From Alphaproteobacteria bacterium (GTDB taxonomy: Bacteria > Pseudomonadota > Alphaproteobacteria > Micropepsales > Micropepsaceae): a DNA stretch of 64,000 nucleotides. This document shows, piece after piece, positions 1-64,000 of this stretch (the first letter of the stretch is position 1; the number at the start of each line of letters is the position of its first letter). The stretch covers positions 62,001 to 126,000 of the forward strand of contig JAATGP010000004.1 in NCBI GenBank assembly GCA_015654635.1, in the 5' to 3' direction. The notes under the pieces are model-generated. The model searched no databases. It saw nothing but the letters and a program-made list of their open reading frames with translations, and was not told the origin of the DNA. A program made the translations under genes and the position numbers.

Positions 1-210
1 GTGGCTTGCGTGAGAAAACCGCCATCCGGCATGTCTGATCCTTTCCCGGGTGGCTATTCCAGACGCCGCCACACAACAACGATCAAGCCCTCTTCTACAA
101 TCAGGGCGGATTGCTTGCTGTCGAAACCAACCACCGGAGAGTTTCGGCCCTAAGGAACCTAGGAAAGTAGGATGAGGATTTCCGGGCCAAAGAGAATGCC
201 GGTTTCCGCC
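1..210. other. left edge, no gene assigned
   Basis: This stretch lies outside the transposase reading frames. A plus-strand frame is open from base 1 to a TAA near 152-154, but its translation resembles nothing I know, and the minus strand reads equally well for a short distance. It may be the tail of a gene cut by the window edge or by IS insertion. The bases around 150-170 (CTAAGGAACCTAGG) resemble, imperfectly, the inverted complement of 1065-1085, so this could hold the left end of the insertion sequence. That is a tentative reading. Confidence 0.3.
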
Positions 211-1009
211 TCATTGGCGCCAGAAGATGACGGTCGCGGCGATGCAGATGGCTGAGAAGAAGGTATGAGCGCAGCGGTCGTAGCGGGTGTGGATGCGGCG
301 CCAATCCTTGAGCTTGCCAAACATATTCTCGATCTTGTGGCGTTGGCGATAGAGCACGCGGTCGTAAGGGATTTGGATTTTGCGGTTGGCCTTTGACGGA
401 ATGCAGGCGGTGATGCCACGCTCGGCCAGGCCATCGCGGAACCAATTGGCATCGTAGCCTCTGTCGCCCAGCAGTTCCTTGGTGGGCGGCAAGGCTTCAA
501 GCATCAGGGGAGCGCCCTTGTAGTCGCTCATCTGACCTTCGCTGAGCAACATGAGCTGCGGGCGCCCCAGGCCGTCGCACACCGCATGGAGCTTCGAGTT
601 CAGGCCGCCTTTGGTGCGCCCGATACGTCGGGGATTGAGCGGAACAGGAAACGATCCAGTGGATCGTTTCCTGTGCGAAGCCTCTTCTTGAGCAAGCTGG
701 TGCGGTACGGTGAGCCTTGAGGTGGGTGGCGTCGATCATCAGCCGATCAGGTTTGCCGCCCTTGGCCGACAACGCGGCAAAGATCCGGTTGAACACGCCA
801 AGACGGCTCCAACGGATAAAGCGGTTATAGATCGTCTTGCGCGGACCGTACTCTTTGGGCGCATCGCGCCAACGAAGCCCGTTGCGGATGACGAAGATGA
901 TCCCGCTGATGATCCTCTGGTCATCAACCCGCGGAACCCCATGCGACAGCGGAAAATAGAGCTCTATCCGACGCATCTGCGCCTTCGTCAGCCAGATTAG
1001 ATCGCTCAT
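211..1009 (-). pseudogene. IS5-family (IS427-like) transposase, frameshifted
   Basis: A DDE transposase split into two frames. The N-terminal part, starting MSDLIWLTKAQMRRIELYFPL at 1009, has the helix-turn-helix region and the first catalytic Asp in MIDATHLKAHRT. The C-terminal part, from about 582 to 211, carries LLGDRGYDANWFRD and the YRQRHKIENMFGKLKDWRR block with the last acidic residue. Together they would make the usual 250-270 residue enzyme. Between them the sequence expected to read roughly LLKKGLFPRRIGRTKGG is disturbed by an apparent 1-base loss near HRTA and by a 40-45 base insertion holding a perfect palindrome at 644-674. IS427-type transposases can use programmed frameshifting, but the extra insertion makes inactivation more likely. 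Confidence 0.85.
644..674. repeat. perfect 15-bp palindrome inside the transposase
   Basis: ACAGGAAACGATCCA and TGGATCGTTTCCTGT are exact reverse complements separated by a single G. The palindrome sits in foreign sequence between the two transposase halves. I noticed no second copy in this window by eye. Confidence 0.9.
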
Positions 1010-1165
1010 CGAAGCAACTCTCGGTGCCACCAATGAAACAATCAAACGGGCCTGGCGCAAGGAATTAATAGGTCCTGAGCTTAGTTCGAAACCACCGAAG
1101 AAATGCTCAACTTAACATAGAAATTCAAAAGCCACATAAAACTCCAGACAACTCTGGAGGGCAAA

Positions 1166-1261
1166 ATGTCATCAAAAGCAAAGTCCACGAATTTTTTTTC
1201 GAAAAAAACGAGCAAAGACATATACTTGCAAGTGAAGCAAATAGCACTTTCACGTTATTGA
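1166..1261 (+). CDS. short leader ORF overlapping the AraC gene start
   Basis: A 31-codon ORF (MSSKAKSTNFFSKKTSKD...) too short for the ORF track. Its ATG follows a good ribosome binding site (GGAGGGCAAA) at ideal spacing, which the downstream AraC gene lacks. It ends at TGA 1259-1261, overlapping the assigned TTG start of the AraC gene. It contains T8 (1192-1199) and A7 (1202-1208) runs. The phrase T TTT TTT lies in the phase needed for a -1 shift, and the -1 frame is open from there straight into the AraC protein. It may therefore be the true N-terminus of the regulator, reached by slippage or broken by a mutation, not a separate peptide. Confidence 0.45.
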   Translation: MSSKAKSTNFFSKKTSKDIYLQVKQIALSRY

Positions 1262-2205
1262 AATGTATTTACGAAATAAAAAAACCTAAAAGAAAAACAT
1301 CTATTGTTATAGATAATATAAATCTATTTCATTTTGGGCCATTTATATTGTGCAAATCCGTCATGCATGGCGGCAAATATCTGCGAACTCAAAATAAAAT
1401 TAGAGCAGATGGTTATGATCACCTGACGCTCACGTATTTGGTCGACGGCATGATCGGCCTAGCAGGCACACATGCTGACAGGCTGCGCCCCAAAGAAGTT
1501 ATCGTTGGGGATTTATCGTCACCTTCCGCATTCGTAATTACCGATGCAGAAGTCATTCAGTTGATTGTTCCACGTATTTTATTTCCGGCAGCAGCCATCC
1601 CAGACACGCCGCGCCCCATTCAGCACTTGAGGCAAAAAGATGCATGGTGCCTCCTGATCGGCAAATTGTTAGAGGCTCTGTTTGATGGCCTGCCGGTTTT
1701 TAGTCGTCAGGATGTACTTATTCTGCGAACTTGCATTCCAGATTTTTTGGCATGGGGGTTAAACCCGACAGACTCAGACAGCCCAATTACAAAGGGAGCT
1801 TTGGTCTGCCGATTACGCCGTTACATCGAAGAAAATTTAAGAAAAAAAATAACGCCGGCTCTGCTGGCAAAAGAATTTGGCGTGTCGCGCAGCCAGCTTT
1901 ATCGCCTGTTCCATTCTACAGGTGGCATTAACGCCTACATTCAAAAGCGCCGTCTCCTGCGCAGCCGAAGAGCACTCTGTGATCCGCAGCTTGCGCACCT
2001 GCGCATACAGGATATTGCCGATGATGCCGGCTTTCCTGACGCAGCGCATTTCAGCCGTCTTTTCAAACATCGCTTTGGCATTTCTCCGCAAAGCGCGCGC
2101 GCGTCCAGCAGAATGGACATGCCGCCGGCCACAAACCTGTCGTCGCAGGAGATGCAGGACAGCGCACGCTTCGCGCGCTGGCTGGAAACCCTTGGCACGG
2201 ATTGA
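1258..2205 (+). CDS. AraC-family transcriptional regulator
   Basis: A 315-residue regulator. Residues about 200-305 form the double helix-turn-helix AraC domain: LLAKEFGVSRSQLYRLFHSTGG is the first HTH and IQDIADDAGFPDAAHFSRLFKHRFGISPQSAR the second, with the conserved family signature. The N-terminal half looks like an AraC-binding-like domain (YDHLTLTYLVDGMIGL...). The assigned start is TTG with no good ribosome binding site, and the first 60 codons are strikingly AT-rich and lysine-rich compared with the rest. The frame stays open upstream to the slippery T run, so the true start may be ATG 1166 plus a -1 shift. It stands about 100 bp upstream of the RhiA-like genes on the same strand and is the obvious candidate for their regulator (inference). 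Confidence 0.88.
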   Translation: MKCIYEIKKPKRKTSIVIDNINLFHFGPFILCKSVMHGGKYLRTQNKIRADGYDHLTLTYLVDGMIGLAGTHADRLRPKEVIVGDLSSPSAFVITDAEVIQLIVPRILFPAAAIPDTPRPIQHLRQKDAWCLLIGKLLEALFDGLPVFSRQDVLILRTCIPDFLAWGLNPTDSDSPITKGALVCRLRRYIEENLRKKITPALLAKEFGVSRSQLYRLFHSTGGINAYIQKRRLLRSRRALCDPQLAHLRIQDIADDAGFPDAAHFSRLFKHRFGISPQSARASSRMDMPPATNLSSQEMQDSARFARWLETLGTD

Positions 2206-2308
2206 ACCGGGCAGCTTTGGAACGCGCGTCCAAATCTTTGAAACAGCCGTCCAAATACACGCAGAGAGAGATTGGTTAAACAATTCAACCAAATAAGGAG
2301 AGACGCAT

Positions 2309-2980
2309 ATGACACAGGAACAGATAACTGCGTCATCGAACGCCACAGAAACAGTCACCACATGCACCTTCACGCTGAAGGCCCGCAACAATTCGAGCTT
2401 ATCTTCTGGGCAATATTTCAGTGTCTTCCCGTCATATCTGAAAACGCCGCCGCCAAAGGAACAAATCCTTTTGGCGCTGATCTCGGAGGCAACCGAAAAT
2501 TCCGCCGAGAAGAGCGACACAACGCTCACATGGAGCGCCGGCCTCGGAGCCATGACCATGTTTGCCATGCTCAGAGACGGTGATCCGGAAAAGGCGGACA
2601 AAACAGCGGCAGTGTTAGGCGATATCGTTTCCGTGAACTGCACCGATGGCAGCTTCACCCTTGCTGCGGCCGCAGGCGGGGCCGAAAGCGTAATTACTGT
2701 GAACTTCAGCGGAGACATTCCTACCGGCAGTTATATAGGGCTACAGGCAGGACCGGCTCCGATACTTCTCGTTATTCCGGCTGATAAGAGCGCCCTGACG
2801 CTGACACCGGCCTCTTTCCTAAGCGCAACCGTGATCTTTGGCACAGCCTATAAATGGCCAAAACCGGGAACCTATGACGAGAGCCAACCCCTGATCGTCA
2901 ATTTCACACAAGACAGCGCACAGACCGCCACGGCATCCATCGCAATCGGACCGGATGACCTCCTTGTCCAGATCAGCTGA
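2309..2980 (+). CDS. RhiA-like hypothetical protein 1
   Basis: A 223-residue protein with no signal peptide. The ATG is preceded by AAGGAGA at good spacing. It is low in charge and rich in Ser, Thr, Ala and beta-prone stretches, suggesting a beta-sandwich. The opening CTFTLKARNNSSLSSGQYFSVFP and the later TLTWSAGLGAMTMFAM align by eye with SLTCINNSQTHGSFAIFQ and TFTWGLDYNFVWAE of the next gene, so the two appear to be paralogues. The pattern recalls, from memory, RhiA of Rhizobium leguminosarum, a rhizosphere-expressed protein of unknown biochemical role. First of three consecutive plus-strand genes downstream of the AraC regulator. Function unknown. Confidence 0.7.
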   Translation: MTQEQITASSNATETVTTCTFTLKARNNSSLSSGQYFSVFPSYLKTPPPKEQILLALISEATENSAEKSDTTLTWSAGLGAMTMFAMLRDGDPEKADKTAAVLGDIVSVNCTDGSFTLAAAAGGAESVITVNFSGDIPTGSYIGLQAGPAPILLVIPADKSALTLTPASFLSATVIFGTAYKWPKPGTYDESQPLIVNFTQDSAQTATASIAIGPDDLLVQIS

Positions 2981-3123
2981 CATTTTCCCTTACCCGGCCT
3001 GCCATCAGACAGCGGGTAAACCAGCCTAATGCAATCACGCGGAAAGGCTGGGCGAGCGGTAGTGCATTGCCCCTGGCAATACCGATCGTCACCAACTGGG
3101 GCCCACAATTGAAAGGCAGTGTT

Positions 3124-3735
3124 ATGACGAACTACTCCCTCACCTGCATCAACAATTCCCAGACGCACGGCAGCTTTGCCATTTTTCAGAAAGCGCCGCC
3201 CATGACCGTGCCGGACAATGTCTTTTCTCTGGCATGGTTTGCCCGCCCGGCCGCGCCATCCAGCCGTGTGACCTTTACCTGGGGTCTCGATTATAACTTT
3301 GTCTGGGCTGAGACCGGGCAGCTAATGCCTGGCATCAATTTTGCCGCATCGCAGACGTTTCCTGCCGATCCGTACGGCAACAATTTTATTCAGCTGAGCA
3401 AAGACAATTTTGACGCCACGACCTTCCTCAATGAGGACGACTCCGGCGCCGTCGGGTCTCTGACGATTCAGCAACTGGCCAACGTGACCCCCAACTTAAC
3501 TTCGGTTGGCGTCGGCATGTCAGGCTCCGGCACCTTCGCCATTCAGGCCGCGCCCAATATGACGGCGGTATTTACGCCGCATCCGAACTATTGGGTGATC
3601 TTCGGCAATTACCAAACAGGAGACGTCATGAACATTGAAGACGTCACCGGCGCCGTCGAAGTCACTTATGGCGGCGCGCTGACCTCGCGTACCGCAACGC
3701 TTGGAATCGACAATACGATCAAAATTGCCAAGTGA
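3124..3735 (+). CDS. RhiA-like hypothetical protein 2
   Basis: I chose ATG 3124 (203 residues) over the longer ORF-track start, because AAAGGCAG sits just upstream and the protein then begins MTNYSLTCINNSQ, matching its paralogue. The segments SLAWFARPAAPSSRVTFTWGLDYNFVWAETGQLMPGINFAASQTFPADPYG and NYWVIFGNYQTGDV resemble my recollection of RhiA-family proteins. No signal peptide or membrane segment is seen. It lies about 140 bp after the first paralogue and about 100 bp before a membrane-anchored protein, on the same strand, so co-expression is likely. RhiA in Rhizobium is under quorum-sensing control. Whether that applies here cannot be told. Confidence 0.75.
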   Translation: MTNYSLTCINNSQTHGSFAIFQKAPPMTVPDNVFSLAWFARPAAPSSRVTFTWGLDYNFVWAETGQLMPGINFAASQTFPADPYGNNFIQLSKDNFDATTFLNEDDSGAVGSLTIQQLANVTPNLTSVGVGMSGSGTFAIQAAPNMTAVFTPHPNYWVIFGNYQTGDVMNIEDVTGAVEVTYGGALTSRTATLGIDNTIKIAK

Positions 3736-3835
3736 TCAGAAGTCTGGACGGCCGTTCCAGCGACCGTCCAGACAAACTGCTGCGCCCTGCTCTGCGGCGG
3801 GAGGCAGTATCCTATACACAGGAGCTGAGACCATC

Positions 3836-4426
3836 ATGAAACAGACAAAGGTGAAAATCCATACCGTTCTGGGCCGTTTTGTTTGTGTCGCGATCACAAC
3901 CGGAATTCTGGCCGGATCCGCATACGCCTACGCAGTCTATCACGGCATCAACAAGGTCGCCCTGCCGTCACTAAGGGTTGAATGGACAAAGGACAATTTT
4001 GGCGTCAGCGGAGATACTCTATCCTATATGTACTTCGCCAATGACGCTGCAGCCACGGAGGCAGCCAAGTCCCCCCTGGGGGATTTTCGCGGCATATCTC
4101 AATCTTTATGCCTGGTAAAAGTTGACCTTCCCGGGGTCCCGGCAGTTCCCGCGGCTAATATCACTGCGGATGTCGGTGGGGCACTTGCTGGGGTAAAACC
4201 AGGAAACTTAGACGACAAACCACGGGTTTTCCCATGGAAAATTAAGTTCGACAACGATCCTGCCGGCCACTGGAGCATAGCTAAAGTCATCCTCGTCGAA
4301 GGAAACGAAGGGACGAATGCGGCTGCGGGTCGTGTCGCGGCGGCGGGGCACCGAGATCTGGCTAATCTGGCTGTTAATCCGCAAGTGACTGTGATTAACG
4401 GCACCATGGAGGGATGCCAGCCCTAA
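3836..4426 (+). CDS. hypothetical secreted or membrane-anchored protein
   Basis: I chose ATG 3836 (196 residues) over the track start at 3701, because CAGGAGCTGAGA precedes it and it then begins with a clear N-terminal signal or anchor: MKQTKVKIHTVLGRFVCVAITTGILAGSAYA. The rest is unfamiliar. It has two cysteines (QSLCLVK near residue 95 and EGCQP at the extreme C-terminus) that could pair in the periplasm. I recognise no domain. It is the last gene of the AraC/RhiA-like locus and probably acts outside the cytoplasm, unlike its two neighbours. Function unknown. Confidence 0.6.
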   Translation: MKQTKVKIHTVLGRFVCVAITTGILAGSAYAYAVYHGINKVALPSLRVEWTKDNFGVSGDTLSYMYFANDAAATEAAKSPLGDFRGISQSLCLVKVDLPGVPAVPAANITADVGGALAGVKPGNLDDKPRVFPWKIKFDNDPAGHWSIAKVILVEGNEGTNAAAGRVAAAGHRDLANLAVNPQVTVINGTMEGCQP

Positions 4427-4482
4427 AAAGCTGTCGCATGCATAAAAGTCAGAATGGCATACTGTCGGAACATACTAGCCTG

Positions 4483-4530
4483 ACCTAGAGCGACGGACGT
4501 TCAAAACGTGCTCGGTCCGTCGCTCTAGGT
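4483..4530. terminator. perfect 15-bp inverted repeat across the ATPase stop codon
   Basis: ACCTAGAGCGACGGA (4483-4497) and TCCGTCGCTCTAGGT (4516-4530) are exact reverse complements with an 18-base loop. The hairpin contains the stop codon and last codons of the minus-strand TraD-like gene and lies between two convergent genes, so it may end transcription in both directions. No long T run follows, so the terminator role is an inference. Confidence 0.55.
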
Positions 4531-5828
4531 CTTTGTTCTGTCGCAACTTTGCGCTGCTCTGCTCCCGGCAGATTGGATTGTTTTGGCCCGGGCCTTACGT
4601 ATTGTCGGTGACCTGAGCTCCGAAGCTCATCCAATTGATTGGAGAGTCCATTCTCGCCCTTGATCGTTGTGGCGCTAAACGGACGATTTGGAGTGTTGTT
4701 GATCATTAGCTTTAGGTAGACCGACCGATTTGGCAGATTTAGAAGATCCAGCGCGTCGAACACCGGTTGAAATTCGGCTGCCAAAGCGACCGCATCCTCC
4801 GATCCGACTCGAAATGAAATAATCGTTCCCGCATTGCCAAGGACAGCGTGCCGAATATCCGGTTCAAGCTGATGCATATACTGATGGGCAAGCACCAAGC
4901 CCACACCATATTTCCGCAGCTCGCTCATCATGTTGGCGAGCATGAGCGTTGTAAAATTATGGAATTCGTCGAGATAGACGAAGAATGGCGGACGCGCATC
5001 ATGCGCAGATTCCGCACGGCTAAAAGCTGCCAACCCGAGCGTTGACACGATCAGGCTGCCGAGGACCAGCGAGCTTTCCTCGCCCAGTTGCCCCTTCGAG
5101 ACATTCACAAGCAATACCTTATCCCCGTCCATTAGCGCGCGGAAATGTAAGTCGATCTGGGGTTCAACGAGTATCCGGCGAAGCGTTGGGTCAGAAAGCA
5201 AAGCGCCAAGTTTGTTCTGGATCGGCGCACAGGCCTCCGCCCGCAGACGCGACGGATAGTTCTCGAATTCATCCTCCCAGAACTGCTTCACTATTGGATT
5301 ACGAATGCCTTTGACGACATCCTTCCGAAAATCGTCATTGGTGAACAGGGTGAGAATAGCCGGGAGGGTCGATCCATCCCGCTCCAGGAGCGCGTAGAGG
5401 GTGTTGCGCAACACATGCTCCATGCGCACACCCCAGGCGTCCGGCCATATCTTCTTGAGGGTTTCGAGGAGGCCGGAGACTGCCAGCGGTATCTTGTCCT
5501 CTCGCACACGACGCAATGGGTTATATCCGTATGGCTGCTTTGGGTCGCTGGCGTCGAGGCAGATGACACGCTCAGGATCACACGCGCGCATACGCTCGGC
5601 AAGTGAGTCGACCAAATCACCGTGCGGGTCCACTAGTGCAAATCCACGCCCAGCCTCAAAGTCCTGCCACGCCAACGTTTCCAGCATCTTGGACTTGCCG
5701 ACACCCGTCTTACCTATCACATACATATGCGATAGGCGGTCTTTCTGCTTGATGCCAAACGGGACCCGTGAATTGCGATGGTTTGTCCTGGCGAAATACG
5801 AGACATCATGTGAGGCCATGTCCCGCAT
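4485..5828 (-). CDS. VirD4/TraG/TraD-like conjugative ATPase
   Basis: A 447-residue P-loop ATPase. Walker A is GKTGVGKSKMLE near residue 40 and Walker B is PPFFVYLDEFHNF near 280, followed by a sensor-like region (GLVLAHQYMHQLEPDIRHAVLGNAGTIISFRVG) typical of HerA/VirD4/TraD proteins. No N-terminal membrane anchor is visible, unlike classic VirD4 coupling proteins, so it resembles the soluble DUF87/TraM-recognition type. Its divergent neighbour is a replication-relaxation protein, a pairing I associate with plasmids and integrative elements. No relaxase, VirB proteins or integrase are present here, so it is probably a remnant or accessory part of a mobile element. The last codons lie in a perfect inverted repeat. 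Confidence 0.85.
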   Translation of the reverse strand: MRDMASHDVSYFARTNHRNSRVPFGIKQKDRLSHMYVIGKTGVGKSKMLETLAWQDFEAGRGFALVDPHGDLVDSLAERMRACDPERVICLDASDPKQPYGYNPLRRVREDKIPLAVSGLLETLKKIWPDAWGVRMEHVLRNTLYALLERDGSTLPAILTLFTNDDFRKDVVKGIRNPIVKQFWEDEFENYPSRLRAEACAPIQNKLGALLSDPTLRRILVEPQIDLHFRALMDGDKVLLVNVSKGQLGEESSLVLGSLIVSTLGLAAFSRAESAHDARPPFFVYLDEFHNFTTLMLANMMSELRKYGVGLVLAHQYMHQLEPDIRHAVLGNAGTIISFRVGSEDAVALAAEFQPVFDALDLLNLPNRSVYLKLMINNTPNRPFSATTIKGENGLSNQLDELRSSGHRQYVRPGPKQSNLPGAEQRKVATEQRPRATDRARFERPSL

Positions 5829-6217
5829 CGTCCCAAATGCGACACTCAGCGGATAGGCACCGATCTATCTCCCACTGCAATTTTCGCGGCAGGCAGTTCC
5901 TTCAAGGGCGCGGCTTGTTTAATGACGCCGCGCCCGTTCGGGCCACCTGCCGCGACAGTGATGGAGTGACGAAGTGACGAGAATTGGGATACACCGAGAC
6001 CTGTCTGATATCTCTCGCTGAGATTTCCCCTCGTATATTCTCGGTCCGTTTCGTCGCGCACGATGCTCGTACATGACCAACGACAAATTCCGCAAGTTGT
6101 GCGAGCAGGTACCCCTCCATTACAATAAGTGATCTGGGCACATAGCTGAACATGGGATGCCGGGCCTTATCGCTGTGAAGCATAGCAACCTTCGACGGCG
6201 CTCAGCCGTGTTGCTAT
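5829..6217. other. divergent intergenic region between TraD-like and replication-relaxation genes
   Basis: About 390 bases with no convincing gene. It must hold the promoters of the two divergent genes. It contains a nested inverted repeat (5885-5954). A 93-residue minus-strand ORF (5902-6183) is open but has no recognisable domain and no clear ribosome binding site, so I do not call it. Confidence 0.5.
5885..5954. repeat. nested inverted repeat
   Basis: Outer arms CGCGGCAGG (5885-5893) and CCTGCCGCG (5946-5954) and inner arms GGGCGCGGC (5906-5914) and GCCGCGCCC (5927-5935) are all exact complements. They could form a two-tier hairpin with a 12-base loop. In a mobile-element context this could be a protein-binding or origin-like structure, but that is only inferred from its shape. 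Confidence 0.6.
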
Positions 6218-6247
6218 TTGAAGGATCGCCCAAGCACGAGCGATCCC

Positions 6248-7159
6248 ATGATTGTGCCACGCCGTTCACGAATGCGCCGGAAAAGTATCGGCAAGCGCTT
6301 GGCGCTTACGGATCGCGATATCGCGCTATTCCGGACCCTCGCCCGTTACCGCTATCTGCGCTCGACCTATCTGCACGCCTTCGTCGGCGGAGAATCCGAG
6401 AAACGGTTCAAAGAGCGGCTGGGAGACCTCTTCCATGAGGGGTACGTCGATAGGCCAGAGGAGCAATGGCGTTTTGCGGACGCGCGGTGCAAGCCGGTCG
6501 TGCATGAGCTTGGCAAGCGCGGGGCCGAGATGGTTGGGGCCGAAGTCGAGACGGGAGCCGTCACATGGTTGCGTGACAGGCCGCATCGGCAGTTTGAGCA
6601 TTCGCTGATGATCTGCGAGGTGCTGGCGTCGATTGAATTGGCAACGCGCAGCCGAACCAGTGTCCGCTATATCCCTTGGTCCGAGATATTGGCCAAAGCA
6701 CCGGAGGCAACGCGCCGGTCGGCCCAGCCTTATGCTCTCTCAGCCTCCAATGGCGACACTGTTGTGCCCGATGCGATCTTCGGCCTCGAATACCGCCGCG
6801 ATGGGCGCAAGACCTACCGCTTCTTTGCCTTGGAAGCAGACCGGGGCACAATGCCGATTGCACGGTCCACCAAGATCGGCACATCCGTTCTTGCAAAGCT
6901 GGAAACCTACCGCCGCATCTTGAAGCAAGAGGTCTATCGCTCTCGGCTGGGTATTCCAAATATGTTGATACTGACGATCACCATTGGCTCCAACCGGTGC
7001 GCTGAGCTGGTCCGCAGGTTCCAAGAGACGGGCGACGGGGTACCGTTTTTGTTCAAGGCCATTGATACAGGCTCGGCGAGCCTTTCTATGCCGGCCACCG
7101 CTTTGCTTGTTGATCCTTGGCAGCGGGCCGGATTGGATGCTCTGTCGATTGCGGCCTAA
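6248..7159 (+). CDS. replication-relaxation family protein
   Basis: About 303 residues from ATG 6248. The ORF track uses a TTG 30 bases upstream. The N-terminal region LTDRDIALFRTLARYRYLRSTYLHAFVGG...RLGDLFHEGYVDRP is the winged-helix pattern of replication-relaxation (Replic_Relax) proteins, and the C-terminal half keeps VPDAIFGLEYRRDGRKTYRFFALEADRGTMP and KLETYRRIL, which look like a nuclease-like fold with acidic residues in the usual places. Members occur on plasmids and integrative elements and are thought to relax DNA for replication or transfer. Here it is divergent from a TraD-like ATPase, which supports a mobile-element origin. No strong ribosome binding site is visible, so the start is uncertain. 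Confidence 0.8.
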   Translation: MIVPRRSRMRRKSIGKRLALTDRDIALFRTLARYRYLRSTYLHAFVGGESEKRFKERLGDLFHEGYVDRPEEQWRFADARCKPVVHELGKRGAEMVGAEVETGAVTWLRDRPHRQFEHSLMICEVLASIELATRSRTSVRYIPWSEILAKAPEATRRSAQPYALSASNGDTVVPDAIFGLEYRRDGRKTYRFFALEADRGTMPIARSTKIGTSVLAKLETYRRILKQEVYRSRLGIPNMLILTITIGSNRCAELVRRFQETGDGVPFLFKAIDTGSASLSMPATALLVDPWQRAGLDALSIAA

Positions 7160-7180
7160 GGCAATGACGGCGGACTGCTC

Positions 7181-8776
7181 TCAAAGGCCTCGCCGTTTTG
7201 TGCTTTGTGCCGCCTGTTGCGCGGACCAGCGCACCCGTTCGCCGACATAGGTGGCAAACGGGGCGATATTCAGATCGATAGAGGCTTGATCGAGTGCCTG
7301 AAGATAGGCCTCCCGGTCTTCCACGCGTATTACCGTCCAAGGATAGCCGCCGGAAGCGAGCGCTACGTTCATGAGAAACCGCGCCATGCGTCCGTTGCCG
7401 TCCGGGTACGGGTGAATGTATCCGAAGAGCCAGTGCCCGAGCACCGCCCGCACCGATGGCTCTGGCTCATGTTCGATGAGATCGAAAAGGGCTGTCATGG
7501 CGTCGGGCACCGCTTCGGCGCGCGGCGGCACATAGCGCGAACCGCGCAGATACACGGGGCTGCGCCGATACCCGGCAAGCGCCGTTGCAGGCATGATACC
7601 GGCCATGACGAATGGCTGAAAAAGTTCGCGGTACCACTGGCGGTGGTCTGCCCGGATCAGAGCGCCTGAATTCTTACCTTCAAGCACGTCCATGACGGTT
7701 TTCTTGACCTGTTGGAATGCCTGCCAGTATCCGCGTGCCGCGAGCGCGTTCCTGCTGCCGACATCGGCTTCGTTGTCCTTAGGGTCCCATGCTCCCAAGC
7801 GGACACGCTCCACCAGTTCCGGGGAGACGTTGTAGCCTTCAATCGAAAGCGAGTGATAGGCATCGCTCGTGTAGATGCCGTCCACGAAAGACAGATACGC
7901 GTCTGGCTTCGTTGGCAGTCCGGGCGCCTGCGGGAAGGTATCGAGCACAGTTCCGCGGGCTTGTTCCCAAAGAGCATGCAGTCGCTCGACGATGGGAGGG
8001 GCTGCAATGCCAACCGCACCAAATGTCTGCTCTGGCGCGAAGGGATCGGTTTCGCGGATCACATACCCTGCCGATTTCATCGTGGCGACGATCTCATCGG
8101 CGACCGCCGTGCGGCCAAGGCGCCGGAAGGCACCCGCAAGGCGCCCCGCGACGACGGAGCGTCCCTCATCAAGAAGAACGGCCAGGACTTCGGAGGCATC
8201 CTTGATGTGTGAAATCACGACCTGCATCTCGACAGGGTTGCGTACAAAGAAGGCCTCCGACACGCGGACGAGCGCGGCGGCGGGCGAGAAAAGACGCAAG
8301 CCGTCACGCTCCACCAAATCGCTCTCGGCGGGCATGCGCTGCTTGAGGTCGTAGAGGGACGTGCCGAAAAGCAGCTTTATCGTGTTATTGGTGCCTTTGG
8401 GACTATACGCCACCACCTGAGCTGGGATGATGGTGTTCTCGGCATGCAGCAGCAGCGACTGCTCAGGCGAAAGGTGCCACGCGTCTCCAAAACGGTCATT
8501 GCAATAGCGGGTGCAGAACTCCCAGAAGGAGGCAAACCAGGGGGTGCTATCTCCTGTCGCGGCACCGGGGCTCGTTAAAATCAGCCAGCCCTTGGTGACC
8601 TCCCGGAGAAATCCGTTTCGCAGAAGCCGCTCCCGGTGCACGCGCGAGAATTCGTTCGAGCGAAAGACGTGCCGGTCGGTTTGCAGTTTCTGTAACACCG
8701 CAAGTGACGCGGCGAGTTTTTCGTGCGGCGTAGCCAAGGAAACATCCCGTTCTGATGCACGTTTCTTGTGCTGCAT
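7181..8776 (-). CDS. Fic-domain protein with AbiEi-like N-terminal DNA-binding region
   Basis: A 531-residue protein. The Fic core is C-terminal: HPYPDGNGR at 455-463 matches HxFxxGNGR, the AMP-transfer motif with catalytic His. An upstream SLSIEG at about 309-314 fits the inhibitory (S/T)xxxE(G/N) helix, which would make it a self-inhibited class II Fic protein. Residues about 20-220 read like a winged helix (SRVHRERLLRNGFLREVTKGWLIL) followed by LSPEQSLLLHAENTIIP and resemble AbiEi-type antitoxin domains; this part is by resemblance only. ATG 8776 lies within a few bases of the expected transcription start of a good sigma-70 promoter, suggesting a leaderless mRNA. It likely modifies a protein or nucleotide target under its own repression, as in toxin-antitoxin or defence systems (inference). 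Confidence 0.88.
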   Translation of the reverse strand: MQHKKRASERDVSLATPHEKLAASLAVLQKLQTDRHVFRSNEFSRVHRERLLRNGFLREVTKGWLILTSPGAATGDSTPWFASFWEFCTRYCNDRFGDAWHLSPEQSLLLHAENTIIPAQVVAYSPKGTNNTIKLLFGTSLYDLKQRMPAESDLVERDGLRLFSPAAALVRVSEAFFVRNPVEMQVVISHIKDASEVLAVLLDEGRSVVAGRLAGAFRRLGRTAVADEIVATMKSAGYVIRETDPFAPEQTFGAVGIAAPPIVERLHALWEQARGTVLDTFPQAPGLPTKPDAYLSFVDGIYTSDAYHSLSIEGYNVSPELVERVRLGAWDPKDNEADVGSRNALAARGYWQAFQQVKKTVMDVLEGKNSGALIRADHRQWYRELFQPFVMAGIMPATALAGYRRSPVYLRGSRYVPPRAEAVPDAMTALFDLIEHEPEPSVRAVLGHWLFGYIHPYPDGNGRMARFLMNVALASGGYPWTVIRVEDREAYLQALDQASIDLNIAPFATYVGERVRWSAQQAAQSTKRRGL

Positions 8777-8834
8777 TATTGCAAGTATATAATGCTGTAC
8801 ATATGCAAGTCAATGACGTCTTGTTATGACAAGT
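8776..8834 (-). promoter_or_regulatory. fic promoter with three 24-bp-spaced repeats
   Basis: On the minus strand TTGACT (8808-8813) and TATACT (8784-8789) are separated by 18 bases, a good sigma-70 promoter reading into the Fic gene. The sequences TTATTGCAAGT (8776-8786), CATATGCAAGT (8800-8810) and TTATGACAAGT (8824-8834) repeat at exact 24-base intervals, the first two over the -10 and -35 elements. The third also forms the palindrome CTTGTTATGACAAG (8820-8833). The even spacing suggests cooperative repressor binding, possibly by the N-terminal winged helix of the Fic protein itself. Confidence 0.65.
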
Positions 8835-9123
8835 GAATAGCGCTGCGCAGTCGCAAGCCCGTCCTGTGCCCTGATCTATCGGTATTGCCAACGGCCATAG
8901 ACGCAACACTCGTTGCCACCTCGCCCACGGGGATTAATCCCCAGTATTGCGGCACTTGTGGTGACCGTGACGAGATTGCCGGGTCGACATGGGCTACTTC
9001 AAGCGCCATATTCCGCCAACCTGGGCTGGATGGGGAGGAACCTCTCTATGCCCATCAGGGTAGAGCCAAAAGAGAGCCAAAAATTTTGACGCGAAAGCCT
9101 AACATATTGAAATAAAACGGTTT
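8835..9123. other. intergenic region before tRNA-Gly
   Basis: About 290 bases. A 61-residue minus-strand ORF (8824-9009) overlaps the Fic operator and has no recognisable domain. The hairpin CACGGGGATTAATCCCCAG lies near 8929-8944. No integrase gene or duplicate of the tRNA 3-prime end was seen nearby. The tRNA promoter should lie in the last 60 bases, which are AT-rich. Confidence 0.4.
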
Positions 9124-9197
9124 GCGGGCGTAGTTCAATGGTAGAACGGCAGCTTCCCAAGCTGCATACGTGGGTTCGATTCCCATCGCCCGCTCCA
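9124..9197 (+). tRNA. tRNA-Gly(CCC)
   Basis: A complete 74-base cloverleaf. The acceptor arms GCGGGCG and CGCCCGC pair fully, the D arm contains AGTTCAATGGTAGAAC, the anticodon stem GCAGC/GCTGC encloses loop TTCCCAA with anticodon CCC, and the T arm is TGGGTTCGATTCCCA. The discriminator base T and an encoded CCA end the gene. Glycine tRNA genes are frequent integration sites, which fits the mobile-type genes upstream, but I found no attachment-site duplication in the window. Confidence 0.97.
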
Positions 9198-9302
9198 GTA
9201 TTTAGCCCGGCGGCTTGCTAAGCCAAGGCTTCGCAACAACCCCCTCCTCGACATCCATGCGCCAGATCCGCTGCAACGGTGAGACATTGGCACGGCACAA
9301 CG

Positions 9303-9335
9303 AAAAAAGGGCCGGCAGGGGATACCTGCCAGCCC
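9303..9335 (-). terminator. rho-independent terminator of the autotransporter gene
   Basis: On the minus strand GGCTGGCAGG and CCTGCCGGCC form a stable stem with a 5-base loop followed at once by TTTTTT. It lies about 45 bases downstream of the autotransporter stop codon and probably ends the receptor-autotransporter transcript. Confidence 0.85.
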
Positions 9336-9379
9336 GTAGGTTTTCGCATTACAGAGGAGAGGGCCGCTGTAATGGATGC

Positions 9380-11596
9380 TTAAAAGTGATACCGCGCGCC
9401 CAGAGAAATCTCTCCTGAAGTCTGGTAGAGCGAGGCGCGACCGTTCACACGGCCCGTGATTTCAAGCTTGTCCGTCACCGCGCGGGCAACGTCCACGCCC
9501 AGGATAGCGGTATTTTCGGAATCGCCTCTCCAGTAGGAATTCCAGGATTGACCGGCATCAACCGGGAACAGGCCTGTCACATTTTCGCCGAGCGCGGAGA
9601 AGTCATGCTCGATAGCGACCGTGATCAACACCTTGGTCTTGCTCTCGGGGTTGGAACGCAGGGGATCGATACGCAGGCCAAAGTCGCCGACAAACGTGTT
9701 GGCGTTGATGGCATCGAAGCGCAAGTCAAGCAGGGTGGCACCCGTCTCAACCGAACTGTCGAGGTGCTGACGCGATACGATACCACGGATGTAAGGCGTC
9801 ACCAGACCGCTGTATAGTGGCAGGCTGGCCTGAACCGAGCCGCCATAAGCGTAGCCGCCGGGACTTGTCGTGGCGACACCCGTGGCCCCGAGATCGCGCT
9901 TCGTATCGGTGTCGTAACCGTTATAGAACACGACGCCGTCAAGGCGCATATACTGCAAATTGGCGCCGCCGTACGCTGCTACATGCCAGGTGTCGATTTC
10001 GGCCGTGCTGGCACCTTTGGCTTTCAAATCTTCGCTCGAATAGGACGCTGCAATACCAACCGTGGCGTTTGCTTCGGTGCGATACTCCGCCCCGGCCGTG
10101 AAGCCTTCCGAGGTGGTGTGGTAGCCGATGTCGTTACGCGCGACACTAGAATGACGGCCGAAACCCTCGATCCAGACATACTTGTTATGGCCGATTTGTT
10201 CGCCGTTGCGCGGCGAATCCACCGCCACTTCGTCATACAACGAATCGACGAAGTAGGTGTTGCTGAGGCGGTTGGCCGAAACCAAATGCCCGTTGACAAT
10301 CGGTGCGGTCGCGGCGGCACCCTGCACCACCTCGGTCACAACCTGATAGCCATTGGCGGTTTTGGTGACAGCCGCGATGGCGCCGGCAACGGAACTCTTC
10401 GTCGTAATGGATGTAAAGCTACCCGTCATCGTGCCATCAACCTGCAGGATGTTGTAGATCTTGGTCGCATAGGAACCGGGGTCGATGGCGACGCTCAGGG
10501 AGCCGCCAAGCGAGGCATTGCCAAGAACGTGCAGACCGGAGACGGCATTCGGGCTGACCTCGACCTTAAGGGTACCCGTCGCGTTTTGGGTATAGCCCGC
10601 AACCGTCAAATTGCCCAACGTGCCGCCATAGCCAGGCTGTACCGTACCGGCGGCATTGACCACAAGGTCATCGACCGTTCCTAAACCACGCAAGATCGGT
10701 GAACCGGCCGTGTTGCCGGTAATCGATAGCGTATTGGCGGTCGGATGCCCCGGATCGCCGAAAACAGCCGAAGGATGCGCACCGTCGCCGATCACGAGCA
10801 TACTGGGCGGAGTCAACTTTATTGTGCCCAGAAACGGATTGGCGGCGGTATTCGCTCCGTTGATCACCAGTGTTCCAGTAATAAGCGACAGGGTGCCGGT
10901 ACCGGTGATAGTCCCGCCCATAACGAGCGGCTTCGTCTCATCCTGATTGACCTCAAGCAGCGCGTTGTTGCCAAGGATAAGATTGGTGTTCGGGCCGAAG
11001 ATTGTCGTTGCCATGGACCAGCTATAGCCGCTCTGCACATAGGCATTGTCGAGCAGCGTCACGTTCCCGAGAAACTGGTTTGTCCCGAGAAAAGCGATGA
11101 GCGGCGTGCCCCAAGACTGCACGGGCCCCGGGTATTCGAAAACGACATCGCCGTTGGCGATAAGTGCCGATTGCAGTTCGACGTTGCCAAAGTACCAGGA
11201 CTGATTGACCGTCGTTGTACCCGCGAAGGTCAGCTTGGCGCCGCTATCCACGGTGATAGTTGGCGAATGTGCGTTGCCGCAATCCCAGCTAAAAACGCAT
11301 GAGCCGGTCGTCGATATGCCAGCCGTGTTGCCATTCGAATCGCCAACACCCAGCTTCAAACTATCGTACGGAGGCGCCCACGTGGCGTTGTTTTTGACGT
11401 AGTATGCGTTCGTGCCCGACACTAGCTCGATGGCCGAGTCGGTGCTGGTATAGAGGTTATAGGTCCCGCTGGACGAGTCTAGCTGCACCGGCGCGGCGTT
11501 GGCGCTATTGACGACAGCGTACGTCGTCAAAACCGCCAACACGCTCACGGAAAGACCAAGTCTGCTACGAAGGGTTTGAACTTTGATATTTGACAT
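9380..11596 (-). CDS. autotransporter (type V secretion) protein
   Basis: About 738 residues from ATG 11596, chosen because GGGAGGAAAAAA precedes it. A signal peptide (LGLSVSVLAVLTTYAVVNSANAAP) is followed by a passenger of about 400 residues with repeated short beta-helix-like phrases (GTGTLSLITGTLVINGANTAANPFLGTIKL, GNLTVAGYTQNATGTLKVEVSPNA). The last 270 residues (YVWIEGFGRHSSVARNDIGYHTTSEGFTAGAEYR...ISLGARYHF) are an autotransporter beta-barrel ending in the C-terminal aromatic residue needed for outer-membrane insertion. The passenger class is not clear; no protease triad or adhesin signature is evident. It begins about 60 bp after the TonB receptor stop with no strong terminator between, so it is likely the last gene of the sigma-FecR-receptor unit. 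Confidence 0.92.
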   Translation of the reverse strand: MSNIKVQTLRSRLGLSVSVLAVLTTYAVVNSANAAPVQLDSSSGTYNLYTSTDSAIELVSGTNAYYVKNNATWAPPYDSLKLGVGDSNGNTAGISTTGSCVFSWDCGNAHSPTITVDSGAKLTFAGTTTVNQSWYFGNVELQSALIANGDVVFEYPGPVQSWGTPLIAFLGTNQFLGNVTLLDNAYVQSGYSWSMATTIFGPNTNLILGNNALLEVNQDETKPLVMGGTITGTGTLSLITGTLVINGANTAANPFLGTIKLTPPSMLVIGDGAHPSAVFGDPGHPTANTLSITGNTAGSPILRGLGTVDDLVVNAAGTVQPGYGGTLGNLTVAGYTQNATGTLKVEVSPNAVSGLHVLGNASLGGSLSVAIDPGSYATKIYNILQVDGTMTGSFTSITTKSSVAGAIAAVTKTANGYQVVTEVVQGAAATAPIVNGHLVSANRLSNTYFVDSLYDEVAVDSPRNGEQIGHNKYVWIEGFGRHSSVARNDIGYHTTSEGFTAGAEYRTEANATVGIAASYSSEDLKAKGASTAEIDTWHVAAYGGANLQYMRLDGVVFYNGYDTDTKRDLGATGVATTSPGGYAYGGSVQASLPLYSGLVTPYIRGIVSRQHLDSSVETGATLLDLRFDAINANTFVGDFGLRIDPLRSNPESKTKVLITVAIEHDFSALGENVTGLFPVDAGQSWNSYWRGDSENTAILGVDVARAVTDKLEITGRVNGRASLYQTSGEISLGARYHF

Positions 11597-11656
11597 TTTT
11601 TTCCTCCCAGGCTGCGGTGACCCAAAGGCCACCGCTCTACCCGCGAACTGGTTTCC

Positions 11657-14600
11657 CTAGAACTTCACGCGCAGTTGCGACGAATACCGCGTATCGGCTG
11701 TGTACCAGCTGCGGTTTTCCCGATGATCGCCGACGCCCATGTACAAGCGGGCAACCGTCTTCGTCAGGTTCGAAGCCATGAGCGTCCACTGAACATTGTC
11801 CGTCAGTGAGAGCGTCAGGTTGGCGTCAAGCGTGCCCATCGGATACTGGAAGACCGGCAGCGAGTAGTGCACCACCGTTCCCTGCATGACACCGTTGGAA
11901 GTGGACGCTTGATTGAGCGCGTAGTTGTAAGTGTTCGTGGTCTGGTAGGCCGCCGACGTGACCAGGAAGTCGTCACGCCAGTTATACGCAAGACGAATTG
12001 ACACCGGCTCCTTGTCGTACATCGCCGCCACGTTGATGGTATTCTTCGACAGACCGACCATTGGCAGGCCGTTGATGCGGTTACCTTTCATGTCATAGGC
12101 CAGGGCGCCAGGCTGCGAACTCGACAGCATGGTGTAATTGGCATCCACGCCGAAGCCGTCGAAGGGATGCGGCAGGAAGTCGAAGTAGGTCTGCAGGCCG
12201 GTTTCAAAGCCCCGGACGATGGCGTTCTGCTTCTCGTTGACCCACTGGATCATCGCAGCCTGAACCGTCTGCGGGCAGCTCTCCCCGACGGTGACCGGCG
12301 GGGCGCACCCCATCGAGCCTTGTGTCGTCTGGCCACCGGCAACCACTGTCGGCAAGGTGACGTTTTCGACGTTTGAACCCTGCGCGATGTAGTTGTGGAT
12401 CTGCTTATAGAACGGCGAGAAATGCACCAAGCTGCCCGGTTTGAAATAGTACTCAATCGAGGCATCGAACTGCTCGGCTTTTTCCGGCTTCAGCTCAGCA
12501 TTGCCAATCGTGCCGTTGAAATAGGCCTGATAGGTGCCGACGTAAGTACCGGAAACCGATCCACCCGGATTAAGCTGCTGGAAGGAAGGACGGGAGACGC
12601 CCTGGGACGCCGCCAAGCGGACCTTCAGTGTCGGCACCATTTCCGGCAACGGAGTGATCTGCAGGTTGATCGAGGGCAGCGCATCCACTTGGCTGTGGCT
12701 ACCCGACACAGGCTGATAGCTCTTGGCCGCCGTAAACTGCAGGACGTTGGGGACGCCATTGCCGCCCTTGGTGACGCAACCCGCCGTGCTGCCATCAGCA
12801 TTACAAGCGCTGTAGCCAAAAACCGGCGTCAACGAAATTGGCGCCGTGTAATAGGGCAGCACGAAAGCGCCGGCTGCTTTGTCTTTATAAGCGACAACGC
12901 GCACACCGATGTTGCCGCTGATCGGCATCCGCCAATTGTCGTAAGCGAAGTTCGCCTGTGCATAGAGTGTCGCTGACGTTTCCTTCAATGCGGTGTGGTC
13001 GTCAGGCGTAAAGGCGACGGCCGTCTCCTGATCGCCAGGGGCGCCGAGACCATTGGTGTAGGAGTGGATCGTCGTGAAGTTTTGCTGCAACAGATTGAGC
13101 GAGGGGAAATACGCCTGCGCCGGCAAACCAACCTGCCCGTTGAACCAGCTGCCGGTATTGACCTTGGTGGTGTAGGCGGGATTGGTAGAACCGGCGGTGT
13201 TGATCGCATTGACGCTCGAAATGCCCTGACTCGAGCACGAATTCGAGGCCGCGAAACACTGAAGAACCCGGCCTGACGAATCATACAGCGGCACCACGGC
13301 GCCACTCGAATCGGTAATCGGGTTTCCCGATGCGTCGGTACCATTCTGAACCCATGCGCTGGCATAGGCTGGCGTCAGCTGCTTCCAGTTATACGGCGTC
13401 TCCCAGTCGTTTTCGGTACGGTCCGTGACTTTGACACCGAACTTGACCGACCGGATGAAGGAGTTTTCGCTGACCGTCCAAATCGCATCCGTATAGATCG
13501 CGTTTTCCTGGCCCGAGTCGGCCGTCAGGTGATCCATCGTGCTGTTCCACCCGTAGCGAGCGGGCTGGGTCAAATCGACGTCCGGGAACGACAATTGCGG
13601 CATGGCCGAATTGCCGTACGGGCTGAGCTTAATGCCGTAACCGGGTACGAAGGCATAAAGGTCCGCCCACTTGCCGGTGTTCCTGGCGAAGGATTCAACG
13701 TGCTGCGCCGCGAATTTCACCATGAAATGATCGGTCGGATCCCATTCGCCGCCGGTCGAAACATCAGTCGTCTGGTTGACCTGATGGCTCAGCTGCGTTT
13801 CGAACTGATACGGGATCTTCTGATAGTTCCAACCGGCGTTGACACCGAAATAAGCCGCCGCGTTGGCTTGCTGGTAGGCGTAGGAGCTGAGGCCGCCAAC
13901 GGATGAAGTCAGATTGCCGTATTTGTCGAAGGTGTTGGTGCTGGCCGGATCAAGCGCCACATAGCCCGTCACCGTGTTGGAAATCTGATTGGCCATCGTG
14001 TTGTCGTTGTAACGCGAACGGAAGAAGGTCGCGAACAGCGACAGACGCTCGGACGGGTTCCACTGATACGCAGCATAAAGGCCGGTACGGACACGGTCGT
14101 CATTGGTCTGTGTGTAGTTGATGGCCTGCGGAACATAGACTTCCTGACAGGTCTTGGTGGCGTCGCCGGAACAGGTGGTCGGGTTTGGACTGTCGCTCTG
14201 GAGATTGTAGCTACTCACCCACGGCAAATATTCGCTGGAGGGGTAATTGGGCGACCACACCACGGGAACATAGGGCGAAACCTGAATGCCGTCAGCGCGG
14301 GTCTTCAGATCGGAATAGGCGACGTTGATGAGCAGGCCCATCTCGCCGAGCTTGGTCTGCCAGCGATCACTGATCAGGCCGACGCCGCCAAAGCGTGCGG
14401 CAGCCGCATAGTCGGCATAGTTGCCGGTTACCGAAACATTGGCGGCAAAGCCGTCGAAATCAAACGGCTGGCGGGTCCTGAGGTTGATGACGCCGCCGAA
14501 GCCGCCTTCGGGCAGGCCCGCGGAAAGGCTCTTATAGACGTCGACGCCCTGCGCCAGTTCCGGCGGGATGTCTTCCCAGGAAAGGTTTCTGCCGTTCGCA

Positions 14601-15379
14601 GAACTGAAGGAGTCGCGGCCGTTCAACTGGCTGACAACGCTGTCGAGACCACGGATGGTGATGCCCGTGCCTTCGCCGGTGTAACTCTCGCTGTTGCCGC
14701 CGGTCTGAATGCGCGTGATGTTAACGCCGGCGATGCGCTGCAGAACTTCGGTGACACTGTTATCGGGCAGCTTGCCGACGTCTTCCGCCGACACCGAATC
14801 GATGATTTCTTCGGCCTTGGCCTTCAACTGAATGGCAGACTCGATAGCCGCCCGTTGCCCCGTCACAACGACCGTTTCGACGGACTGTGCATCCTTGGCT
14901 TGAGCATTTGCCGGGGTCACTGACAACGCCCCCCCAACCAGCAAAGCTAATATCGAAGCCGCTGTTTTTTGTTCTTTTAACATACCTTCCCGCTCCTCCT
15001 GACCTTTTGTTTCAGGCAGTGAGATCGTTACGACCCCTCCTGCCGAGCGACTGACAACCAATCCAGTCCCTCTAAGCATCAGGTTGAGAGCGGCGATTAC
15101 ATCATAGTTGCCTTTGATGGCGGGGGTGACGACGCCGTGCAGCTGTTCCCCAGGTGCGACGACCTGAATCCCAGCTTGCCGGGCGAGCTCCGGTATCGAT
15201 TTTCCAGCGTCTTGTGACGGAACGTCGAACTGCCAGACCTGCGCGAATGCAGACGTGCTCAAGAACAGTCCTGCGGACGTTGCTATTCCGCACACTGCAG
15301 CCCAGAAAACTCTGGTTCTCACGCACCGCCCCTTTTTCCGCACCCCTTCGGATGATGTGCGCCCTCTCCTGATACTCAA
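11657..15379 (-). CDS. TonB-dependent receptor with N-terminal STN domain
   Basis: A 1240-residue outer-membrane receptor. Residues 1-45 are a signal peptide (VFWAAVCGIATSAGLFLSTSAFAQ) and about 50-125 an STN domain (FDVPSQDAGKSIPELARQAGIQVV...GVVTISLPE) of the kind that signals to FecR-type regulators. A second complete signal-peptide-like segment follows near residue 133 (MLKEQKTAASILALLVGGALSVTPANAQA), preceded by AGGAGG at 14995-15000. Then come a TonB-box-like ETVVVTGQ, the plug (ITIRGLDSVVSQLNGRD, EGGFGGVINLRTRQP) and a long beta-barrel ending in LRVKF. The barrel ends with a C-terminal aromatic. The substrate is unknown; the length and insertions fit saccharide or siderophore receptors of the CSS type. 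Two translation starts (15379 and 14983) are possible. Confidence 0.93.
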   Translation of the reverse strand: MSIRRGRTSSEGVRKKGRCVRTRVFWAAVCGIATSAGLFLSTSAFAQVWQFDVPSQDAGKSIPELARQAGIQVVAPGEQLHGVVTPAIKGNYDVIAALNLMLRGTGLVVSRSAGGVVTISLPETKGQEEREGMLKEQKTAASILALLVGGALSVTPANAQAKDAQSVETVVVTGQRAAIESAIQLKAKAEEIIDSVSAEDVGKLPDNSVTEVLQRIAGVNITRIQTGGNSESYTGEGTGITIRGLDSVVSQLNGRDSFSSANGRNLSWEDIPPELAQGVDVYKSLSAGLPEGGFGGVINLRTRQPFDFDGFAANVSVTGNYADYAAAARFGGVGLISDRWQTKLGEMGLLINVAYSDLKTRADGIQVSPYVPVVWSPNYPSSEYLPWVSSYNLQSDSPNPTTCSGDATKTCQEVYVPQAINYTQTNDDRVRTGLYAAYQWNPSERLSLFATFFRSRYNDNTMANQISNTVTGYVALDPASTNTFDKYGNLTSSVGGLSSYAYQQANAAAYFGVNAGWNYQKIPYQFETQLSHQVNQTTDVSTGGEWDPTDHFMVKFAAQHVESFARNTGKWADLYAFVPGYGIKLSPYGNSAMPQLSFPDVDLTQPARYGWNSTMDHLTADSGQENAIYTDAIWTVSENSFIRSVKFGVKVTDRTENDWETPYNWKQLTPAYASAWVQNGTDASGNPITDSSGAVVPLYDSSGRVLQCFAASNSCSSQGISSVNAINTAGSTNPAYTTKVNTGSWFNGQVGLPAQAYFPSLNLLQQNFTTIHSYTNGLGAPGDQETAVAFTPDDHTALKETSATLYAQANFAYDNWRMPISGNIGVRVVAYKDKAAGAFVLPYYTAPISLTPVFGYSACNADGSTAGCVTKGGNGVPNVLQFTAAKSYQPVSGSHSQVDALPSINLQITPLPEMVPTLKVRLAASQGVSRPSFQQLNPGGSVSGTYVGTYQAYFNGTIGNAELKPEKAEQFDASIEYYFKPGSLVHFSPFYKQIHNYIAQGSNVENVTLPTVVAGGQTTQGSMGCAPPVTVGESCPQTVQAAMIQWVNEKQNAIVRGFETGLQTYFDFLPHPFDGFGVDANYTMLSSSQPGALAYDMKGNRINGLPMVGLSKNTINVAAMYDKEPVSIRLAYNWRDDFLVTSAAYQTTNTYNYALNQASTSNGVMQGTVVHYSLPVFQYPMGTLDANLTLSLTDNVQWTLMASNLTKTVARLYMGVGDHRENRSWYTADTRYSSQLRVKF

Positions 15380-15407
15380 TCAGTTGACGGGCGACGTTCC
15401 GATTTCC

Positions 15408-16391
15408 CTACAGGCCTCCATCCGTTCTACCGGATAGTCTTACTTCTTTGTCGTTCACCTCGACCTGCAGCCGCAGGGCAGAGGCAGCAGTCCTGGCAAA
15501 GCCGATCGGGTCGTTGGAGGCGAACAGGCCCGTAACCGTTCGGCCTGCCACCGCCGGATCGACGATGATCCGGACATCACTGTAACGCGCAAACTCGTTA
15601 ATGGCATTCTGCAATGTCTCGTTGTCGAATGCTATCCGCCCGAATTGCCAAGCCAGGGTACGATCAAGCTTGGACTGCGGCACCCCCGCTGCAACAATCG
15701 GCGCATCCTGCGGCGCCAAGGCCTGGGTGTAAGCCTTCACACGGACCGGGGCTGCTTTGTCTGCGCCGGTGCGGTTTAATTCCACCACTCCTTCTTTCAC
15801 AAGCACCTGAATGGGACGTTGCGGCAACATCGAAACCGTGAAGCTGGTTCCAACCGCCCGAACCTGCATGTCGCCGACAGAGACGACGAAGGGCCGCTTC
15901 TTGTTTTTGGCAACATCAAACAAGGCCTCACCCTGCAACAGGTGGATGTCACGCTTATCGCGGGTGAACCGGACGGAAACTTTGGAATTGGTATTCAGGA
16001 CAACAAGCGAGCCGTCGGCCAGCGGAACCTCCCGCACTTGGCCAAGACCGGTTGAAAAAACTTGTTCGCGCTCACTCTGCCAAAGGGTAACCCCCACAAT
16101 ACCGGCGGCCGCAAAACTCGCTGCCAACCCGCCAGACAGAATAATCTCCCGCCGCGCCCAAAGCGCCGGCTTTTCCGGCTCGCTCGCGCGCAACCTCTCG
16201 ATGGCGATACTGCGAACACGCTCAAGGCGCCCAAGCACGGCTTCTGCCCGACCATATGCACCCAAATGCCGGATGTCGGCCGCAATCCAGGAGTCAAATT
16301 CTGCCTGCTCCTTTGCAGACAATTCTCCCAAGTCGCGCTTCACGACCCACTCCGCCGCGCGTTTATCTATCTCCTGGTTTACTGTCGACAT
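15408..16391 (-). CDS. FecR-family sigma-factor regulator
   Basis: About 327 residues from ATG 16391, which overlaps the end of the sigma gene and implies coupled translation. The N-terminus (EWVVKRDLGELSAKEQAEFDSWIAADIRHLGAYGRAE) is the DUF4880-type cytoplasmic segment that holds the sigma factor. A single membrane helix follows (IILSGGLAASFAAAGIVGVTLW), then the periplasmic FecR domain (REVPLADGSLVVLNTNSKVSVRF...GEALFDVAKNKKRPFVVSVGDMQVRAVGTSFTV), and finally an STN-like tail (IAFDNETLQNAINEFARYSDVRIIVD). It should receive a signal from the STN domain of the adjacent TonB receptor and release or activate the ECF sigma factor. Confidence 0.95.
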   Translation of the reverse strand: MSTVNQEIDKRAAEWVVKRDLGELSAKEQAEFDSWIAADIRHLGAYGRAEAVLGRLERVRSIAIERLRASEPEKPALWARREIILSGGLAASFAAAGIVGVTLWQSEREQVFSTGLGQVREVPLADGSLVVLNTNSKVSVRFTRDKRDIHLLQGEALFDVAKNKKRPFVVSVGDMQVRAVGTSFTVSMLPQRPIQVLVKEGVVELNRTGADKAAPVRVKAYTQALAPQDAPIVAAGVPQSKLDRTLAWQFGRIAFDNETLQNAINEFARYSDVRIIVDPAVAGRTVTGLFASNDPIGFARTAASALRLQVEVNDKEVRLSGRTDGGL

Positions 16392-16959
16392 CTTCGATAC
16401 ACACATCTTCCTTATTAATGGACGTACGTACCCGAGATTTCCCCCCTCGACCGAATATCTTAATTAACAACCGCACACCGTTTGCCATGTGCTTTTCTAC
16501 CGTCTTTTCGCTTATTTTAAGGCGTTGAGCCACTTCCCTTTGTGACAGGCCTTCCATTCTTCGCAAAATCAGCGTCTCCCGGCACATCTCCGGCAATTGT
16601 GCCAGGGCGTCCGCGACGGCGAGGATTTCGCCCTGAAATTCCAAACGCTCCTCTGTATTGGCCTCCGGTAACGCGGCATCCAGCGTCTCCAGACTGCCGC
16701 TCGACGTGATCGAAATCACCCGCGAATGACGAACGTGATCAATGATGATCGCCTTGGCGGTTTGGATGGCGTATTGCCTGGGAAAGCGAATGGCGTCCAG
16801 TGACGGCGCGGACAGAATCCGGGCGTACATCTCCTGGACGATGTCTTCGATATCCAGGCCGTAAACCGACACGGTGCGCAACTTGGCGCGGATCAGCGCC
16901 TCATGCGGCAACACGTTACGAGCAAGCCATCGCCCGCGCTCACGAAGGTCTTGTGACAT
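16363..16959 (-). CDS. ECF-family RNA polymerase sigma factor (FecI-like)
   Basis: About 198 residues from ATG 16959; the ORF track extends to a GTG at 16998, so the start is uncertain. Region 2 is VSVYGLDIEDIVQEMYARILSAPSLDAIRFPRQYAIQTAKAIIIDHVRHSR and region 4 is LPEMCRETLILRRMEGLSQREVAQRLKISEKTVEKHMANGVRLL, with the helix-turn-helix that reads -35 elements. It lies upstream of and overlaps fecR, followed by the STN-bearing TonB receptor, which is the classic cell-surface signalling arrangement. It probably transcribes the receptor and autotransporter genes when the outer-membrane ligand is bound. Confidence 0.95.
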   Translation of the reverse strand: MSQDLRERGRWLARNVLPHEALIRAKLRTVSVYGLDIEDIVQEMYARILSAPSLDAIRFPRQYAIQTAKAIIIDHVRHSRVISITSSGSLETLDAALPEANTEERLEFQGEILAVADALAQLPEMCRETLILRRMEGLSQREVAQRLKISEKTVEKHMANGVRLLIKIFGRGGKSRVRTSINKEDVCIEDVDSKPGDR

Positions 16960-17110
16960 GCGGCCAGCAGAACACCAATCCTCCATTTTGCAAGTCACAC
17001 TATGCCGACTTGAACCGTTTCCTGCCTGGCTGTGCTATTTTCAAACCATCAAAAAAAGGAATAGGGAAATCTATCTTTCGTACGTCTTCTTTTAAAAACG
17101 CGGTTAATAC

Positions 17111-18277
17111 TTAGCAGTTACCCGATTGCTCGCTAAGGCCTGCCAAAAAGGCGCTGGCGCCGATTTGGGCATCGTCAAACGAACCCGGCGGGCCGTGCGG
17201 CGCATCGGCCCGAAAGGCAAGGATGTTGCCCGTGTAGAGCGTGAGGTCCTGGATACGCGCGTTGCGAAAGCTGGCGTGCGTGCGCTTGGCATGCAGGAAA
17301 GAGGCACCCGATAGATCGCTGCCGACGAACCTCGCCGCCCGCACATCGGCGCCATCAAAGCGCGCCGCCTGTAACTGGCAACCGGAGAAATCGACGGACA
17401 CGGCGATGACTTTGCGCGCCGACAGCCCCGCAAGGCAAAGCCCTTTGAGAAATTCGCCGAGCGGACGCAAATCTTCGCCATCGATCGTGGCGGGTCTGCC
17501 CTTCTGCCCCAGGCTCGTAAACCACTCGTGATGCGCCTCCAGTTCCGCCAGGAGAGACTTGGCGCGGCGCTGGGCGGCAGGCGTGGGCGGGGCAAGGCCG
17601 GCCTTCAGATTGCTGGCTGGAACGCCAAGCTTTTCGAGATGAAAGCCGGAGAGCACCGCGTTGCGAAAACAGGCCGTACGCATTCTGGCGCCGCGAAAAC
17701 TCGCCCCTTCGAGAAGTGCATCGGTAAAATTGGCATGATCGAGCCTGGCATTGCGGAACGAGGCGTGACGCAGCGAGGTGCCGGTGAAATCGACCGCGCC
17801 AAACGGCGACTCGTCATGCGCGTTACCCTGAAATTTCAACCTGTCGCCCATGCGCAGCATGGTGGCGGCGCGAAGGTCCGCAAAATCCATCATCGCATAA
17901 TTGAGATTGGCGCCCTTGAAGGAGGCCCCGCGCAGATCGGCGTGATCAAGGCGGGCATAACGCAAATCGCAACCGCGCAAATCGGCGCAATAAAGACTGG
18001 TGCCGGAGAGATTGGCCCCGTTGAGATCGGCGCCGACGAGCGAGGCACCGGAAAGATCGGCCTCCGACAAATCGCGCTTTGCCATCATCACGCCATCGAG
18101 CTTTGCCGACTGCAATTGGGCGCGCTTGCCTTTTTGCCGTGTGCGGTAGCGCAGGTGATCGCCCAAGATACGATAAAGCTCGGCATGGGAGATGGTGTTC
18201 TCTTCGGGGGCGTCCTTCAGCCCGAACACGTCGTGGCCGGGCATCGAGGGATCGAAGGCGCTTAACATCGAGTCCAT
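17111..18277 (-). CDS. pentapeptide-repeat protein
   Basis: About 388 residues from ATG 18277, chosen because GGAGTG precedes it and the longer ORF-track start runs through an upstream gene in another frame. From about residue 60 it carries runs of A(D/N)LxG-type pentapeptides (LSEADLSGASLVGADLNGANLSGTSLYCADLRGCDL), interrupted by a linker and resumed as FSGCQLQAARFDGADVRAARFVGSDLSGASF. Such repeats fold into a right-handed quadrilateral beta-helix. No enzymatic domain is visible. Most members have unknown roles; some mimic DNA and inhibit gyrase. The N-terminus (PSMPGHDVFGLKDAPEENTISHAELYRILGDHLRYRTRQKGKRAQL) is not repeat-like. It follows a hypothetical gene by about 24 bp, probably one operon. 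Confidence 0.9.
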   Translation of the reverse strand: MDSMLSAFDPSMPGHDVFGLKDAPEENTISHAELYRILGDHLRYRTRQKGKRAQLQSAKLDGVMMAKRDLSEADLSGASLVGADLNGANLSGTSLYCADLRGCDLRYARLDHADLRGASFKGANLNYAMMDFADLRAATMLRMGDRLKFQGNAHDESPFGAVDFTGTSLRHASFRNARLDHANFTDALLEGASFRGARMRTACFRNAVLSGFHLEKLGVPASNLKAGLAPPTPAAQRRAKSLLAELEAHHEWFTSLGQKGRPATIDGEDLRPLGEFLKGLCLAGLSARKVIAVSVDFSGCQLQAARFDGADVRAARFVGSDLSGASFLHAKRTHASFRNARIQDLTLYTGNILAFRADAPHGPPGSFDDAQIGASAFLAGLSEQSGNC

Positions 18278-18300
18278 GGCGGAACACTCCAAAGGGCGTG

Positions 18301-18759
18301 TTAGATTCTGTGGAAGCGCCTGCGGGCGGTGTCGGCGAGCCGGATAACGGATTCTCCGAGGGGGGCGCCGAGGGCAATATCCCAAAGCGAGGCCAGGAGA
18401 CGATCGCAACAATCGGCGTGATCGACATCGAATTCGAAGAGGTCGGACATCACCAGAATGAAGCTTGCCCATTCGGTCAAAGCTGCAGGATCGTCCTTGA
18501 GATTGGCGATGCCTTCGGCCAGATCCGCCGCGCCCACCACCACCGGTGTGACCCGAAGACCGCTGACGCTGCCCTCGATCCGGCGCGCATAGACCGCAAC
18601 GCCGGCGCTTTTGAAGTTCTCGAGCGGCGTCTCGCCACGCAGGATCGCGCGCAAGGAATCGGCTTCGATTGTCTGCGCCGCGCCGGGCATGCCGGGCGGG
18701 GCGATCTTGACGGCATCCCGCGTGCTGCGGCTGTGAGGCCCGAACCCATCCATATACAT
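18301..18759 (-). CDS. hypothetical protein upstream of the pentapeptide gene
   Basis: A 152-residue soluble protein that I do not recognise. It is high in Ala, Leu and acidic residues (FKSAGVAVYARRIEGSVSGLRVTPVVVGAADLAEGIANLKDD, WASFILVMSDLFEFDVDHADCCDRLLASLWDIALG), suggesting a mixed alpha/beta fold with an amphipathic helical end. No signal peptide is seen. It ends 23 bp before the pentapeptide-repeat start, so the two are probably translated from one mRNA and may act together. A competing ORF overlaps in another frame but has worse residue composition. Confidence 0.6.
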   Translation of the reverse strand: MYMDGFGPHSRSTRDAVKIAPPGMPGAAQTIEADSLRAILRGETPLENFKSAGVAVYARRIEGSVSGLRVTPVVVGAADLAEGIANLKDDPAALTEWASFILVMSDLFEFDVDHADCCDRLLASLWDIALGAPLGESVIRLADTARRRFHRI

Positions 18760-18937
18760 GACAAACCATCAGTGTTGCTTCCGCCATCAACAAAGCAGGA
18801 AGCGTGCCGAAAGCGCAGCCTTGAAAGGTCTCGATAACGATCGTTAACGGAAGCTGAAGCCCCGGCAAGAGGGACCCCATGCGGCCCTGCCCCGGCAAAG
18901 ACTTCCGCAAACGGGTGGAAGCATTTGCCGGGCCGCA

Positions 18938-19699
18938 TCAGGGGCGCCTTGCCGGATGGCTGCCCGCGCGCTGCGGGATGAGGAAAATGCAGGCGACCAT
19001 GACGGCGGCGATGACGGCCGTCGCCAAAGGGCGGCTGACACTAAGGCCGCCTTGTGCAAAGGGCTTGTCAAAGAAATCACCGACCGTGGCACCCAAGGGA
19101 CGGGTCAGCACAAAGGCAGCCCAGAACAGCGCCACGCGCGACAGGCTGGTGGCGTAATAGAGGAGCGCGACCACCACCAGCGCCGCCACGAACACCCCCG
19201 CCGCACCGAGATAGCCGAGGCCCGAGGTGTCGGCCAGCCAATCGCCCAGCGCGGTGCCCAACGTCTGCGAGAAGGTGATGGTGAGCCAGTAGAAGGCTTC
19301 CACCTTGGGTGTGCTCACGCTGTCGACGGCAACGCTACCCTCCGACCGGTACCACACCGCCAGCGAGGCGATGACGCAGGCGAGCAGCATCGCCGAGCCG
19401 CCTGTGTAGCCGATGCCGAGCGAACGGTCGGCGAAATCGGCGAGCGTGGTGCCGGCGGTGGTCGAAGCGGCGATGGTGGCCCAATACAGCGCCGGATGGA
19501 ATTTCTTCGCCGCGATCTGACATGCCACCAAGACGATGAGGGCTGCGGCAAAAATCGCCGTGCCGATGAGATAGCCCATATCCCAGGTCATGGTGACGGT
19601 ATCGCCCGCGGTCTCGCCCAAGGTGGTGGCAAGAATCTTGATCAGCCAGAAGCCGAGGGTGACGGCGGGAACTTTGCTCAACACTGCGTCTTTCGACAT
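18938..19699 (-). CDS. COG4705-like multi-pass membrane protein
   Basis: About 253 residues from ATG 19699 (MSKDAVLSKVPAVTLGFWLIKILATTLGETAGDTVTM). Eight or so hydrophobic helices are arranged as repeats in which TLGETAGD, TTLADFAD, TLGTALGDWLADTSGLGYLGAAGVF and PLGATVGDFFDKP recur, each with a conserved Gly-Asp or Ala-Asp in the membrane. This matches my memory of COG4705, an uncharacterised family often near metal- or stress-related genes. It lies 20 bp after an outer-membrane protein gene on the same strand. The transported species, if any, is unknown. Confidence 0.85.
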   Translation of the reverse strand: MSKDAVLSKVPAVTLGFWLIKILATTLGETAGDTVTMTWDMGYLIGTAIFAAALIVLVACQIAAKKFHPALYWATIAASTTAGTTLADFADRSLGIGYTGGSAMLLACVIASLAVWYRSEGSVAVDSVSTPKVEAFYWLTITFSQTLGTALGDWLADTSGLGYLGAAGVFVAALVVVALLYYATSLSRVALFWAAFVLTRPLGATVGDFFDKPFAQGGLSVSRPLATAVIAAVMVACIFLIPQRAGSHPARRP

Positions 19700-19719
19700 C
19701 GACCTGTCCGTTCCGGCTG

Positions 19720-20502
19720 TTAGAAGGTGAAGAGAAGCGAAGAATACCAAGTGTATTGTTGCGTTTCGGCGGCGTTCTGCAGCCCCGGCCCGGCATAGGC
19801 CAGAAGATGCAGATTTTCGTTCAGGTCATAGACCAGGCCCGCCCCGGCTCCGGTCGAGACGCGGCCGCCTTTTTCGTCAGCCCCCTGATGAACAATCTCA
19901 ACGCCCAGCGAGAGATCGGGCAGCAGGTGGCGGCTAAGCGCCCAACCGGCCAGGCAATAGTCTTGCGCACCCTCGCCACGGTTCAGAACGCAGCCGCCGC
20001 CGCCGAAGCTCGACCACGCCCCCCAATCGCGCTCGGCCCATAGCGGCAGCAAAAAAGAGGCATGCTGCTCGCCGACATTTTTGGAGGCGCTGGGCAGGAA
20101 GACGCGGGGAAAGACGGCCACGTCCCAGCCGGTATCCTCCTGGTGCAGAAATTTGTATTTGGCGGCGAGTTCGGCATTGCCGAGGCCCGAAACGCTGGGG
20201 CCGTGGCTTGGCATATCCTTATCGATGGGCAGGACCGCGGTCAGTTGCAAATCCGGCGCCGCGCCATAATTGAAATCGATGCCGAAGCTGGCCCCCGCGC
20301 CGCGCCGCCCGCCCGTGCCTTGCGCAAAGGCATAGATCTCGAAATGGCCGCTCTCGGTGGGCTGCGGATCATCGCTGACGAAAGGCGGCCCGGCCCAGGC
20401 GGGGCAAGCGAGCGCGAGGCAGGCGATGATCCCGCCTGCCCGCGATGCCGACTTTCGGTCCCTATACAACAAGCACTCCACGGCGTGGCCCGCAGGCTCC
20501 AT
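19720..20502 (-). CDS. outer-membrane beta-barrel protein (transporter-like)
   Basis: About 260 residues from ATG 20502; ATG 20544 and a TTG near 20472 are alternatives. A signal peptide (AGGIIACLALACPAWAGPP) is followed by FVSDDPQPTESGHFEIYAFAQGTGGRRGAGASFGIDFNYGAAPDLQLTAVLP, alternating strands through the whole chain, and a C-terminal WYSSLLFTF ending in Phe. This pattern fits the outer-membrane family usually labelled transporter or phenol-MetA-degradation-like. Ligand unknown. It is the first gene of a likely pair with the COG4705-like membrane protein. Its upstream end overlaps a decayed reading frame, so the exact start is unsure. Confidence 0.8.
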   Translation of the reverse strand: MEPAGHAVECLLYRDRKSASRAGGIIACLALACPAWAGPPFVSDDPQPTESGHFEIYAFAQGTGGRRGAGASFGIDFNYGAAPDLQLTAVLPIDKDMPSHGPSVSGLGNAELAAKYKFLHQEDTGWDVAVFPRVFLPSASKNVGEQHASFLLPLWAERDWGAWSSFGGGGCVLNRGEGAQDYCLAGWALSRHLLPDLSLGVEIVHQGADEKGGRVSTGAGAGLVYDLNENLHLLAYAGPGLQNAAETQQYTWYSSLLFTF

Positions 20503-20549
20503 AGCGCAAGCCGCGCGGCGCCGGTACCGCAGGGCCGATTGCATTTTCC

Positions 20550-20890
20550 CAATCTTATGATGGAGAGCGGGACGGGGGCCGCCGGGGCACCTTGGCGGAC
20601 GCGCTGTTTCACCGGCAAGAAAATCTCGCGCTGGCGCACCACGGTGCCGTCGCGGATGACGGTGATGTGCAGAATATGCTGGACACGCGCGCGGGCGGCG
20701 ATCTCGGCTTCGGCGCGGGCGATGGCGGCTTTGGCGCGGGCCATGAGGTCGCGATACTTGGCCTCGATAGCGAGCCAATGGGCGGGACGCGGCCTGACGG
20801 CATTGCGATTGCCGAACGGCGCCCCGACCTTGCCGGTTGGTTTGGAGGCTGACCGTTTGGCGGGCCCCTCGGCGGGCGCCGGGTTTGAAA
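20550..20890 (-). pseudogene. remnant resembling GNRNAxKHG small proteins
   Basis: Within the long minus ORF 20241-21158, the segment KPTGKVGAPFGNRNAVRPRPAHWLAIEAKYRDLMARAKAAIARAEAEIAARARVQHI has coding-like codon use and resembles the GAPxGNRNAxKHG motif of small, often phage- or IS-associated proteins, followed by a charged helix. No clear start codon or ribosome binding site is present, and the frame runs on into the neighbouring outer-membrane gene. A truncated or decayed gene is the best reading. Limits are approximate. Confidence 0.35.
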
Positions 20891-20996
20891 GATAATTGTT
20901 AAAGGGGCAAGGCGGGGGGGAGAGGGGGTGCGGCTGATAAGAGCTGGGCAGCGCGATCAACGGCGCGCGCCAACGGCGGCGATGCCGACGGCACGG

Positions 20997-21114
20997 GCGC
21001 GCCAACGCTTCCAAGATGATCGCCGGTGTCTGCGAAACTGCCTCTGCCATGCTCCTCGGCCACAAAGACCACCGCAGAGAAATGGGAAGCGGCGGGGATG
21101 GATTCAAGAGCGGA
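20997..21114. repeat. dispersed repeat, copy 1
   Basis: About 118 bases nearly repeated at 22867-22991 in the same orientation. Shared blocks include GCGCGCCAACGC, GCCGGTGTCTGCGA, CACCGC, AATGGGAAGCG and GGATTCAAGAGCGG. Scattered substitutions and a 6-base length difference separate the copies. Confidence 0.8.
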
Positions 21115-21294
21115 CGGCTTGGTCCAGCACCCGCCAACGGCCACTGGCGCGCCATCACTTGCTGTTAGGAATAGGTCTTGGTTGCGGCAAGACTCGCCAC
21201 TGACGCCATCGCGAGCGGTACCAGAAAGTCTATGGGCATGCCCTGCGCCCTTTTGCATGCTCCCACGTCAGAGCGGAGTGGCGAATAGTACCAG

Positions 21295-21699
21295 ATGTTG
21301 GCGTTTATCCGCGGGAGGAAGCGAGTGCTGAGACCAGATTTAGGCGACGCCCCAGACGATGAGGACGCGGCTGCTGACAGCAAAGGACTCGTTGTTGTTA
21401 TAGGGCTTGCGCTTCTCTATTGCGTTGCCGTTGTGCTGCCCTTTTCCAGTGTCTTCGATTGGACGCTAAGTCTCACGAACGCATTGGCGTTGCCAGAAGT
21501 GCTGCACACAATCGTTGGCTTGCTCCTTGTTGCGACCCCTGCCGTGGTATTGATGGCGCTCAATTACCATTTTAGAGCCTTCGAATGGCGTACCGAATAC
21601 TGGGCGGTGTTCTTTGGGATTGTTGCTTTCGCTCGACTTATCTTTGGCAAAGGCTACGGCCTTACGCTGCTGCAGGCGTTGCATTACCTGAAATTCTGA
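21295..21699 (+). CDS. hypothetical small membrane protein
   Basis: A 134-residue protein with a basic N-terminus (MLAFIRGRKRVLRPD) and three hydrophobic stretches: GLVVVIGLALLYCVAVVLPF, HTIVGLLLVATPAVVLMALNY and YWAVFFGIVAFARLIFG. No family recognised. It ends 9 bp before the start of the retropepsin-like gene on the same strand, so the two probably share an mRNA and the membrane protein may help the secreted partner. Composition matches the surroundings. Confidence 0.65.
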   Translation: MLAFIRGRKRVLRPDLGDAPDDEDAAADSKGLVVVIGLALLYCVAVVLPFSSVFDWTLSLTNALALPEVLHTIVGLLLVATPAVVLMALNYHFRAFEWRTEYWAVFFGIVAFARLIFGKGYGLTLLQALHYLKF

Positions 21700-21708
21700 G
21701 GAGGCTCT

Positions 21709-22620
21709 ATGCATCGTTATTTCGCATCCATTGGCGTTTTGTTGGCGGCAGCGATGTTGGTCCCATCGGCGGCGGCAAGCCCCTGCGTGCCGAAGTTGGT
21801 CGAGACCTTTCCGCTGGTTCGCTTAGTTTCGGGCCGATATGCCGTACAGGCATCGATCGACGGTCATCCGTTACGCCTGATGGTTGAGACCGGAGCGTCC
21901 GATAGCGTGCTTGCAGACACAATGGGAGATTCTCTAGGACTGACGCGACAGGCCATTACAAACGATAATTCGTCGGCCCTCGGTGGTAGGGCAATCCGTC
22001 AATATGTTATCGCGGAAAATGTCTTCATAGGACATCTGAAAGCCGACCGAATGAAGTTCCTCCTTTTGCCGGGCACGCAAGAGGAGACAGATGGTCTGTT
22101 GGGAGTAGATGTCCTCAGCAAATTCGACGTTGAACTGGATTTTCCTCGTTTACGGATGACGCTTTACGAACAAGGCACGTGTGGCATTGGCGCGGTCAGC
22201 TGGGCCAATGGTAGTGAAGTGACGACGGTCCCTTTTCGGATCGAAATGGCTCATATCAAGTTTGATGCCATTCTTGACGGCCAGCACGTTACGGCATGGT
22301 TGGACACCGGGGCTTGGCGCAACCATTACAGCCTTGAAGCAGCAGAGGCCTCCTACGGTCTGGATGAAAAAGCGATAGACATGCGGCGCCTAGGCAATCT
22401 CAACAACCCACACCCCAGTTACCTTCATATCTTCAAGTCACTTGTGATTGGGAACCAGACGATTTCGACGCCAGAAGTGATGCTCATGCCAAATCAAGTT
22501 GCACAACTCAGTGTACCCGAGCCCCGGTTTCTCGTTGGCATACCAACGCTGAGCAAGTTTCACCTGTTCATCGCGTTTGGAGAACAGAAGTTTTATGTCA
22601 CTTCGGAAGAAGCACCTTAA
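21709..22620 (+). CDS. retropepsin-like aspartic protease homologue 1
   Basis: A 303-residue exported protein with signal peptide (YFASIGVLLAAAMLVPSAAAS). Two retropepsin-like halves are visible. The first has PLRLMVETGASDSVLAD, where the catalytic DTG is replaced by ETG. The second keeps VTAWLDTGAWRNHYSLEAAE. Each is followed by the flap-like and hydrophobic-Gly (GLLGVDVLSKFDVELDF; FLVGIPTLSKFHLFIAF) blocks of clan AA proteases. The Asp-to-Glu change suggests altered or lost activity, or use as a binding fold. It follows a small membrane protein and precedes a paralogue at 23070. GAGGCTCT precedes the ATG. Confidence 0.82.
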   Translation: MHRYFASIGVLLAAAMLVPSAAASPCVPKLVETFPLVRLVSGRYAVQASIDGHPLRLMVETGASDSVLADTMGDSLGLTRQAITNDNSSALGGRAIRQYVIAENVFIGHLKADRMKFLLLPGTQEETDGLLGVDVLSKFDVELDFPRLRMTLYEQGTCGIGAVSWANGSEVTTVPFRIEMAHIKFDAILDGQHVTAWLDTGAWRNHYSLEAAEASYGLDEKAIDMRRLGNLNNPHPSYLHIFKSLVIGNQTISTPEVMLMPNQVAQLSVPEPRFLVGIPTLSKFHLFIAFGEQKFYVTSEEAP

Positions 22621-22866
22621 AGTGCCGACGAACGGCTGGTGTCGGCGCACCTACGACATAGACCAGCCACCGGGGCGCCCGGTGGTCGAGGGGAAGCGTG
22701 TTCTAATTCGTTTCGCATTTGGTGCCTTCTCTCGGCGAATTTGTTAGCGCCCCGAACAGGCGTTTTGCGGCGAAGGCTGGCGCGATCAGGGGACCCACAA
22801 ACAGAAGCGTGCAGCCTAAAGACCGGGAGATTTCGCCTTCGCGTGAAGGCGGCCATAAAGGCGAGC

Positions 22867-22991
22867 CGCGCGCCAACGCCTCCAAGACGACCGCCGGTGT
22901 CTGCGAGCTTGCGAATGCCTCTCCCCTGCTCCTTGGCCACACAGACCACCGCGGACAAATGGGAAGCGACGGGGGCGGATTCAAGAGCGGG
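22867..22991. repeat. dispersed repeat, copy 2
   Basis: The second copy of the 118-125-base repeat at 20997-21114, in the same orientation. It sits about 80 bases upstream of the second protease-like gene, within the 450-base gap 22621-23069, in which I see no gene. Confidence 0.8.
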
Positions 22992-23069
22992 CAGCGGCTG
23001 TGTTATTGCCCGCTGGCGTAGCGATCTTATTGGTGCAATTCTTATGGCGTGATTGATCCGGGGGCAACC

Positions 23070-24035
23070 ATGAGAACGATCATCGCGGTGCTGGCGGCTG
23101 TTGTGGCGCTCACGGCGTGCGGTGCAGGCGCCGACGAAGGCTGCCGTTTGTTGCGCATGGCGGAGCTGGACATCGTGATGACCTCCGACGGCCGGATCAC
23201 GGTCCCGGCGAGCATTGATGGCCATCCGGTGCGGCTGCTGCTCGATACCGCGGCCCCCTTCAGCGGAGTCTCGCCGGAATGGGCGGCGCAGAACGGCGAA
23301 AGAGCGCAAATGCTCGACGGCAATGCGGTGATCCTGCGCGGCGGCTATCGGCTCAACAACTTCATACGGGTGGAGTCGTTCCAGCTCGGAAAGCTTTCAA
23401 CCCATACGATGAGCTTCAGCATCTATCCGTCTGGTTACTTGCCGGAGGTGGATGGAACGCTCGGCGCCGATGTGCTCGGCGGCTTTGATGTCGATATCGA
23501 TCCGGCTTCTGCGAAGGTCAACCTGTTCCGCAGAAATGGTTGCAGCGATCGCGTCATCTACTGGGATGCTGAGGCGGTCGGCGCTGCCCGGCTGAAGGAC
23601 AACAAGACGGGCGCGGCGGTCAGCCCGACGTTCCTGGAGGAAACCGGCGACCGGCGGCTCCTGTTCGATACCGTGCTGGACGGAAAGCCCGTGCTTGCGG
23701 CGCTCGACACCGGATCAACCGATACGATCATGAACCTCGAGCGGGCGCGTGACACCTTCGGCTGGGGCCGTAACGCACCGCCGCTCAGGGCTACCGGCAA
23801 CGGTTCGTACCGGTTTCCTTTTGAGCTGCTGAGCTTCGAGGGCGTCGAGGTGCCCCATCCCGACATCACGCTTGTCCCGGAATAACGCATCGGCTTGGGC
23901 GTCCGGCCACGCGGCGAGTCGCTGATCATCGGCATGGCCATGCTGCGCAAACTGCACATCTACATCTCATACGGCCAGCGAAAGGTGTATTTCACAGGCC
24001 CGCCGCCTACGGGCTCCGCATCTGGCGCCCCATAA
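23070..24035 (+). pseudogene. retropepsin-like lipoprotein 2, cut by an in-frame stop
   Basis: Paralogue of the preceding gene. ATG 23070 gives a lipoprotein signal (MRTIIAVLAAVVALTACGAG, lipobox LTAC). The first half has VRLLLDTAAPFSGVSPEWAAQ, with DTA in place of DTG, and GTLGADVLGGFDVDID. The second half keeps VLAALDTGSTDTIMN. The frame hits TAA at 23883-23885 after DITLVPE, yet the same frame continues for 49 codons to TAA 24033-24035 as RIGLGVRPRGESLIIGMAMLRKLHIYISYGQRKVYFTG. That matches the C-terminal block FLVGIPTLSKFHLFIAFGEQKFYVTS of paralogue 1. A single nonsense mutation (or a sequencing error) therefore removes the last conserved block. Confidence 0.8.
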
Positions 24036-24164
24036 ATGCCGGCCGGAACGGCCTGCCCCTATATTTCTTTGTACGGATGAAGGTGCGGCTGGTCTGGCGC
24101 CGAATGCCATCGCGGCGCCTCAAGCGCGATCCCCAGGATGTGCAAAAGCGCAAACGGCGACGGT

Positions 24165-24443
24165 TCAGATTGCGTCGTCCGCTTGTGATTGGCATTGTTC
24201 CTGGGCGAGCAGAAGTGTCTGCTGCGTGAGGGCTGTATTGGCCCCATCATAGGTGATTTTCGGCGCCGAAAAAGGCTGGAACGTTACGCCGGTGACGGCA
24301 TTGGCTTCATTCAGCATCACGGCGTTGAAAGGAGACGCGCCCGGGGCCAGCGGCGCGGCGCCACGGGTTATTGCACCAGAGCCCGTCGGCAGATTGCCAG
24401 AAAGAGTTCCAACCGAGATTAAGGGTGCAAGTTGCGACGTCAT
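24165..24443 (-). CDS. small hypothetical protein
   Basis: A 92-residue ORF from ATG 24443 (MTSQLAPLISVGTLSGNLPTGSGAITRGAAPLAPGASPFNAVMLN). It is rich in small residues, has low charge and ends in a helical QQTLLLAQEQCQSQADDAI. No family recognised. The ribosome binding site is weak and the ORF-track start upstream adds an unlikely Trp/His-rich leader. Support comes mainly from composition, so it may be spurious. The bases between the protease pseudogene and this ORF hold nothing I can name. Confidence 0.4.
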   Translation of the reverse strand: MTSQLAPLISVGTLSGNLPTGSGAITRGAAPLAPGASPFNAVMLNEANAVTGVTFQPFSAPKITYDGANTALTQQTLLLAQEQCQSQADDAI

Positions 24444-24588
24444 CGAAAAATTTCCAGCATAAATTACCCCATCTGCAGGAAAGCAGATACCGTGCCAGGG
24501 CCAATGTTGTTGAATCTCAGGCAATCCGCTGCGTGCAGGCATATTTTCAGCTGCAAGAAAAAGAAAGCGAGCCGGTCATATTTTCCGC

Positions 24589-24605
24589 CCGGCAAAGTTT
24601 GCCGG
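24589..24605. repeat. 17-bp palindrome between two genes
   Basis: CCGGCAAA and TTTGCCGG flank a single G. It lies 35 bases downstream of the minus-strand membrane-protein gene, so it could be part of a terminator or an operator. No T run follows. Confidence 0.5.
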
Positions 24606-24639
24606 ATGGGATCCGCTGCCTTCCCCTCAAGATGGCTGC

Positions 24640-25614
24640 TCAATCGTGTAAAGGCGAACACCTCGCCTGCCGTGTTGTTCGCCAGCCTGCGATCACCAGC
24701 AACAGCAGCATCGCCGCCACCAGCGCGGCATGGGCGGGACGGGCGGCGGTGCCGTGCAGGGCGGCATCGGTGCCGAATCCAGCCCAGCAATAGACCAGCA
24801 AGCCGCCAGCGGCGGCGGCGAAGCGATGGCCATCCGTCCAGCCCGTGCTGCAGAGCGCGGCGAGGCCGCCCATGACGAGCAGAAGCGCGATGAGGCCGAC
24901 CGTCACCACCTGCCACGGCCAATGCAAGGCGAAGGCCCCCATGCCATAGAGCAGCACGAAGGCCGAGCCGAGGACGAACGCGACGAGCGCCGTGACCAAG
25001 GCGGGGAGCGCGCGCGCCGTTGGCTTCGGCCATCCCCTCGGCAGGACAAAGGCCAAGCCAGCAGCCGCAAGAGTGGCCAAGGCAGCAGAGCCAAGCTGCG
25101 AGGGCGCGGCCCAGAAATGCCCATGGCTGGCCATGTAGTGCGCCATCACCACCGCGGTCGCGACAAAGATCACGGCCACGATGCCAAGCCCGATCGTGCC
25201 GAGCCAAGGCTGGGTGCGGCTTGAGGGGAACAACGCCTCGGTCAGCGCCACCGGCACCGCGATGCTCCACAGGATATGAATGCCAAGAACATAGACCGTC
25301 CACGGCGCGCTCATGCCGAGGCCCGGCAGATAGCCGAACGCCAACAGATGCAGCCCGAGGAAATGCGGATTGAACAGCGATTGATCGACGATGCCTTCCT
25401 CAATCAGGCCATAAGCCAGGCCCAAGAACGGCAGCGCCAGCCAGCCGCGGCGGCTCAGCCGCGCCCCCTCGCGCACCAGGACCGCGCCGCTGCCGTAAAA
25501 CGGCACCATGACGATGAGGGCGCCAAGCTGCGCCATCGACATGCTGCCGGAGAGAAATTCGGCGATCAGCGGCGACAGCAAATAAAGGACGATAACCGGA
25601 AGCAAGCGTTGCAT
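24640..25614 (-). CDS. multi-pass membrane protein next to MarR
   Basis: A 324-residue protein with about nine hydrophobic helices. The segment LALPFLGLAYGLIEEGIVDQSLFNPHFLG has an acidic pair in a membrane region reminiscent of CPBP-type proteases, but the rest of the signature is missing, so I leave it unnamed. A Gly-rich start and a Leu/Ala-rich C-terminal half follow. It begins 15 bp after the MarR regulator and is probably co-transcribed and controlled by it, as expected of an efflux or membrane-stress function. The substrate is unknown. Confidence 0.7.
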   Translation of the reverse strand: MQRLLPVIVLYLLSPLIAEFLSGSMSMAQLGALIVMVPFYGSGAVLVREGARLSRRGWLALPFLGLAYGLIEEGIVDQSLFNPHFLGLHLLAFGYLPGLGMSAPWTVYVLGIHILWSIAVPVALTEALFPSSRTQPWLGTIGLGIVAVIFVATAVVMAHYMASHGHFWAAPSQLGSAALATLAAAGLAFVLPRGWPKPTARALPALVTALVAFVLGSAFVLLYGMGAFALHWPWQVVTVGLIALLLVMGGLAALCSTGWTDGHRFAAAAGGLLVYCWAGFGTDAALHGTAARPAHAALVAAMLLLLVIAGWRTTRQARCSPLHD

Positions 25615-25629
25615 GGTGACTATCCCTGG

Positions 25630-26094
25630 CTAGACTTCTCCGCCCAATCGCATCAACAGATCGATAAGCTGGGCGTGTTCGGTTTTGGTCAGCGGCGTCA
25701 GAAACGCCTCTTGCGCTTTGTGCAAACGCAGCCCGAGGGCAGCGAACTTGGCTTTGCCCTTCGGCGTCATTTTCACGAGATGGGCTCTGCGGTCCTTGGG
25801 ATCGTCGGCACGATAGAGCCAGCCGTCGCGTTCGAGGGCATCGAGAAACAACACCAGCGAGGATTTTTCGATTTGCGATGCCTCGCCCAGCGCCCGCTGG
25901 CTGAGCGGGCCCTTATCGGTGAGCACGCCCAATATCGCGAGCTGGCCAGGATGCAGGCCGCTGCCATCGATCGCCGCCACCACGCCGTCGCGCAAGCGGC
26001 TTTGCGCCCGGTGCAGCAGAAAACCGATGCTGGTGAGCGACGGTGACTGGCTGGGCTTTTCGTTTTGGGCCTGGAACGAAAGCTTGGGGGCCAT
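25630..26094 (-). CDS. MarR-family transcriptional regulator
   Basis: A 154-residue winged-helix protein. LHPGQLAILGVLTDKGPLSQRALGEASQIEKSSLVLFLDALERDGWLYRADDPKDRRAHLVKMTPKGKAKF covers the recognition helix and the DxRxH wing typical of MarR. Flanking helices (FLLHRAQSRLRDGVVAAI; LTPLTKTEHAQLIDLLMRL) form the dimer interface. A 24-base near-perfect palindrome lies over its promoter, so it should repress itself and the membrane protein that follows 15 bp later, responding to a small molecule. Confidence 0.93.
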   Translation of the reverse strand: MAPKLSFQAQNEKPSQSPSLTSIGFLLHRAQSRLRDGVVAAIDGSGLHPGQLAILGVLTDKGPLSQRALGEASQIEKSSLVLFLDALERDGWLYRADDPKDRRAHLVKMTPKGKAKFAALGLRLHKAQEAFLTPLTKTEHAQLIDLLMRLGGEV

Positions 26095-26129
26095 GGGCGG
26101 CCTTTTGCGGCAGCAGGATATTGGAAGAA

Positions 26130-26156
26130 ATTATATCATCTATTTTTAGACGATAT
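26130..26156 (-). promoter_or_regulatory. marR promoter and operator
   Basis: ATATCATCTA (26133-26142) and TAGACGATAT (26147-26156) are inverted with one mismatch around TTTT, the size and layout of a MarR box. On the minus strand the consensus -10 TATAAT (26130-26135) overlaps the left arm and is about 35 bases upstream of the marR ATG. A -35 match is weak. Confidence 0.7.
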
Positions 26157-26245
26157 TGGGCGCCGCGGTGCGCTGTCAAGGCCGTCTGCGCGGCTGGCCT
26201 TGCGCCTCGCCTTGCCGCACAATCGGGGTTTGAGAGGAGCTTTCG

Positions 26246-26557
26246 ATGACCAAAGAGGAACTGAGCGCCTGGGCCCTCAGCCATGGCTGGCAAGTGGCGG
26301 GCGGCTATCCCAGCCTGATGAAACCGAGGAGCTTTGATACCGCCATCGTGCGGCTGGATCTGAAAGTCACCATCGCCAATCTGGAAATCAAGAAGCCGAA
26401 TGGCAAATGGGAAAAAGTCGCCAGCGCGGCATATTCGAAGATTGTTGCCGATGGCGACGGCGGCGCCCCCAGCGGCCTCGGGCTGGACACCATCAACGGG
26501 CTGTCCTCGCTGATGGAACAGAACAAAGACCATCTGGTGTTCGCAAAGTTTAAGTGA
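26246..26557 (+). CDS. small conserved-type hypothetical protein
   Basis: A 103-residue soluble basic protein (MTKEELSAWALSHGWQVAGGYPSLMKPRSFDTAIVRLDLKVTIANLEIKKPNGKWEKVAS). A GAGGAG ribosome binding site precedes the ATG. The N-terminal half looks like a small alpha/beta unit and the middle could be a short DNA- or RNA-binding surface, but I cannot name a family. It is divergent from marR across the marR promoter and convergent with the esterase gene. Confidence 0.65.
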   Translation: MTKEELSAWALSHGWQVAGGYPSLMKPRSFDTAIVRLDLKVTIANLEIKKPNGKWEKVASAAYSKIVADGDGGAPSGLGLDTINGLSSLMEQNKDHLVFAKFK

Positions 26558-26584
26558 GGGGTACGGAGCCTCGAAGCACGCACC

Positions 26585-27646
26585 CTACTGCGCAAATTTC
26601 GGCAGCAGCGAGAGGCGCTCCGTCAGCATTTTGGTCAGCAGGGCGTCGTCTTTCAGCGAGGGATGGCCGTGGCAGGCGCTGTAGTCGAGGCCGGCGAAGA
26701 TAATGACCCCGACATCCTCACCTTGGCTCCTGAGGGCTTCCGCCGTGGCGGTGGTGCCATCGGCAATTTCGTTTTGGGCATGGTCGGAGGCCATCAAAAT
26801 GACCGGCGCGGCGGGATATTTTTCGTGCAGGCTTTTGACGAACTCCACATAGCTCTTGACGAAATCGGCGTGCAGCGCCTCGCGCGTGGGCCACGCTTCG
26901 CCCGCATGCAGGGGCGTGGAAAAATCATTGGTGCCGAGCCCGATGACAATCACATCCGGCACCCAGCCGTCCTGCGGCACGCCCGCCGACTTGTCGAATA
27001 GCGAATATTGATACAGCAGCGGCAGCGTCTCGCCCGGCGCGATGCCGTCGTAGTTGCGCACCACACCGCGGCCGGAAAAAGCATGGATGCGATAAGCGGC
27101 GCCGAAATACTTCGCCGTGGCAGGAGCAAAGGCGCGCGACGTATCGGTGGTCTCATCGACATCCGCCACGCTGCAGACTTGCCCGCGCGCGGTGTTGCCA
27201 TAGCCGACGGTGAAGGAATCGCCGATGAATTCGATGTGGCGGCCGTAGCGCGGCGCGGGCAAGGCTTGGCCCGGCGCGCCGACATAAAAGCCGCCGAAGC
27301 TGCCGGAGGAGGATTGGGTTTCACTCGCCTTTTCCAGGCGCACGACATGGCTGCCGGGCCCCAAATCTTTCAGCGCCACCGTGGTTTTGCCGGGGCGCGT
27401 CAAGGTCAGTTTGTGGACGCCATCGATGTAGAGATAGAGATTGTCCTGGGCATCATCGACCTGCACATCGACCGCATCGCCGATGAAATTCGCCTCGAAC
27501 CAGACGCCGGGCCAGGCATAGCGATAGGCGATGGCGCCGTTCGCCGCGGTCGCGACCACGCGCCCGCCGATGTAAAGATCGAGCGGCACAGGCTGCGCGG
27601 CTGCGGAAGCAGAAATAAGAACGGCCCAAAGCAGCAGCGTTTTCAT
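26585..27646 (-). CDS. CE2-type acetylxylan or carbohydrate esterase (SGNH hydrolase)
   Basis: A 353-residue secreted protein with signal peptide (MKTLLLWAVLISASAAAQ). Residues about 25-125 form a jelly-roll (YAWPGVWFEANFIGDAVDVQVDDAQDNLYLYIDGV). The catalytic SGNH domain follows: block I IEFIGDSFTVGYGN with the nucleophile Ser, block III GLGTNDFS, and block V HGHPSLKDD with the catalytic His. This jelly-roll plus SGNH order is that of carbohydrate esterase family 2, which removes acetyl groups from plant polysaccharides. The enzyme should act in the periplasm or outside. It fits a plant-litter or rhizosphere lifestyle together with the GH94 phosphorylase at 53-56 kb. Confidence 0.85.
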   Translation of the reverse strand: MKTLLLWAVLISASAAAQPVPLDLYIGGRVVATAANGAIAYRYAWPGVWFEANFIGDAVDVQVDDAQDNLYLYIDGVHKLTLTRPGKTTVALKDLGPGSHVVRLEKASETQSSSGSFGGFYVGAPGQALPAPRYGRHIEFIGDSFTVGYGNTARGQVCSVADVDETTDTSRAFAPATAKYFGAAYRIHAFSGRGVVRNYDGIAPGETLPLLYQYSLFDKSAGVPQDGWVPDVIVIGLGTNDFSTPLHAGEAWPTREALHADFVKSYVEFVKSLHEKYPAAPVILMASDHAQNEIADGTTATAEALRSQGEDVGVIIFAGLDYSACHGHPSLKDDALLTKMLTERLSLLPKFAQ

Positions 27647-27776
27647 CGTCAGACATATCCGCTCATTACGGCCACGCTTATATGCCAGATGTCCGTCCGT
27701 ATTGGATAGAGTGCGATTGCCACTTGGCGAACCATGCCATCATGGCCAGCCCCCTCCGCCTCGCAAGTGCTCGGCA

Positions 27777-27832
27777 CCTCCCCCGCTATTTTGACATCCC
27801 GCGACGGCTATGGCGGAGCACCGCGGGGGAGG
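27777..27832. repeat. GC-rich inverted repeat (CCTCCCCCGC type)
   Basis: CCTCCCCCGC (27777-27786) and GCGGGGGAGG (27823-27832) are exact complements in the gap between the esterase and XRE-cupin genes. The arms resemble those of the repeat at 38728-38855. Confidence 0.75.
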
Positions 27833-27845
27833 AAAGACGATCGGC

Positions 27846-28400
27846 TCAGGCGCTCACCACGGCGAGCATGCGGGCGGGACGATCGCCGAGGCCGTGAAAG
27901 GTGTGCGGGTGCATGGAATCGAGATAGGCCGAATCGCCGGTTTCCAAACGATAGCTGTGCCCGTCATAGGTCAGCTCCACCACGCCTTCGAGGATGTGGA
28001 CGAACTCCTGACCTTCATGGGTGATGGGCACGGGCTTGGGCGTCGTGGGATCGAAGCGGATGAGGAAGGGCTCCATGCGATGACCACCCGTGCCGGGGCG
28101 CGTCAAGGTGCGATAGGCATAGCTTTGCTCGGTGTTGCCTTGATCGCCGGAGAAAGAATCGCCGCAGCGGCAGATGGTGAGGCTTTCCTTCGCCGCTTCG
28201 GCGCCTTGCAGCAAGCCTTCGGATTTGAGGCCCAAGACGCGGCTGAGCTGGATCACGGCGCCGATGGCGGGCACGGCCCTGCCCTCCTCATAGGCGGCGA
28301 GCCGCTCCACCGCGATGCCAGCGCGCTTGGAGACTTGTTCGAGGCTTAGCTCCTGCGCCTCGCGCAGGGCTTTGATCCGCTCACCGACATATTTCCGCAT
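27846..28400 (-). CDS. XRE-family regulator with cupin sensor
   Basis: A 184-residue protein. The N-terminal helix-turn-helix is VGERIKALREAQELSLEQVSKRAGIAVERLAAYEEGRAVPAIGAVIQLSRVLG, and the C-terminal cupin barrel is EFVHILEGVVELTYDGHSYRLETGDSAYLDSMHPHTFHGL, with the expected metal- and ligand-binding histidines. Such HTH-cupin regulators sense small organic acids or amine derivatives. It begins 4 bp after the PorB stop codon and is the last gene of the 2-oxoacid oxidoreductase operon, so it probably tunes that operon in response to a substrate or product. Confidence 0.92.
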   Translation of the reverse strand: MRKYVGERIKALREAQELSLEQVSKRAGIAVERLAAYEEGRAVPAIGAVIQLSRVLGLKSEGLLQGAEAAKESLTICRCGDSFSGDQGNTEQSYAYRTLTRPGTGGHRMEPFLIRFDPTTPKPVPITHEGQEFVHILEGVVELTYDGHSYRLETGDSAYLDSMHPHTFHGLGDRPARMLAVVSA

Positions 28401-28404
28401 AGGG

Positions 28405-29301
28405 TTAGCCCTCGCGCTTGCCCGGGATGATGCGCCCGCTGAGCGCCCGCAAGCTTTGCCAGTTGCGCTCGATGGCGGGGCGAAGATCGGCTGCGGTCAT
28501 GCCCGATTTCTGGAAACGCCGCTGCAGCGACAGATAAAGATCGAGCGCTTCATCGGAGAAATCGGGCTCGATGGTGACGGCGTAACGCTTGCCATCGAAG
28601 ATCTCATAAACCGGCCAGAGACCGGAACGCACCGCAAGGCGCACCAGCTCCAGCCCCAAAGCGGGCTCGGATTTCCAACCCGTGGGGCATGGCGAGAGGA
28701 TGTGGAGAAAACGGAAACCCTTTTGCGCCACGGCATGGGCGAATTTCTTCTGGGTGTCGTCGGCATGGGCGAGCGACACCGACGCGGCATAGGGAATGCG
28801 ATGGGCTGCCATCACCGCCAGAATGTCTTTCTTCTGCTCCAGCTTGCCTTCCAGCGTGTTGGAGGTGACGGCGCCTTGCGGCGTGGCGGAGGAGCGCTGA
28901 CCGCCGGTATTGCCGTAGATTTCGTTGTCATAGCAGATGAAGAGAATGTCTTCATTGCGCTCTGCCGCCGCCGACAGCGTGGCGAAACCGATATCGAAGG
29001 TGCCGCCATCGCCCGCCAGCACGATGATGCGGGTAGGATCGCCATTGAGGGCTGCCACCGAGGCCAATCCGCTCGCCACCGCAGGCGCGGAAGCAAAAGT
29101 CGACATGATGGTGGGTACGCCAAAAGTCGATTGCGGAAAGGTGCCGCCCGCAACGGCGCCGCAACAGGCCGGAATGACAAGGTGAACGGGGTTGGCACCG
29201 ACCGCGCGGCGCAGCATCTGCAGCGTGATCGACATACCGCAGCCGCCGCAATTGGTGTTGCCTTGGCGGAAAATGGCGGCGGTGTTGCAAATCTCGTTCA
29301 T
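28405..29301 (-). CDS. 2-oxoacid:ferredoxin oxidoreductase, beta subunit
   Basis: About 298 residues. The ATG at 29301 overlaps the stop of the alpha gene (TGATG), so the two are translationally coupled. The N-terminal NTNCGGCGMSITLQML carries the CxxC of a [4Fe-4S] cluster. The thiamine-diphosphate fold has GDGGTFDIGFATLSAAAERNEDILFICYDNEIYGNTGGQRSS, with the GDG...N motif that binds Mg-TPP. It matches PorB-type subunits that oxidise 2-oxoacids and pass electrons to ferredoxin. The exact acid (pyruvate, 2-oxoisovalerate or 2-oxoglutarate) cannot be told from the sequence. Confidence 0.92.
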   Translation of the reverse strand: MNEICNTAAIFRQGNTNCGGCGMSITLQMLRRAVGANPVHLVIPACCGAVAGGTFPQSTFGVPTIMSTFASAPAVASGLASVAALNGDPTRIIVLAGDGGTFDIGFATLSAAAERNEDILFICYDNEIYGNTGGQRSSATPQGAVTSNTLEGKLEQKKDILAVMAAHRIPYAASVSLAHADDTQKKFAHAVAQKGFRFLHILSPCPTGWKSEPALGLELVRLAVRSGLWPVYEIFDGKRYAVTIEPDFSDEALDLYLSLQRRFQKSGMTAADLRPAIERNWQSLRALSGRIIPGKREG

Positions 29302-30461
29302 CACACCGCCTCCATCAGCATCGGGGCGCCAGAGGCTTGCCGCGCGGTGATATCGGAGACGATTTTGGCGATGTGCTCGGGGCGGACATCGCCACCGCCA
29401 AGCCCAGTGAGATAATTCTGCACGACAGCACCCGGATCGGCCAAGGCGCGGATATCGCTCCACAACACCCCGCCAAGGCCAAGGCCGATATTGCGGTCGA
29501 GAACGGCGATCCGTTTCTTGCCCGCGAAAACGGCGGCAATCGCATCGACCGGCAAAGGCCGGAACAGACGAACGCGCAGCGAGCCGACACGCGCGCCCGC
29601 CTCCCGCAGCGCATCGACCACAGCTTCGGCGGTGATGCCCATGGTGCCCATGGAGACAATCAGCGTGTCGGCATCCTCTGCGCGATAGGGCACAATTGCG
29701 CCAGCCAGGGCGCGGCCAAAGAGGATTTCAAAGTCCCGGCGGATTTCGTCATAAACGCCCGGGGCGCCCAGCATGGCGGTGTGATGCTGAAAGCGGTGAC
29801 ACTCGGTCTGATGCGGCTGCTCCATTTGCCCCAGCGTATGGGGAACAGATTCCAGACGATGGGGAATGTCCGTGAGCGGCAGGAAATCATCCACCAGCGC
29901 TTGCGGTGGAACCTCCACCGGCGCCACGTTATGCGAAAGGATGAAGCCTTCCATGCTGACCATCACCGGCATCATTACGCGCGCCTCTTCGGCTAACCGG
30001 AACGCGGAGAGCACGGTGTCGAAGACTTCCTGATTGCTGGCGCAGAAAAACTGGATCAGACCCGCATCGCGCAAGAGCAAGGCATCGCCCTGATCGGCCC
30101 AGATGTTCCATGGCGGACCCAGCGTCCGATTGGCCACAGACATGACGATGGGCAGGCGCAAATTGGCCGCCGCGATGCAGTTTTCCACCATATAGGCGAG
30201 GCCGTTGGAGGAGGTGGCGGTGAAGCTGCGGGCCCCGGCGGCGGAACCGCCGATGCAGACCCCCATGGCGCTATGCTCGCTCTCGACGCGGACAACGCGG
30301 CCTTTTTCGATCTTCTGATTGCAGAGATATTCCATGCACTCGGTCGAGGGCGTGATGGGATAGACGCCGCTGACGAAGCCTTTGCCCTTGCGATTGGCCC
30401 GCGCCGCCAGCGTGGCCGACAAAGCGGCGGCATGATTGGCGCTGAGAAGCTGCGTGCTCAT
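29301..30461 (-). CDS. 2-oxoacid:ferredoxin oxidoreductase, alpha subunit
   Basis: A 386-residue subunit. GVYPITPSTECMEYLCNQ near the N-terminus is the PorA signature that contacts the substrate and TPP pyrophosphate. SEHSAMGVCIGGSAAGARSFTATSSNGLAYMVE and a transketolase-C-like region (DADTLIVSMGTMGITAEAVVDALREAGARVGSLRVRLFRPLP) complete the fold. The start overlaps the stop of the upstream fused gamma-GltD-ferredoxin gene by four bases (ATGA), another sign of coupled translation of one complex. Confidence 0.93.
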   Translation of the reverse strand: MSTQLLSANHAAALSATLAARANRKGKGFVSGVYPITPSTECMEYLCNQKIEKGRVVRVESEHSAMGVCIGGSAAGARSFTATSSNGLAYMVENCIAAANLRLPIVMSVANRTLGPPWNIWADQGDALLLRDAGLIQFFCASNQEVFDTVLSAFRLAEEARVMMPVMVSMEGFILSHNVAPVEVPPQALVDDFLPLTDIPHRLESVPHTLGQMEQPHQTECHRFQHHTAMLGAPGVYDEIRRDFEILFGRALAGAIVPYRAEDADTLIVSMGTMGITAEAVVDALREAGARVGSLRVRLFRPLPVDAIAAVFAGKKRIAVLDRNIGLGLGGVLWSDIRALADPGAVVQNYLTGLGGGDVRPEHIAKIVSDITARQASGAPMLMEAV

Positions 30462-32680
30462 AGCCGCTTCTCCTGCATTTCAATGCCGGCGCGGGGACAT
30501 TCGGCGACGCACATGCCACAGCCTTTGCAATAATCGGGATCGACCCGGTAACGCCCGCCCCTCTGTGCGATCACCCCTTCGGGACAGCTGAGGAGGCAAG
30601 TGTCGCAGAGCGTGCAATGACCGCAGGAAAAACAGCGCGAGGCCTCCGCGGCGGTTTCAAGACCGAGATTGGTCTCGGCAAAATTTCCGGCGAAGGCCGC
30701 AGGATGGATAAGACGGTCGGCATGCGGCGGCGCGACGGCGAAAGCATCAAAGCGGATTTGGCCGGGTGCCACCGGCAAGGCTTCGTCTTTCGCGAGGGCG
30801 AGCGCATGCGTGCGTGTCAGGATGGCCTGAGCAGCTTTGCGGCCACTGCCGATGGCGTGGGTGACGGTGCCTTCGCCGCCTGCGCAATCGCCCGCGAAAT
30901 AGACCGCCAGCGCCTCTTCGCCATGATAGGCGCGGCCAGCGCGCACGCTCCAGCCAGTGGGCAACAGATCGTGGTCGTTAGCCTGGCCCAATGCCAAAAG
31001 AATTCTATTGGCCGTGAGCGTGGCGGTGCGCGCGGTGGCGACAGGGCTGCGGCGGCCACTGGCATCGGCGGGACCGGCCTCCATTTCCGCCAACACGACA
31101 TCGGCCTGCGCGCTCCGTTCGTGGATGGCGATGGGCTGGCGATAGGGCAGCAGGGCGACGCCCTCGCGTTCGGCTTCCGCAATCTCTTCGGCAATCGCTG
31201 GCATGTCCTCGCGTGCGCGGCGATAGACCAGCTTCACCGTGCCGGCGCCACAGCGCAGCGCGGTGCGGGCGCAATCGATGGCGGTGTTGCCCCCGCCGAC
31301 CACGACCACGGTGCCCGATAAGGTCTCGGGCCGTTCTTTAACACGGGCGAGGAAGGCAAGGCCCTGCTCCACATTGCCAGCGCTTTCGCCTGCGATGCCG
31401 AGGGTTTTGGACACGCCAAAGCCGACTGCGATCACGACGCCATCGTGATCCTTGGCGAGGGTGGCGAGATCGGCTTTGCCAATCGGCGTGCTGAGGCGGG
31501 TTTTGATACCGAGCGCGAGGATGCGGCTAAGATCGCGCTGCAGCACATCCGGCGGCAAGCGGAAAGCGGGAATGCCGCTGGCCAGCACGCCGCCGAGTTC
31601 GGCCCCCGCCTCATAGATCGTTACCGCATGCCCGGCGCGGGCGAGCTGATAGGCGGCGCTGAGACCCGCGGGGCCGCCGCCCACCACGGCGATATGCTGG
31701 GGATGCAAAATGTCCTCGCGCGGGATCGCGTAAGTGCTGCTGTCACCCACCAGCCGCTCCAGGCTGCGGATGTTCACGGCGCCATCGAAAGCGGCGCGGT
31801 TGCAGGCATTCATGCAAGGGGCGGGGCAGACCCGTCCGCATACGGATGGCAGCGGCTGGGTCTCGAACAGCAGCGCGGCGGCGTCTTCGCTGTTGCCCTT
31901 GTTCAGCGCCTGCACAAAACCAACGACGTCATTGCCCGCGGGACAGGCGTGATTGCAGGGCGCGGGCGGCTCGACATAGGCCGGAAGCTGGTTGCTCCAA
32001 TTGCCGGTTTTGAGCGTCACCGGAATATCGGCGTGGTGTTCCAAGGTGGGTTTGACCGGCGGCGGCGGGGCGCGATGGGCGGGGGCGATGGGCGCGGTCT
32101 GGCGCGGGTCTTCCATGGCGACCGTGGCGAAGGCGGCTTCGGCGGCGGGCAAGTCGCTGGAGAGGCCGAGATGGGCATAAGCCTTCTCCAGCACCGTGAG
32201 CGGCAAGCCCAGGATGCGGGCGTAAGCCCCCAGGATGGTGGTGTTGATGATGACGACCGAGGCCGAGCCGATGCCATGCTCGCGCGCGATGGCGGTGGCA
32301 TCCAAAACGGCGAAACGATACGGCGCGAAGCGGCCCCCAAAATGCGCAAGCGGCTGGGGCGTGTTGAGCAAGAGCAGCGCACCGGGCGAGGCGCCGTCCA
32401 AGATATGCGGACCCAGCAATGCCTCATCGAGCACCAGAAGATGGCCGGGACGATAGACCTTGTTGGCATTCCTGATAGGGGCGCGGTCGACGCGGGCATA
32501 CGCCTGCACCGGAGCCCCGGCGCGCTCGCTGCCGTAATCGCCGAAGGTCTGCACATGAAAGCCGAGCTGGCCGAAGAGACCTGCGATCAGCTTGGCGCAG
32601 GTGACACCGCCCTGCCCGCCACGGCCGTGGACGCGCACCTCCAAAGGAAGGTCAAGGCCGGATATCTCCGCGTGGTCCAT
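30458..32680 (-). CDS. fused gamma subunit, GltD-like flavoprotein and ferredoxin
   Basis: About 740 residues from ATG 32680 in three modules. Residues about 1-190 are the PorG gamma subunit (VRVHGRGGQGGVTCAKLIAGLFGQLGFHVQTFGDYGSERAGAPVQAYARV). From about 240 comes a GltD-like part with cysteine motifs (CNHACPAGNDVVGFVQ; CGRVCPAPCMNACNR), an FAD-binding VVGGGPAGLSAAYQLARAGH and an NADPH-binding VVVGGGNTAIDCARTAL. The last 60 residues are a ferredoxin with two [4Fe-4S] motifs (CTLCDTCLLSCPEG; CKGCGMCVAECPRAG). The fusion would wire 2-oxoacid oxidation or carboxylation directly to NAD(P)H instead of a free ferredoxin pool. It is the first gene of the operon with the alpha and beta subunits. Confidence 0.9.
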   Translation of the reverse strand: MDHAEISGLDLPLEVRVHGRGGQGGVTCAKLIAGLFGQLGFHVQTFGDYGSERAGAPVQAYARVDRAPIRNANKVYRPGHLLVLDEALLGPHILDGASPGALLLLNTPQPLAHFGGRFAPYRFAVLDATAIAREHGIGSASVVIINTTILGAYARILGLPLTVLEKAYAHLGLSSDLPAAEAAFATVAMEDPRQTAPIAPAHRAPPPPVKPTLEHHADIPVTLKTGNWSNQLPAYVEPPAPCNHACPAGNDVVGFVQALNKGNSEDAAALLFETQPLPSVCGRVCPAPCMNACNRAAFDGAVNIRSLERLVGDSSTYAIPREDILHPQHIAVVGGGPAGLSAAYQLARAGHAVTIYEAGAELGGVLASGIPAFRLPPDVLQRDLSRILALGIKTRLSTPIGKADLATLAKDHDGVVIAVGFGVSKTLGIAGESAGNVEQGLAFLARVKERPETLSGTVVVVGGGNTAIDCARTALRCGAGTVKLVYRRAREDMPAIAEEIAEAEREGVALLPYRQPIAIHERSAQADVVLAEMEAGPADASGRRSPVATARTATLTANRILLALGQANDHDLLPTGWSVRAGRAYHGEEALAVYFAGDCAGGEGTVTHAIGSGRKAAQAILTRTHALALAKDEALPVAPGQIRFDAFAVAPPHADRLIHPAAFAGNFAETNLGLETAAEASRCFSCGHCTLCDTCLLSCPEGVIAQRGGRYRVDPDYCKGCGMCVAECPRAGIEMQEKRL

Positions 32681-33200
32681 TGTTGTTTCCGCCCGCATTG
32701 GACCAAAGCCTAATCCGCCGCCCCTCAGCCGATATGACGAATATCAACCGCGCGACTCTCGCGCATGATTTTCGCCGCTTTGCGGGCGCGATGGCATGGG
32801 GCGGGACGGCGCGGGGGATGTGCGGCGCCGCAGCGTGGAAGAATGTAAGGCGCCGCGATGGGGGCGTGACCGCTCCATGCTTGTGCCGGGGATGAGGCGA
32901 CACAATCTGCCCCGCGCGTGGTGGTGTGCCGCGGGGAGTGGGCCCGGCCCGCGCACCGGTTTGAAGCATCCGGCGCGTTGCCCGCCGTCATGCGACCGAT
33001 GCTTGGCCGGGATGACCGTTGGCCTGGACGCCCCTATAGCCCTCTAAACCATTGAAACGACATGCTTCACCTATCGCGACCCTTGCCGTCGCAGGGACGA
33101 AAAGCGGGCGACGGGGGGCGTTTGGGCGGCTATAACGCCTTGGTGTCGGCGGCTGGACGAGTCGCGGACAGAATCTCTCATTCCAGTACGGACACGAACG
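32681..33200. other. divergent intergenic region upstream of purA and the oxidoreductase operon
   Basis: About 520 bases with no supported gene. Reading frames here are GC-driven shadows. It should hold the promoters for the divergent purA and oxidoreductase operon. GGATGTGCGGCGCCGC and neighbouring GC-rich stretches could form hairpins, but I recognise no riboswitch or sRNA. Confidence 0.5.
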
Positions 33201-34487
<1,287 letters not shown>

Positions 34488-34565
34488 CCAATCCCCATGG
34501 GCTTTTGGCATAATGCGCCTCTGGCCGAATTGAACCTTGGCCTTGGCGCTGTTATGCAGGGAATC

Positions 34566-34952
34566 ATGGCGAAGAAAAAACCCTACGACTGCTCGAAGTG
34601 TCCGGGCTATTGCTGCTCGTATCACATCATCCCGGTGACCGAGAAAGACCTGAAGCGTCTGGCCGATCATTTCGGGCTCAGCGTCGAAGCGGCGAAGAAG
34701 AAGTTCGTCACCAAAGGCCGCCCCGAAGATAAAAAGGATGGGCCTTATAAGATCCGCCGTAAGGCCGACGAGCATTTCGGTAAGATCTGCCGCTTCTTCG
34801 ATCAGGAAAATCGCCGTTGCGGCGTCTATACGGCGCGCATGACGATCTGCCGGACCTATCCGTCGGGTCGCTGCGGCTATTACGAGTTTTTGAAGATCGA
34901 GCGCGCCACGCAAGACGACAAGGATTTGGTCGCGGGGACGTGGAACGACTGA
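34566..34952 (+). CDS. YkgJ-family cysteine cluster protein
   Basis: About 128 residues from ATG 34566. Cysteines are spaced as CSKCPGYCCSYH at the N-terminus, CRFFDQENRRCGVYTARMTICRTYPSGRCGYY near the C-terminus, the pattern of YkgJ/CxxCxxCC putative zinc- or iron-binding proteins of unknown function. Basic residues dominate the middle (KRLADHFGLSVEAAKKKFVTKG). It begins about 80 bp after purA and probably shares its transcript. A repeat element follows directly. Confidence 0.9.
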   Translation: MAKKKPYDCSKCPGYCCSYHIIPVTEKDLKRLADHFGLSVEAAKKKFVTKGRPEDKKDGPYKIRRKADEHFGKICRFFDQENRRCGVYTARMTICRTYPSGRCGYYEFLKIERATQDDKDLVAGTWND

Positions 34953-34959
34953 TCCAACC

Positions 34960-35130
34960 TGTCATTCCCGGCCAAGCGTCCTGAGCGAAAGTGATCGATA
35001 CGAGGGGAAGGGAACCCAGGTCGCGACAGTGGCACATCGATACAGAAGAAGTCGTGCCGATTCTTGAGATCAGCTCCGCCCAAACACCTGGGTCCCCTTC
35101 CCTCGCGCAACGCGCTCGCCGGAGATGACA
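34960..35130. repeat. long imperfect inverted repeat (class A), copy 1
   Basis: The element begins TGTCATTCCCGGC and ends GCCGGAGATGACA, near-complements. Internal arms (GAGGGGAAGGGAACCCAGG and CCTGGGTCCCCTTCCCTC) also pair, so the whole 171 bases could fold into a long hairpin. A related copy is at 48892-49076. It resembles the interspersed repeats common in alphaproteobacteria. Confidence 0.85.
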
Positions 35131-35204
35131 ATCAGCAAGTATTCGCCTGCGAGAAATCGCGCGAAGACTTTACGGTCCCCGCGTGCATCAAGGCGCCGCG
35201 ATGC

Positions 35205-35525
35205 TCAGGCCTCGGCCCAAAATGAGATTTTGAACGGCCCGTAGGGGTCGGCGCGATAGCCTCTTGTTGTCATGCATTGATAGAATGCATTGGCGTGACG
35301 CATATACTGGAAGCCATCGCTCCCCGTATAGTGAAAGCCATAGGGTGCCCCGACCCAATAAGCCGTTGTCGTTTGCCGCAGACAGGCGTTGCGGTCCTCG
35401 GAGAAGACCCACTCGCCCGCCCCAACCTTCGCGAAATTGAAATGAGCATGGTAGCGAGGGGCAGCGGTCGCTAGTCCTGTGGATAAGAGCGCTGCACAGC
35501 CGAGCAAGATCGCGAATTTCCGCAT
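35205..35525 (-). CDS. small secreted hypothetical protein
   Basis: A 106-residue protein with signal peptide (MRKFAILLGCAALLSTGLATAA) and a mature region rich in aromatics and Gly (PRYHAHFNFAKVGAGEWVFSEDRNACLRQTTTAYWVGAPYGFHYTGSDGFQYMRHANAFYQCMTTRGY). Two mature cysteines may form a disulfide. The pattern of a Cys near DRNACLRQ and another in FYQCMTTRGY recalls small periplasmic proteins with two paired helices, but I cannot name a family. GGAGGAATCCTC precedes the ATG. Confidence 0.7.
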   Translation of the reverse strand: MRKFAILLGCAALLSTGLATAAPRYHAHFNFAKVGAGEWVFSEDRNACLRQTTTAYWVGAPYGFHYTGSDGFQYMRHANAFYQCMTTRGYRADPYGPFKISFWAEA

Positions 35526-35688
35526 GAGGATTCCTCCTTAAACGGGCGTCACTCTACCATAGGTTTGATCAGACCAACCAGCCCGAATCCAGAAAGGGCA
35601 CTGCACTATGAGCAATGATCCAAAAACACTTGGTTCGGCCCCAAGATGGGCATTTTGCCGATCACACCTTCATAATGCGGGGTTTGCG

Positions 35689-36525
35689 TTACTTTTTCCC
35701 TGTCACCAGCATCGTGCCCGGCACCGGGCGGCCTTGCCAGTGGACCATGTGGTTGAGGGGGCCATGGCCTTTGCCGAGGCCGGGGGCTGAGGCAATCGCC
35801 GCTTGCACATATTCGCGCGCTTTGGCCACCGAGACCGAGAGCGGATAACCCTTGGCGAGACCGCAAGCGATGGCGGTGGCGAGTGTGCAGCCGGTACCGT
35901 GGGTGTGGCGGGGTTTCAGGCGCGGGAAACCGAAGATGTCTTCGCCATGCTGCCACACCAGCACATCATCGATGGTGGCTTTGGAAGAATGGCCGCCTTT
36001 GATCAGCGCTGCCGCAGCGCCCATGGCGCGGATTTTGTCCGCTGCGGCCCGGATCGATTTGCGGTCGCTGCCGACCATGCCGGTGAGGCGCTTGGCTTCG
36101 GGGATATTGGGCGTGACCACTGTGGCGAGCGGGATGAGCCGTTTGATCAACGTTTTTTCGGCGGCGGGGCTGAGCAAAGCGGCGCCGCTGGTGGAGAGCA
36201 GGATGGGATCGACCACCAGCGGAATTCCCGCCGCATAGTCCGCCAACGTCTCGGCCACCACGCGCACAATCGCGGCGTTGGCCAGCATGCCGGTCTTGAT
36301 GGCATCGGCGCCGATGTCTGTCAGGCAGGCGATGATCTGCTCGCGGACCCGTCTGGGCGACAAGGCATCGACCGCGGTGACGCCCTTGGTGTTTTGCACC
36401 GTGATGGCGGTGATCGCCGTCATGGCATAGACGCCAAAGGCCGAGGCGGTTTTGATATCGGCCTGGATGCCTGCCCCGCCGGACGGGTCCGATCCGGCGA
36501 TGATGAGCAGGCGCGGCATGGTCAT
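35689..36525 (-). CDS. thiD: hydroxymethylpyrimidine/phosphomethylpyrimidine kinase
   Basis: A 278-residue ribokinase-fold enzyme that phosphorylates HMP and HMP-P in thiamine synthesis. [39 protein letters not shown] is the N-terminal substrate region and [23 protein letters not shown] carries the anion hole and catalytic Asp-region of this family (with Cys in the usual GTGC). Its start codon overlaps the glmM stop (ATGA), so it is translated with glmM. Confidence 0.95.
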
Positions 36526-37868
36526 GCCGAGGCGCTCAGCACAGCGGCGGCGATGTCGTTGACGATGGTCTGCACCAGATGTTCGTCTTCGCCTTCGGCC
36601 ATGATGCGGATCAAGGGCTCGGTGCCGGATTTGCGCACCAGCACACGGCCCGTGCCTTCCAATTTGGCGCGGCCAGCCGCAATGGATTTTTGCACGCCCG
36701 CATCGTCCAGCGGCGCGCCGGCCTTGAAGCGCACGTTCTTGAGGATTTGCGGCAAGGGCTCGAAGAGGTGGCAGGCTTCGGATGCGGGCTTGCCTTCCTG
36801 CGCGATGGTAGCCAGGACCTGCAGCGCGGCGATGAGGCCATCGCCCGTGGTGCAGAAATCGTTGAGCACGATATGGCCGGATTGCTCGCCGCCGACGTTG
36901 TAGCCGCCCTTGGCCATCTCCTCGATGACATAACGGTCGCCCACCGAGGCGCGCGCCAGCATCAGACTCATGGATTGAAGATACCGCTCCAGCCCGGCAT
37001 TCGACATCACCGTGCCGACCACACCGCCGCCGCGCAGCTTTTCGGATTTGCTCCAGCTCATGGCAATGAGGGCGAGGATCTGATCGCCATCGATGATGCG
37101 GCCGTGCTCATCGGAGAGCACCAAACGGTCGGCATCGCCATCGAGCGCGATACCGAGATCGGCGCGCACTTCGCGCACCTTGGCGCACATGGCTTCCGGC
37201 GCCGTCGAGCCGCATTCCAGATTGATGTTGATGCCATTGGGTTCGACCCCGATGGGGACGATCTCCGCCCCCAGCTCCCACAGCACGGCAGGGGCGACTT
37301 TATAGGCGGCACCATTGGCGCAATCGATCACCACACGCAGACCATCGAGGCGCAGCTTGCGCGGAAAGGTGGCTTTGACGAGTTCGATATAGCGCGCCGA
37401 AGCGTCATCAATGCGTTTGGCGCGGCCGATGCGCGAGGCGGGCGCGAGGCCGTTTTCAAGCCCGTTCATCATCAAGGATTCGATCTCGGTCTCGCGCTCA
37501 TCCGAGAGCTTGCGGCCATCGGGCCCGAAGAGCTTGATGCCGTTGTCGGTGTAGACGTTGTGGGACGCCGAAATCATCACCCCCAAATCGGCGCGCAAGG
37601 AGCGCGTCAGCATGGCGACGCCCGGCGTCGGCACCGGGCCGAACTGGAACACATCCATGCCCACCGAGGTGAAACCGGCCACCAGCGCATTCTCCACCAT
37701 ATAGCCGGAGAGGCGGGTATCCTTGCCGATGACGACGCGATTCCGATGCTCGCCGCGGGTGAAGATGCGCCCCGCCGCCATGCCGACCTTCATGGCGATT
37801 TCGGGGGTCATGGGATGGGCGTTGGCCTGACCACGAATGCCATCGGTGCCGAAGAATTTGCGCGCCAT
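36522..37868 (-). CDS. glmM: phosphoglucosamine mutase
   Basis: A 448-residue enzyme converting glucosamine-6-phosphate to glucosamine-1-phosphate for cell-wall precursor synthesis. [19 protein letters not shown] is the N-terminus, [21 protein letters not shown] contains the phosphoserine active site, and [17 protein letters not shown] binds the metal; [10 protein letters not shown] and [15 protein letters not shown] complete the fold. It lies 50 bp after a Sul-type folP and overlaps thiD. The folP-glmM order is the one also seen beside mobile sul2, where a glmM fragment follows sul2. Confidence 0.98.
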
Positions 37869-37916
37869 ACCCGTTTTCCCTCACCAAGGCCGAATAATAC
37901 CAATACCGCCTAGAGC

Positions 37917-38720
37917 TTAAATTGCCGTTGGCGGACCGCCGCTTGCGGCAGCCCAGACGGCCAGACCGGCGGCCAAAGCCGCCACGTCGTGGGTGCGGAT
38001 ATAGTCCGCTCCTTGAGAAGTTGCAAAAACTTCGGCGGCCAGCGTGGCGGCGGGCAAAGCGCTGGGCAGGCGGGCGTTTCTGAGGAAGGATTTGCGCGAA
38101 ACCCCGATCAGCACCGGCAAGCCGAAGGCGCGCTTGAGGTCCGGGATGCGGCGCAGCATCTCGTAAGAGGCTTGCGGCTGCCTGCTGAGGAACATGCCCA
38201 TGCCGGGGTCGAGGATAAGGCGGGAGGAAGCGATTCTGGCGCGTTCAAAAGCTTCCAGCCGGGCGTCGAAGAAATCCACCACGCGCTGAAAGATGGTCTC
38301 GGGCGGGATGTCGGCGACGGTGGCGCGGCCTTCGGTTTGAACCGCATGCATGACAATAAGCTTGGCGCCGCTATCGGCCAGGCGCGGGTAAAGCTCCGGA
38401 TGGGCAAAGCCGTGGATGTCGTTGAGCACCGCGACCCCCTGATCCAGCGCCCAGGCCTGCACGGCTGGCGAGAAGCTGTCGATGGAGAGAGGGACGGCCT
38501 CGGCGTGCAGCGCCACCACCACCGGGGCGAGACGGGCGATCTCGGTCTGCGGGGATACGGCCTCAGCCTTGGGATTGGAGGCGGCGGCGCCAAGATCGAG
38601 GATGGCCGCGCCATCGGTCACAAGCTGACGGGCATGGGCGAGCGCGGCCTCGGCTTTGAGGAATTGCCCGCCGTCAGAGAAAGAGTCGGTGGTGATATTG
38701 ACGATGCCAAGGATATTCAT
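37917..38720 (-). CDS. folP: dihydropteroate synthase of the Sul type
   Basis: A 267-residue enzyme that joins DHPP and p-aminobenzoate in folate synthesis. The sequence departs from ordinary FolP and matches my memory of Sul1/Sul2: ILGIVNITTDSFSDGG, ILDLGAAASNPKAEAVSPQTEIARLAPV (where FolP has DIGGESTRPGA), LNDIHGFAHPELYPRLADSGAKLIVMH (Sul2: LNDIRGFPDAAFYPQLAKSSAKLVVMH) and RLILDPGMGMFLS...LPVLIGVSRKSFLR. The NDIxGF loop carries the Sul-type insertion near the pABA site that allows discrimination against sulfonamides. It is chromosomal and housekeeping, followed by glmM. Whether the host is naturally sulfonamide-resistant is an inference. Confidence 0.9.
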   Translation of the reverse strand: MNILGIVNITTDSFSDGGQFLKAEAALAHARQLVTDGAAILDLGAAASNPKAEAVSPQTEIARLAPVVVALHAEAVPLSIDSFSPAVQAWALDQGVAVLNDIHGFAHPELYPRLADSGAKLIVMHAVQTEGRATVADIPPETIFQRVVDFFDARLEAFERARIASSRLILDPGMGMFLSRQPQASYEMLRRIPDLKRAFGLPVLIGVSRKSFLRNARLPSALPAATLAAEVFATSQGADYIRTHDVAALAAGLAVWAAASGGPPTAI

Positions 38721-38727
38721 CCTTCAG

Positions 38728-38855
38728 CCTCCCCCTTGCGGCAGCGTACGAGCGAAAAATGCCGTGCATTTTTCGGGTGGGGGGAAGCCCCACCCGAAAG
38801 GTCCGCCCCCCACCCCAATTCGCTACGCGAATGGGACCTCCCCGCAAGGGGGAGG
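38728..38855. repeat. GC-rich inverted repeat (class B)
   Basis: CCTCCCCCTTGCGG (38728-38741) and CCGCAAGGGGGAGG (38842-38855) are exact complements. Between them lie GAAAAATG/CATTTTTC and GGGTGGGG/CCCCACCC hairpins. It resembles elements at 27777-27832 and 58483-58647. Confidence 0.85.
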
Positions 38856-38985
38856 TTAAGGGAGGGGTTTGTCTGTTCGCCGTGTGCTGTGAGCGCCATT
38901 TCGAAGTTTTAGAACGGACGGAGCAGAATCCAAAATAGCGACCCTTCTTTTCTGCCTCCCATTGGGGCACGCGGCAGCGCGGAAA

Positions 38986-39020
38986 AGCAAAAACCCCGAC
39001 CTTTTCGGGCCGGGGTTTGC
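38986..39020 (-). terminator. rho-independent terminator after ftsH
   Basis: On the minus strand AAACCCCGGCC and GGTCGGGGTTT form a stem with a short loop, followed by TTTGCTTTTCC. It lies about 25 bases after the ftsH stop codon. Confidence 0.75.
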
Positions 39021-39042
39021 AGATAGTTTCGCTGGGTTGGCG

Positions 39043-40965
<1,923 letters not shown>

Positions 40966-41126
40966 GGCGATCCTTTCTCCGGGGACCAAAAAGAGAGCAA
41001 TGATAGTCTATCGTATAGATAGGGCGATTTCCCGCCTTTGCCAGTTGCGAAAGGGTAAGGATTTTGAGCGCTGGCGTCTATCGTTTCGCAAATCAATAGA
41101 AGGGGGCGGAAAACCCCTCTGACGTA

Positions 41127-41154
41127 AGGGCCGATTATGGCCCCCGGCCCTTAA
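41127..41154 (-). terminator. hairpin at the tilS stop
   Basis: AAGGGCCG and CGGCCCTT pair across a 12-base loop, overlapping the tilS stop codon. It could end tilS transcription before the ftsH promoter region, but no T run follows. Confidence 0.45.
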
Positions 41155-42221
41155 GAGTTGGTTGGCGGTTTTGGCGGCTTGCGGGGTTTTTCTTGCTGAA
41201 CGGCCAAGGTCATAAGCCCAAAGACCCTAGCCTGTTTTGGCGCCGGGGCGATGCGGCAACCATGCAGGGTCCGCCCGCCCTGAAGGCCGCCCTCCGCCAC
41301 CGCGGCGAACAAAGATTGCAGCCGGTCAAACCGCGGGCGGTAGGGATTGCCGGATACCAGCATCAAAATCCCCGCCAGAGCCCGCAAAGCCAATTCCGGC
41401 GGGGCCTGGCCCAAGGCCAATGGGTCTATGAGAATGCCGTCAGCGTGAGGACGGCAGGCCCGCATCACCACGGCCTCCGCGGCAACCTCGAGCGCTGCCC
41501 GGGCCCGGGCCAGATGGCTGCAGGCTTCCACCAAGCGACCCGGCGTAAGCCCCAACGCCGCCAGCGCAGGCCACGCAGAGCGGATGCGCACCCGTGCAAA
41601 ACGGGTGTCGGCATTCATCGGATCGTCAATCCAGGGGTGGTTTTGAACAGCGAGGTATTCGCGCAACACCGCGCGAGAAAATGACAGCAAAGGGCGGGCG
41701 AGCTGCAGCCTCGCGAAATCCGGGTCCGGAAATGGAGCCAGCGGGCGCATGCCCGAAAGCCCATCCACACCGCTGCCGCGGGCGAGCCGCAGCAAAAAGG
41801 TCTCGGCCTGATCGTCTTCGGTATGGGCGACATAAAGGGCAGCGCGTTTCTTCCTGGCCATAGCCTCGCCCATCAAGCGGTAGCGCAAGGCACGGGCGGC
41901 GGCTTCAAGATTGTCAGACGACGGCAAGGCCGCCTCTTCGCGCAGAACAAAACCGCGTAGCCCGGCAGCCCGCGCCCAGGCCATTACCTTTCTGCCCTCT
42001 GCTTTGGCTTCCGGCCGCAAGCCGTGATCGACGCAAAAGACCAGCGGCGGCGGCAGGCCCTGCCCCTTGGCCCAATCGGCCAGCAGCAGCATCAGCGCCA
42101 GCGAGTCGCTGCCGCCCGAGACGCCAATGGCCGCTGGCCACGGCGCACCACACGCACTCATCGCCAGCGCAAAGCGCGCCCTTAAGCTTGCGTTATTTGG
42201 GGCAGAATTTTTCGCGGCCAT
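41151..42221 (-). CDS. tilS: tRNA(Ile)-lysidine synthase
   Basis: About 356 residues from ATG 42221; the ORF-track start at 42281 would overlap the upstream gene by about 90 bases, and ATG 42161 is also possible. PAAIGVSGGSDSLALMLLLADWAKGQGLPPPLVFCVDHGLRPEAKAEG contains the PP-loop (SGGSDS), and YVAHTEDDQAETFLLRLARGSGVDGLSGM is the second ATP-binding block. The enzyme makes lysidine at C34 of tRNA-Ile(CAU) to read AUA. A C-terminal substrate domain of about 130 residues follows. It overlaps the end of cpoB. Confidence 0.95.
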   Translation of the reverse strand: MAAKNSAPNNASLRARFALAMSACGAPWPAAIGVSGGSDSLALMLLLADWAKGQGLPPPLVFCVDHGLRPEAKAEGRKVMAWARAAGLRGFVLREEAALPSSDNLEAAARALRYRLMGEAMARKKRAALYVAHTEDDQAETFLLRLARGSGVDGLSGMRPLAPFPDPDFARLQLARPLLSFSRAVLREYLAVQNHPWIDDPMNADTRFARVRIRSAWPALAALGLTPGRLVEACSHLARARAALEVAAEAVVMRACRPHADGILIDPLALGQAPPELALRALAGILMLVSGNPYRPRFDRLQSLFAAVAEGGLQGGRTLHGCRIAPAPKQARVFGLMTLAVQQEKPRKPPKPPTNS

Positions 42222-43119
42222 TGGAGGCTTGGGTGAGGATGGCCGGCGGGGCTGCCTTGTATTTGCCTTTGATCGCGCCAAGCGTGAGACACCCTTCTTT
42301 TTTCTCGCCCAAACCGATGAGCGACAGACCGAGCTTCAACATACTCTCCGCGCCTTGCGGGCTGGTGGGATATTTCTTGATCTGCTCGGCAAAGGCCCCT
42401 GCGGCACTGGTGTAATCCTTTTGCACGTAGGAGATATTGCCCACCCAATAAATCGCCTGCGGCGCCAGCGGATCTTTCGGATTGGCATCGGCAAAGCCGC
42501 GGAAGGCGGCGCGCGCTTCATCATAGCGGGCGCGGGCGACGAGGTTCATCGCCTCATCATATTGCGAGCGCGCGCTATCGGCAGGCGGCGCGGCGGCGGG
42601 CAAGGTGCCGAGGCTGCCACCGCTGGGGGCGGCTTGGGCGGGCGCTGGCGCCGGGTCGGTGGAGGCTGCTTGCTGGGGACTGCCGTCACAGGATAGCCCC
42701 GGCTGCTGCCCCGCACCCGTAGCGGGGCCAGCGCCCATGATCTGTGCCGAGAGCGTGCAGAGCTTGTAATCAAAGTCTTTGCGCTGGGTCTCTAAGCGAT
42801 CCGTAAGCTGACGGACCTGGCCCTGCAGGCTTTCGCTGAGGCCGGTGGATTGGCGCAGCGCGTTTTCCAAATCCTGCACCCGCTGGCGCAGTTCGACGAT
42901 GGCCGCGTCCTGATCGTTCTCACGCTGCTCGGCTTTGAGGCGGGCGGCTTTTTCGTCGTCGCTTTCGCCGAACAGGCCGCGCACGGCAACCGCATGCGGT
43001 ATCGAAACGGTTGCGGCGGCGGCCGGGTGAGCGACCACAAGCAAAGCTGCCAAAGCAGTTCCCAATTTCCAATTCATTTGGCGCCAGTTCATTGCCATCA
43101 CACTGCCGTTATAAGCCAA
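42193..43119 (-). CDS. cpoB: CpoB/YbgF Tol-Pal accessory protein
   Basis: A 308-residue periplasmic protein (start uncertain; ATG 43098 and 43092 are possible). The signal peptide MNWKLGTALAALLVVAHPAAAA is followed by a coiled coil (AARLKAEQRENDQDAAIVELRQRVQDLENALRQSTGLSESLQGQVRQLTDRLE), a Pro/Ala linker, and C-terminal TPR repeats (YDEAMNLVARARYDEARAAFRGFADANPKDPLAPQAIYWVGNISYVQKDYTSAAGAFAEQIKKYPTS). It coordinates the Tol-Pal system with peptidoglycan synthesis at division. It follows pal after a terminator and so probably has its own promoter. Confidence 0.93.
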   Translation of the reverse strand: MAYNGSVMAMNWRQMNWKLGTALAALLVVAHPAAAATVSIPHAVAVRGLFGESDDEKAARLKAEQRENDQDAAIVELRQRVQDLENALRQSTGLSESLQGQVRQLTDRLETQRKDFDYKLCTLSAQIMGAGPATGAGQQPGLSCDGSPQQAASTDPAPAPAQAAPSGGSLGTLPAAAPPADSARSQYDEAMNLVARARYDEARAAFRGFADANPKDPLAPQAIYWVGNISYVQKDYTSAAGAFAEQIKKYPTSPQGAESMLKLGLSLIGLGEKKEGCLTLGAIKGKYKAAPPAILTQASNGREKFCPK

Positions 43120-43160
43120 AGCCGCCTCACGGAGAAATTACGCCTAAGACACTAGAGTGC

Positions 43161-43191
43161 AAAAACAAAGGGGCGCTGTCACCAGCGCCCC
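43161..43191 (-). terminator. rho-independent terminator after pal
   Basis: On the minus strand GGGGCGCTG and CAGCGCCCC form a stem with a 4-base loop, followed by TTTGTTTTT. It lies about 25 bases after the pal stop codon and separates the tol-pal transcript from cpoB. Confidence 0.9.
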
Positions 43192-43216
43192 TGACATCAG
43201 ATAGTCCCGAATGCGA

Positions 43217-43732
43217 TCAGGAATTCGCACCCGAAGCGATGACCGTCACGCCGCGGCGATTCTGCGCCCAGCAGGACTCGGTCGATTCCGAGCAGATCGG
43301 CTTTTCTTTGCCGTAGGAGACCGTATCGATGCGCGCCGACGAAACGCCGAGGCTGACGAGATATTCCTTCACGGCGTTGGCGCGCTTGGCACCAAGGGCG
43401 ATGTTGTATTCGCGGGTGCCGCGCTCATCGGCATTGCCTTCGACGGTCACTTTGATGCCGGGATATTTGGCGAGCCAGGCAGCCTGACGCTGCAGCGTCG
43501 CCTTATCGGCATCGAGGACGGAATACTGGTTGTATTCGAAGTGAACCGTGTCACCGACGTTGACGCGCAGATCTTCGGCGCTGCCGGGAATGATTTGCGA
43601 TGTCGGTGCGGGCGCCGGTGCTGCAACCGGAGCCGGCGCGGGCGGCGGCGGCGGCGGCTCTTTCGCGCAACCAACAACAAAGAGTGCAAGAACGGCGGCG
43701 GCCAGCTTCGGCCCGACAGCAAACTTCTTCAT
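43217..43732 (-). CDS. pal: peptidoglycan-associated lipoprotein
   Basis: A 171-residue outer-membrane lipoprotein. The signal ends in the lipobox VVGC (FVVGCAKEPP), a Pro/Ala linker follows, then the OmpA-like peptidoglycan-binding domain: VHFEYNQYSVLDADKATLQRQAAWLAKYPGIKVTVEGNADERGTREYNIALGAKRANAVKEYLVSLGV, with the Asp and Arg that bind diaminopimelate. A C-terminal Cys pair is present (CSESTESCW). It links the outer membrane to the wall and to TolB. Confidence 0.97.
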   Translation of the reverse strand: MKKFAVGPKLAAAVLALFVVGCAKEPPPPPPAPAPVAAPAPAPTSQIIPGSAEDLRVNVGDTVHFEYNQYSVLDADKATLQRQAAWLAKYPGIKVTVEGNADERGTREYNIALGAKRANAVKEYLVSLGVSSARIDTVSYGKEKPICSESTESCWAQNRRGVTVIASGANS

Positions 43733-43843
43733 AATAATCCCAACTCCTCAAGATGCGCGCGAGCCGGTTTTGAAAGCTCCGCGCCTAGATTTCGCACCTA
43801 CCCCTATACGCCCTCGGTCCAGGAGATTGTACGGATAATAGGG

Positions 43844-45148
43844 CTACTGGATCAAGGGCGACCATGCCGGATCGGAGGCATCCCCCGGTGTCGCAACACG
43901 CCGCAGATTGCGTCCGGTAACGTCCACCGACCAGATTTGCGAACCCCTGCCGCCACGGATGGTTCTGGTAAACATCAAAACGCGGCCATTCGGCGCCCAG
44001 GTGGGACCTTCATCCTCCCAACCATTGGACAAGATTCGTTCCCCCGAGCCATCCGGATGCATTACGGCGATGCCAAATTGCCCACCCGCCTGCTTGGTAA
44101 AGGCAATGAGATCGCCACGCGGGCTCCACACCGGCGTGCCGTTCTTGCCCTCACCGAAACTGATGCGGTGCTGGTTCGAACCATCGGCATTCATCACGTA
44201 AAGTTGTTGTGAACCGCCGCGGTCGGATTCAAACACGATCTGTTTTCCGTCCGGCGAAAACGACGGCGCGGTGTCGATCGCCGGATCGTAGGTCAGGCGC
44301 GTAGACTTGCGGGTTCGCAAATCCATCACATAAACGTCAGAATTGCCGGCGGTCTCCAACGTCATCGCCACCAGATTGCCGTCCGGCGAGAAACGCGGCG
44401 AGAACGTCATGGTGGGAAAATCGCCAAGCTTTTCGGAGCGCCCCGTTTCAAGATCGAATAACGTCACCCGCGGCTTACCGGTGATATAGGACATATAGGC
44501 GATCATCTGGGCGGTGGGATTAAAGCGCGGCGTCAGCACCAGATAGCTGTTGGTCAGAAAGCTCGGATTGGCACCATCTTCATCCATGATAGCGAGGCGT
44601 TTAACGCGCTTCAGCGGCGGGCCCGCTTCCGCAATGAAGACGATGCGGGTATCGAAATAACCCTTCTCGCCCGTGATGCGCTGATAGATGGCGTCCGAGA
44701 CCATATGAGCGATGCGCCGCCAATTGGTCGGCTGGGTGAAATACTGCAGCCCCAGCATCTGGCTTTCGCCATAGACATCCCAAAGCCGGAAATCGACCCG
44801 CAGGCGTCCGTCAGGCTGCATCGCGACCTGGCCGGTGACGAGACCCTGGGCGGTGATGACGCGCCAATTCTGAAAGTTCGGCGCGACGTTAATATTGCTG
44901 ATCTGATCGATATAGGATTTGGGATCGAGCGGCTTGAAAAGACCCGAGCGCTCCAGATCGGCGCGCACCACCTTGGCGATGTTCTGGCCGGCTGCGGCAT
45001 CGGCGGCGGCCGGGGCGACAAAATCGGGAATGGCAATCGGCAGCGGCTGGATATTGCCCTGATTGACGTCAACTTGCAGCGCCGCAGAAGCCGGCTGGCT
45101 GAGCGCCATGGCTGCGAGTGCGATCAGAACACTAGCGAATTTGCGCAT
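43844..45148 (-). CDS. tolB: Tol-Pal periplasmic protein TolB
   Basis: A 434-residue periplasmic protein with signal peptide ([16 protein letters not shown]). An N-terminal alpha/beta domain ([51 protein letters not shown]) is followed by a six-bladed beta-propeller with repeated SPDG phrases ([49 protein letters not shown]). It binds Pal and TolA. It lies 9 bp after tolA and 110 bp before pal. Confidence 0.97.
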
Positions 45149-45157
45149 TGCTCTTCC

Positions 45158-45910
45158 TCATTGTTCCAGCTGGCGGGGATCGAAATTGACGATAAAATTG
45201 CGCCATTGAGCATATCTATCGGGCGGCAGGCGGTAAGGCGAACAGGTATAAATGGCGCGGCGCGCGGCACCGGCCGCTGCCGCCATGTAAGGATCGCTAG
45301 AAGCCGCCGAAGCGGACTCTGGTGCTAATTGCGGCGGCTGCGCGACAGTTCCATCGCGGTTCAGAAAAACTTCGTATTTGACGATCAGGCGCTCGGGATG
45401 CGGCGAGCCCGTCGGCGGGCTCCAGCAATGATAAATTTCGCTCATCAGGATCGAGGCGAGATCGGCGGTCATCGCCGTCTGGGCGCCGACGCCTTGGACG
45501 CTGCGCGTGGCCGTTTTGGCGGGCGTCTTTTTGGCCAGCAATTTCTGAATGTCGTTGATATCGAACTTTTCGGCCTCTTTGGGCTTTTCGGGCTTGGGTT
45601 GCGGCTTCACATCCGGTGCCAGCTCGAATTTCGGCGGTGCCGCTTCGGGGGTGGGCGGGGGTGCCACATCCCGCGGCGTCGGCGGCGGGGTGTTCTCCAC
45701 CGGCTTTTGCTCGATTGCTTGGGGCGCGATATTGGTCTTGTCGCTGATGGAGACGAGATCGACCGGCACGATGGGCGTGGAATCGACCGGCAGATCGATC
45801 TTCTTGGAAAACGACACGAACAGCGCCACGGCGAGCCCGACATGGAGCGCAACGGAAGCAACCACGCCAAGCCGCGGTGCGGCCCGCTCCGCTGTCGGCC
45901 TATTTCTCAT
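45158..45910 (-). CDS. tolA: Tol-Pal inner-membrane protein TolA
   Basis: A 250-residue protein: one N-terminal membrane helix (LGVVASVALHVGLAVALFVSF), a long Pro/Lys/Glu-rich stalk (PTPRDVAPPPTPEAAPPKFELAPDVKPQPKPEKPKEAEKFD) and a C-terminal domain (IYHCWSPPTGSPHPERLIVKYEVFLNRDGTVAQPPQ...AIYTCSPYRLPPDRYAQWRNFIVNFDP) of the TolA III type with two cysteines. It spans the periplasm from TolQR to TolB/Pal. Its start overlaps tolR by 11 bases. It is shorter than E. coli TolA, as is usual in alphaproteobacteria. Confidence 0.93.
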   Translation of the reverse strand: MRNRPTAERAAPRLGVVASVALHVGLAVALFVSFSKKIDLPVDSTPIVPVDLVSISDKTNIAPQAIEQKPVENTPPPTPRDVAPPPTPEAAPPKFELAPDVKPQPKPEKPKEAEKFDINDIQKLLAKKTPAKTATRSVQGVGAQTAMTADLASILMSEIYHCWSPPTGSPHPERLIVKYEVFLNRDGTVAQPPQLAPESASAASSDPYMAAAAGAARRAIYTCSPYRLPPDRYAQWRNFIVNFDPRQLEQ

Positions 45911-46355
45911 GGTCTTGCTGTTTCGGCGGCGGACCAGTGACGAGACCCACCTTGGTGAAGCCCGCCGTGTTCAAGATCGCCATCACTTCGATCACGCGGC
46001 CATAGGGCACCGCGGTATCGCCGCGCACAAATATGCGCTGATCGGTGCCGTTCTGTGCGATGGCGGTGAGGCGGACGACAAGATCCTCCGGCTCCACGGG
46101 CGTATTCTGCAGATAGATGCGGCCATCCTTGCGGATGGTGACGGACAGAGGCTCGCGATCCTGACTGAGAGGCTGGGCACGGGTCTTGGGCAGATCGACC
46201 GGCACACCGGCCGTCAAAAGCGGGGCCGTCACCATGAAGATGATGAGCAGCACCAGCATAACGTCGACAAACGGCGTGACGTTGATTTCGGCCATGGGAC
46301 GGCGGCGTGGACCGCGGCGGCCCCCTCCCGCTGAGGATGACACGGCGCCCGCCAT
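45900..46355 (-). CDS. tolR: Tol-Pal proton-channel protein TolR
   Basis: About 151 residues from ATG 46355, one base after the tolQ stop codon; the longer ORF-track start belongs to another frame. MAEINVTPFVDVMLVLLIIFMVTAPLLTAG is the single helix with the proton-carrying Asp, followed by the ExbD/TolR periplasmic domain (VPVDLPKTRAQPLSQDREPLSVTIRKDGRIYLQNTPVEPEDLVVRLTAIAQNGTDQRIFVRGDTAVPYGRVIEVMAILNTAGF). Confidence 0.96.
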   Translation of the reverse strand: MAGAVSSSAGGGRRGPRRRPMAEINVTPFVDVMLVLLIIFMVTAPLLTAGVPVDLPKTRAQPLSQDREPLSVTIRKDGRIYLQNTPVEPEDLVVRLTAIAQNGTDQRIFVRGDTAVPYGRVIEVMAILNTAGFTKVGLVTGPPPKQQDHEK

Positions 46356-46356
46356 C

Positions 46357-47235
46357 TCAGCGCGCCTTTTCGTCGAGCTGGCGCGACAGGATGGACGAGA
46401 GCTCGTCCGAGAAAGCGTAAAGGCGGTTGGTGTAGCGCCCGATCTCGCCGACATAACGGTTATAGAAAATGGCAGCGGGGATGGCGGCGAGAAGCCCCAT
46501 GGCGGTGGCGAACAATGCCTCGGCAATGCCCGGTGCGACCACGGCCAGGGTGGTGTTGTGCTGGCCGGCGATCGCGGTGAAGGCATTCATGATGCCCCAG
46601 ACCGTGCCGAAGAGGCCGACGAAAGGCGAGGTGGATGCGACGGTGGCGAGAAAACCGATGCTTTTTTCAACGGCATCGACTTCGCGCGAGATGGTGACAC
46701 TCATGGCCTTGTCGACGCGATCTTTGGTACCCGCCAGAATGGCCGCATTGGGAGCGCCATGCTCAAAGGCCCGGCGCCATTCGCGCACCCCCGCCACAAA
46801 GGTGGCAGAGAAGGGATGGGTGTTCTTGGCGGCGAACTGCGAATAAAGCTCATCCAGCGATTGGCCGGACCAGAAGACTTTCTCGAAGCGCCCGGCGCGG
46901 CTGTTGAGCGAGCCGAGTGCCAAGCCCTTGTTGATGATGATCACCCAGGACCAGATGCTGGCCAAAAGCAGCAATGCGAAAACGCCCTTCACCAAAGGAT
47001 CGGCGCGGCTGATCATGTCGAAAATCGAGACGCCGCGGCCACTGATGGCGACCGGGCTGCCAGCGGTATCCACCGCGGCGGTGGGGGCCGCGAGCGGCGC
47101 GGTCTGAGCCGGTTCGCCCGTGGGAGCGGCGCTGGGCCCTTCTTGTGCCCGGGACGGAGCGGCCAGCGTCACCGCCAGCATCACGAACAGTACCGCCACC
47201 AATCCCCTGAACATCTTCATCTTACGCAACCTCAT
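46357..47235 (-). CDS. tolQ: Tol-Pal proton-channel protein TolQ, with N-terminal extension
   Basis: About 292 residues from ATG 47235. The MotA/TolQ/ExbB domain holds SIFDMISRADPLVKGVFALLLLASIWSWVIIINK, a cytoplasmic loop and ATVASTSPFVGLFGTVWGIMNAFTAIA...GIAEALFATAMGLLAAIPAAIFYN. The chain begins with an extra 60 or so residues: a signal-peptide-like MKMFRGLVAVLFVMLAVTLAAPSRAQEG and a Pro/Ala-rich linker. Ordinary TolQ lacks this, though some ExbB proteins have it. With TolR it uses the proton gradient to drive TolA. Confidence 0.93.
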   Translation of the reverse strand: MRLRKMKMFRGLVAVLFVMLAVTLAAPSRAQEGPSAAPTGEPAQTAPLAAPTAAVDTAGSPVAISGRGVSIFDMISRADPLVKGVFALLLLASIWSWVIIINKGLALGSLNSRAGRFEKVFWSGQSLDELYSQFAAKNTHPFSATFVAGVREWRRAFEHGAPNAAILAGTKDRVDKAMSVTISREVDAVEKSIGFLATVASTSPFVGLFGTVWGIMNAFTAIAGQHNTTLAVVAPGIAEALFATAMGLLAAIPAAIFYNRYVGEIGRYTNRLYAFSDELSSILSRQLDEKAR

Positions 47236-47311
47236 GGCGGTCCCCCGCACAGTATGGCGGGTGCAGCGAAAAATTGCTCTAAAAACTGGAGCGCATGTTT
47301 GACGTTTATCG

Positions 47312-47770
47312 TTAAGCCACTGTTCCCGAAAGAAAAGGCATAAGTTTGTCACGGATTTCCGCCGGAATGCGTTTGGGTCTTCCTGACAAAGATATAATGC
47401 AGGCCTGCACGGCGCCGCGGGTCAGCAAGAGGCCATCGCGATAAATCGACTGATTGGCACTGAGCCGCACCCCCGTAAGCTCTGTGGCGAGGGTGTGAAC
47501 CTCGATGATGTCATCGAATTTGGCGGGCTTGAGATATTCGACCTCGACTTTGCGCAACGCCCAAGCGGCGGGTTCGGCTTCTTCGAGATAAGCAGCTTTG
47601 ATGCCCAAAGCGCGGAAGAATTCGGTGCGCGCGCGCTCCATATAGCGCAAGTAATTCGCATGATAAACGATGCCGGAGTGATCTGTATCTTCATAGTAAA
47701 TCCGCACCGGCCAGATAAAACTCTGGCCCTCGAAACGGCCGATGTCTTTGGCTTCCAGTCCCTCAGTCAT
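47312..47770 (-). CDS. ybgC: Tol-Pal-associated acyl-CoA thioesterase
   Basis: About 152 residues from ATG 47770, chosen because GGAGGAGGGTG precedes it. A hot-dog fold: [38 protein letters not shown] holds the catalytic Asp and the Tyr/His of YbgC, and [47 protein letters not shown] completes it. It hydrolyses acyl-CoA in phospholipid metabolism. It is co-transcribed with tolQRAB and overlaps ruvB by a few bases. Confidence 0.95.
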
Positions 47771-48836
47771 CACCCTCCTCCTCCGCAAACATGGCCAATT
47801 GTGCCGGATCACGGGTGGGGACGGGAAGCCCCAAATGGGCATAAGCATTGCCCATCAGGATGCGACCGCGCGGGCTGCGCTGGACAAATCCTTGCTGCAT
47901 CAAGAAGGGCTCGATGGTTTCTTCGATGGCATCGCGCGCTTCGCCCAGGGCCGCGGCGATGGTTTCGATCCCCACCGGGCCGCCGCCGAAATGCTCCGCG
48001 ATGAGTTTTAAATAGCGCCGGTCGAAGGCATCCAGGCCCTTGGCATCGACTTCGAGGCGCGTCAGGGCCGCATCGGCAATTTTGGCATCAACCACCGTTT
48101 GCCCCGCCACGCTGGCAAAATCGCGCACCCGTTTGAGCAGGCGTCCCGAAATGCGCGGCGTGCCGCGGGCACGGCTGGCGATCTCGCGGGCGCCATCGCT
48201 GGTGAGGTCAAAACCGAGCACGCGCGCGCCACGCTCCACAATCGAAAGCAATTCATCGGCCGTGTAGAAATTGAGCCGCACGGGAATGCCGAAACGGTCG
48301 CGCAGCGGCGTGGTGATGAGGCCGGCGCGGGTGGTGGCACCGACCAGGGTGAAAGGGGCCAGCGTGATCTTCACCGAGCGCGCCGAGGGGCCCTCGCCGA
48401 TGACGAGATCAAGCTCGAAATCCTCCATCGCGGGATAGAGAATTTCCTCGACCACAGGGCTGAGGCGATGGATCTCGTCGATGAAGAGAACGTCGCGGGG
48501 TTCGAGATTGGTGAGGATGGCGGCAAGGTCGCCCGCCTTGGCCAGCACCGGCCCGGCAGTGGAACGGAAATTGACACCCAGCTCGCGCGCCACGATCTGC
48601 GCCAGGGTGGTTTTGCCAAGACCCGGCGGCCCCGAAAACAACACATGATCGAGGGCTTCGCCGCGCGCCTTGGCCGCTTGAATGAAGATCGACAAATTCT
48701 CGCGCGCCTGGGCCTGGCCGACGAATTCGGCAAGCCGCTTAGGGCGGAGCGAGGATTCGAGCGCATCGTCTTCACCCCGCTCTGGCGCGATGAGCGGGTT
48801 CTTTTCGGCGGCAAGGACTTTCTTGGCAGGGCTCAT
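47763..48836 (-). CDS. ruvB: Holliday junction helicase subunit RuvB
   Basis: A 357-residue AAA+ motor for branch migration. Walker A is [21 protein letters not shown], Walker [30 protein letters not shown], sensor 1 [28 protein letters not shown], and the C-terminal winged helix is [51 protein letters not shown]. It acts with RuvA and RuvC, whose genes lie upstream on the same strand but are separated by a toxin-antitoxin pair and a repeat. Confidence 0.98.
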
Positions 48837-48891
48837 GATGCGGCCTGTGTAGGCGCAGGCGGCAGCGGCAGCAAACGAAATGCAGCATTCC

Positions 48892-49076
48892 TGTCATCCC
48901 CGGCTGAGTGACCGGAGCGCAGCGATGGACACGAGGGGAAGTGGACCCAGGTGTTTACAGCTGAAGGCTTAAGAAGAGACGGAAGACCGGAATCTCTCGA
49001 ATAGGTCGCAACGGCACCAACACCTGGATCCCCTTCCCTCGCAGGCGCTAACGCGCTTCGCTCGCCGGGGATGACA
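48892..49076. repeat. long imperfect inverted repeat (class A), copy 2
   Basis: TGTCATCCCCGGC (start) and GCCGGGGATGACA (end) are exact complements, and internal arms GAGGGGAAGTGGACCCAGGTGTT and ACACCTGGATCCCCTTCCCTC pair too. It is related to copy 1 at 34960-35130. A further partial end (CGCGCTCGCCGGGGTTGACA) lies at about 49095-49115. It is inserted between ruvB and the toxin gene. Confidence 0.88.
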
Positions 49077-49125
49077 AGTATTGTTTTCGCGCTACGCGCT
49101 CGCCGGGGTTGACAGATAGTGTTCA

Positions 49126-49542
49126 TCACGCCTCTCCCCAGGGATTGATCAGCGACAGTCCCGCGAAGGGGAAGTCCTTCACATTGCGGGTCACCAGCGT
49201 GAGATCGTGCGCGATGGCGGTGGCGGCGATTTGGGAATCGATTTCATCGGCGTTGCGATACTGGCTGCGCAGCTGCGCCCATATCATCGCCTCGCGCTCA
49301 CCAAAGGGCAGAATGCGCCCTTCGTATATGGGCCGAAGAATTTCGTCATACCAGATCGACAGCGTGGTTCGCTTTTTCCCCAAAGGCAGGCGAAAAATCC
49401 CAAACATGATCTCGCCCAGCGAAACCGCGCTGACATAGCGCTCCTCCTCCGGCAGCCCCTCCAACCACGACAGCAAGTTCAGACTCGCAAGGCTTCTGGC
49501 GCCGTCGGACAAGGTGCATGTGTCGAGGAGGTAAGCCATCAA
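49126..49542 (-). CDS. vapC: PIN-domain toxin (VapC family)
   Basis: A 138-residue RNase. MAYLLDTCTLSDGARS has the first catalytic Asp, SAVSLGEIMFGIFRL the acidic Glu of block 2, ADEIDSQIAATAIAHDLTLVTRNVKDFPFAGLSLINPW the third and fourth acidic residues. VapC toxins cleave tRNA or rRNA. The start overlaps the antitoxin gene stop (ATGA), so the pair is translationally coupled. The pair lies between ruvA and ruvB. Confidence 0.93.
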   Translation of the reverse strand: MMAYLLDTCTLSDGARSLASLNLLSWLEGLPEEERYVSAVSLGEIMFGIFRLPLGKKRTTLSIWYDEILRPIYEGRILPFGEREAMIWAQLRSQYRNADEIDSQIAATAIAHDLTLVTRNVKDFPFAGLSLINPWGEA

Positions 49543-49790
49543 TCTTCGCCGAAATCCGGTGGCTTACGATGACTGCCGCCACGCGGAGGCAGTTCAAATT
49601 CCGGCACAGTGGGGCACAGTTTCAAGGCCTCAACCAAGGTCATCGGCTTCTTGCCTTGGAGCACCGAATCGATTTTGCGGATTTCGTAGGCGGGCTGCCC
49701 CCGATAGGTGATAGTTTGGGGGGCCTTGTCGGCGGCGCGCAACAGCTCGGAAAAGCGCGCTTTGGCGTCTTGCACGGCCCAGCTCTTCAT
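49539..49790 (-). CDS. Phd/YefM-type antitoxin
   Basis: An 83-residue protein. MKSWAVQDAKARFSELLRAADKAPQTITYRGQPAYEIRKIDSV is the Phd/YefM fold (antitoxin DNA-binding and dimer part) and the C-terminal tail (PEFELPPRGGSHRKPPDFGED) would wrap the toxin. Stops in overlap with vapC. AGGAGGT precedes the ATG. It should bind the paired palindromes just upstream and repress its own operon. Confidence 0.9.
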   Translation of the reverse strand: MKSWAVQDAKARFSELLRAADKAPQTITYRGQPAYEIRKIDSVLQGKKPMTLVEALKLCPTVPEFELPPRGGSHRKPPDFGED

Positions 49791-49801
49791 CTTTACCTCC
49801 T

Positions 49802-49818
49802 GACTAGTCAGACTAGTC
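49802..49818. promoter_or_regulatory. tandem 8-bp palindromes, likely antitoxin operator
   Basis: GACTAGTC at 49802-49809 and again at 49811-49818, each self-complementary, one base apart, immediately upstream of the antitoxin ribosome binding site and about 10 bases after the ruvA stop codon. The arrangement fits cooperative binding by an antitoxin dimer pair. Confidence 0.75.
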
Positions 49819-49828
49819 TGATCGTAAA

Positions 49829-50431
49829 TCAGCGCCCCATCGCCCGCAAGGCCTCGCGCAGCAGTTGATCGAGCGGGGCGGCATCGCCCAGCGCCTGCGT
49901 GGCTTTGGCCACCGATTCGGCGGCCACGGATTGCGAATAACCAAGCTTGACCAAGGCCATAACGGCATCGGCCTCGGGCCCGCGGGGAGCCAGGACGGGA
50001 ATACTATCGCCTGGCTCCTGGCGCAGGATCACGGCGGGGGCTTTGTCCTTCAACTCGGTAACGATGCGGGTGGCGAGTTTGGGGCCGACGCCTTGGGCCT
50101 GGCCGATCATCGCCTTGTCCCCCAGCGCAATCGCCCTTCCAATGGCGCGCGGGCTCAGCACCGCCAGAATGTTGAGAGCGACGCGGGCACCGACGCTCTG
50201 CACACTCTGAAGCAGGCGGAACCATTCGCGCTCTTCCCCCGTCAGAAAGCCATAAAGGCGGATGGCGTCTTCGCTCACCTTCATCTCGATCAGGAGCACC
50301 GCCGCCTCGCCCGCCGTCAGCTTGGCCAAGGTGGAGGTCGGGCAATAGACCAGATAGCCGACGCCATGCACATCGAGGATGAGATGATCCTCGGCCAGGC
50401 TGTCGACGGTGCCTTTCAATTTGCCAATCAT
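49829..50431 (-). CDS. ruvA: Holliday junction-binding protein RuvA
   Basis: About 200 residues from ATG 50431, overlapping ruvC by four bases. Domain I is MIGKLKGTVDSLAEDHLILDVHGVGYLVYCPTSTL, the tandem HhH domain is LLQSVQSVGARVALNILAVLSPRAIGRAIALGDKAMIGQAQGVGPKLATRIVTELKDK, and domain III is ADAVMALVKLGYSQSVAAESVAKATQALGDAAPLDQLLREALRAMGR, which contacts RuvB. The ORF track extends it wrongly into ruvC. Confidence 0.97.
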   Translation of the reverse strand: MIGKLKGTVDSLAEDHLILDVHGVGYLVYCPTSTLAKLTAGEAAVLLIEMKVSEDAIRLYGFLTGEEREWFRLLQSVQSVGARVALNILAVLSPRAIGRAIALGDKAMIGQAQGVGPKLATRIVTELKDKAPAVILRQEPGDSIPVLAPRGPEADAVMALVKLGYSQSVAAESVAKATQALGDAAPLDQLLREALRAMGR

Positions 50432-50934
50432 GCCAATGCCGCCAATATCCGCGCCCGTGTTCCCGCCAGAGCCGCATGGGCGATAGCAGCGGCCAGCGCG
50501 TAGGCGGCATCGGCTTGCTCGACGCCGCAAGCCGGCAGGAGGCGGCGCACCATCGCCTGCACCTGCTCTTTGCCCGCATGGCCGACACCGACCACCGATT
50601 TTTTGATGTGGTTGGGAGCATATTCGGCAATCTCGAGCCCGGCTTGCGCTGCCGCCAGCATTGCCACCGCGCGGGCATGGCCGAGCTTCAGTGCGGCCGA
50701 GGGATCTTTGGCGACAAAAGCCTGCTCGACGGCGATGGCGCCGGGCTGCAACTCCGCGATGAGGCGGGTGACCTCGGTGTGCAGGGTCAGAAGCCGCAAG
50801 CCCAGACACTCCGAAGCGCGGGTCTGGATGACGCCATGGGCGACATGCGTCAGCCGCGTGCCGGCACAATCGATCACACCCCAGCCCATACGGGCAAGGC
50901 CGGGATCAAGCCCCAGAATGCGGACAACAGCCAT
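50428..50934 (-). CDS. ruvC: Holliday junction resolvase RuvC
   Basis: A 168-residue endonuclease. RILGLDPGLARMGWGVID carries the first catalytic Asp, ELQPGAIAVEQAFVAKDPSAALKLGHARAVAMLAA the second acidic block (Glu), and ADAAYALAAAIAHAAL the last acidic pair. Its stop overlaps ruvA. Normal length for the family. It cleaves junctions migrated by RuvAB. Confidence 0.97.
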   Translation of the reverse strand: MAVVRILGLDPGLARMGWGVIDCAGTRLTHVAHGVIQTRASECLGLRLLTLHTEVTRLIAELQPGAIAVEQAFVAKDPSAALKLGHARAVAMLAAAQAGLEIAEYAPNHIKKSVVGVGHAGKEQVQAMVRRLLPACGVEQADAAYALAAAIAHAALAGTRARILAALA

Positions 50935-51002
50935 CGGCCAACCTGAACGAATCGCGAATGGCAGTGTCGCGGATTGCGGGGGCTGAGGCCATAGTTTTGG
51001 CG

Positions 51003-51085
51003 GGGTAACCCCTCACCCGGTTTGCCTAAGCACTTACTGCGTAAGCGCAAGGCAAAGCGCCCTCTCCCTCAAGGGGAGAGGGAGA
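51003..51085. repeat. GC-rich hairpin repeat between ruvC and yebC
   Basis: CTCTCCCTCAAGGGGAGAG (about 51063-51081) forms a hairpin, preceded by CCCCTCACCCGGTTTGCCTAAGCACTTACTGCGTAAGCGCAAGGC with a GCACTTACTGCGTAAGCGC stem. Similar in style to the class B elements. Confidence 0.6.
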
Positions 51086-51087
51086 AT

Positions 51088-51834
51088 TCACTCGCCCAGC
51101 TTGGCCATCAAGGCTTCGGAGAGTTCGTAATTGCCGGTGACGCGCTGAACGTCGTCATTGTCTTCCAGGACGTCGATCAATTTGACCAGCGTCTCGCCAA
51201 CATGGTCGGGGACGAGATTGGTGGCCTGGGGCCGGAAGAAAATACCCGACGAGGCGGGCGGGCCGAGCTTGGCTTCGAGCGCCTTCAGCACGGCGGCATA
51301 ATTGTCCGGCGCGATGAGAAATTCATGCTCGGTATCGTCGGTATCAACCTCTTCGGCGCCGACGTCGAGCGCCAGCTCCAGCATCGCGTCCGCCGAACCC
51401 TTGGCCAACGGATAGGTGACGATGCCAAGGCGATCAAACATGAACCCGACCGAACCGGTTTCGCCCAAGGCGCCGCCGAACTTTGAAAAGGCGGCGCGGA
51501 CATCGGCGGCAGTGCGCACGCGGTTGTCGGTGAGGCATTCGACGATGAGGGCGACGCCGCCGGGGCCGTAACCTTCATAGCGGATTTCATCGTAATTCTC
51601 GGCATCGCCGCCCTGGCCCTTTTTGATGGCGCGCTCGATGTTGTCGCGGGGCATGGACTGTTCGCGGGCGGCCATCATGGCGGCACGCAGGCGCGGATTG
51701 TGGTCCGGGTCGGGCATGCCCATCTTGGAGGCGACAGTGATTTCGCGCGCCAGCTTGGAAAACAGCTTAGAGCGCTGCGCGTTCGCCTTGGTCTTCTTGA
51801 ACATCACGTTCTTGGCGTGGGAATGACCGGCCAT
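51088..51834 (-). CDS. yebC: YebC/PmpR-family protein
   Basis: A 248-residue protein. [108 protein letters not shown] is the conserved family N-terminus, and three acidic domains follow. Members are DNA-binding regulators or ribosome-associated factors that relieve stalling at proline runs. It lies upstream of ruvC, as in many proteobacteria. Confidence 0.97.
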
Positions 51835-52031
51835 AGGATGAACTTCTTCTCAGGAGGAGTGGGGGCGCTGGAATACAAGCCCGCGCCCGCCTGTGGCAAG
51901 CCCACGGTGTGGGGGCGTGGCGCTAGGGACTGCCTCACCCGAATGTAAGTTTTTATTCCTCAACCCGCACGCCGCTGCCTTGATCCTGCACAACGCAGGG
52001 TGCAGGCTTAGGAATTCGGGGGAGTTTCTTG

Positions 52032-52160
52032 ATGCGAAACGGCAATATTGCGTCGGCGGTGTCTGTCCTGCTGCTAGGGGGGTGCGCGCATCAGCCCGCG
52101 ACTCTCGTCGAGGCAGGGAAGACTAAACTCTACAAGATGTTTCAATGCCGTAGCGGCTGA
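52032..52160 (+). CDS. small lipoprotein (42 residues)
   Basis: Too short for the ORF track. GGGGGAG precedes ATG 52032 at good spacing. The translation MRNGNIASAVSVLLLGGCAHQPATLVEAGKTKLYKMFQC has a basic start, a hydrophobic core and the lipobox LGGC, then a short polar tail ending in TGA at 52158-52160. It resembles small entericidin-like or osmotically induced lipoproteins in shape only. It lies 75 bp before the acetyltransferase gene, on the same strand. Confidence 0.55.
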   Translation: MRNGNIASAVSVLLLGGCAHQPATLVEAGKTKLYKMFQCRSG

Positions 52161-52234
52161 GCCGCGTTGGCCGCCGCTGGATGGCCGGGTCAAGCCCACG
52201 GCCATGACGAAAAGTAAGATGTGAGGACAGCTCC

Positions 52235-52867
52235 ATGCCTGGTCCCTCCCCGGACAATCCGCATCCACTGCCAGGCTTTCGCCAAGTTTGTTTCATCAAG
52301 AACACGGTGAAGAATCCGGCGATCATCGTGGGCGACTACACCTATTACGATGACCCGCAGAACGCGGAGGATTTCGAGCGCAATGTGCTTTATCTTTTCG
52401 ACTTCATCGGCGACAGGCTGGTGATCGGGAAGTTTTGTGCCATTGCGCGCGGGGTGCGCTTCATCATGAATGGCGCCAATCACAAACTGTCCGGGATTTC
52501 GACGTATCCGTTTTTCATTTTCGGCAACGGCTCGGAAAGTACGGCGCCCAAACCGGGGGAATTGCCGTTCAAAGGCAATACCACCATCGGCAATGATGTC
52601 TGGCTCGGATATGAGGCCCTCATCATGCCCGGCGTGAAGATCGGTAATGGCGCCATCGTCTCCGCGCGGGCGGTGGTGACGGGCGACGTGCCCGCTTACG
52701 CGGTGGTCGGTGGCAATCCGGCGCGTGTGCTTAAAATGCGCTTCGATGATGCCACGATCGCAGCGCTGGAAGAAATCGCCTGGTGGAATTGGCCGACGGA
52801 GAGGATCAGTCATGCCCTGCCCTTTATCACTGGCGGCGATGTGGATGCCTTGCGCGCCCACGCTTAA
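52235..52867 (+). CDS. Vat/CatB-like xenobiotic acetyltransferase
   Basis: A 210-residue left-handed beta-helix acetyltransferase. [65 protein letters not shown] has the family blocks and the putative catalytic His in GANHKL. Hexapeptide coils follow ([55 protein letters not shown]). It matches the XAT group (VatD, CatB) that uses acetyl-CoA to modify streptogramin A or chloramphenicol, but many members act on unknown small alcohols. GAGGACAGCTCC precedes the ATG. Confidence 0.9.
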
Positions 52868-53094
52868 CGCACGTTCTTTACCGGGTGTGAGTCCGTCATT
52901 GCTCCAGATTCGTGAGAACTAATTACAGATCGCGCGATCTTAATCTTCGTCTGTGCCATCACAGCACATAAGCGCTTGTACCTAACAGGCCGCAAGCGGC
53001 GCCGCGCGGCGGCTTTTGCGCGGAAACAATTTACTTGAAAAGCCTAATCTGCCGCGAGCAGGGCGAACCAACGCTCCGGCTGGGAAAACATCAC
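52868..53094. other. intergenic region with GC hairpins
   Basis: About 227 bases. GGCCGCAAGCGGC and CCGCGCGGCGG can fold into short hairpins. I compared it by eye with c-di-GMP and other common riboswitch consensus sequences, without finding a match. Confidence 0.4.
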
Positions 53095-53388
53095 ATGTAT
53101 GCAGCCCTTCGATTTTTTATCGCCGTCCTCATTGCCATGCCCCTGGCGATGGCAGCCGGTCTTGCGGCCGGGCACGCCACCAAGCCCGAAGGCATCAGCC
53201 AAGTGAACAGCGCCGTCGGTCGGATGGACCAGGTCACCCAGCAAGATGCCGCCATGGTCGAAGAAAGCACCGCCGCCGCCCATTCCCTGGCGCATGAAAC
53301 CGAAGCGCTGAAAGAGCTGGTGGCGTTCTTTACCGTCAGCGAAGCGGCACGCAGCGAGTTGCGCGTGGTGGCGCGGCGACGGGCTTAG
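53095..53388 (+). CDS. chemoreceptor C-terminal fragment with signal peptide
   Basis: A 97-residue protein from ATG 53095. It begins with a signal peptide or anchor (MYAALRFFIAVLIAMPLAMAAGLAAGHA), then joins directly to GISQVNSAVGRMDQVTQQDAAMVEESTAAAHSLAHETEALKELVAFFTV, which is the tail of a methyl-accepting chemotaxis protein (ISxxNxAVxxMDQVTQQNAAMVEESTAA), a part normally deep in the cytoplasm. The sensor, HAMP and signalling tip are missing. It looks like a truncated gene whose remnant was joined to an export signal, or a decayed pseudogene. A function in chemotaxis is unlikely. Confidence 0.7.
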   Translation: MYAALRFFIAVLIAMPLAMAAGLAAGHATKPEGISQVNSAVGRMDQVTQQDAAMVEESTAAAHSLAHETEALKELVAFFTVSEAARSELRVVARRRA

Positions 53389-53484
53389 GACGGGTCATTC
53401 CTTCTGACCAATTTCATTATTCGTCATGGCCGTTCTTGGCTGCTAGCGGCAGCGCCATCCATTTTCCCGCCTGAACAGACATCC

Positions 53485-55878
53485 CTAGCCCATCTCCACC
53501 ACGACGTCGTTGCGGTCCTTGAGCAGCGCTGCGGGAACGAGAGTGCCCGCTAGCGCTTGGCCATTCAGCGTGAGGGATTTGACGCCCTTTTCGACGCTGG
53601 CCGGATTGGTCACCATGATCGTCACGGTCTTGCCGCGGAAGCGGCGGGTGGCGCTGAAGCCGGGCCAATCCTTGGGGATGCAGGGATCGATCACAAGGCC
53701 ATCCCAATCGGCGCGGATGCCGAGCACATATTGCGTGCCCGCGACATAAGCCCATGACGCAGAGCCTGAGAGCCACGGCACACGCGCGGCGCCTGCGCGC
53801 GGACTGGGCGGGGTATGGGTGAACTGGCAATAGACATAAGGCTCGATCTCGCGCACCTCCGCCCGGTCATTCCAGGCCGAAGGCATGGTGGCGCGATAAT
53901 ATTGATAAGCGCGGTCGCCATGGCCCAGCATGGTTTCGGCAATCACCGCCCAACCTTGGGTATGGCTGAACACCGCCGCGTTCTCCTTCATGCCGGGATT
54001 GAACAGCACCGCCCGCATCACGCTCATATCGGTTTCGACAAAAGGGGGCTCGCAGATTTTGAGACCGTATGCGGTGGCAAGCGCGCTGTTGACGGAGGCC
54101 ATGGCGGTGGCGGCGCGCTGCCCTGTGGCGTGGCCGCTGAACACCGCCCAAGTTTGCGTGTTGAGGAAGACCGCGCCTTCCTTTTGTTCGTGCGAGCCGA
54201 ATTTGGTGCCGTCTTCGCCGAAGCCGCGCAAATACCAAGCGCCGTCCCAAGTCTGTTCGGCGAGGATCTGGTCGAAAGCCGCCAGCTTATCGTCGGCCCA
54301 AGCCTTCTCTGCCGCCTCGCCTATCCGAGCGCAAAGCGCGCTGTAAGTCGCCAACGCATAGCGCAGCTGGAAGGCAACCATCACGGTCTCGCCCTTGTTG
54401 CCGAGGCGGATGCAATCGTTCCAATCCGCTGACAGCCCGCAAGGCAGACCATGGATGCCGGAGCGTTCCAGATTGAAGGCGATGGCTCTGCGCAAATGGC
54501 CGAGCACGCTGGCCTCCCCCTTGTCGGCGAAGGGGATCACTTTGCGCAAGAAGCCGAAATCGCCGGTCTCCTTGAGATAAGCGGGCACGGCGTTGAACAG
54601 CCACATGCCATCATCGGAGCGCAGCTCGCTGTCCGGCGGCTGTTGCTCCGTGCCCGGATGATGGGCGAATTGCTTGACCACCGGCATGGCGCCGCCATGG
54701 GCAAGCTGGCCCGAGAGCATCAGTTCGAGGCGCTCCCCCGCCTCCTGCGGGATAGCGTGCATGACCCCGAGCAAATCCTGCACCGTATCGCGATAACCGA
54801 GGCCATCGCGCTCGCCGGCATAGATCAGGCTGGCGGCGCGGGACCAGGCATAGGTCATCTGGCAATTGAAGGGGCCCCACATGGCGAGCATGGAATTGAA
54901 AGCGGGATCGGGCGTCTCGGCCTTCAGCCCCTCGATGCGGCCATGCCAATAGGCTTTGAGCTTGGCAAGTTCAGCCTCAACCAGATGGGGATCGCAAAAC
55001 GCGGCGGCAGCCGCTTTGCCTTCGACACCGGCGCGGCCGACCCCCATCAGCACGGTGATTTCTTTGGTCTCTCCCGGTGCCAGCGCGATATCGCCTTTGA
55101 GGACGCCGCAACCGTTGTCGCCATAGGCCAGCGAATTTGTGCAGCGGCCGCTCTGCAGGACTTGCGGTTTGGCATAGCTGCCATAGGGGCCGAGGAAGGC
55201 GGTGCGGTCGGTATCAAAGCCGGTGACCGGTGTGCCCACGAGGGCGAGAAAAGTGTGGCGGCCCTGATCGGCGTTCTCGAAATGCTCGGGGTCTTCGGGA
55301 ATGTGGACGTTGGTGCCGTGATCGATGATGCCGTCTTCGCAAGCCATGCGGACGATGAATTGCGAGTATTGCAAATTCGTCAGATCGTTGAAGGCGCTCC
55401 AATTGCCCGCATACTCCACAAAGGTGAAAGCCGAAAGCTTGCGCGGCTTGTCGCCGGTATTGGTGAGCCTGAGCCGCCAGCATTCAAAGCTTTTGCCAAG
55501 CGGCACGAAATAGGTGGTCTCGGCATGGATGCCGGAATAATCCGAACGGATAACGGTGTAAGCGGTGCCATGACGGCATTCGGATTTATAATGTTCCAGT
55601 GGTTTGCCCACCGGCTGCCACGAGGCCGACCAGTAATCGCCGCTCTCGGCATCGCGTAAGTAAAGATAGCGGCCGGGCTGATCCAGCGGCACGGCATTGA
55701 AGCGCAGGCGAATGAAGCGCCCCTGCGCCGCCGAGCGGTAAAAGGAATAGCCGCCGGCATTGTTGGTGATGATGGCGCCATATTCGGTGGAGCCCAGATA
55801 ATTGCTCCAGGAGCGCGGCGTATCCGGCCGGGTGATGACATATTCCTTGGCGGCGTCGTCGAAGAATCCGAACTGCAC
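53485..55878 (-). CDS. GH94 beta-glycoside phosphorylase (cellobiose/chitobiose type)
   Basis: A 797-residue cytoplasmic enzyme. MQFGFFDDAAKEYVITRPDTPRSWSNYLGSTEYGAIITNNAGGYSFYRSAAQGRFIRLRFNAVPLDQPGRYLYLRDAESGDYWSASWQPV is the N-terminal domain shared, by my memory, with cellobiose and diacetylchitobiose phosphorylases. The alpha-barrel has GLGYRDTVQDLLG and LPCGLSADWNDCI with the catalytic Asp, and the tail is IDPCIPKDWPGFSATRRFRGKTVTIMVTNPASVEKGVKSLTLNG. It splits a disaccharide with phosphate to give a sugar-1-phosphate and a free sugar. The substrate cannot be fixed. It starts 1 bp after the sugar symporter gene, so the two form a disaccharide uptake-and-phosphorolysis pair. Confidence 0.93.
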   Translation of the reverse strand: MQFGFFDDAAKEYVITRPDTPRSWSNYLGSTEYGAIITNNAGGYSFYRSAAQGRFIRLRFNAVPLDQPGRYLYLRDAESGDYWSASWQPVGKPLEHYKSECRHGTAYTVIRSDYSGIHAETTYFVPLGKSFECWRLRLTNTGDKPRKLSAFTFVEYAGNWSAFNDLTNLQYSQFIVRMACEDGIIDHGTNVHIPEDPEHFENADQGRHTFLALVGTPVTGFDTDRTAFLGPYGSYAKPQVLQSGRCTNSLAYGDNGCGVLKGDIALAPGETKEITVLMGVGRAGVEGKAAAAAFCDPHLVEAELAKLKAYWHGRIEGLKAETPDPAFNSMLAMWGPFNCQMTYAWSRAASLIYAGERDGLGYRDTVQDLLGVMHAIPQEAGERLELMLSGQLAHGGAMPVVKQFAHHPGTEQQPPDSELRSDDGMWLFNAVPAYLKETGDFGFLRKVIPFADKGEASVLGHLRRAIAFNLERSGIHGLPCGLSADWNDCIRLGNKGETVMVAFQLRYALATYSALCARIGEAAEKAWADDKLAAFDQILAEQTWDGAWYLRGFGEDGTKFGSHEQKEGAVFLNTQTWAVFSGHATGQRAATAMASVNSALATAYGLKICEPPFVETDMSVMRAVLFNPGMKENAAVFSHTQGWAVIAETMLGHGDRAYQYYRATMPSAWNDRAEVREIEPYVYCQFTHTPPSPRAGAARVPWLSGSASWAYVAGTQYVLGIRADWDGLVIDPCIPKDWPGFSATRRFRGKTVTIMVTNPASVEKGVKSLTLNGQALAGTLVPAALLKDRNDVVVEMG

Positions 55879-55879
55879 C

Positions 55880-57229
55880 TCAGCCCTCCGTTTGCTTGCG
55901 CATGGCGGCCAGTTCCGCCTCGATCTTCGGCATCTTGGCTTCCAGGCGGTAGAACAGCATGCCTGCGGCGCAAACCAAGGTCCCTGCGGCAGGCGCCAAC
56001 GCCATCAGGATGCGGATGCCCTCTTGCGCATGGACGGTCTGGGCGACATTGGCTTGGTAGCCATAGATGGCGAGCAAGGCCGCCGATAGCGCCCCGCCGA
56101 TCACCCAGCCGAATTTGTTCGACATGCCGGAAGCCGAAAAGACGAGACCCGTGGCCCGCCGCCCGGTCTTCCATTCCGAATAATCCGCGGCATCGGCGAA
56201 CATTGCCCACAGCAGCGCCGAGGTCGGCCCCGTCAGCAGGCAATAAACGATGTTGGTGGCATAGAGCAGCCCGAGCTGATCGGGGCGCACCCAATAAGAG
56301 GCAACGAGATCGACGCAGGAGATCAGCATCAAGCCGATGAACGCCTTCTTGCGGCCGGTGAAGCGCGTCACATATTGGATGACGAAGGTGCCGAGGAGGC
56401 TCATCAGCGCGCCGACCAGAAGGAACAGCGCCACCGCCTCGATATTGCCGATGTAATATTTGAAGTAATAGATGATCGCCGCGCCGCGGATGGCCACAAA
56501 GCAGACCTGCGCGATGCCCAGCAGGCACAAGACCAGCCACGGCACATTGCGGACGAGATCGAGGAGATCCTGCCCCGTCGAGGTCTTCTGCTTGGGTACC
56601 GGCTGCACCCGCTCGCGCGTCGAGGCAAAGGTGATGAAGAACATCACCACCGCAATGGCGGCATAAAGCCCGATGGTGAGCTGATAACCGAGCTGCTGAT
56701 TGCCATGGCCGAACAAAGCCACCAGCTTCAGCGTGTAATACTGCACGAACAGCCCGGCGATAAAGGCGAAGCTGAAACGCCAGGACGATGCCGAGGTGCG
56801 CTCCTGCGGGTCGGGCGAGAGCACACCCATCAGCGCGCCATAGGGAATGTTGATCCCCGAATAGACCACCATCATCAGCGACAGCGTGACATAGGCATAG
56901 ATCAGCTTGCCAGTGGGATCGAAGCTGGGGGTGGTGAAGGTGAGCACGCTCATGACGCCGAAGGGCACGGCCATCCAGAGCAGATAGGGCCGGAACTTGC
57001 CCCAGCGCGTCACGGTGCGATCGGCCACCATGCCGACCAGGATGTCGAAGGCCATGTCCCAGGTGCGGGTGACGAGCAGCATGGTCGCCAGTGCCACGGC
57101 GGAAAGGCCATAGACATCGGTATAGAAGTTGATCTGGAAGTAGATGAAGGTCATCCAGATCAAGTTCGAGGCGCCATCGCCCAGGCCGTAGCCGAACTTC
57201 TCAAAAACCGTGAGTCTGTGGATTGTCAT
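55880..57229 (-). CDS. GPH-family sugar:cation symporter
   Basis: About 449 residues from ATG 57229, chosen because GGGGGGCC precedes it and the first helix (FGYGLGDGASNLIWMTFIYFQINFYTDVYGL) is then near the start. Twelve helices, with MAFDILVGMVADRTVTRWGKFRPYLLWMAVPFGVMSVLTF carrying the conserved MelB/LacS DR-TR-WGKFRP loop. It imports an oligosaccharide or glycoside with Na+ or H+. It is directly upstream of the GH94 phosphorylase. Confidence 0.93.
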   Translation of the reverse strand: MTIHRLTVFEKFGYGLGDGASNLIWMTFIYFQINFYTDVYGLSAVALATMLLVTRTWDMAFDILVGMVADRTVTRWGKFRPYLLWMAVPFGVMSVLTFTTPSFDPTGKLIYAYVTLSLMMVVYSGINIPYGALMGVLSPDPQERTSASSWRFSFAFIAGLFVQYYTLKLVALFGHGNQQLGYQLTIGLYAAIAVVMFFITFASTRERVQPVPKQKTSTGQDLLDLVRNVPWLVLCLLGIAQVCFVAIRGAAIIYYFKYYIGNIEAVALFLLVGALMSLLGTFVIQYVTRFTGRKKAFIGLMLISCVDLVASYWVRPDQLGLLYATNIVYCLLTGPTSALLWAMFADAADYSEWKTGRRATGLVFSASGMSNKFGWVIGGALSAALLAIYGYQANVAQTVHAQEGIRILMALAPAAGTLVCAAGMLFYRLEAKMPKIEAELAAMRKQTEG

Positions 57230-57328
57230 ATGGGCCCCCCTGCGGCTGCGCTGCTTGACGACAGCGCTTACCTTTTGGGCCACCCTAACCTGTCCTGTGG
57301 GGCCGCGCCATGCCCTAGCGGTCGCAGC

Positions 57329-58216
57329 TTAGGTGACGCGATCCAGCCGCAAATAAGCAGCCGCCCGGGCCGCCACGCTACCGTGGCGGCGGGACCAGAC
57401 CTTGGTGATTTCCGCCCCCAACAGAAACGCCTGCACCGAATAATAGAGCCACATCAGGATCGCCATGGCACCGCCCGCGGCGCCGTAACGATGGGCCAAT
57501 GCCGTCACCGCCAAATAATAGGCAATCAGAAATTCGCCGATCAGGATCAGCCCGGTGGTGATGATGGCGCCCACCATAACATCCCCCCAGCGCAGGACAC
57601 GGTTGGGCAGGACGCGATAAATGGCGGCAAAGAGAAAGGTGATAAGACCCGCCGAGAGCAGAAAATTGAGGGTCCAAACCAGCCAGCTGCCGATGCCGAA
57701 CCACAGGCGGAAATAGGTCCCGAAAGCATTTACCAAGGCGTTGACCAGCAAAGAACAGCACAGCAAAACGCCGAGCCCGCCGACGAAAGCGATGGATTCG
57801 AGCCAGCTGCGGGCCATGTGCCACCAGGAAAAGGGCGGGACCGGCGCCTTCCAGATACGGTTGAGGGCGGCTTCCACTTCGACAAAGACGCCCCCTGCCG
57901 TCAGCACCAGGATCAGCGTGCCGAAAACCGTCGGCCAAAAGCCGCTGGTGATATGGCCCGAGGCGAAGATGGTCCCTTGCAGCATCGTGGCCGTATCGGG
58001 CCCGACCACGCGGCGGATTTCATAAATCAAATGGCTGTTGGCGGCTTTGCTGCCGAGAAATATGCCGGCCACCCAGGCGCAAATATAGAGCACCGGGCCC
58101 ATGGCCACCATGGCGTAAAAGCTGATCGCCGCCCCACTGCTCTGGGCGTTGTCGTGAAAGAATTCTTTCACGCCCTCGCGAACGAGAAACCATAACTCCC
58201 GGACCATACCCACCAT
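57329..58216 (-). CDS. YihY/BrkB-family membrane protein
   Basis: About 295 residues (start 58216 or 58207; the ORF track uses 58267). Helices include AAISFYAMVAMGPVLYICAWVAGIFLG, PTVFGTLILVLTAGGVFVEVEAALNRIWKAP, LLCCSLLVNALVNAFGTYF and GAIITTGLILIGEFLIAYYLAVTALAHRYGAAGGAMAILMWLYYSVQAFLLGAEITKV, the signature of the BrkB/YihY family. Once thought RNase BN, these are now seen as membrane proteins of unclear transport function. Confidence 0.93.
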   Translation of the reverse strand: MVGMVRELWFLVREGVKEFFHDNAQSSGAAISFYAMVAMGPVLYICAWVAGIFLGSKAANSHLIYEIRRVVGPDTATMLQGTIFASGHITSGFWPTVFGTLILVLTAGGVFVEVEAALNRIWKAPVPPFSWWHMARSWLESIAFVGGLGVLLCCSLLVNALVNAFGTYFRLWFGIGSWLVWTLNFLLSAGLITFLFAAIYRVLPNRVLRWGDVMVGAIITTGLILIGEFLIAYYLAVTALAHRYGAAGGAMAILMWLYYSVQAFLLGAEITKVWSRRHGSVAARAAAYLRLDRVT

Positions 58217-58293
58217 CTGTGCCTTAGGATGACTGAAGATCAACGCACAGTATGGCGTATTGCTCATGGCCCCGTTACAGAAATTGCAAGGGG

Positions 58294-58389
58294 CTATTGG
58301 TCTTCGAAATGCTCGAAATCGGGGAGCAAGGCGATGATGCCGAAGAGGCAGGCAATGACACCGAGGGCAATCAGCGGTAAGGGCAGCAT
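58294..58389 (-). CDS. small membrane peptide (31 residues)
   Basis: Too short for the ORF track. AAGGGGGCCCTTG places a ribosome binding site just before ATG 58389. The product MLPLPLIALGVIACLFGIIALLPDFEHFEDQ is one hydrophobic helix with an acidic tail. It ends at TAG 58294-58296. Such single-helix micro-proteins often sit in membrane complexes. It lies between BrkB and the class B repeat, on the BrkB strand. No homologue is known to me. Confidence 0.5.
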   Translation of the reverse strand: MLPLPLIALGVIACLFGIIALLPDFEHFEDQ

Positions 58390-58482
58390 CAAGGGCCCCC
58401 TTGTAAGAACGCCCCAGTATAACACATGACGGCGGTGTTTGTTGCTGGTTGGCAGCCCGGGATACGGCAGTCTATGCGGATC

Positions 58483-58647
58483 ACCCTCCCTTGAGGGAGG
58501 GTCGAAAAATCACGAGCAGCGCAAGCGAAGCGCGCGAAGGCGAAGAGATTTTTCGGGGAAGGGTATGTCGAGATCAGCGCTACGACAGACCCCTCCCCGA
58601 ACGACTACGCTTCGCTCCAGCGTTCGACCCTCCCGCAAGAGGAGGGT
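58483..58647. repeat. GC-rich inverted repeat (class B), large copy
   Basis: ACCCTCCCTTGAGGGAGGGTCG at the left end and CGACCCTCCCGCAAGAGGAGGGT at the right are near-complements, and each arm can also fold on itself. The element ends 6 bases from the SDR stop codon. It is related in style to 38728-38855. Confidence 0.8.
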
Positions 58648-58653
58648 AAAATT

Positions 58654-59385
58654 TTACGTCAGCGTTTCGGCCATGGTGCGCATCTGGATCTGGATGATGC
58701 GGGAGAGCTTGGGCTGGGTGCAGGCAAAGAGAATGGCTTGCGCCACGTCTGCCGCGTCCAGCATGTCGGAAGCTTCGACGCTGGCCTCGGTGCGGCCTTT
58801 GCCGATGGCGAATTCGGTTTTCACCCCGCCCGGATTGATGGTGCCGACCTTGATGCCGTGCGGCCGCAACTCTTTATCCAGACCTTGGGCAAAGCCGACC
58901 TGGGCAAATTTGGTGGCGCAATAGGTGGCCTCCCCGGCAAAGCCGTAAACGCCCGCCATCGAGGAGACGAGCAGGATCTGGCCCTCTTTCTGCGCGATCA
59001 TCACCGGCACCACGTGGCGGGTGATGATCCAGGTGGACTTCATGTTGCCGTCCATCATCGCGTCATATTCGGCAACGTCGGTATCGACGAGATTCTTGTA
59101 ATTGCCGACGCCGGCATTGGCGATGAGGATATCGATGCGGCCAAAGGCCTTCTTGGCGGCTGCCACCGCCGTGATGGAGGTCTGTTCGTCACAAATGTCA
59201 CCCGTGACGAAAATCGCCTCGCCCCCCAGCGCCTTGACCTCGACCGCCAAAGCTTCCAAGCGCTCCGTGCGGCGGGCGGTGAGGATGAGGCTCGCCCCTT
59301 CCGCTGCCAGGGCTCGCGCCGCAGCCTGACCGATGCCCGCGCTTGCGCCCGTGATGAGTGCAACCTTACCCTTTAATTTCGCCAT
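58654..59385 (-). CDS. short-chain dehydrogenase/reductase
   Basis: A 243-residue classical SDR. VALITGASAGIGQAAARALAAEGASLILTARR has the TGxxxGxG nucleotide-binding turn, DILIANAGVGNY the NAG motif, and GQILLVSSMAGVYGFAGEATYCATKFAQVGFAQGLDKEL the catalytic Ser-Tyr-Lys (S...YxxxK). R34-like basic residues after the first strand suggest NADP preference. Substrate unknown. GGAGACTGTC precedes the ATG. Confidence 0.95.
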   Translation of the reverse strand: MAKLKGKVALITGASAGIGQAAARALAAEGASLILTARRTERLEALAVEVKALGGEAIFVTGDICDEQTSITAVAAAKKAFGRIDILIANAGVGNYKNLVDTDVAEYDAMMDGNMKSTWIITRHVVPVMIAQKEGQILLVSSMAGVYGFAGEATYCATKFAQVGFAQGLDKELRPHGIKVGTINPGGVKTEFAIGKGRTEASVEASDMLDAADVAQAILFACTQPKLSRIIQIQMRTMAETLT

Positions 59386-59433
59386 GACAGTCTCCTTATG
59401 TTACCGCTCACGTAATCCGCGGCGCCGGAAGCG

Positions 59434-60741
59434 TCAACGCGGCGAGAAGAGGTTCGCGTTCAAAAAGAGATGAGCGGCAACCGAGGCGGCGTAGCCGAGC
59501 GCCACGGCCCAGACCCATTTCAGATGCGCGCCGAAGGTGTAAAGCCCTTTGCTGGCGCCCATCAGCGCCACACCCGCCGCCGAACCGATGGAGAGCAGCG
59601 AGCCGCCGGTTCCCGCCGTCAGGGTTACCAGCAGCCATTGGTCGTGGCTCATCGCCGGGTCCATCAGCAGCACGGCATACGTGAGCGGAATATTGTCGAC
59701 GATGGCCGAGAGGAGCCCGATGCTGACATTGGCGGCGGTGGGGCCGAGCCCGGCATAGAGCAGCGACGACAGACCGTGCAAATACCCGACCGCGGCGAGG
59801 CCGCCGACGCAGAGCATGATGCCGTAGAAGAACAGCAGCGTGTCCCACTCGATCTTCTCGAAAATGTGGAAAATGTTGAAGGGTTCGGCGCGGGCGTCCT
59901 GAAGCGCGGCAAAGGCGCGGCTTTCCCAGCCGTGCAGGAAATAACCATAGACGTTGAGCACGCCGAGGCCCGTCATCATGCCGAGAAACGGCGGCAGATG
60001 CAGGGTGTGGTCAAGCGTCACCGTGCCCGCGATGGTGGCCAAAAACAGCAAAGCGATGGTGGTGCCGCCGGGGCGAACGCGGACGGCTTCGGTACTGGAG
60101 GCAATCGAGTCCTTGGGCAGGAAGAAGGACAGCAACAGCGCCGGCACCAGCCAGTTGAGCAGGGCGGGCAAAAACAGCGCAAAGAACTCGAAGAAACCAA
60201 CCTTGCCCTTTTGCCAGATCATCAGGGTGGTGATGTCACCGAAGGGCGAGAAGGCGCCGCCCGCATTGGCCGCCACGACGACGGCAATGAGGGTGATCAC
60301 CGCCGCCTTGCGATGGTCAGGCAGCGCCGCCAGCGCGATGGTTCCCATCACCAGCGCCGTGGTCAGATTGTCGGCGATCGGCGAGAGGAGGAAGGCCCCC
60401 GCACCGGTGAGCCAGAAAATTCCGCGTACGGAAATCTTACCTGCGGTAAGCGTGGCGCGCAGCGCATCGAACAGACGACGCTCCACCAGCGCATTGACGA
60501 AACTGATGGCGGATAAGAGGAAAAGCAAAAGCTCAGCATATTCGAGCACGACATGCTCGATGGCCGCCGTGACCGCTTGCCCGTGCCCATCAAAGGCAAA
60601 GCCGACCGCCACGAAAATCCAGATCAGCCCCGCCGCCACCATGACGGGCTTGGATTTCCGCAAATGCAGGCGCTCTTCGAGAAAAACCAGGCCGTAGGCG
60701 CAGATGAAGACGACAAGAACCGCTGGCGCAACAATGCTCAT
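59434..60741 (-). CDS. nhaD: NhaD-type Na+/H+ antiporter
   Basis: A 435-residue membrane protein of the ArsB/NhaD superfamily. SPIADNLTTALVMGTIALAALPDHRKAAVITLIAVVVAANAGGAFSPFGDITTLMIWQKGKVGFFEFF contains the NLTTAL and GGAFSPFGDITTLM half-helix motifs with the ion-binding Asp, and LLSAIVDNIPLTYAVLLM in the second repeat. It exports Na+ in exchange for protons. It begins about 45 bp before the DODA dioxygenase gene in reverse order, on the same strand. Confidence 0.93.
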   Translation of the reverse strand: MSIVAPAVLVVFICAYGLVFLEERLHLRKSKPVMVAAGLIWIFVAVGFAFDGHGQAVTAAIEHVVLEYAELLLFLLSAISFVNALVERRLFDALRATLTAGKISVRGIFWLTGAGAFLLSPIADNLTTALVMGTIALAALPDHRKAAVITLIAVVVAANAGGAFSPFGDITTLMIWQKGKVGFFEFFALFLPALLNWLVPALLLSFFLPKDSIASSTEAVRVRPGGTTIALLFLATIAGTVTLDHTLHLPPFLGMMTGLGVLNVYGYFLHGWESRAFAALQDARAEPFNIFHIFEKIEWDTLLFFYGIMLCVGGLAAVGYLHGLSSLLYAGLGPTAANVSIGLLSAIVDNIPLTYAVLLMDPAMSHDQWLLVTLTAGTGGSLLSIGSAAGVALMGASKGLYTFGAHLKWVWAVALGYAASVAAHLFLNANLFSPR

Positions 60742-60786
60742 AGCCGTTTCCCCGAGGCGCGCTATGACCTAGCTTGGAATGCCCCT

Positions 60787-61545
60787 TCAATCAAACCGGT
60801 AGGCATCCATGCGCAAGGCGCCGAAGGTGGCGCTGGTGTGCAGGCGCGCGGCTTTTTCACCGGCACCATAGGCCACAAAGAGCGGCAAGATATGATCTTC
60901 GCTGGGATGGGCCATGGCCGCTGCGGGGGCTTTGCTGCGATAGGCGGTCAGATCGTTTGTGCGGCGCCCGGTGATAGCGCCGTCCATCCAGGCAGCATAG
61001 CGCTGCGACCACTCCGGCTCCGCACCGCCGTTCCAATCGAGGGCGCGCAGGTTATGCACAAAACCGCCGCTGGCGAGAATCAACCCGCTCTCACGGAAGG
61101 GCTGCAGGGCCTTGCCGAGAGCCACATGATGCGCGGGGCTGAGGCGCGGCTGCACCGAAAGCTGCAACACCGGAATATCGGCCTCGGGGTACATCAGCAT
61201 CAGCGGCACCCAAGCGCCGTGGTCGAGACCGCGGGTGAAATTGAGGCTGGCAGACAGACCCGCGCGCTGCAGCAAAGCGGCAAGCTCGGCGGCGGTTTCG
61301 GGCGCGCCGGGTGCGTTGTAGGTGAGGTCGTAGAGTGGGGCGGGAAAGCCGCGAAAATCGTGGATGGTGCTGTTTTGCGCCACAGCCGTCAGCATCGGGA
61401 CCTCTGTTTCCCAATGCGCCGAGACGGCGAGTATGGCCTTGGGCCGCGGAAATTCTGCCGCCAGCCCGCGCAGAAAATCGCGCGCCGGAACGTCGTCCAG
61501 CGGCAAAGTCGGCGCTCCGTGAGAGACGAATAATGCGGGCAACAT
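60787..61545 (-). CDS. DODA-type extradiol ring-cleaving dioxygenase
   Basis: About 252 residues from ATG 61545; the track start at 61596 adds a poor leader. MLPALFVSHGAPTLPLDD, ILAVSAHWETEVPMLTA and LDHGAWVPLMLMYPEADIPVLQLSVQP are the LigB/DODA blocks that place His, His and Glu or His on the non-haem metal. ILASGGFVHNLRALDW is also conserved. It resembles YgiD (4,5-DOPA dioxygenase). The substrate is probably a catechol, not proven. Confidence 0.92.
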   Translation of the reverse strand: MLPALFVSHGAPTLPLDDVPARDFLRGLAAEFPRPKAILAVSAHWETEVPMLTAVAQNSTIHDFRGFPAPLYDLTYNAPGAPETAAELAALLQRAGLSASLNFTRGLDHGAWVPLMLMYPEADIPVLQLSVQPRLSPAHHVALGKALQPFRESGLILASGGFVHNLRALDWNGGAEPEWSQRYAAWMDGAITGRRTNDLTAYRSKAPAAAMAHPSEDHILPLFVAYGAGEKAARLHTSATFGALRMDAYRFD

Positions 61546-61652
61546 GGCGCGGCCTTCCTTTCCCAGAGGAGAAAGTGGGCGTGCATCGGCAGGCATTCAA
61601 GCGAAAAGATCGGGCCGCATCGTTTCTGGAATTTTGCCCGTTCGTCGCGGCC

Positions 61653-62504
61653 TTACAGCAGCCGGTAGCGCACGAAGGCGAAGCTGTTGCCATCGGGGGA
61701 CCAGGAAGGGACGTTGAGGGTACCCTGGCCGCCGAAGAGTTCGGCAATCACCTCGGGCTTGCCGCCGGCCGCGGGTATCATCCGTAAGCTGACGTTCTTG
61801 TTGGCGGGATGGTCCTTGACCGCCACATCGGTGCCGAACGAAACGAAGACAAGCCATTTGCCGTCGGGCGACGGATGGGGAAACCAATCGCGGGTATTGT
61901 CTTCATAGGTGAGCTGCACCGGATTCTTGCCATCGGCATCGATGCGCCAGAGTTTCATGTTGCCGCTGCGCGTCGAATTGAAAAAGATGAAACGGCCGTC
62001 GGGCGAATAATCGGGGCCATCATCCATCGCCTCTTCATGGGTGAGCTGGATCTCAGCACCACCATCGATAGAACAGCTATAGAGATTGAGCAAGCGCCTA
62101 TCATCGCGCGCCGCCACATAGGCCAGCCGGTTTCCATCCGGCGACCAGCCGTGCCAATAGGACGGCCCCTGTGGCGTGACGAGGCGCGGGGTGCCGCCTG
62201 CAGCCGGCAGGATCGAAATGCGCGAAAGCCCATCGGGCTCACTCTTGTCGCTGACCACCAGCCATTGACCATCCGGCGAGATGCCGTGATCGTTATTGAG
62301 TTTGGTGAGCTTGCCGGTATCGATGCGTTGCGGCGCGCCGCCATCGACGGCCAAGCGATAAAGCTTGCCTTCGCTGTTGAAGATGAAGCTGCCACCATCC
62401 GGCGACCAATTCGGCGCTTCGATATGATCGGGGGTGCGGTAGACAATGCGGCGCGTGCGTGTGCCGAGATGCATGACCTCGAGCGTGCTTTCCATTTGTG
62501 GCAT
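61653..62504 (-). CDS. TolB-like WD40/PD40 beta-propeller protein
   Basis: A 283-residue protein with no signal peptide. It is built from six or so PD40 units, seen as repeated SPDG phrases: APNWSPDGGSFIFNSEGKLYRL, HGISPDGQWLVVSDK, HGWSPDGNRLAYVAARDDRRLLNLYS, PDYSPDGRFIFFNSTRSGNMKLWRIDADGKNP, PHPSPDGKWLVFVSFGTDVAVKDHPANKN, VPSWSPDGNSFAFVRYRLL. It is probably cytoplasmic, a protein- or ligand-binding propeller. It is unlike the tolB gene in context. Confidence 0.9.
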   Translation of the reverse strand: MPQMESTLEVMHLGTRTRRIVYRTPDHIEAPNWSPDGGSFIFNSEGKLYRLAVDGGAPQRIDTGKLTKLNNDHGISPDGQWLVVSDKSEPDGLSRISILPAAGGTPRLVTPQGPSYWHGWSPDGNRLAYVAARDDRRLLNLYSCSIDGGAEIQLTHEEAMDDGPDYSPDGRFIFFNSTRSGNMKLWRIDADGKNPVQLTYEDNTRDWFPHPSPDGKWLVFVSFGTDVAVKDHPANKNVSLRMIPAAGGKPEVIAELFGGQGTLNVPSWSPDGNSFAFVRYRLL

Positions 62505-62663
62505 GTGCAGTCTCCCCTTACCGCAATGGTTGTAACTCCATAACCGAGCGGAGTTGACAGGCTTTACGTCGCGGTCCTAAAAATACTGTGCTCTCCGGGA
62601 TGCATCGGCGCTGCTGCCGAAAGGGCCGAGCCCGCCCGCTGGATCCTCAGGCGGAGCACTTTC

Positions 62664-63305
62664 ATGGCCAAAATGGAACGCTACCGCAAGCAAGCCAAAC
62701 TGTTGGCCCGCTGGGACGAAGAACGCAATTATTCGGTGGGCGAGAAATTGCGTCTCATTCCCCGCTATCAACACCTAACGGATGTTGAGGTTCTCGACAT
62801 GCCCATGCCGCTTACCCTGGCCCAAGAAGTTGTGGCCGTGGAGGCGGGCTTTGCAAGTTGGGCAGAGCGGAAGCAATCCGTCGACAACGTTGCGATGGTG
62901 CGCAATGCCGATACTTCGCAACCCACACTGTCTCACGTAACGCCAATCCTGTTTGTTCGCGACGTTGCCTGCGCCGCGGATTTCTACGCCGCCAAGCTCG
63001 GCTTTGAGATCGACTTCCTGCACGGCAAACCACCCTTTTATGGCGCGGTGTCGAGGGGTCGTGCCTGCCTTCACCTGCGCCATGTGGGTGAGCCGAATTT
63101 TGCCGCGTTGGCCCAGCGTGAGCCCTCACTGATCCTGGCGACAATAGAGGTCTTAAATGTAAAGGCCTTGTATGCGGAATATGAAAATCGCGGCGCTGTC
63201 TTTGCCCAGAAGCTCGTGCAACAGGCATGGGGCGGATTGGATTTTCAAGTTCGCGATCCGGATGGCAACACCATCTCATTCGTGGAATACAGGCGTAATT
63301 GCTAG
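62664..63305 (+). CDS. glyoxalase/VOC-family protein with N-terminal helical domain
   Basis: A 213-residue protein. Residues about 1-70 (MERYRKQAKLLARWDEERNYSVGEKLRLIPRYQHLTDVEVLDMPMPLTLAQEVVAVEAGFASWAERKQ) are a small helical domain often seen before VOC domains in such proteins. The VOC part (HVTPILFVRDVACAADFYAAKLGFEIDFLHGKPPFYGAVSRGRACLHLRH...VRDPDGNTISFVEY) has the metal-binding His/Glu positions of this fold. It may be a bleomycin-resistance-like or detoxifying protein. The ligand is unknown. A GGAG site precedes the ATG. Confidence 0.88.
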   Translation: MAKMERYRKQAKLLARWDEERNYSVGEKLRLIPRYQHLTDVEVLDMPMPLTLAQEVVAVEAGFASWAERKQSVDNVAMVRNADTSQPTLSHVTPILFVRDVACAADFYAAKLGFEIDFLHGKPPFYGAVSRGRACLHLRHVGEPNFAALAQREPSLILATIEVLNVKALYAEYENRGAVFAQKLVQQAWGGLDFQVRDPDGNTISFVEYRRNC

Positions 63306-63484
63306 TTATGGGAAGCGCTGCGGGGTGTGGCGGAACACCCGCCCGCCGTGCTGTCGTGGCCCCTGGTAAGCCCCACCGCTTCAAGGCTGAAACCCCATTA
63401 TTTGCAACAATTCCAATGCGCAAGAACCTATCTATGCGTCAGGTTGGAACTTGACTCAGCCGCCATGTTCAGTCATCTATGTTA

Positions 63485-63501
63485 TTGCGAATAGGTCGCA
63501 A
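63485..63501 (+). promoter_or_regulatory. palindrome upstream of feoA, candidate Fur-type box
   Basis: TTGCGA (63485-63490) and TCGCAA (63496-63501) are inverted around ATAGG, 18 bases before the feoA ATG. Iron-transport genes are usually controlled by Fur-type repressors and the half-site is similar to alphaproteobacterial Fur boxes, but the match is not diagnostic. Confidence 0.45.
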
Positions 63502-63519
63502 GTATACCAAGGTTACAGA

Positions 63520-63801
63520 ATGCTCCGCGAATCCCCTCCAGTGATTGCCAAGCACGCCACGCTGGGGCGCGCCAAGCCGGGTTTTCGTGGCCGTATCCAA
63601 GCCATCGATGCCAAGGGCAACCAGTCCGGTCTTACGGCAGACGAGCTGGAGCGCCGCTTGATCGAACTCGGTTTTGTCGAGGGGGCTTCGGTCGAAATCC
63701 TGCATGAGGGGCTGATTGCCCACGATCCCATCGCGGTGCGTGTGGATTGCGCCACCGTTGCACTGCGCCGCCGTGAGGCCATGGCGATCCTGGTCGTCTG
63801 A
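63520..63801 (+). CDS. feoA: ferrous iron transport protein FeoA
   Basis: About 93 residues from ATG 63520. A small SH3-like fold: [21 protein letters not shown]...[49 protein letters not shown]. The LGF(V/x)xGxxVxxxxxxPxxDPIxxxxxxxxxALR pattern is the FeoA signature. FeoA is a cytoplasmic regulator of the FeoB channel. The feoB start follows 58 bp later. Confidence 0.93.
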
Positions 63802-63859
63802 CACCTGTATCTTTGACGTTCGCGTTGTTCGGCGACTGTATTTGAAGAGGACGCCTGTT

Positions 63860-64000
63860 TTGAACGCCGTTACCAATCTCGGGATTTTGCGCTGCGCCCT
63901 GGTCGGCACGCCCAATAGCGGCAAAACCTCTCTCTTCAATGCTCTGACCGGCAGCCGCCAGAAGGTGGCGAACTATCCCGGCGTTACCGTGGAACGCAAA
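63860..64000 (+). CDS. feoB: ferrous iron transporter FeoB (5-prime part)
   Basis: 47 codons from TTG 63860 to the window end, open to the edge. [47 protein letters not shown] holds the G1 P-loop ([12 protein letters not shown]) and the G2 Thr region of the FeoB GTPase domain, which gates Fe2+ import. The gene continues beyond the window. The TTG start is the most likely, since no ATG lies upstream in frame at a suitable distance. Confidence 0.9.

Follow-up and report, generated by a model that had tools for sequence, protein, structure and literature searches.

A class II Fic enzyme with an AbiEi-like head very probably silences its own gene through a promoter array of 24-bp direct repeats

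In the 64,000-nucleotide stretch of DNA analysed here (the window), we find a gene for a Fic enzyme that, judging from sequence, very probably silences its own expression, because an array of 24-base repeats lies over the promoter in almost every copy of the gene and the letters of these repeats covary with residues in the N-terminal part of the protein, its AbiEi-like head. The family of Fic proteins carrying such a head is widespread in bacteria, occurring in many phyla and on plasmids.

The 531-codon open reading frame described in the first-pass annotation is present on the minus strand (7181-8776), as are the three 11-mers placed upstream of it, which start at 8776, 8800 and 8824 (plus strand), exactly 24 bases apart. 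This phasing stands, while both the number and the length of the repeats have to be revised: at least four units occupy 8751-8846, and the full unit is 24 bp long, reading ACRRCAnnATnnACTTGTAnnnnn, with two conserved patches (ACRRCA and ACTTG). The core of the fourth, degenerate unit, ACGTGCA (8762-8756), is found 24 bp downstream of ACTTGCA and falls inside the region taken as coding in the annotation. Within the window itself, the sequence upstream of codon 14 scores 0.48 for self-similarity at lag 24, a value reached in none of 5000 Markov resamplings at that lag and in 0.04% of them at any lag from 15 to 39. A sigma-70-type site, TTGACT-18-TATACT, lies at 8813-8784 (minus strand), so that the repeats do span the -10 box (unit 2), the -35 box (unit 3) and the upstream region, as had been proposed. 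No second three-unit array was detected elsewhere in the genome at one mismatch; a regulon reading was dropped on this uniqueness (one mismatch over three units).

Table 1 Features of the fic gene and its promoter in the window (residues in 518-aa numbering).
Feature	Position	Strand	Remark
Likely CDS, 518 aa	7181..8737	-	TTG start 8737-8735; product MATPHEKLAASL...; AbiEi-like head and class II Fic domain
Fic active-site motif HPYPDGNGRMAR	7379..7414	-	residues 442-453
SLSIEG inhibitory motif	7835..7852	-	residues 296-301; class II, N-terminal to the Fic core
Arg228	8054..8056	-	predicted reader of base 2 of ACRRCA (operator column 1)
Residues 115-118	8384..8395	-	beta-hairpin in the second head subdomain; predicted reader of operator base 12
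Winged-helix subdomain	8576..8728	-	residues 4-54 of 518; H4-18 E24-26 H32-40 E44-48 E51-54
13 extra codons of the first-pass annotation	8738..8776	-	more likely leader and operator unit 1; alternative ATG 8776-8774
Operator unit 1, GCAGCACAAGAAACGTGCATCAGA	8751..8774	-	degenerate core; in predicted leader; also matched with one mismatch
Operator unit 2, ACAGCATTATATACTTGCAATAAT	8775..8798	-	holds the -10 box
-10 box TATACT	8784..8789	-	18-bp spacer
Operator unit 3, AAGACGTCATTGACTTGCATATGT	8799..8822	-	holds the -35 box
-35 box TTGACT	8808..8813	-	
Operator unit 4, GCAGCGCTATTCACTTGTCATAAC	8823..8846	-	
Possible degenerate fifth unit	8847..8870	-	only the core GCTTGCG at 8858-8852 is repeat-like (one mismatch)

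Conservation of the repeats upstream of homologues had been named beforehand as a refutation test, and the repeats are kept. Among homologues 35-80% identical to the protein, 24 is the best upstream lag (out of 15 to 39) in 70 of the 71 that have enough upstream DNA, with a mean lag-24 identity of 0.49 compared with 0.26 in shuffles (z=45.6). A second, later set (35-69% identical), in which L124 and L126 carry largely the same arrays as members of the first set, shows the period in 29 of 32 cases. Within the same loci, the period accompanies 116 of 132 fic genes and fragments versus 34 of 469 other open reading frames. Distant homologues retain the spacing with unrelated letters, for example the cores ACCTATAA, ACTATC and ACTAG. 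The promoter is fitted to the array in a fixed way as well: TTGACA-like and TATAAT-like hexamers occupy the same column of adjacent units, 24 bp apart, in 46 of 116 arrays, whereas each of the other 23 column offsets yields 0-3 arrays with such a pair. Counting copies from the gene, the hexamer met most often is TTGACT for the third copy and TATACT for the second. The homologue records are titled Alpha-, Gamma- and Deltaproteobacteria, Acidobacteria, Gemmatimonadetes and others, phyla beyond that of the source having been sampled through related loci and plasmids.

Covariation between operator and protein was counted in 116 sequences as changes of an operator base and a residue on the same branch of a tree built from the Fic half alone. 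Residues follow the 518-aa numbering; op12 denotes the first base of the core and op1 the second base of ACRRCA. Over 138,600 tests, with parsimony used to assign changes and a tree that came from a short search and contains many weak branches, the strongest association links G at op12 with Arg116 (7 of 8 changes on shared branches, p=1e-9), followed by C at op1 with Arg228 (7 of 9, p=1.9e-9); G at op12 also changes with His118 (4 of 4, p=4.4e-6). When branches were drawn in proportion to their length, the observed count was reached in 0 of 200,000 draws for both the Arg116 and the Arg228 pair, and the corresponding result for His118 is 1e-5. Position 118 ranks first of all positions in mutual information with op12, and 16 of the 22 couplings with p<1e-4 fall in the head, which holds 919 of the 1925 traits.

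A simple rule, partly fitted after looking at the data, gives op12 correctly in 103 of 107 cases: Arg116 or His118 goes with G, and otherwise Asn118 goes with A, and Lys118 or Ser118 with C. A single clade supplies most of the evidence for Lys118 with C (same-branch P=0.25). For the gene in the window, which has Thr116 and Asn118, the rule predicts A, in agreement with its ACTTG core, and Arg228 is present together with C at column 1 in three of the four units. A single fixed pattern, biased towards A at op12 and C at op1, set the frame of the consensus operators; such a bias would weaken rather than create the associations of op12 with G and C. An initial attempt with APC-corrected mutual information was dominated by phylogeny, and same-branch counts were used instead. 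With 92 rows, the best pair was G at op12 with His118 (p=1.6e-6), below what survives about 97,000 tests; the added rows brought up Arg116 and Arg228, both of which survive the number of tests. Starred branches supplied too few independent pairs for a test. Altogether, this covariation of operator letters with head residues 116, 118 and 228, which is correlative, supports binding of the units by the protein, and it backs the earlier suggestion that repressor and enzyme may share one chain.

The head (residues 1-239) gave an AlphaFold2 model (mean pLDDT 94.5), in which, as first suspected, a winged helix and an AbiEi-like fold (wHTH plus a second subdomain) are predicted. Its best PDB match by Foldseek is the AbiEi antitoxin 6y8q (E=6.5e-5, probability 1.00, TM 0.41/0.47) and the next is Rv2827c, 1zel (E=3e-4, probability 1.00). 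Because both structures align with only modest TM-scores (0.38-0.54), we take the relation between head and AbiEi to be one of fold. No AbiEi family appears in the Pfam, NCBIfam or PADLOC results for the protein or among the Pfam hits of 61 head sequences, which leave residues 1-239 without a convincing family; a PDB sequence search with the head profile likewise returned nothing convincing and no AbiEi chain. The winged helix itself displays no strong coupling with operator letters, so its presumed role in DNA reading rests on the fold.

In genome profile searches, the open frames with a full-length match to the head are about 507-552 aa long, apart from a few shorter exceptions; the head is thus nearly always joined to a Fic half. 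In two loci (L127 and L140) it is found in shorter open frames of 312 and 332 aa, where the Fic half may therefore be truncated or frameshifted.

The second half of the frame is a Fic domain (Pfam Fic, E=8e-14). Its HPYPDGNGRMAR matches the class II active-site pattern HPFx[D/E]GNGRxxR, and H442, G447, N448, G449, R450 and R453 are invariant across 67 sequences. The internal SLSIEG noted at first is there and fits the class II inhibitory helix, (S/T)xxxE(G/N), on the same chain; this pattern is found in all but one of the 66 homologues checked. The full-length AlphaFold2 model has a mean pLDDT of 91.4, and the PDB matches listed for it are Fic proteins such as FICD and 3cuc. The PADLOC model SoFic is matched in part (residues 293-527 on model positions 49-272 of 361), short of a full-length match. 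We infer a self-inhibited class II Fic protein, a putative AMP-transferase.

According to the first-pass annotation, transcription starts at the ATG at 8776, so that the mRNA is leaderless and the protein has 531 residues. The geometry behind this idea is right, the predicted transcription start lying at about that ATG, which is moreover kept at the same place in the closest relatives. Homologue starts, however, align with codon 14 of the frame, often with an in-frame stop just upstream, and the 13-codon N-terminal extension is missing from most of them. Many begin with M-A-T-P-[NH]-E-K-L or alike, whose counterpart in the window is LATPHEKL with a TTG codon; in close relatives, codon 14 or 15 is a further ATG, which in several follows a purine-rich stretch. 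Compared with L009, the sole close relative without an indel in this codon-position count, codons 1-13 differ at 17 of 39 sites (5/4/8 by codon position) and show no strong codon pattern, unlike codons 15-53 (31 of 117 sites; 8/4/19). The ATG sits where operator units 2 and 1 meet, and its overlap with the array could by itself conserve it. Since homologues start at codon 14, the leaderless ATG is doubtful, and we rate it as rather unlikely; the TTG at 8737, with a predicted leader of about 43 nt, is the favoured start.

The gene is patchily distributed, being detected by profile searches in 11 of 289, 14 of 398 and 31 of 369 genomes, and 75 plasmid records contain it with at least 80% coverage. 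No neighbour family is common to most loci, and no AbiEii nucleotidyltransferase toxin gene was seen among the annotated neighbours of five plasmid copies. The full protein was found in no phage record and in four viral-contig loci. Being patchy, often plasmid-borne and free of a shared neighbour family, the gene fits an accessory module.

In the window, it adjoins genes for a TraD/TrwB-like coupling protein (4485-5828, minus strand) and a Replic_Relax protein (6218-7159, plus strand), and a close relative (L011/L006) has a similar Replic_Relax-like frame and an integrase-like frame nearby. The Replic_Relax, coupling-protein and integrase-like neighbours suggest a mobile element. A tRNA-Gly (CCC) lies just past the fic promoter (9124-9197); its 3-prime end has no second copy within the window at up to 3 mismatches, hence no att duplication is seen there. 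Overlapping IS4/5-type transposase frames occupy 211-1060, with DUF4096 in 497-1060. A second, distant Fic gene is encoded in the same genome (L002, G000:C31; 26% identity over residues 292-470 of the 531-aa frame), and the Aminobacter plasmid pSR7 (L102) carries two adjacent Fic genes, the second of which belongs to the AbiEi-like-head family.

From the computed array, period, promoter fit, fold, motif conservation and covariation we now infer a control circuit of binding, repression, AMPylation and toxicity, which we consider likely as a whole. Through its AbiEi-like head (residues 1-239), a putative self-inhibited AMP-transferase of the class II Fic type would bind head to tail along tandem, non-palindromic 24-bp operators over its own promoter and repress it. 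The -35 box falls in one unit and the -10 box in the next (24 bp being 6 + 18), with another unit in the leader and one or more upstream; bound protein would exclude RNA polymerase, as the units overlie the -35 box, the -10 box and the leader. The protein would contact each unit twice, at sites separated by roughly one helical turn: Arg228 would take part in reading the fairly constant half ACRRCA, and the hairpin around residues 115-118 would read the other half, whose letters vary among homologues (ACTTG in the window). Autorepression would keep expression low and the SLSIEG helix would keep activity low, the whole forming a putative self-contained toxin-like or defence cassette of mobile elements. 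Against this explanation, 24 bp is no whole number of helical turns. A bolder version, which we regard as speculative and unlikely in its entirety, is a single-gene toxin-antitoxin-like system with repressor, inhibitor and Fic enzyme on one chain, whose diversifying array and base-to-residue code provide each lineage with a private operator. The array might then also gate the enzyme, loss of operator binding (upon entry into a naive cell or disruption by a phage) raising both expression and activity.

Binding to tandem repeats is common among regulators, and the array could in principle belong to another host regulator, with the head of the Fic protein serving in target recognition, dimerisation or some other job. 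This is very unlikely: the array follows the fic gene over many phyla and plasmids while its letters change, those letters covary with head residues 116, 118 and 228, and no other gene is common to most loci. Another origin of the repeats would be as iterons or as a partition or transfer site of a mobile element that the Fic gene merely adjoins. Iterons resemble the array in being direct repeats of comparable length, to which winged-helix proteins bind, and the gene is often on plasmids and, here, stands beside mobilisation-type genes. That reading is nevertheless scarcely credible in view of -35 and -10 boxes inside consecutive units at one fixed offset, arrays positioned relative to the Fic start codon, and their retention in chromosomal copies.

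The proposed self-regulation might also serve a regulator of housekeeping or metabolism instead of a toxin or a defence cassette. CbFic2 and FICD show that class II Fic proteins can hold regulatory roles (PMC10628234); patchy presence, plasmid carriage and the lack of fixed neighbours fit an accessory cassette better, and we hold the housekeeping role to be conceivable, if somewhat doubtful.

Class II Fic proteins are common, and their functions and control are nearly unknown according to the authors who described CccR (PMC9755527). The present family amounts to a testable one-gene control circuit, built on an AbiEi-like fold that Pfam fails to recognise in a Fic setting. Its operators and matching reader residues form a natural series across many genomes, which would allow the specificity of AbiEi-type DNA readers to be derived by comparison. 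If the Fic domain is toxic, toxin-antitoxin logic would be contained in a single chain.

Autorepression by a Fic chain is not new, since CccR of Yersinia pseudotuberculosis, a class II Fic protein whose HTH is C-terminal, has been published as an autorepressor on a single chain (PMC9755527). The first-pass view that such single-gene control is undescribed therefore falls in this respect; of the AbiEi-like head, the array of tandem direct repeats and the covariation we found no description in the open-licence literature on Fic with AbiEi, direct repeats or autorepression, which likewise yielded no paper on this architecture. Like the protein studied here, CccR combines a class II Fic domain with an HTH-type DNA-binding domain in one chain; by repressing its own promoter close to the -35 and -10 boxes, it also resembles our protein as proposed here. 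It differs in having about 380 aa, with the Fic domain N-terminal and the HTH C-terminal, whereas our head is N-terminal; in its operator, where a dimer occupies the inverted repeat AGATAATCAT-N26-ATGATAATCT instead of tandem direct repeats; and in being secreted by T6SS (PMC9755527).

CbFic2 of Coxiella burnetii, a Fic enzyme with DNA-induced activity (PMC10628234), and SoFic (8cil, 3eqx) are also class II Fic proteins with a wHTH domain, which in both is C-terminal and accompanied by DUF4172. DNA binding by CbFic2 may be non-specific, and that of SoFic had not yet been shown when PMC10628234 appeared. An AbiEi-like head is absent from both BT_2513 (3cuc), a Fic protein, and human FICD, whose structures are among the closest solved ones to the Fic half. 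That head shares its fold, a winged helix plus a second subdomain, with AbiEi (6y8q) and Rv2827c (1zel). AbiEi, whose full length is required, autorepresses abiE through two 23-bp inverted repeats separated by a 3-bp gap (PMC3985639), sites close in length to those described here. It is, however, the product of a separate antitoxin gene paired with the nucleotidyltransferase toxin AbiEii; in our family the toxin-like Fic domain is on the same chain, and direct repeats with a period of 24 take the place of the AbiEi-type inverted-repeat operator.
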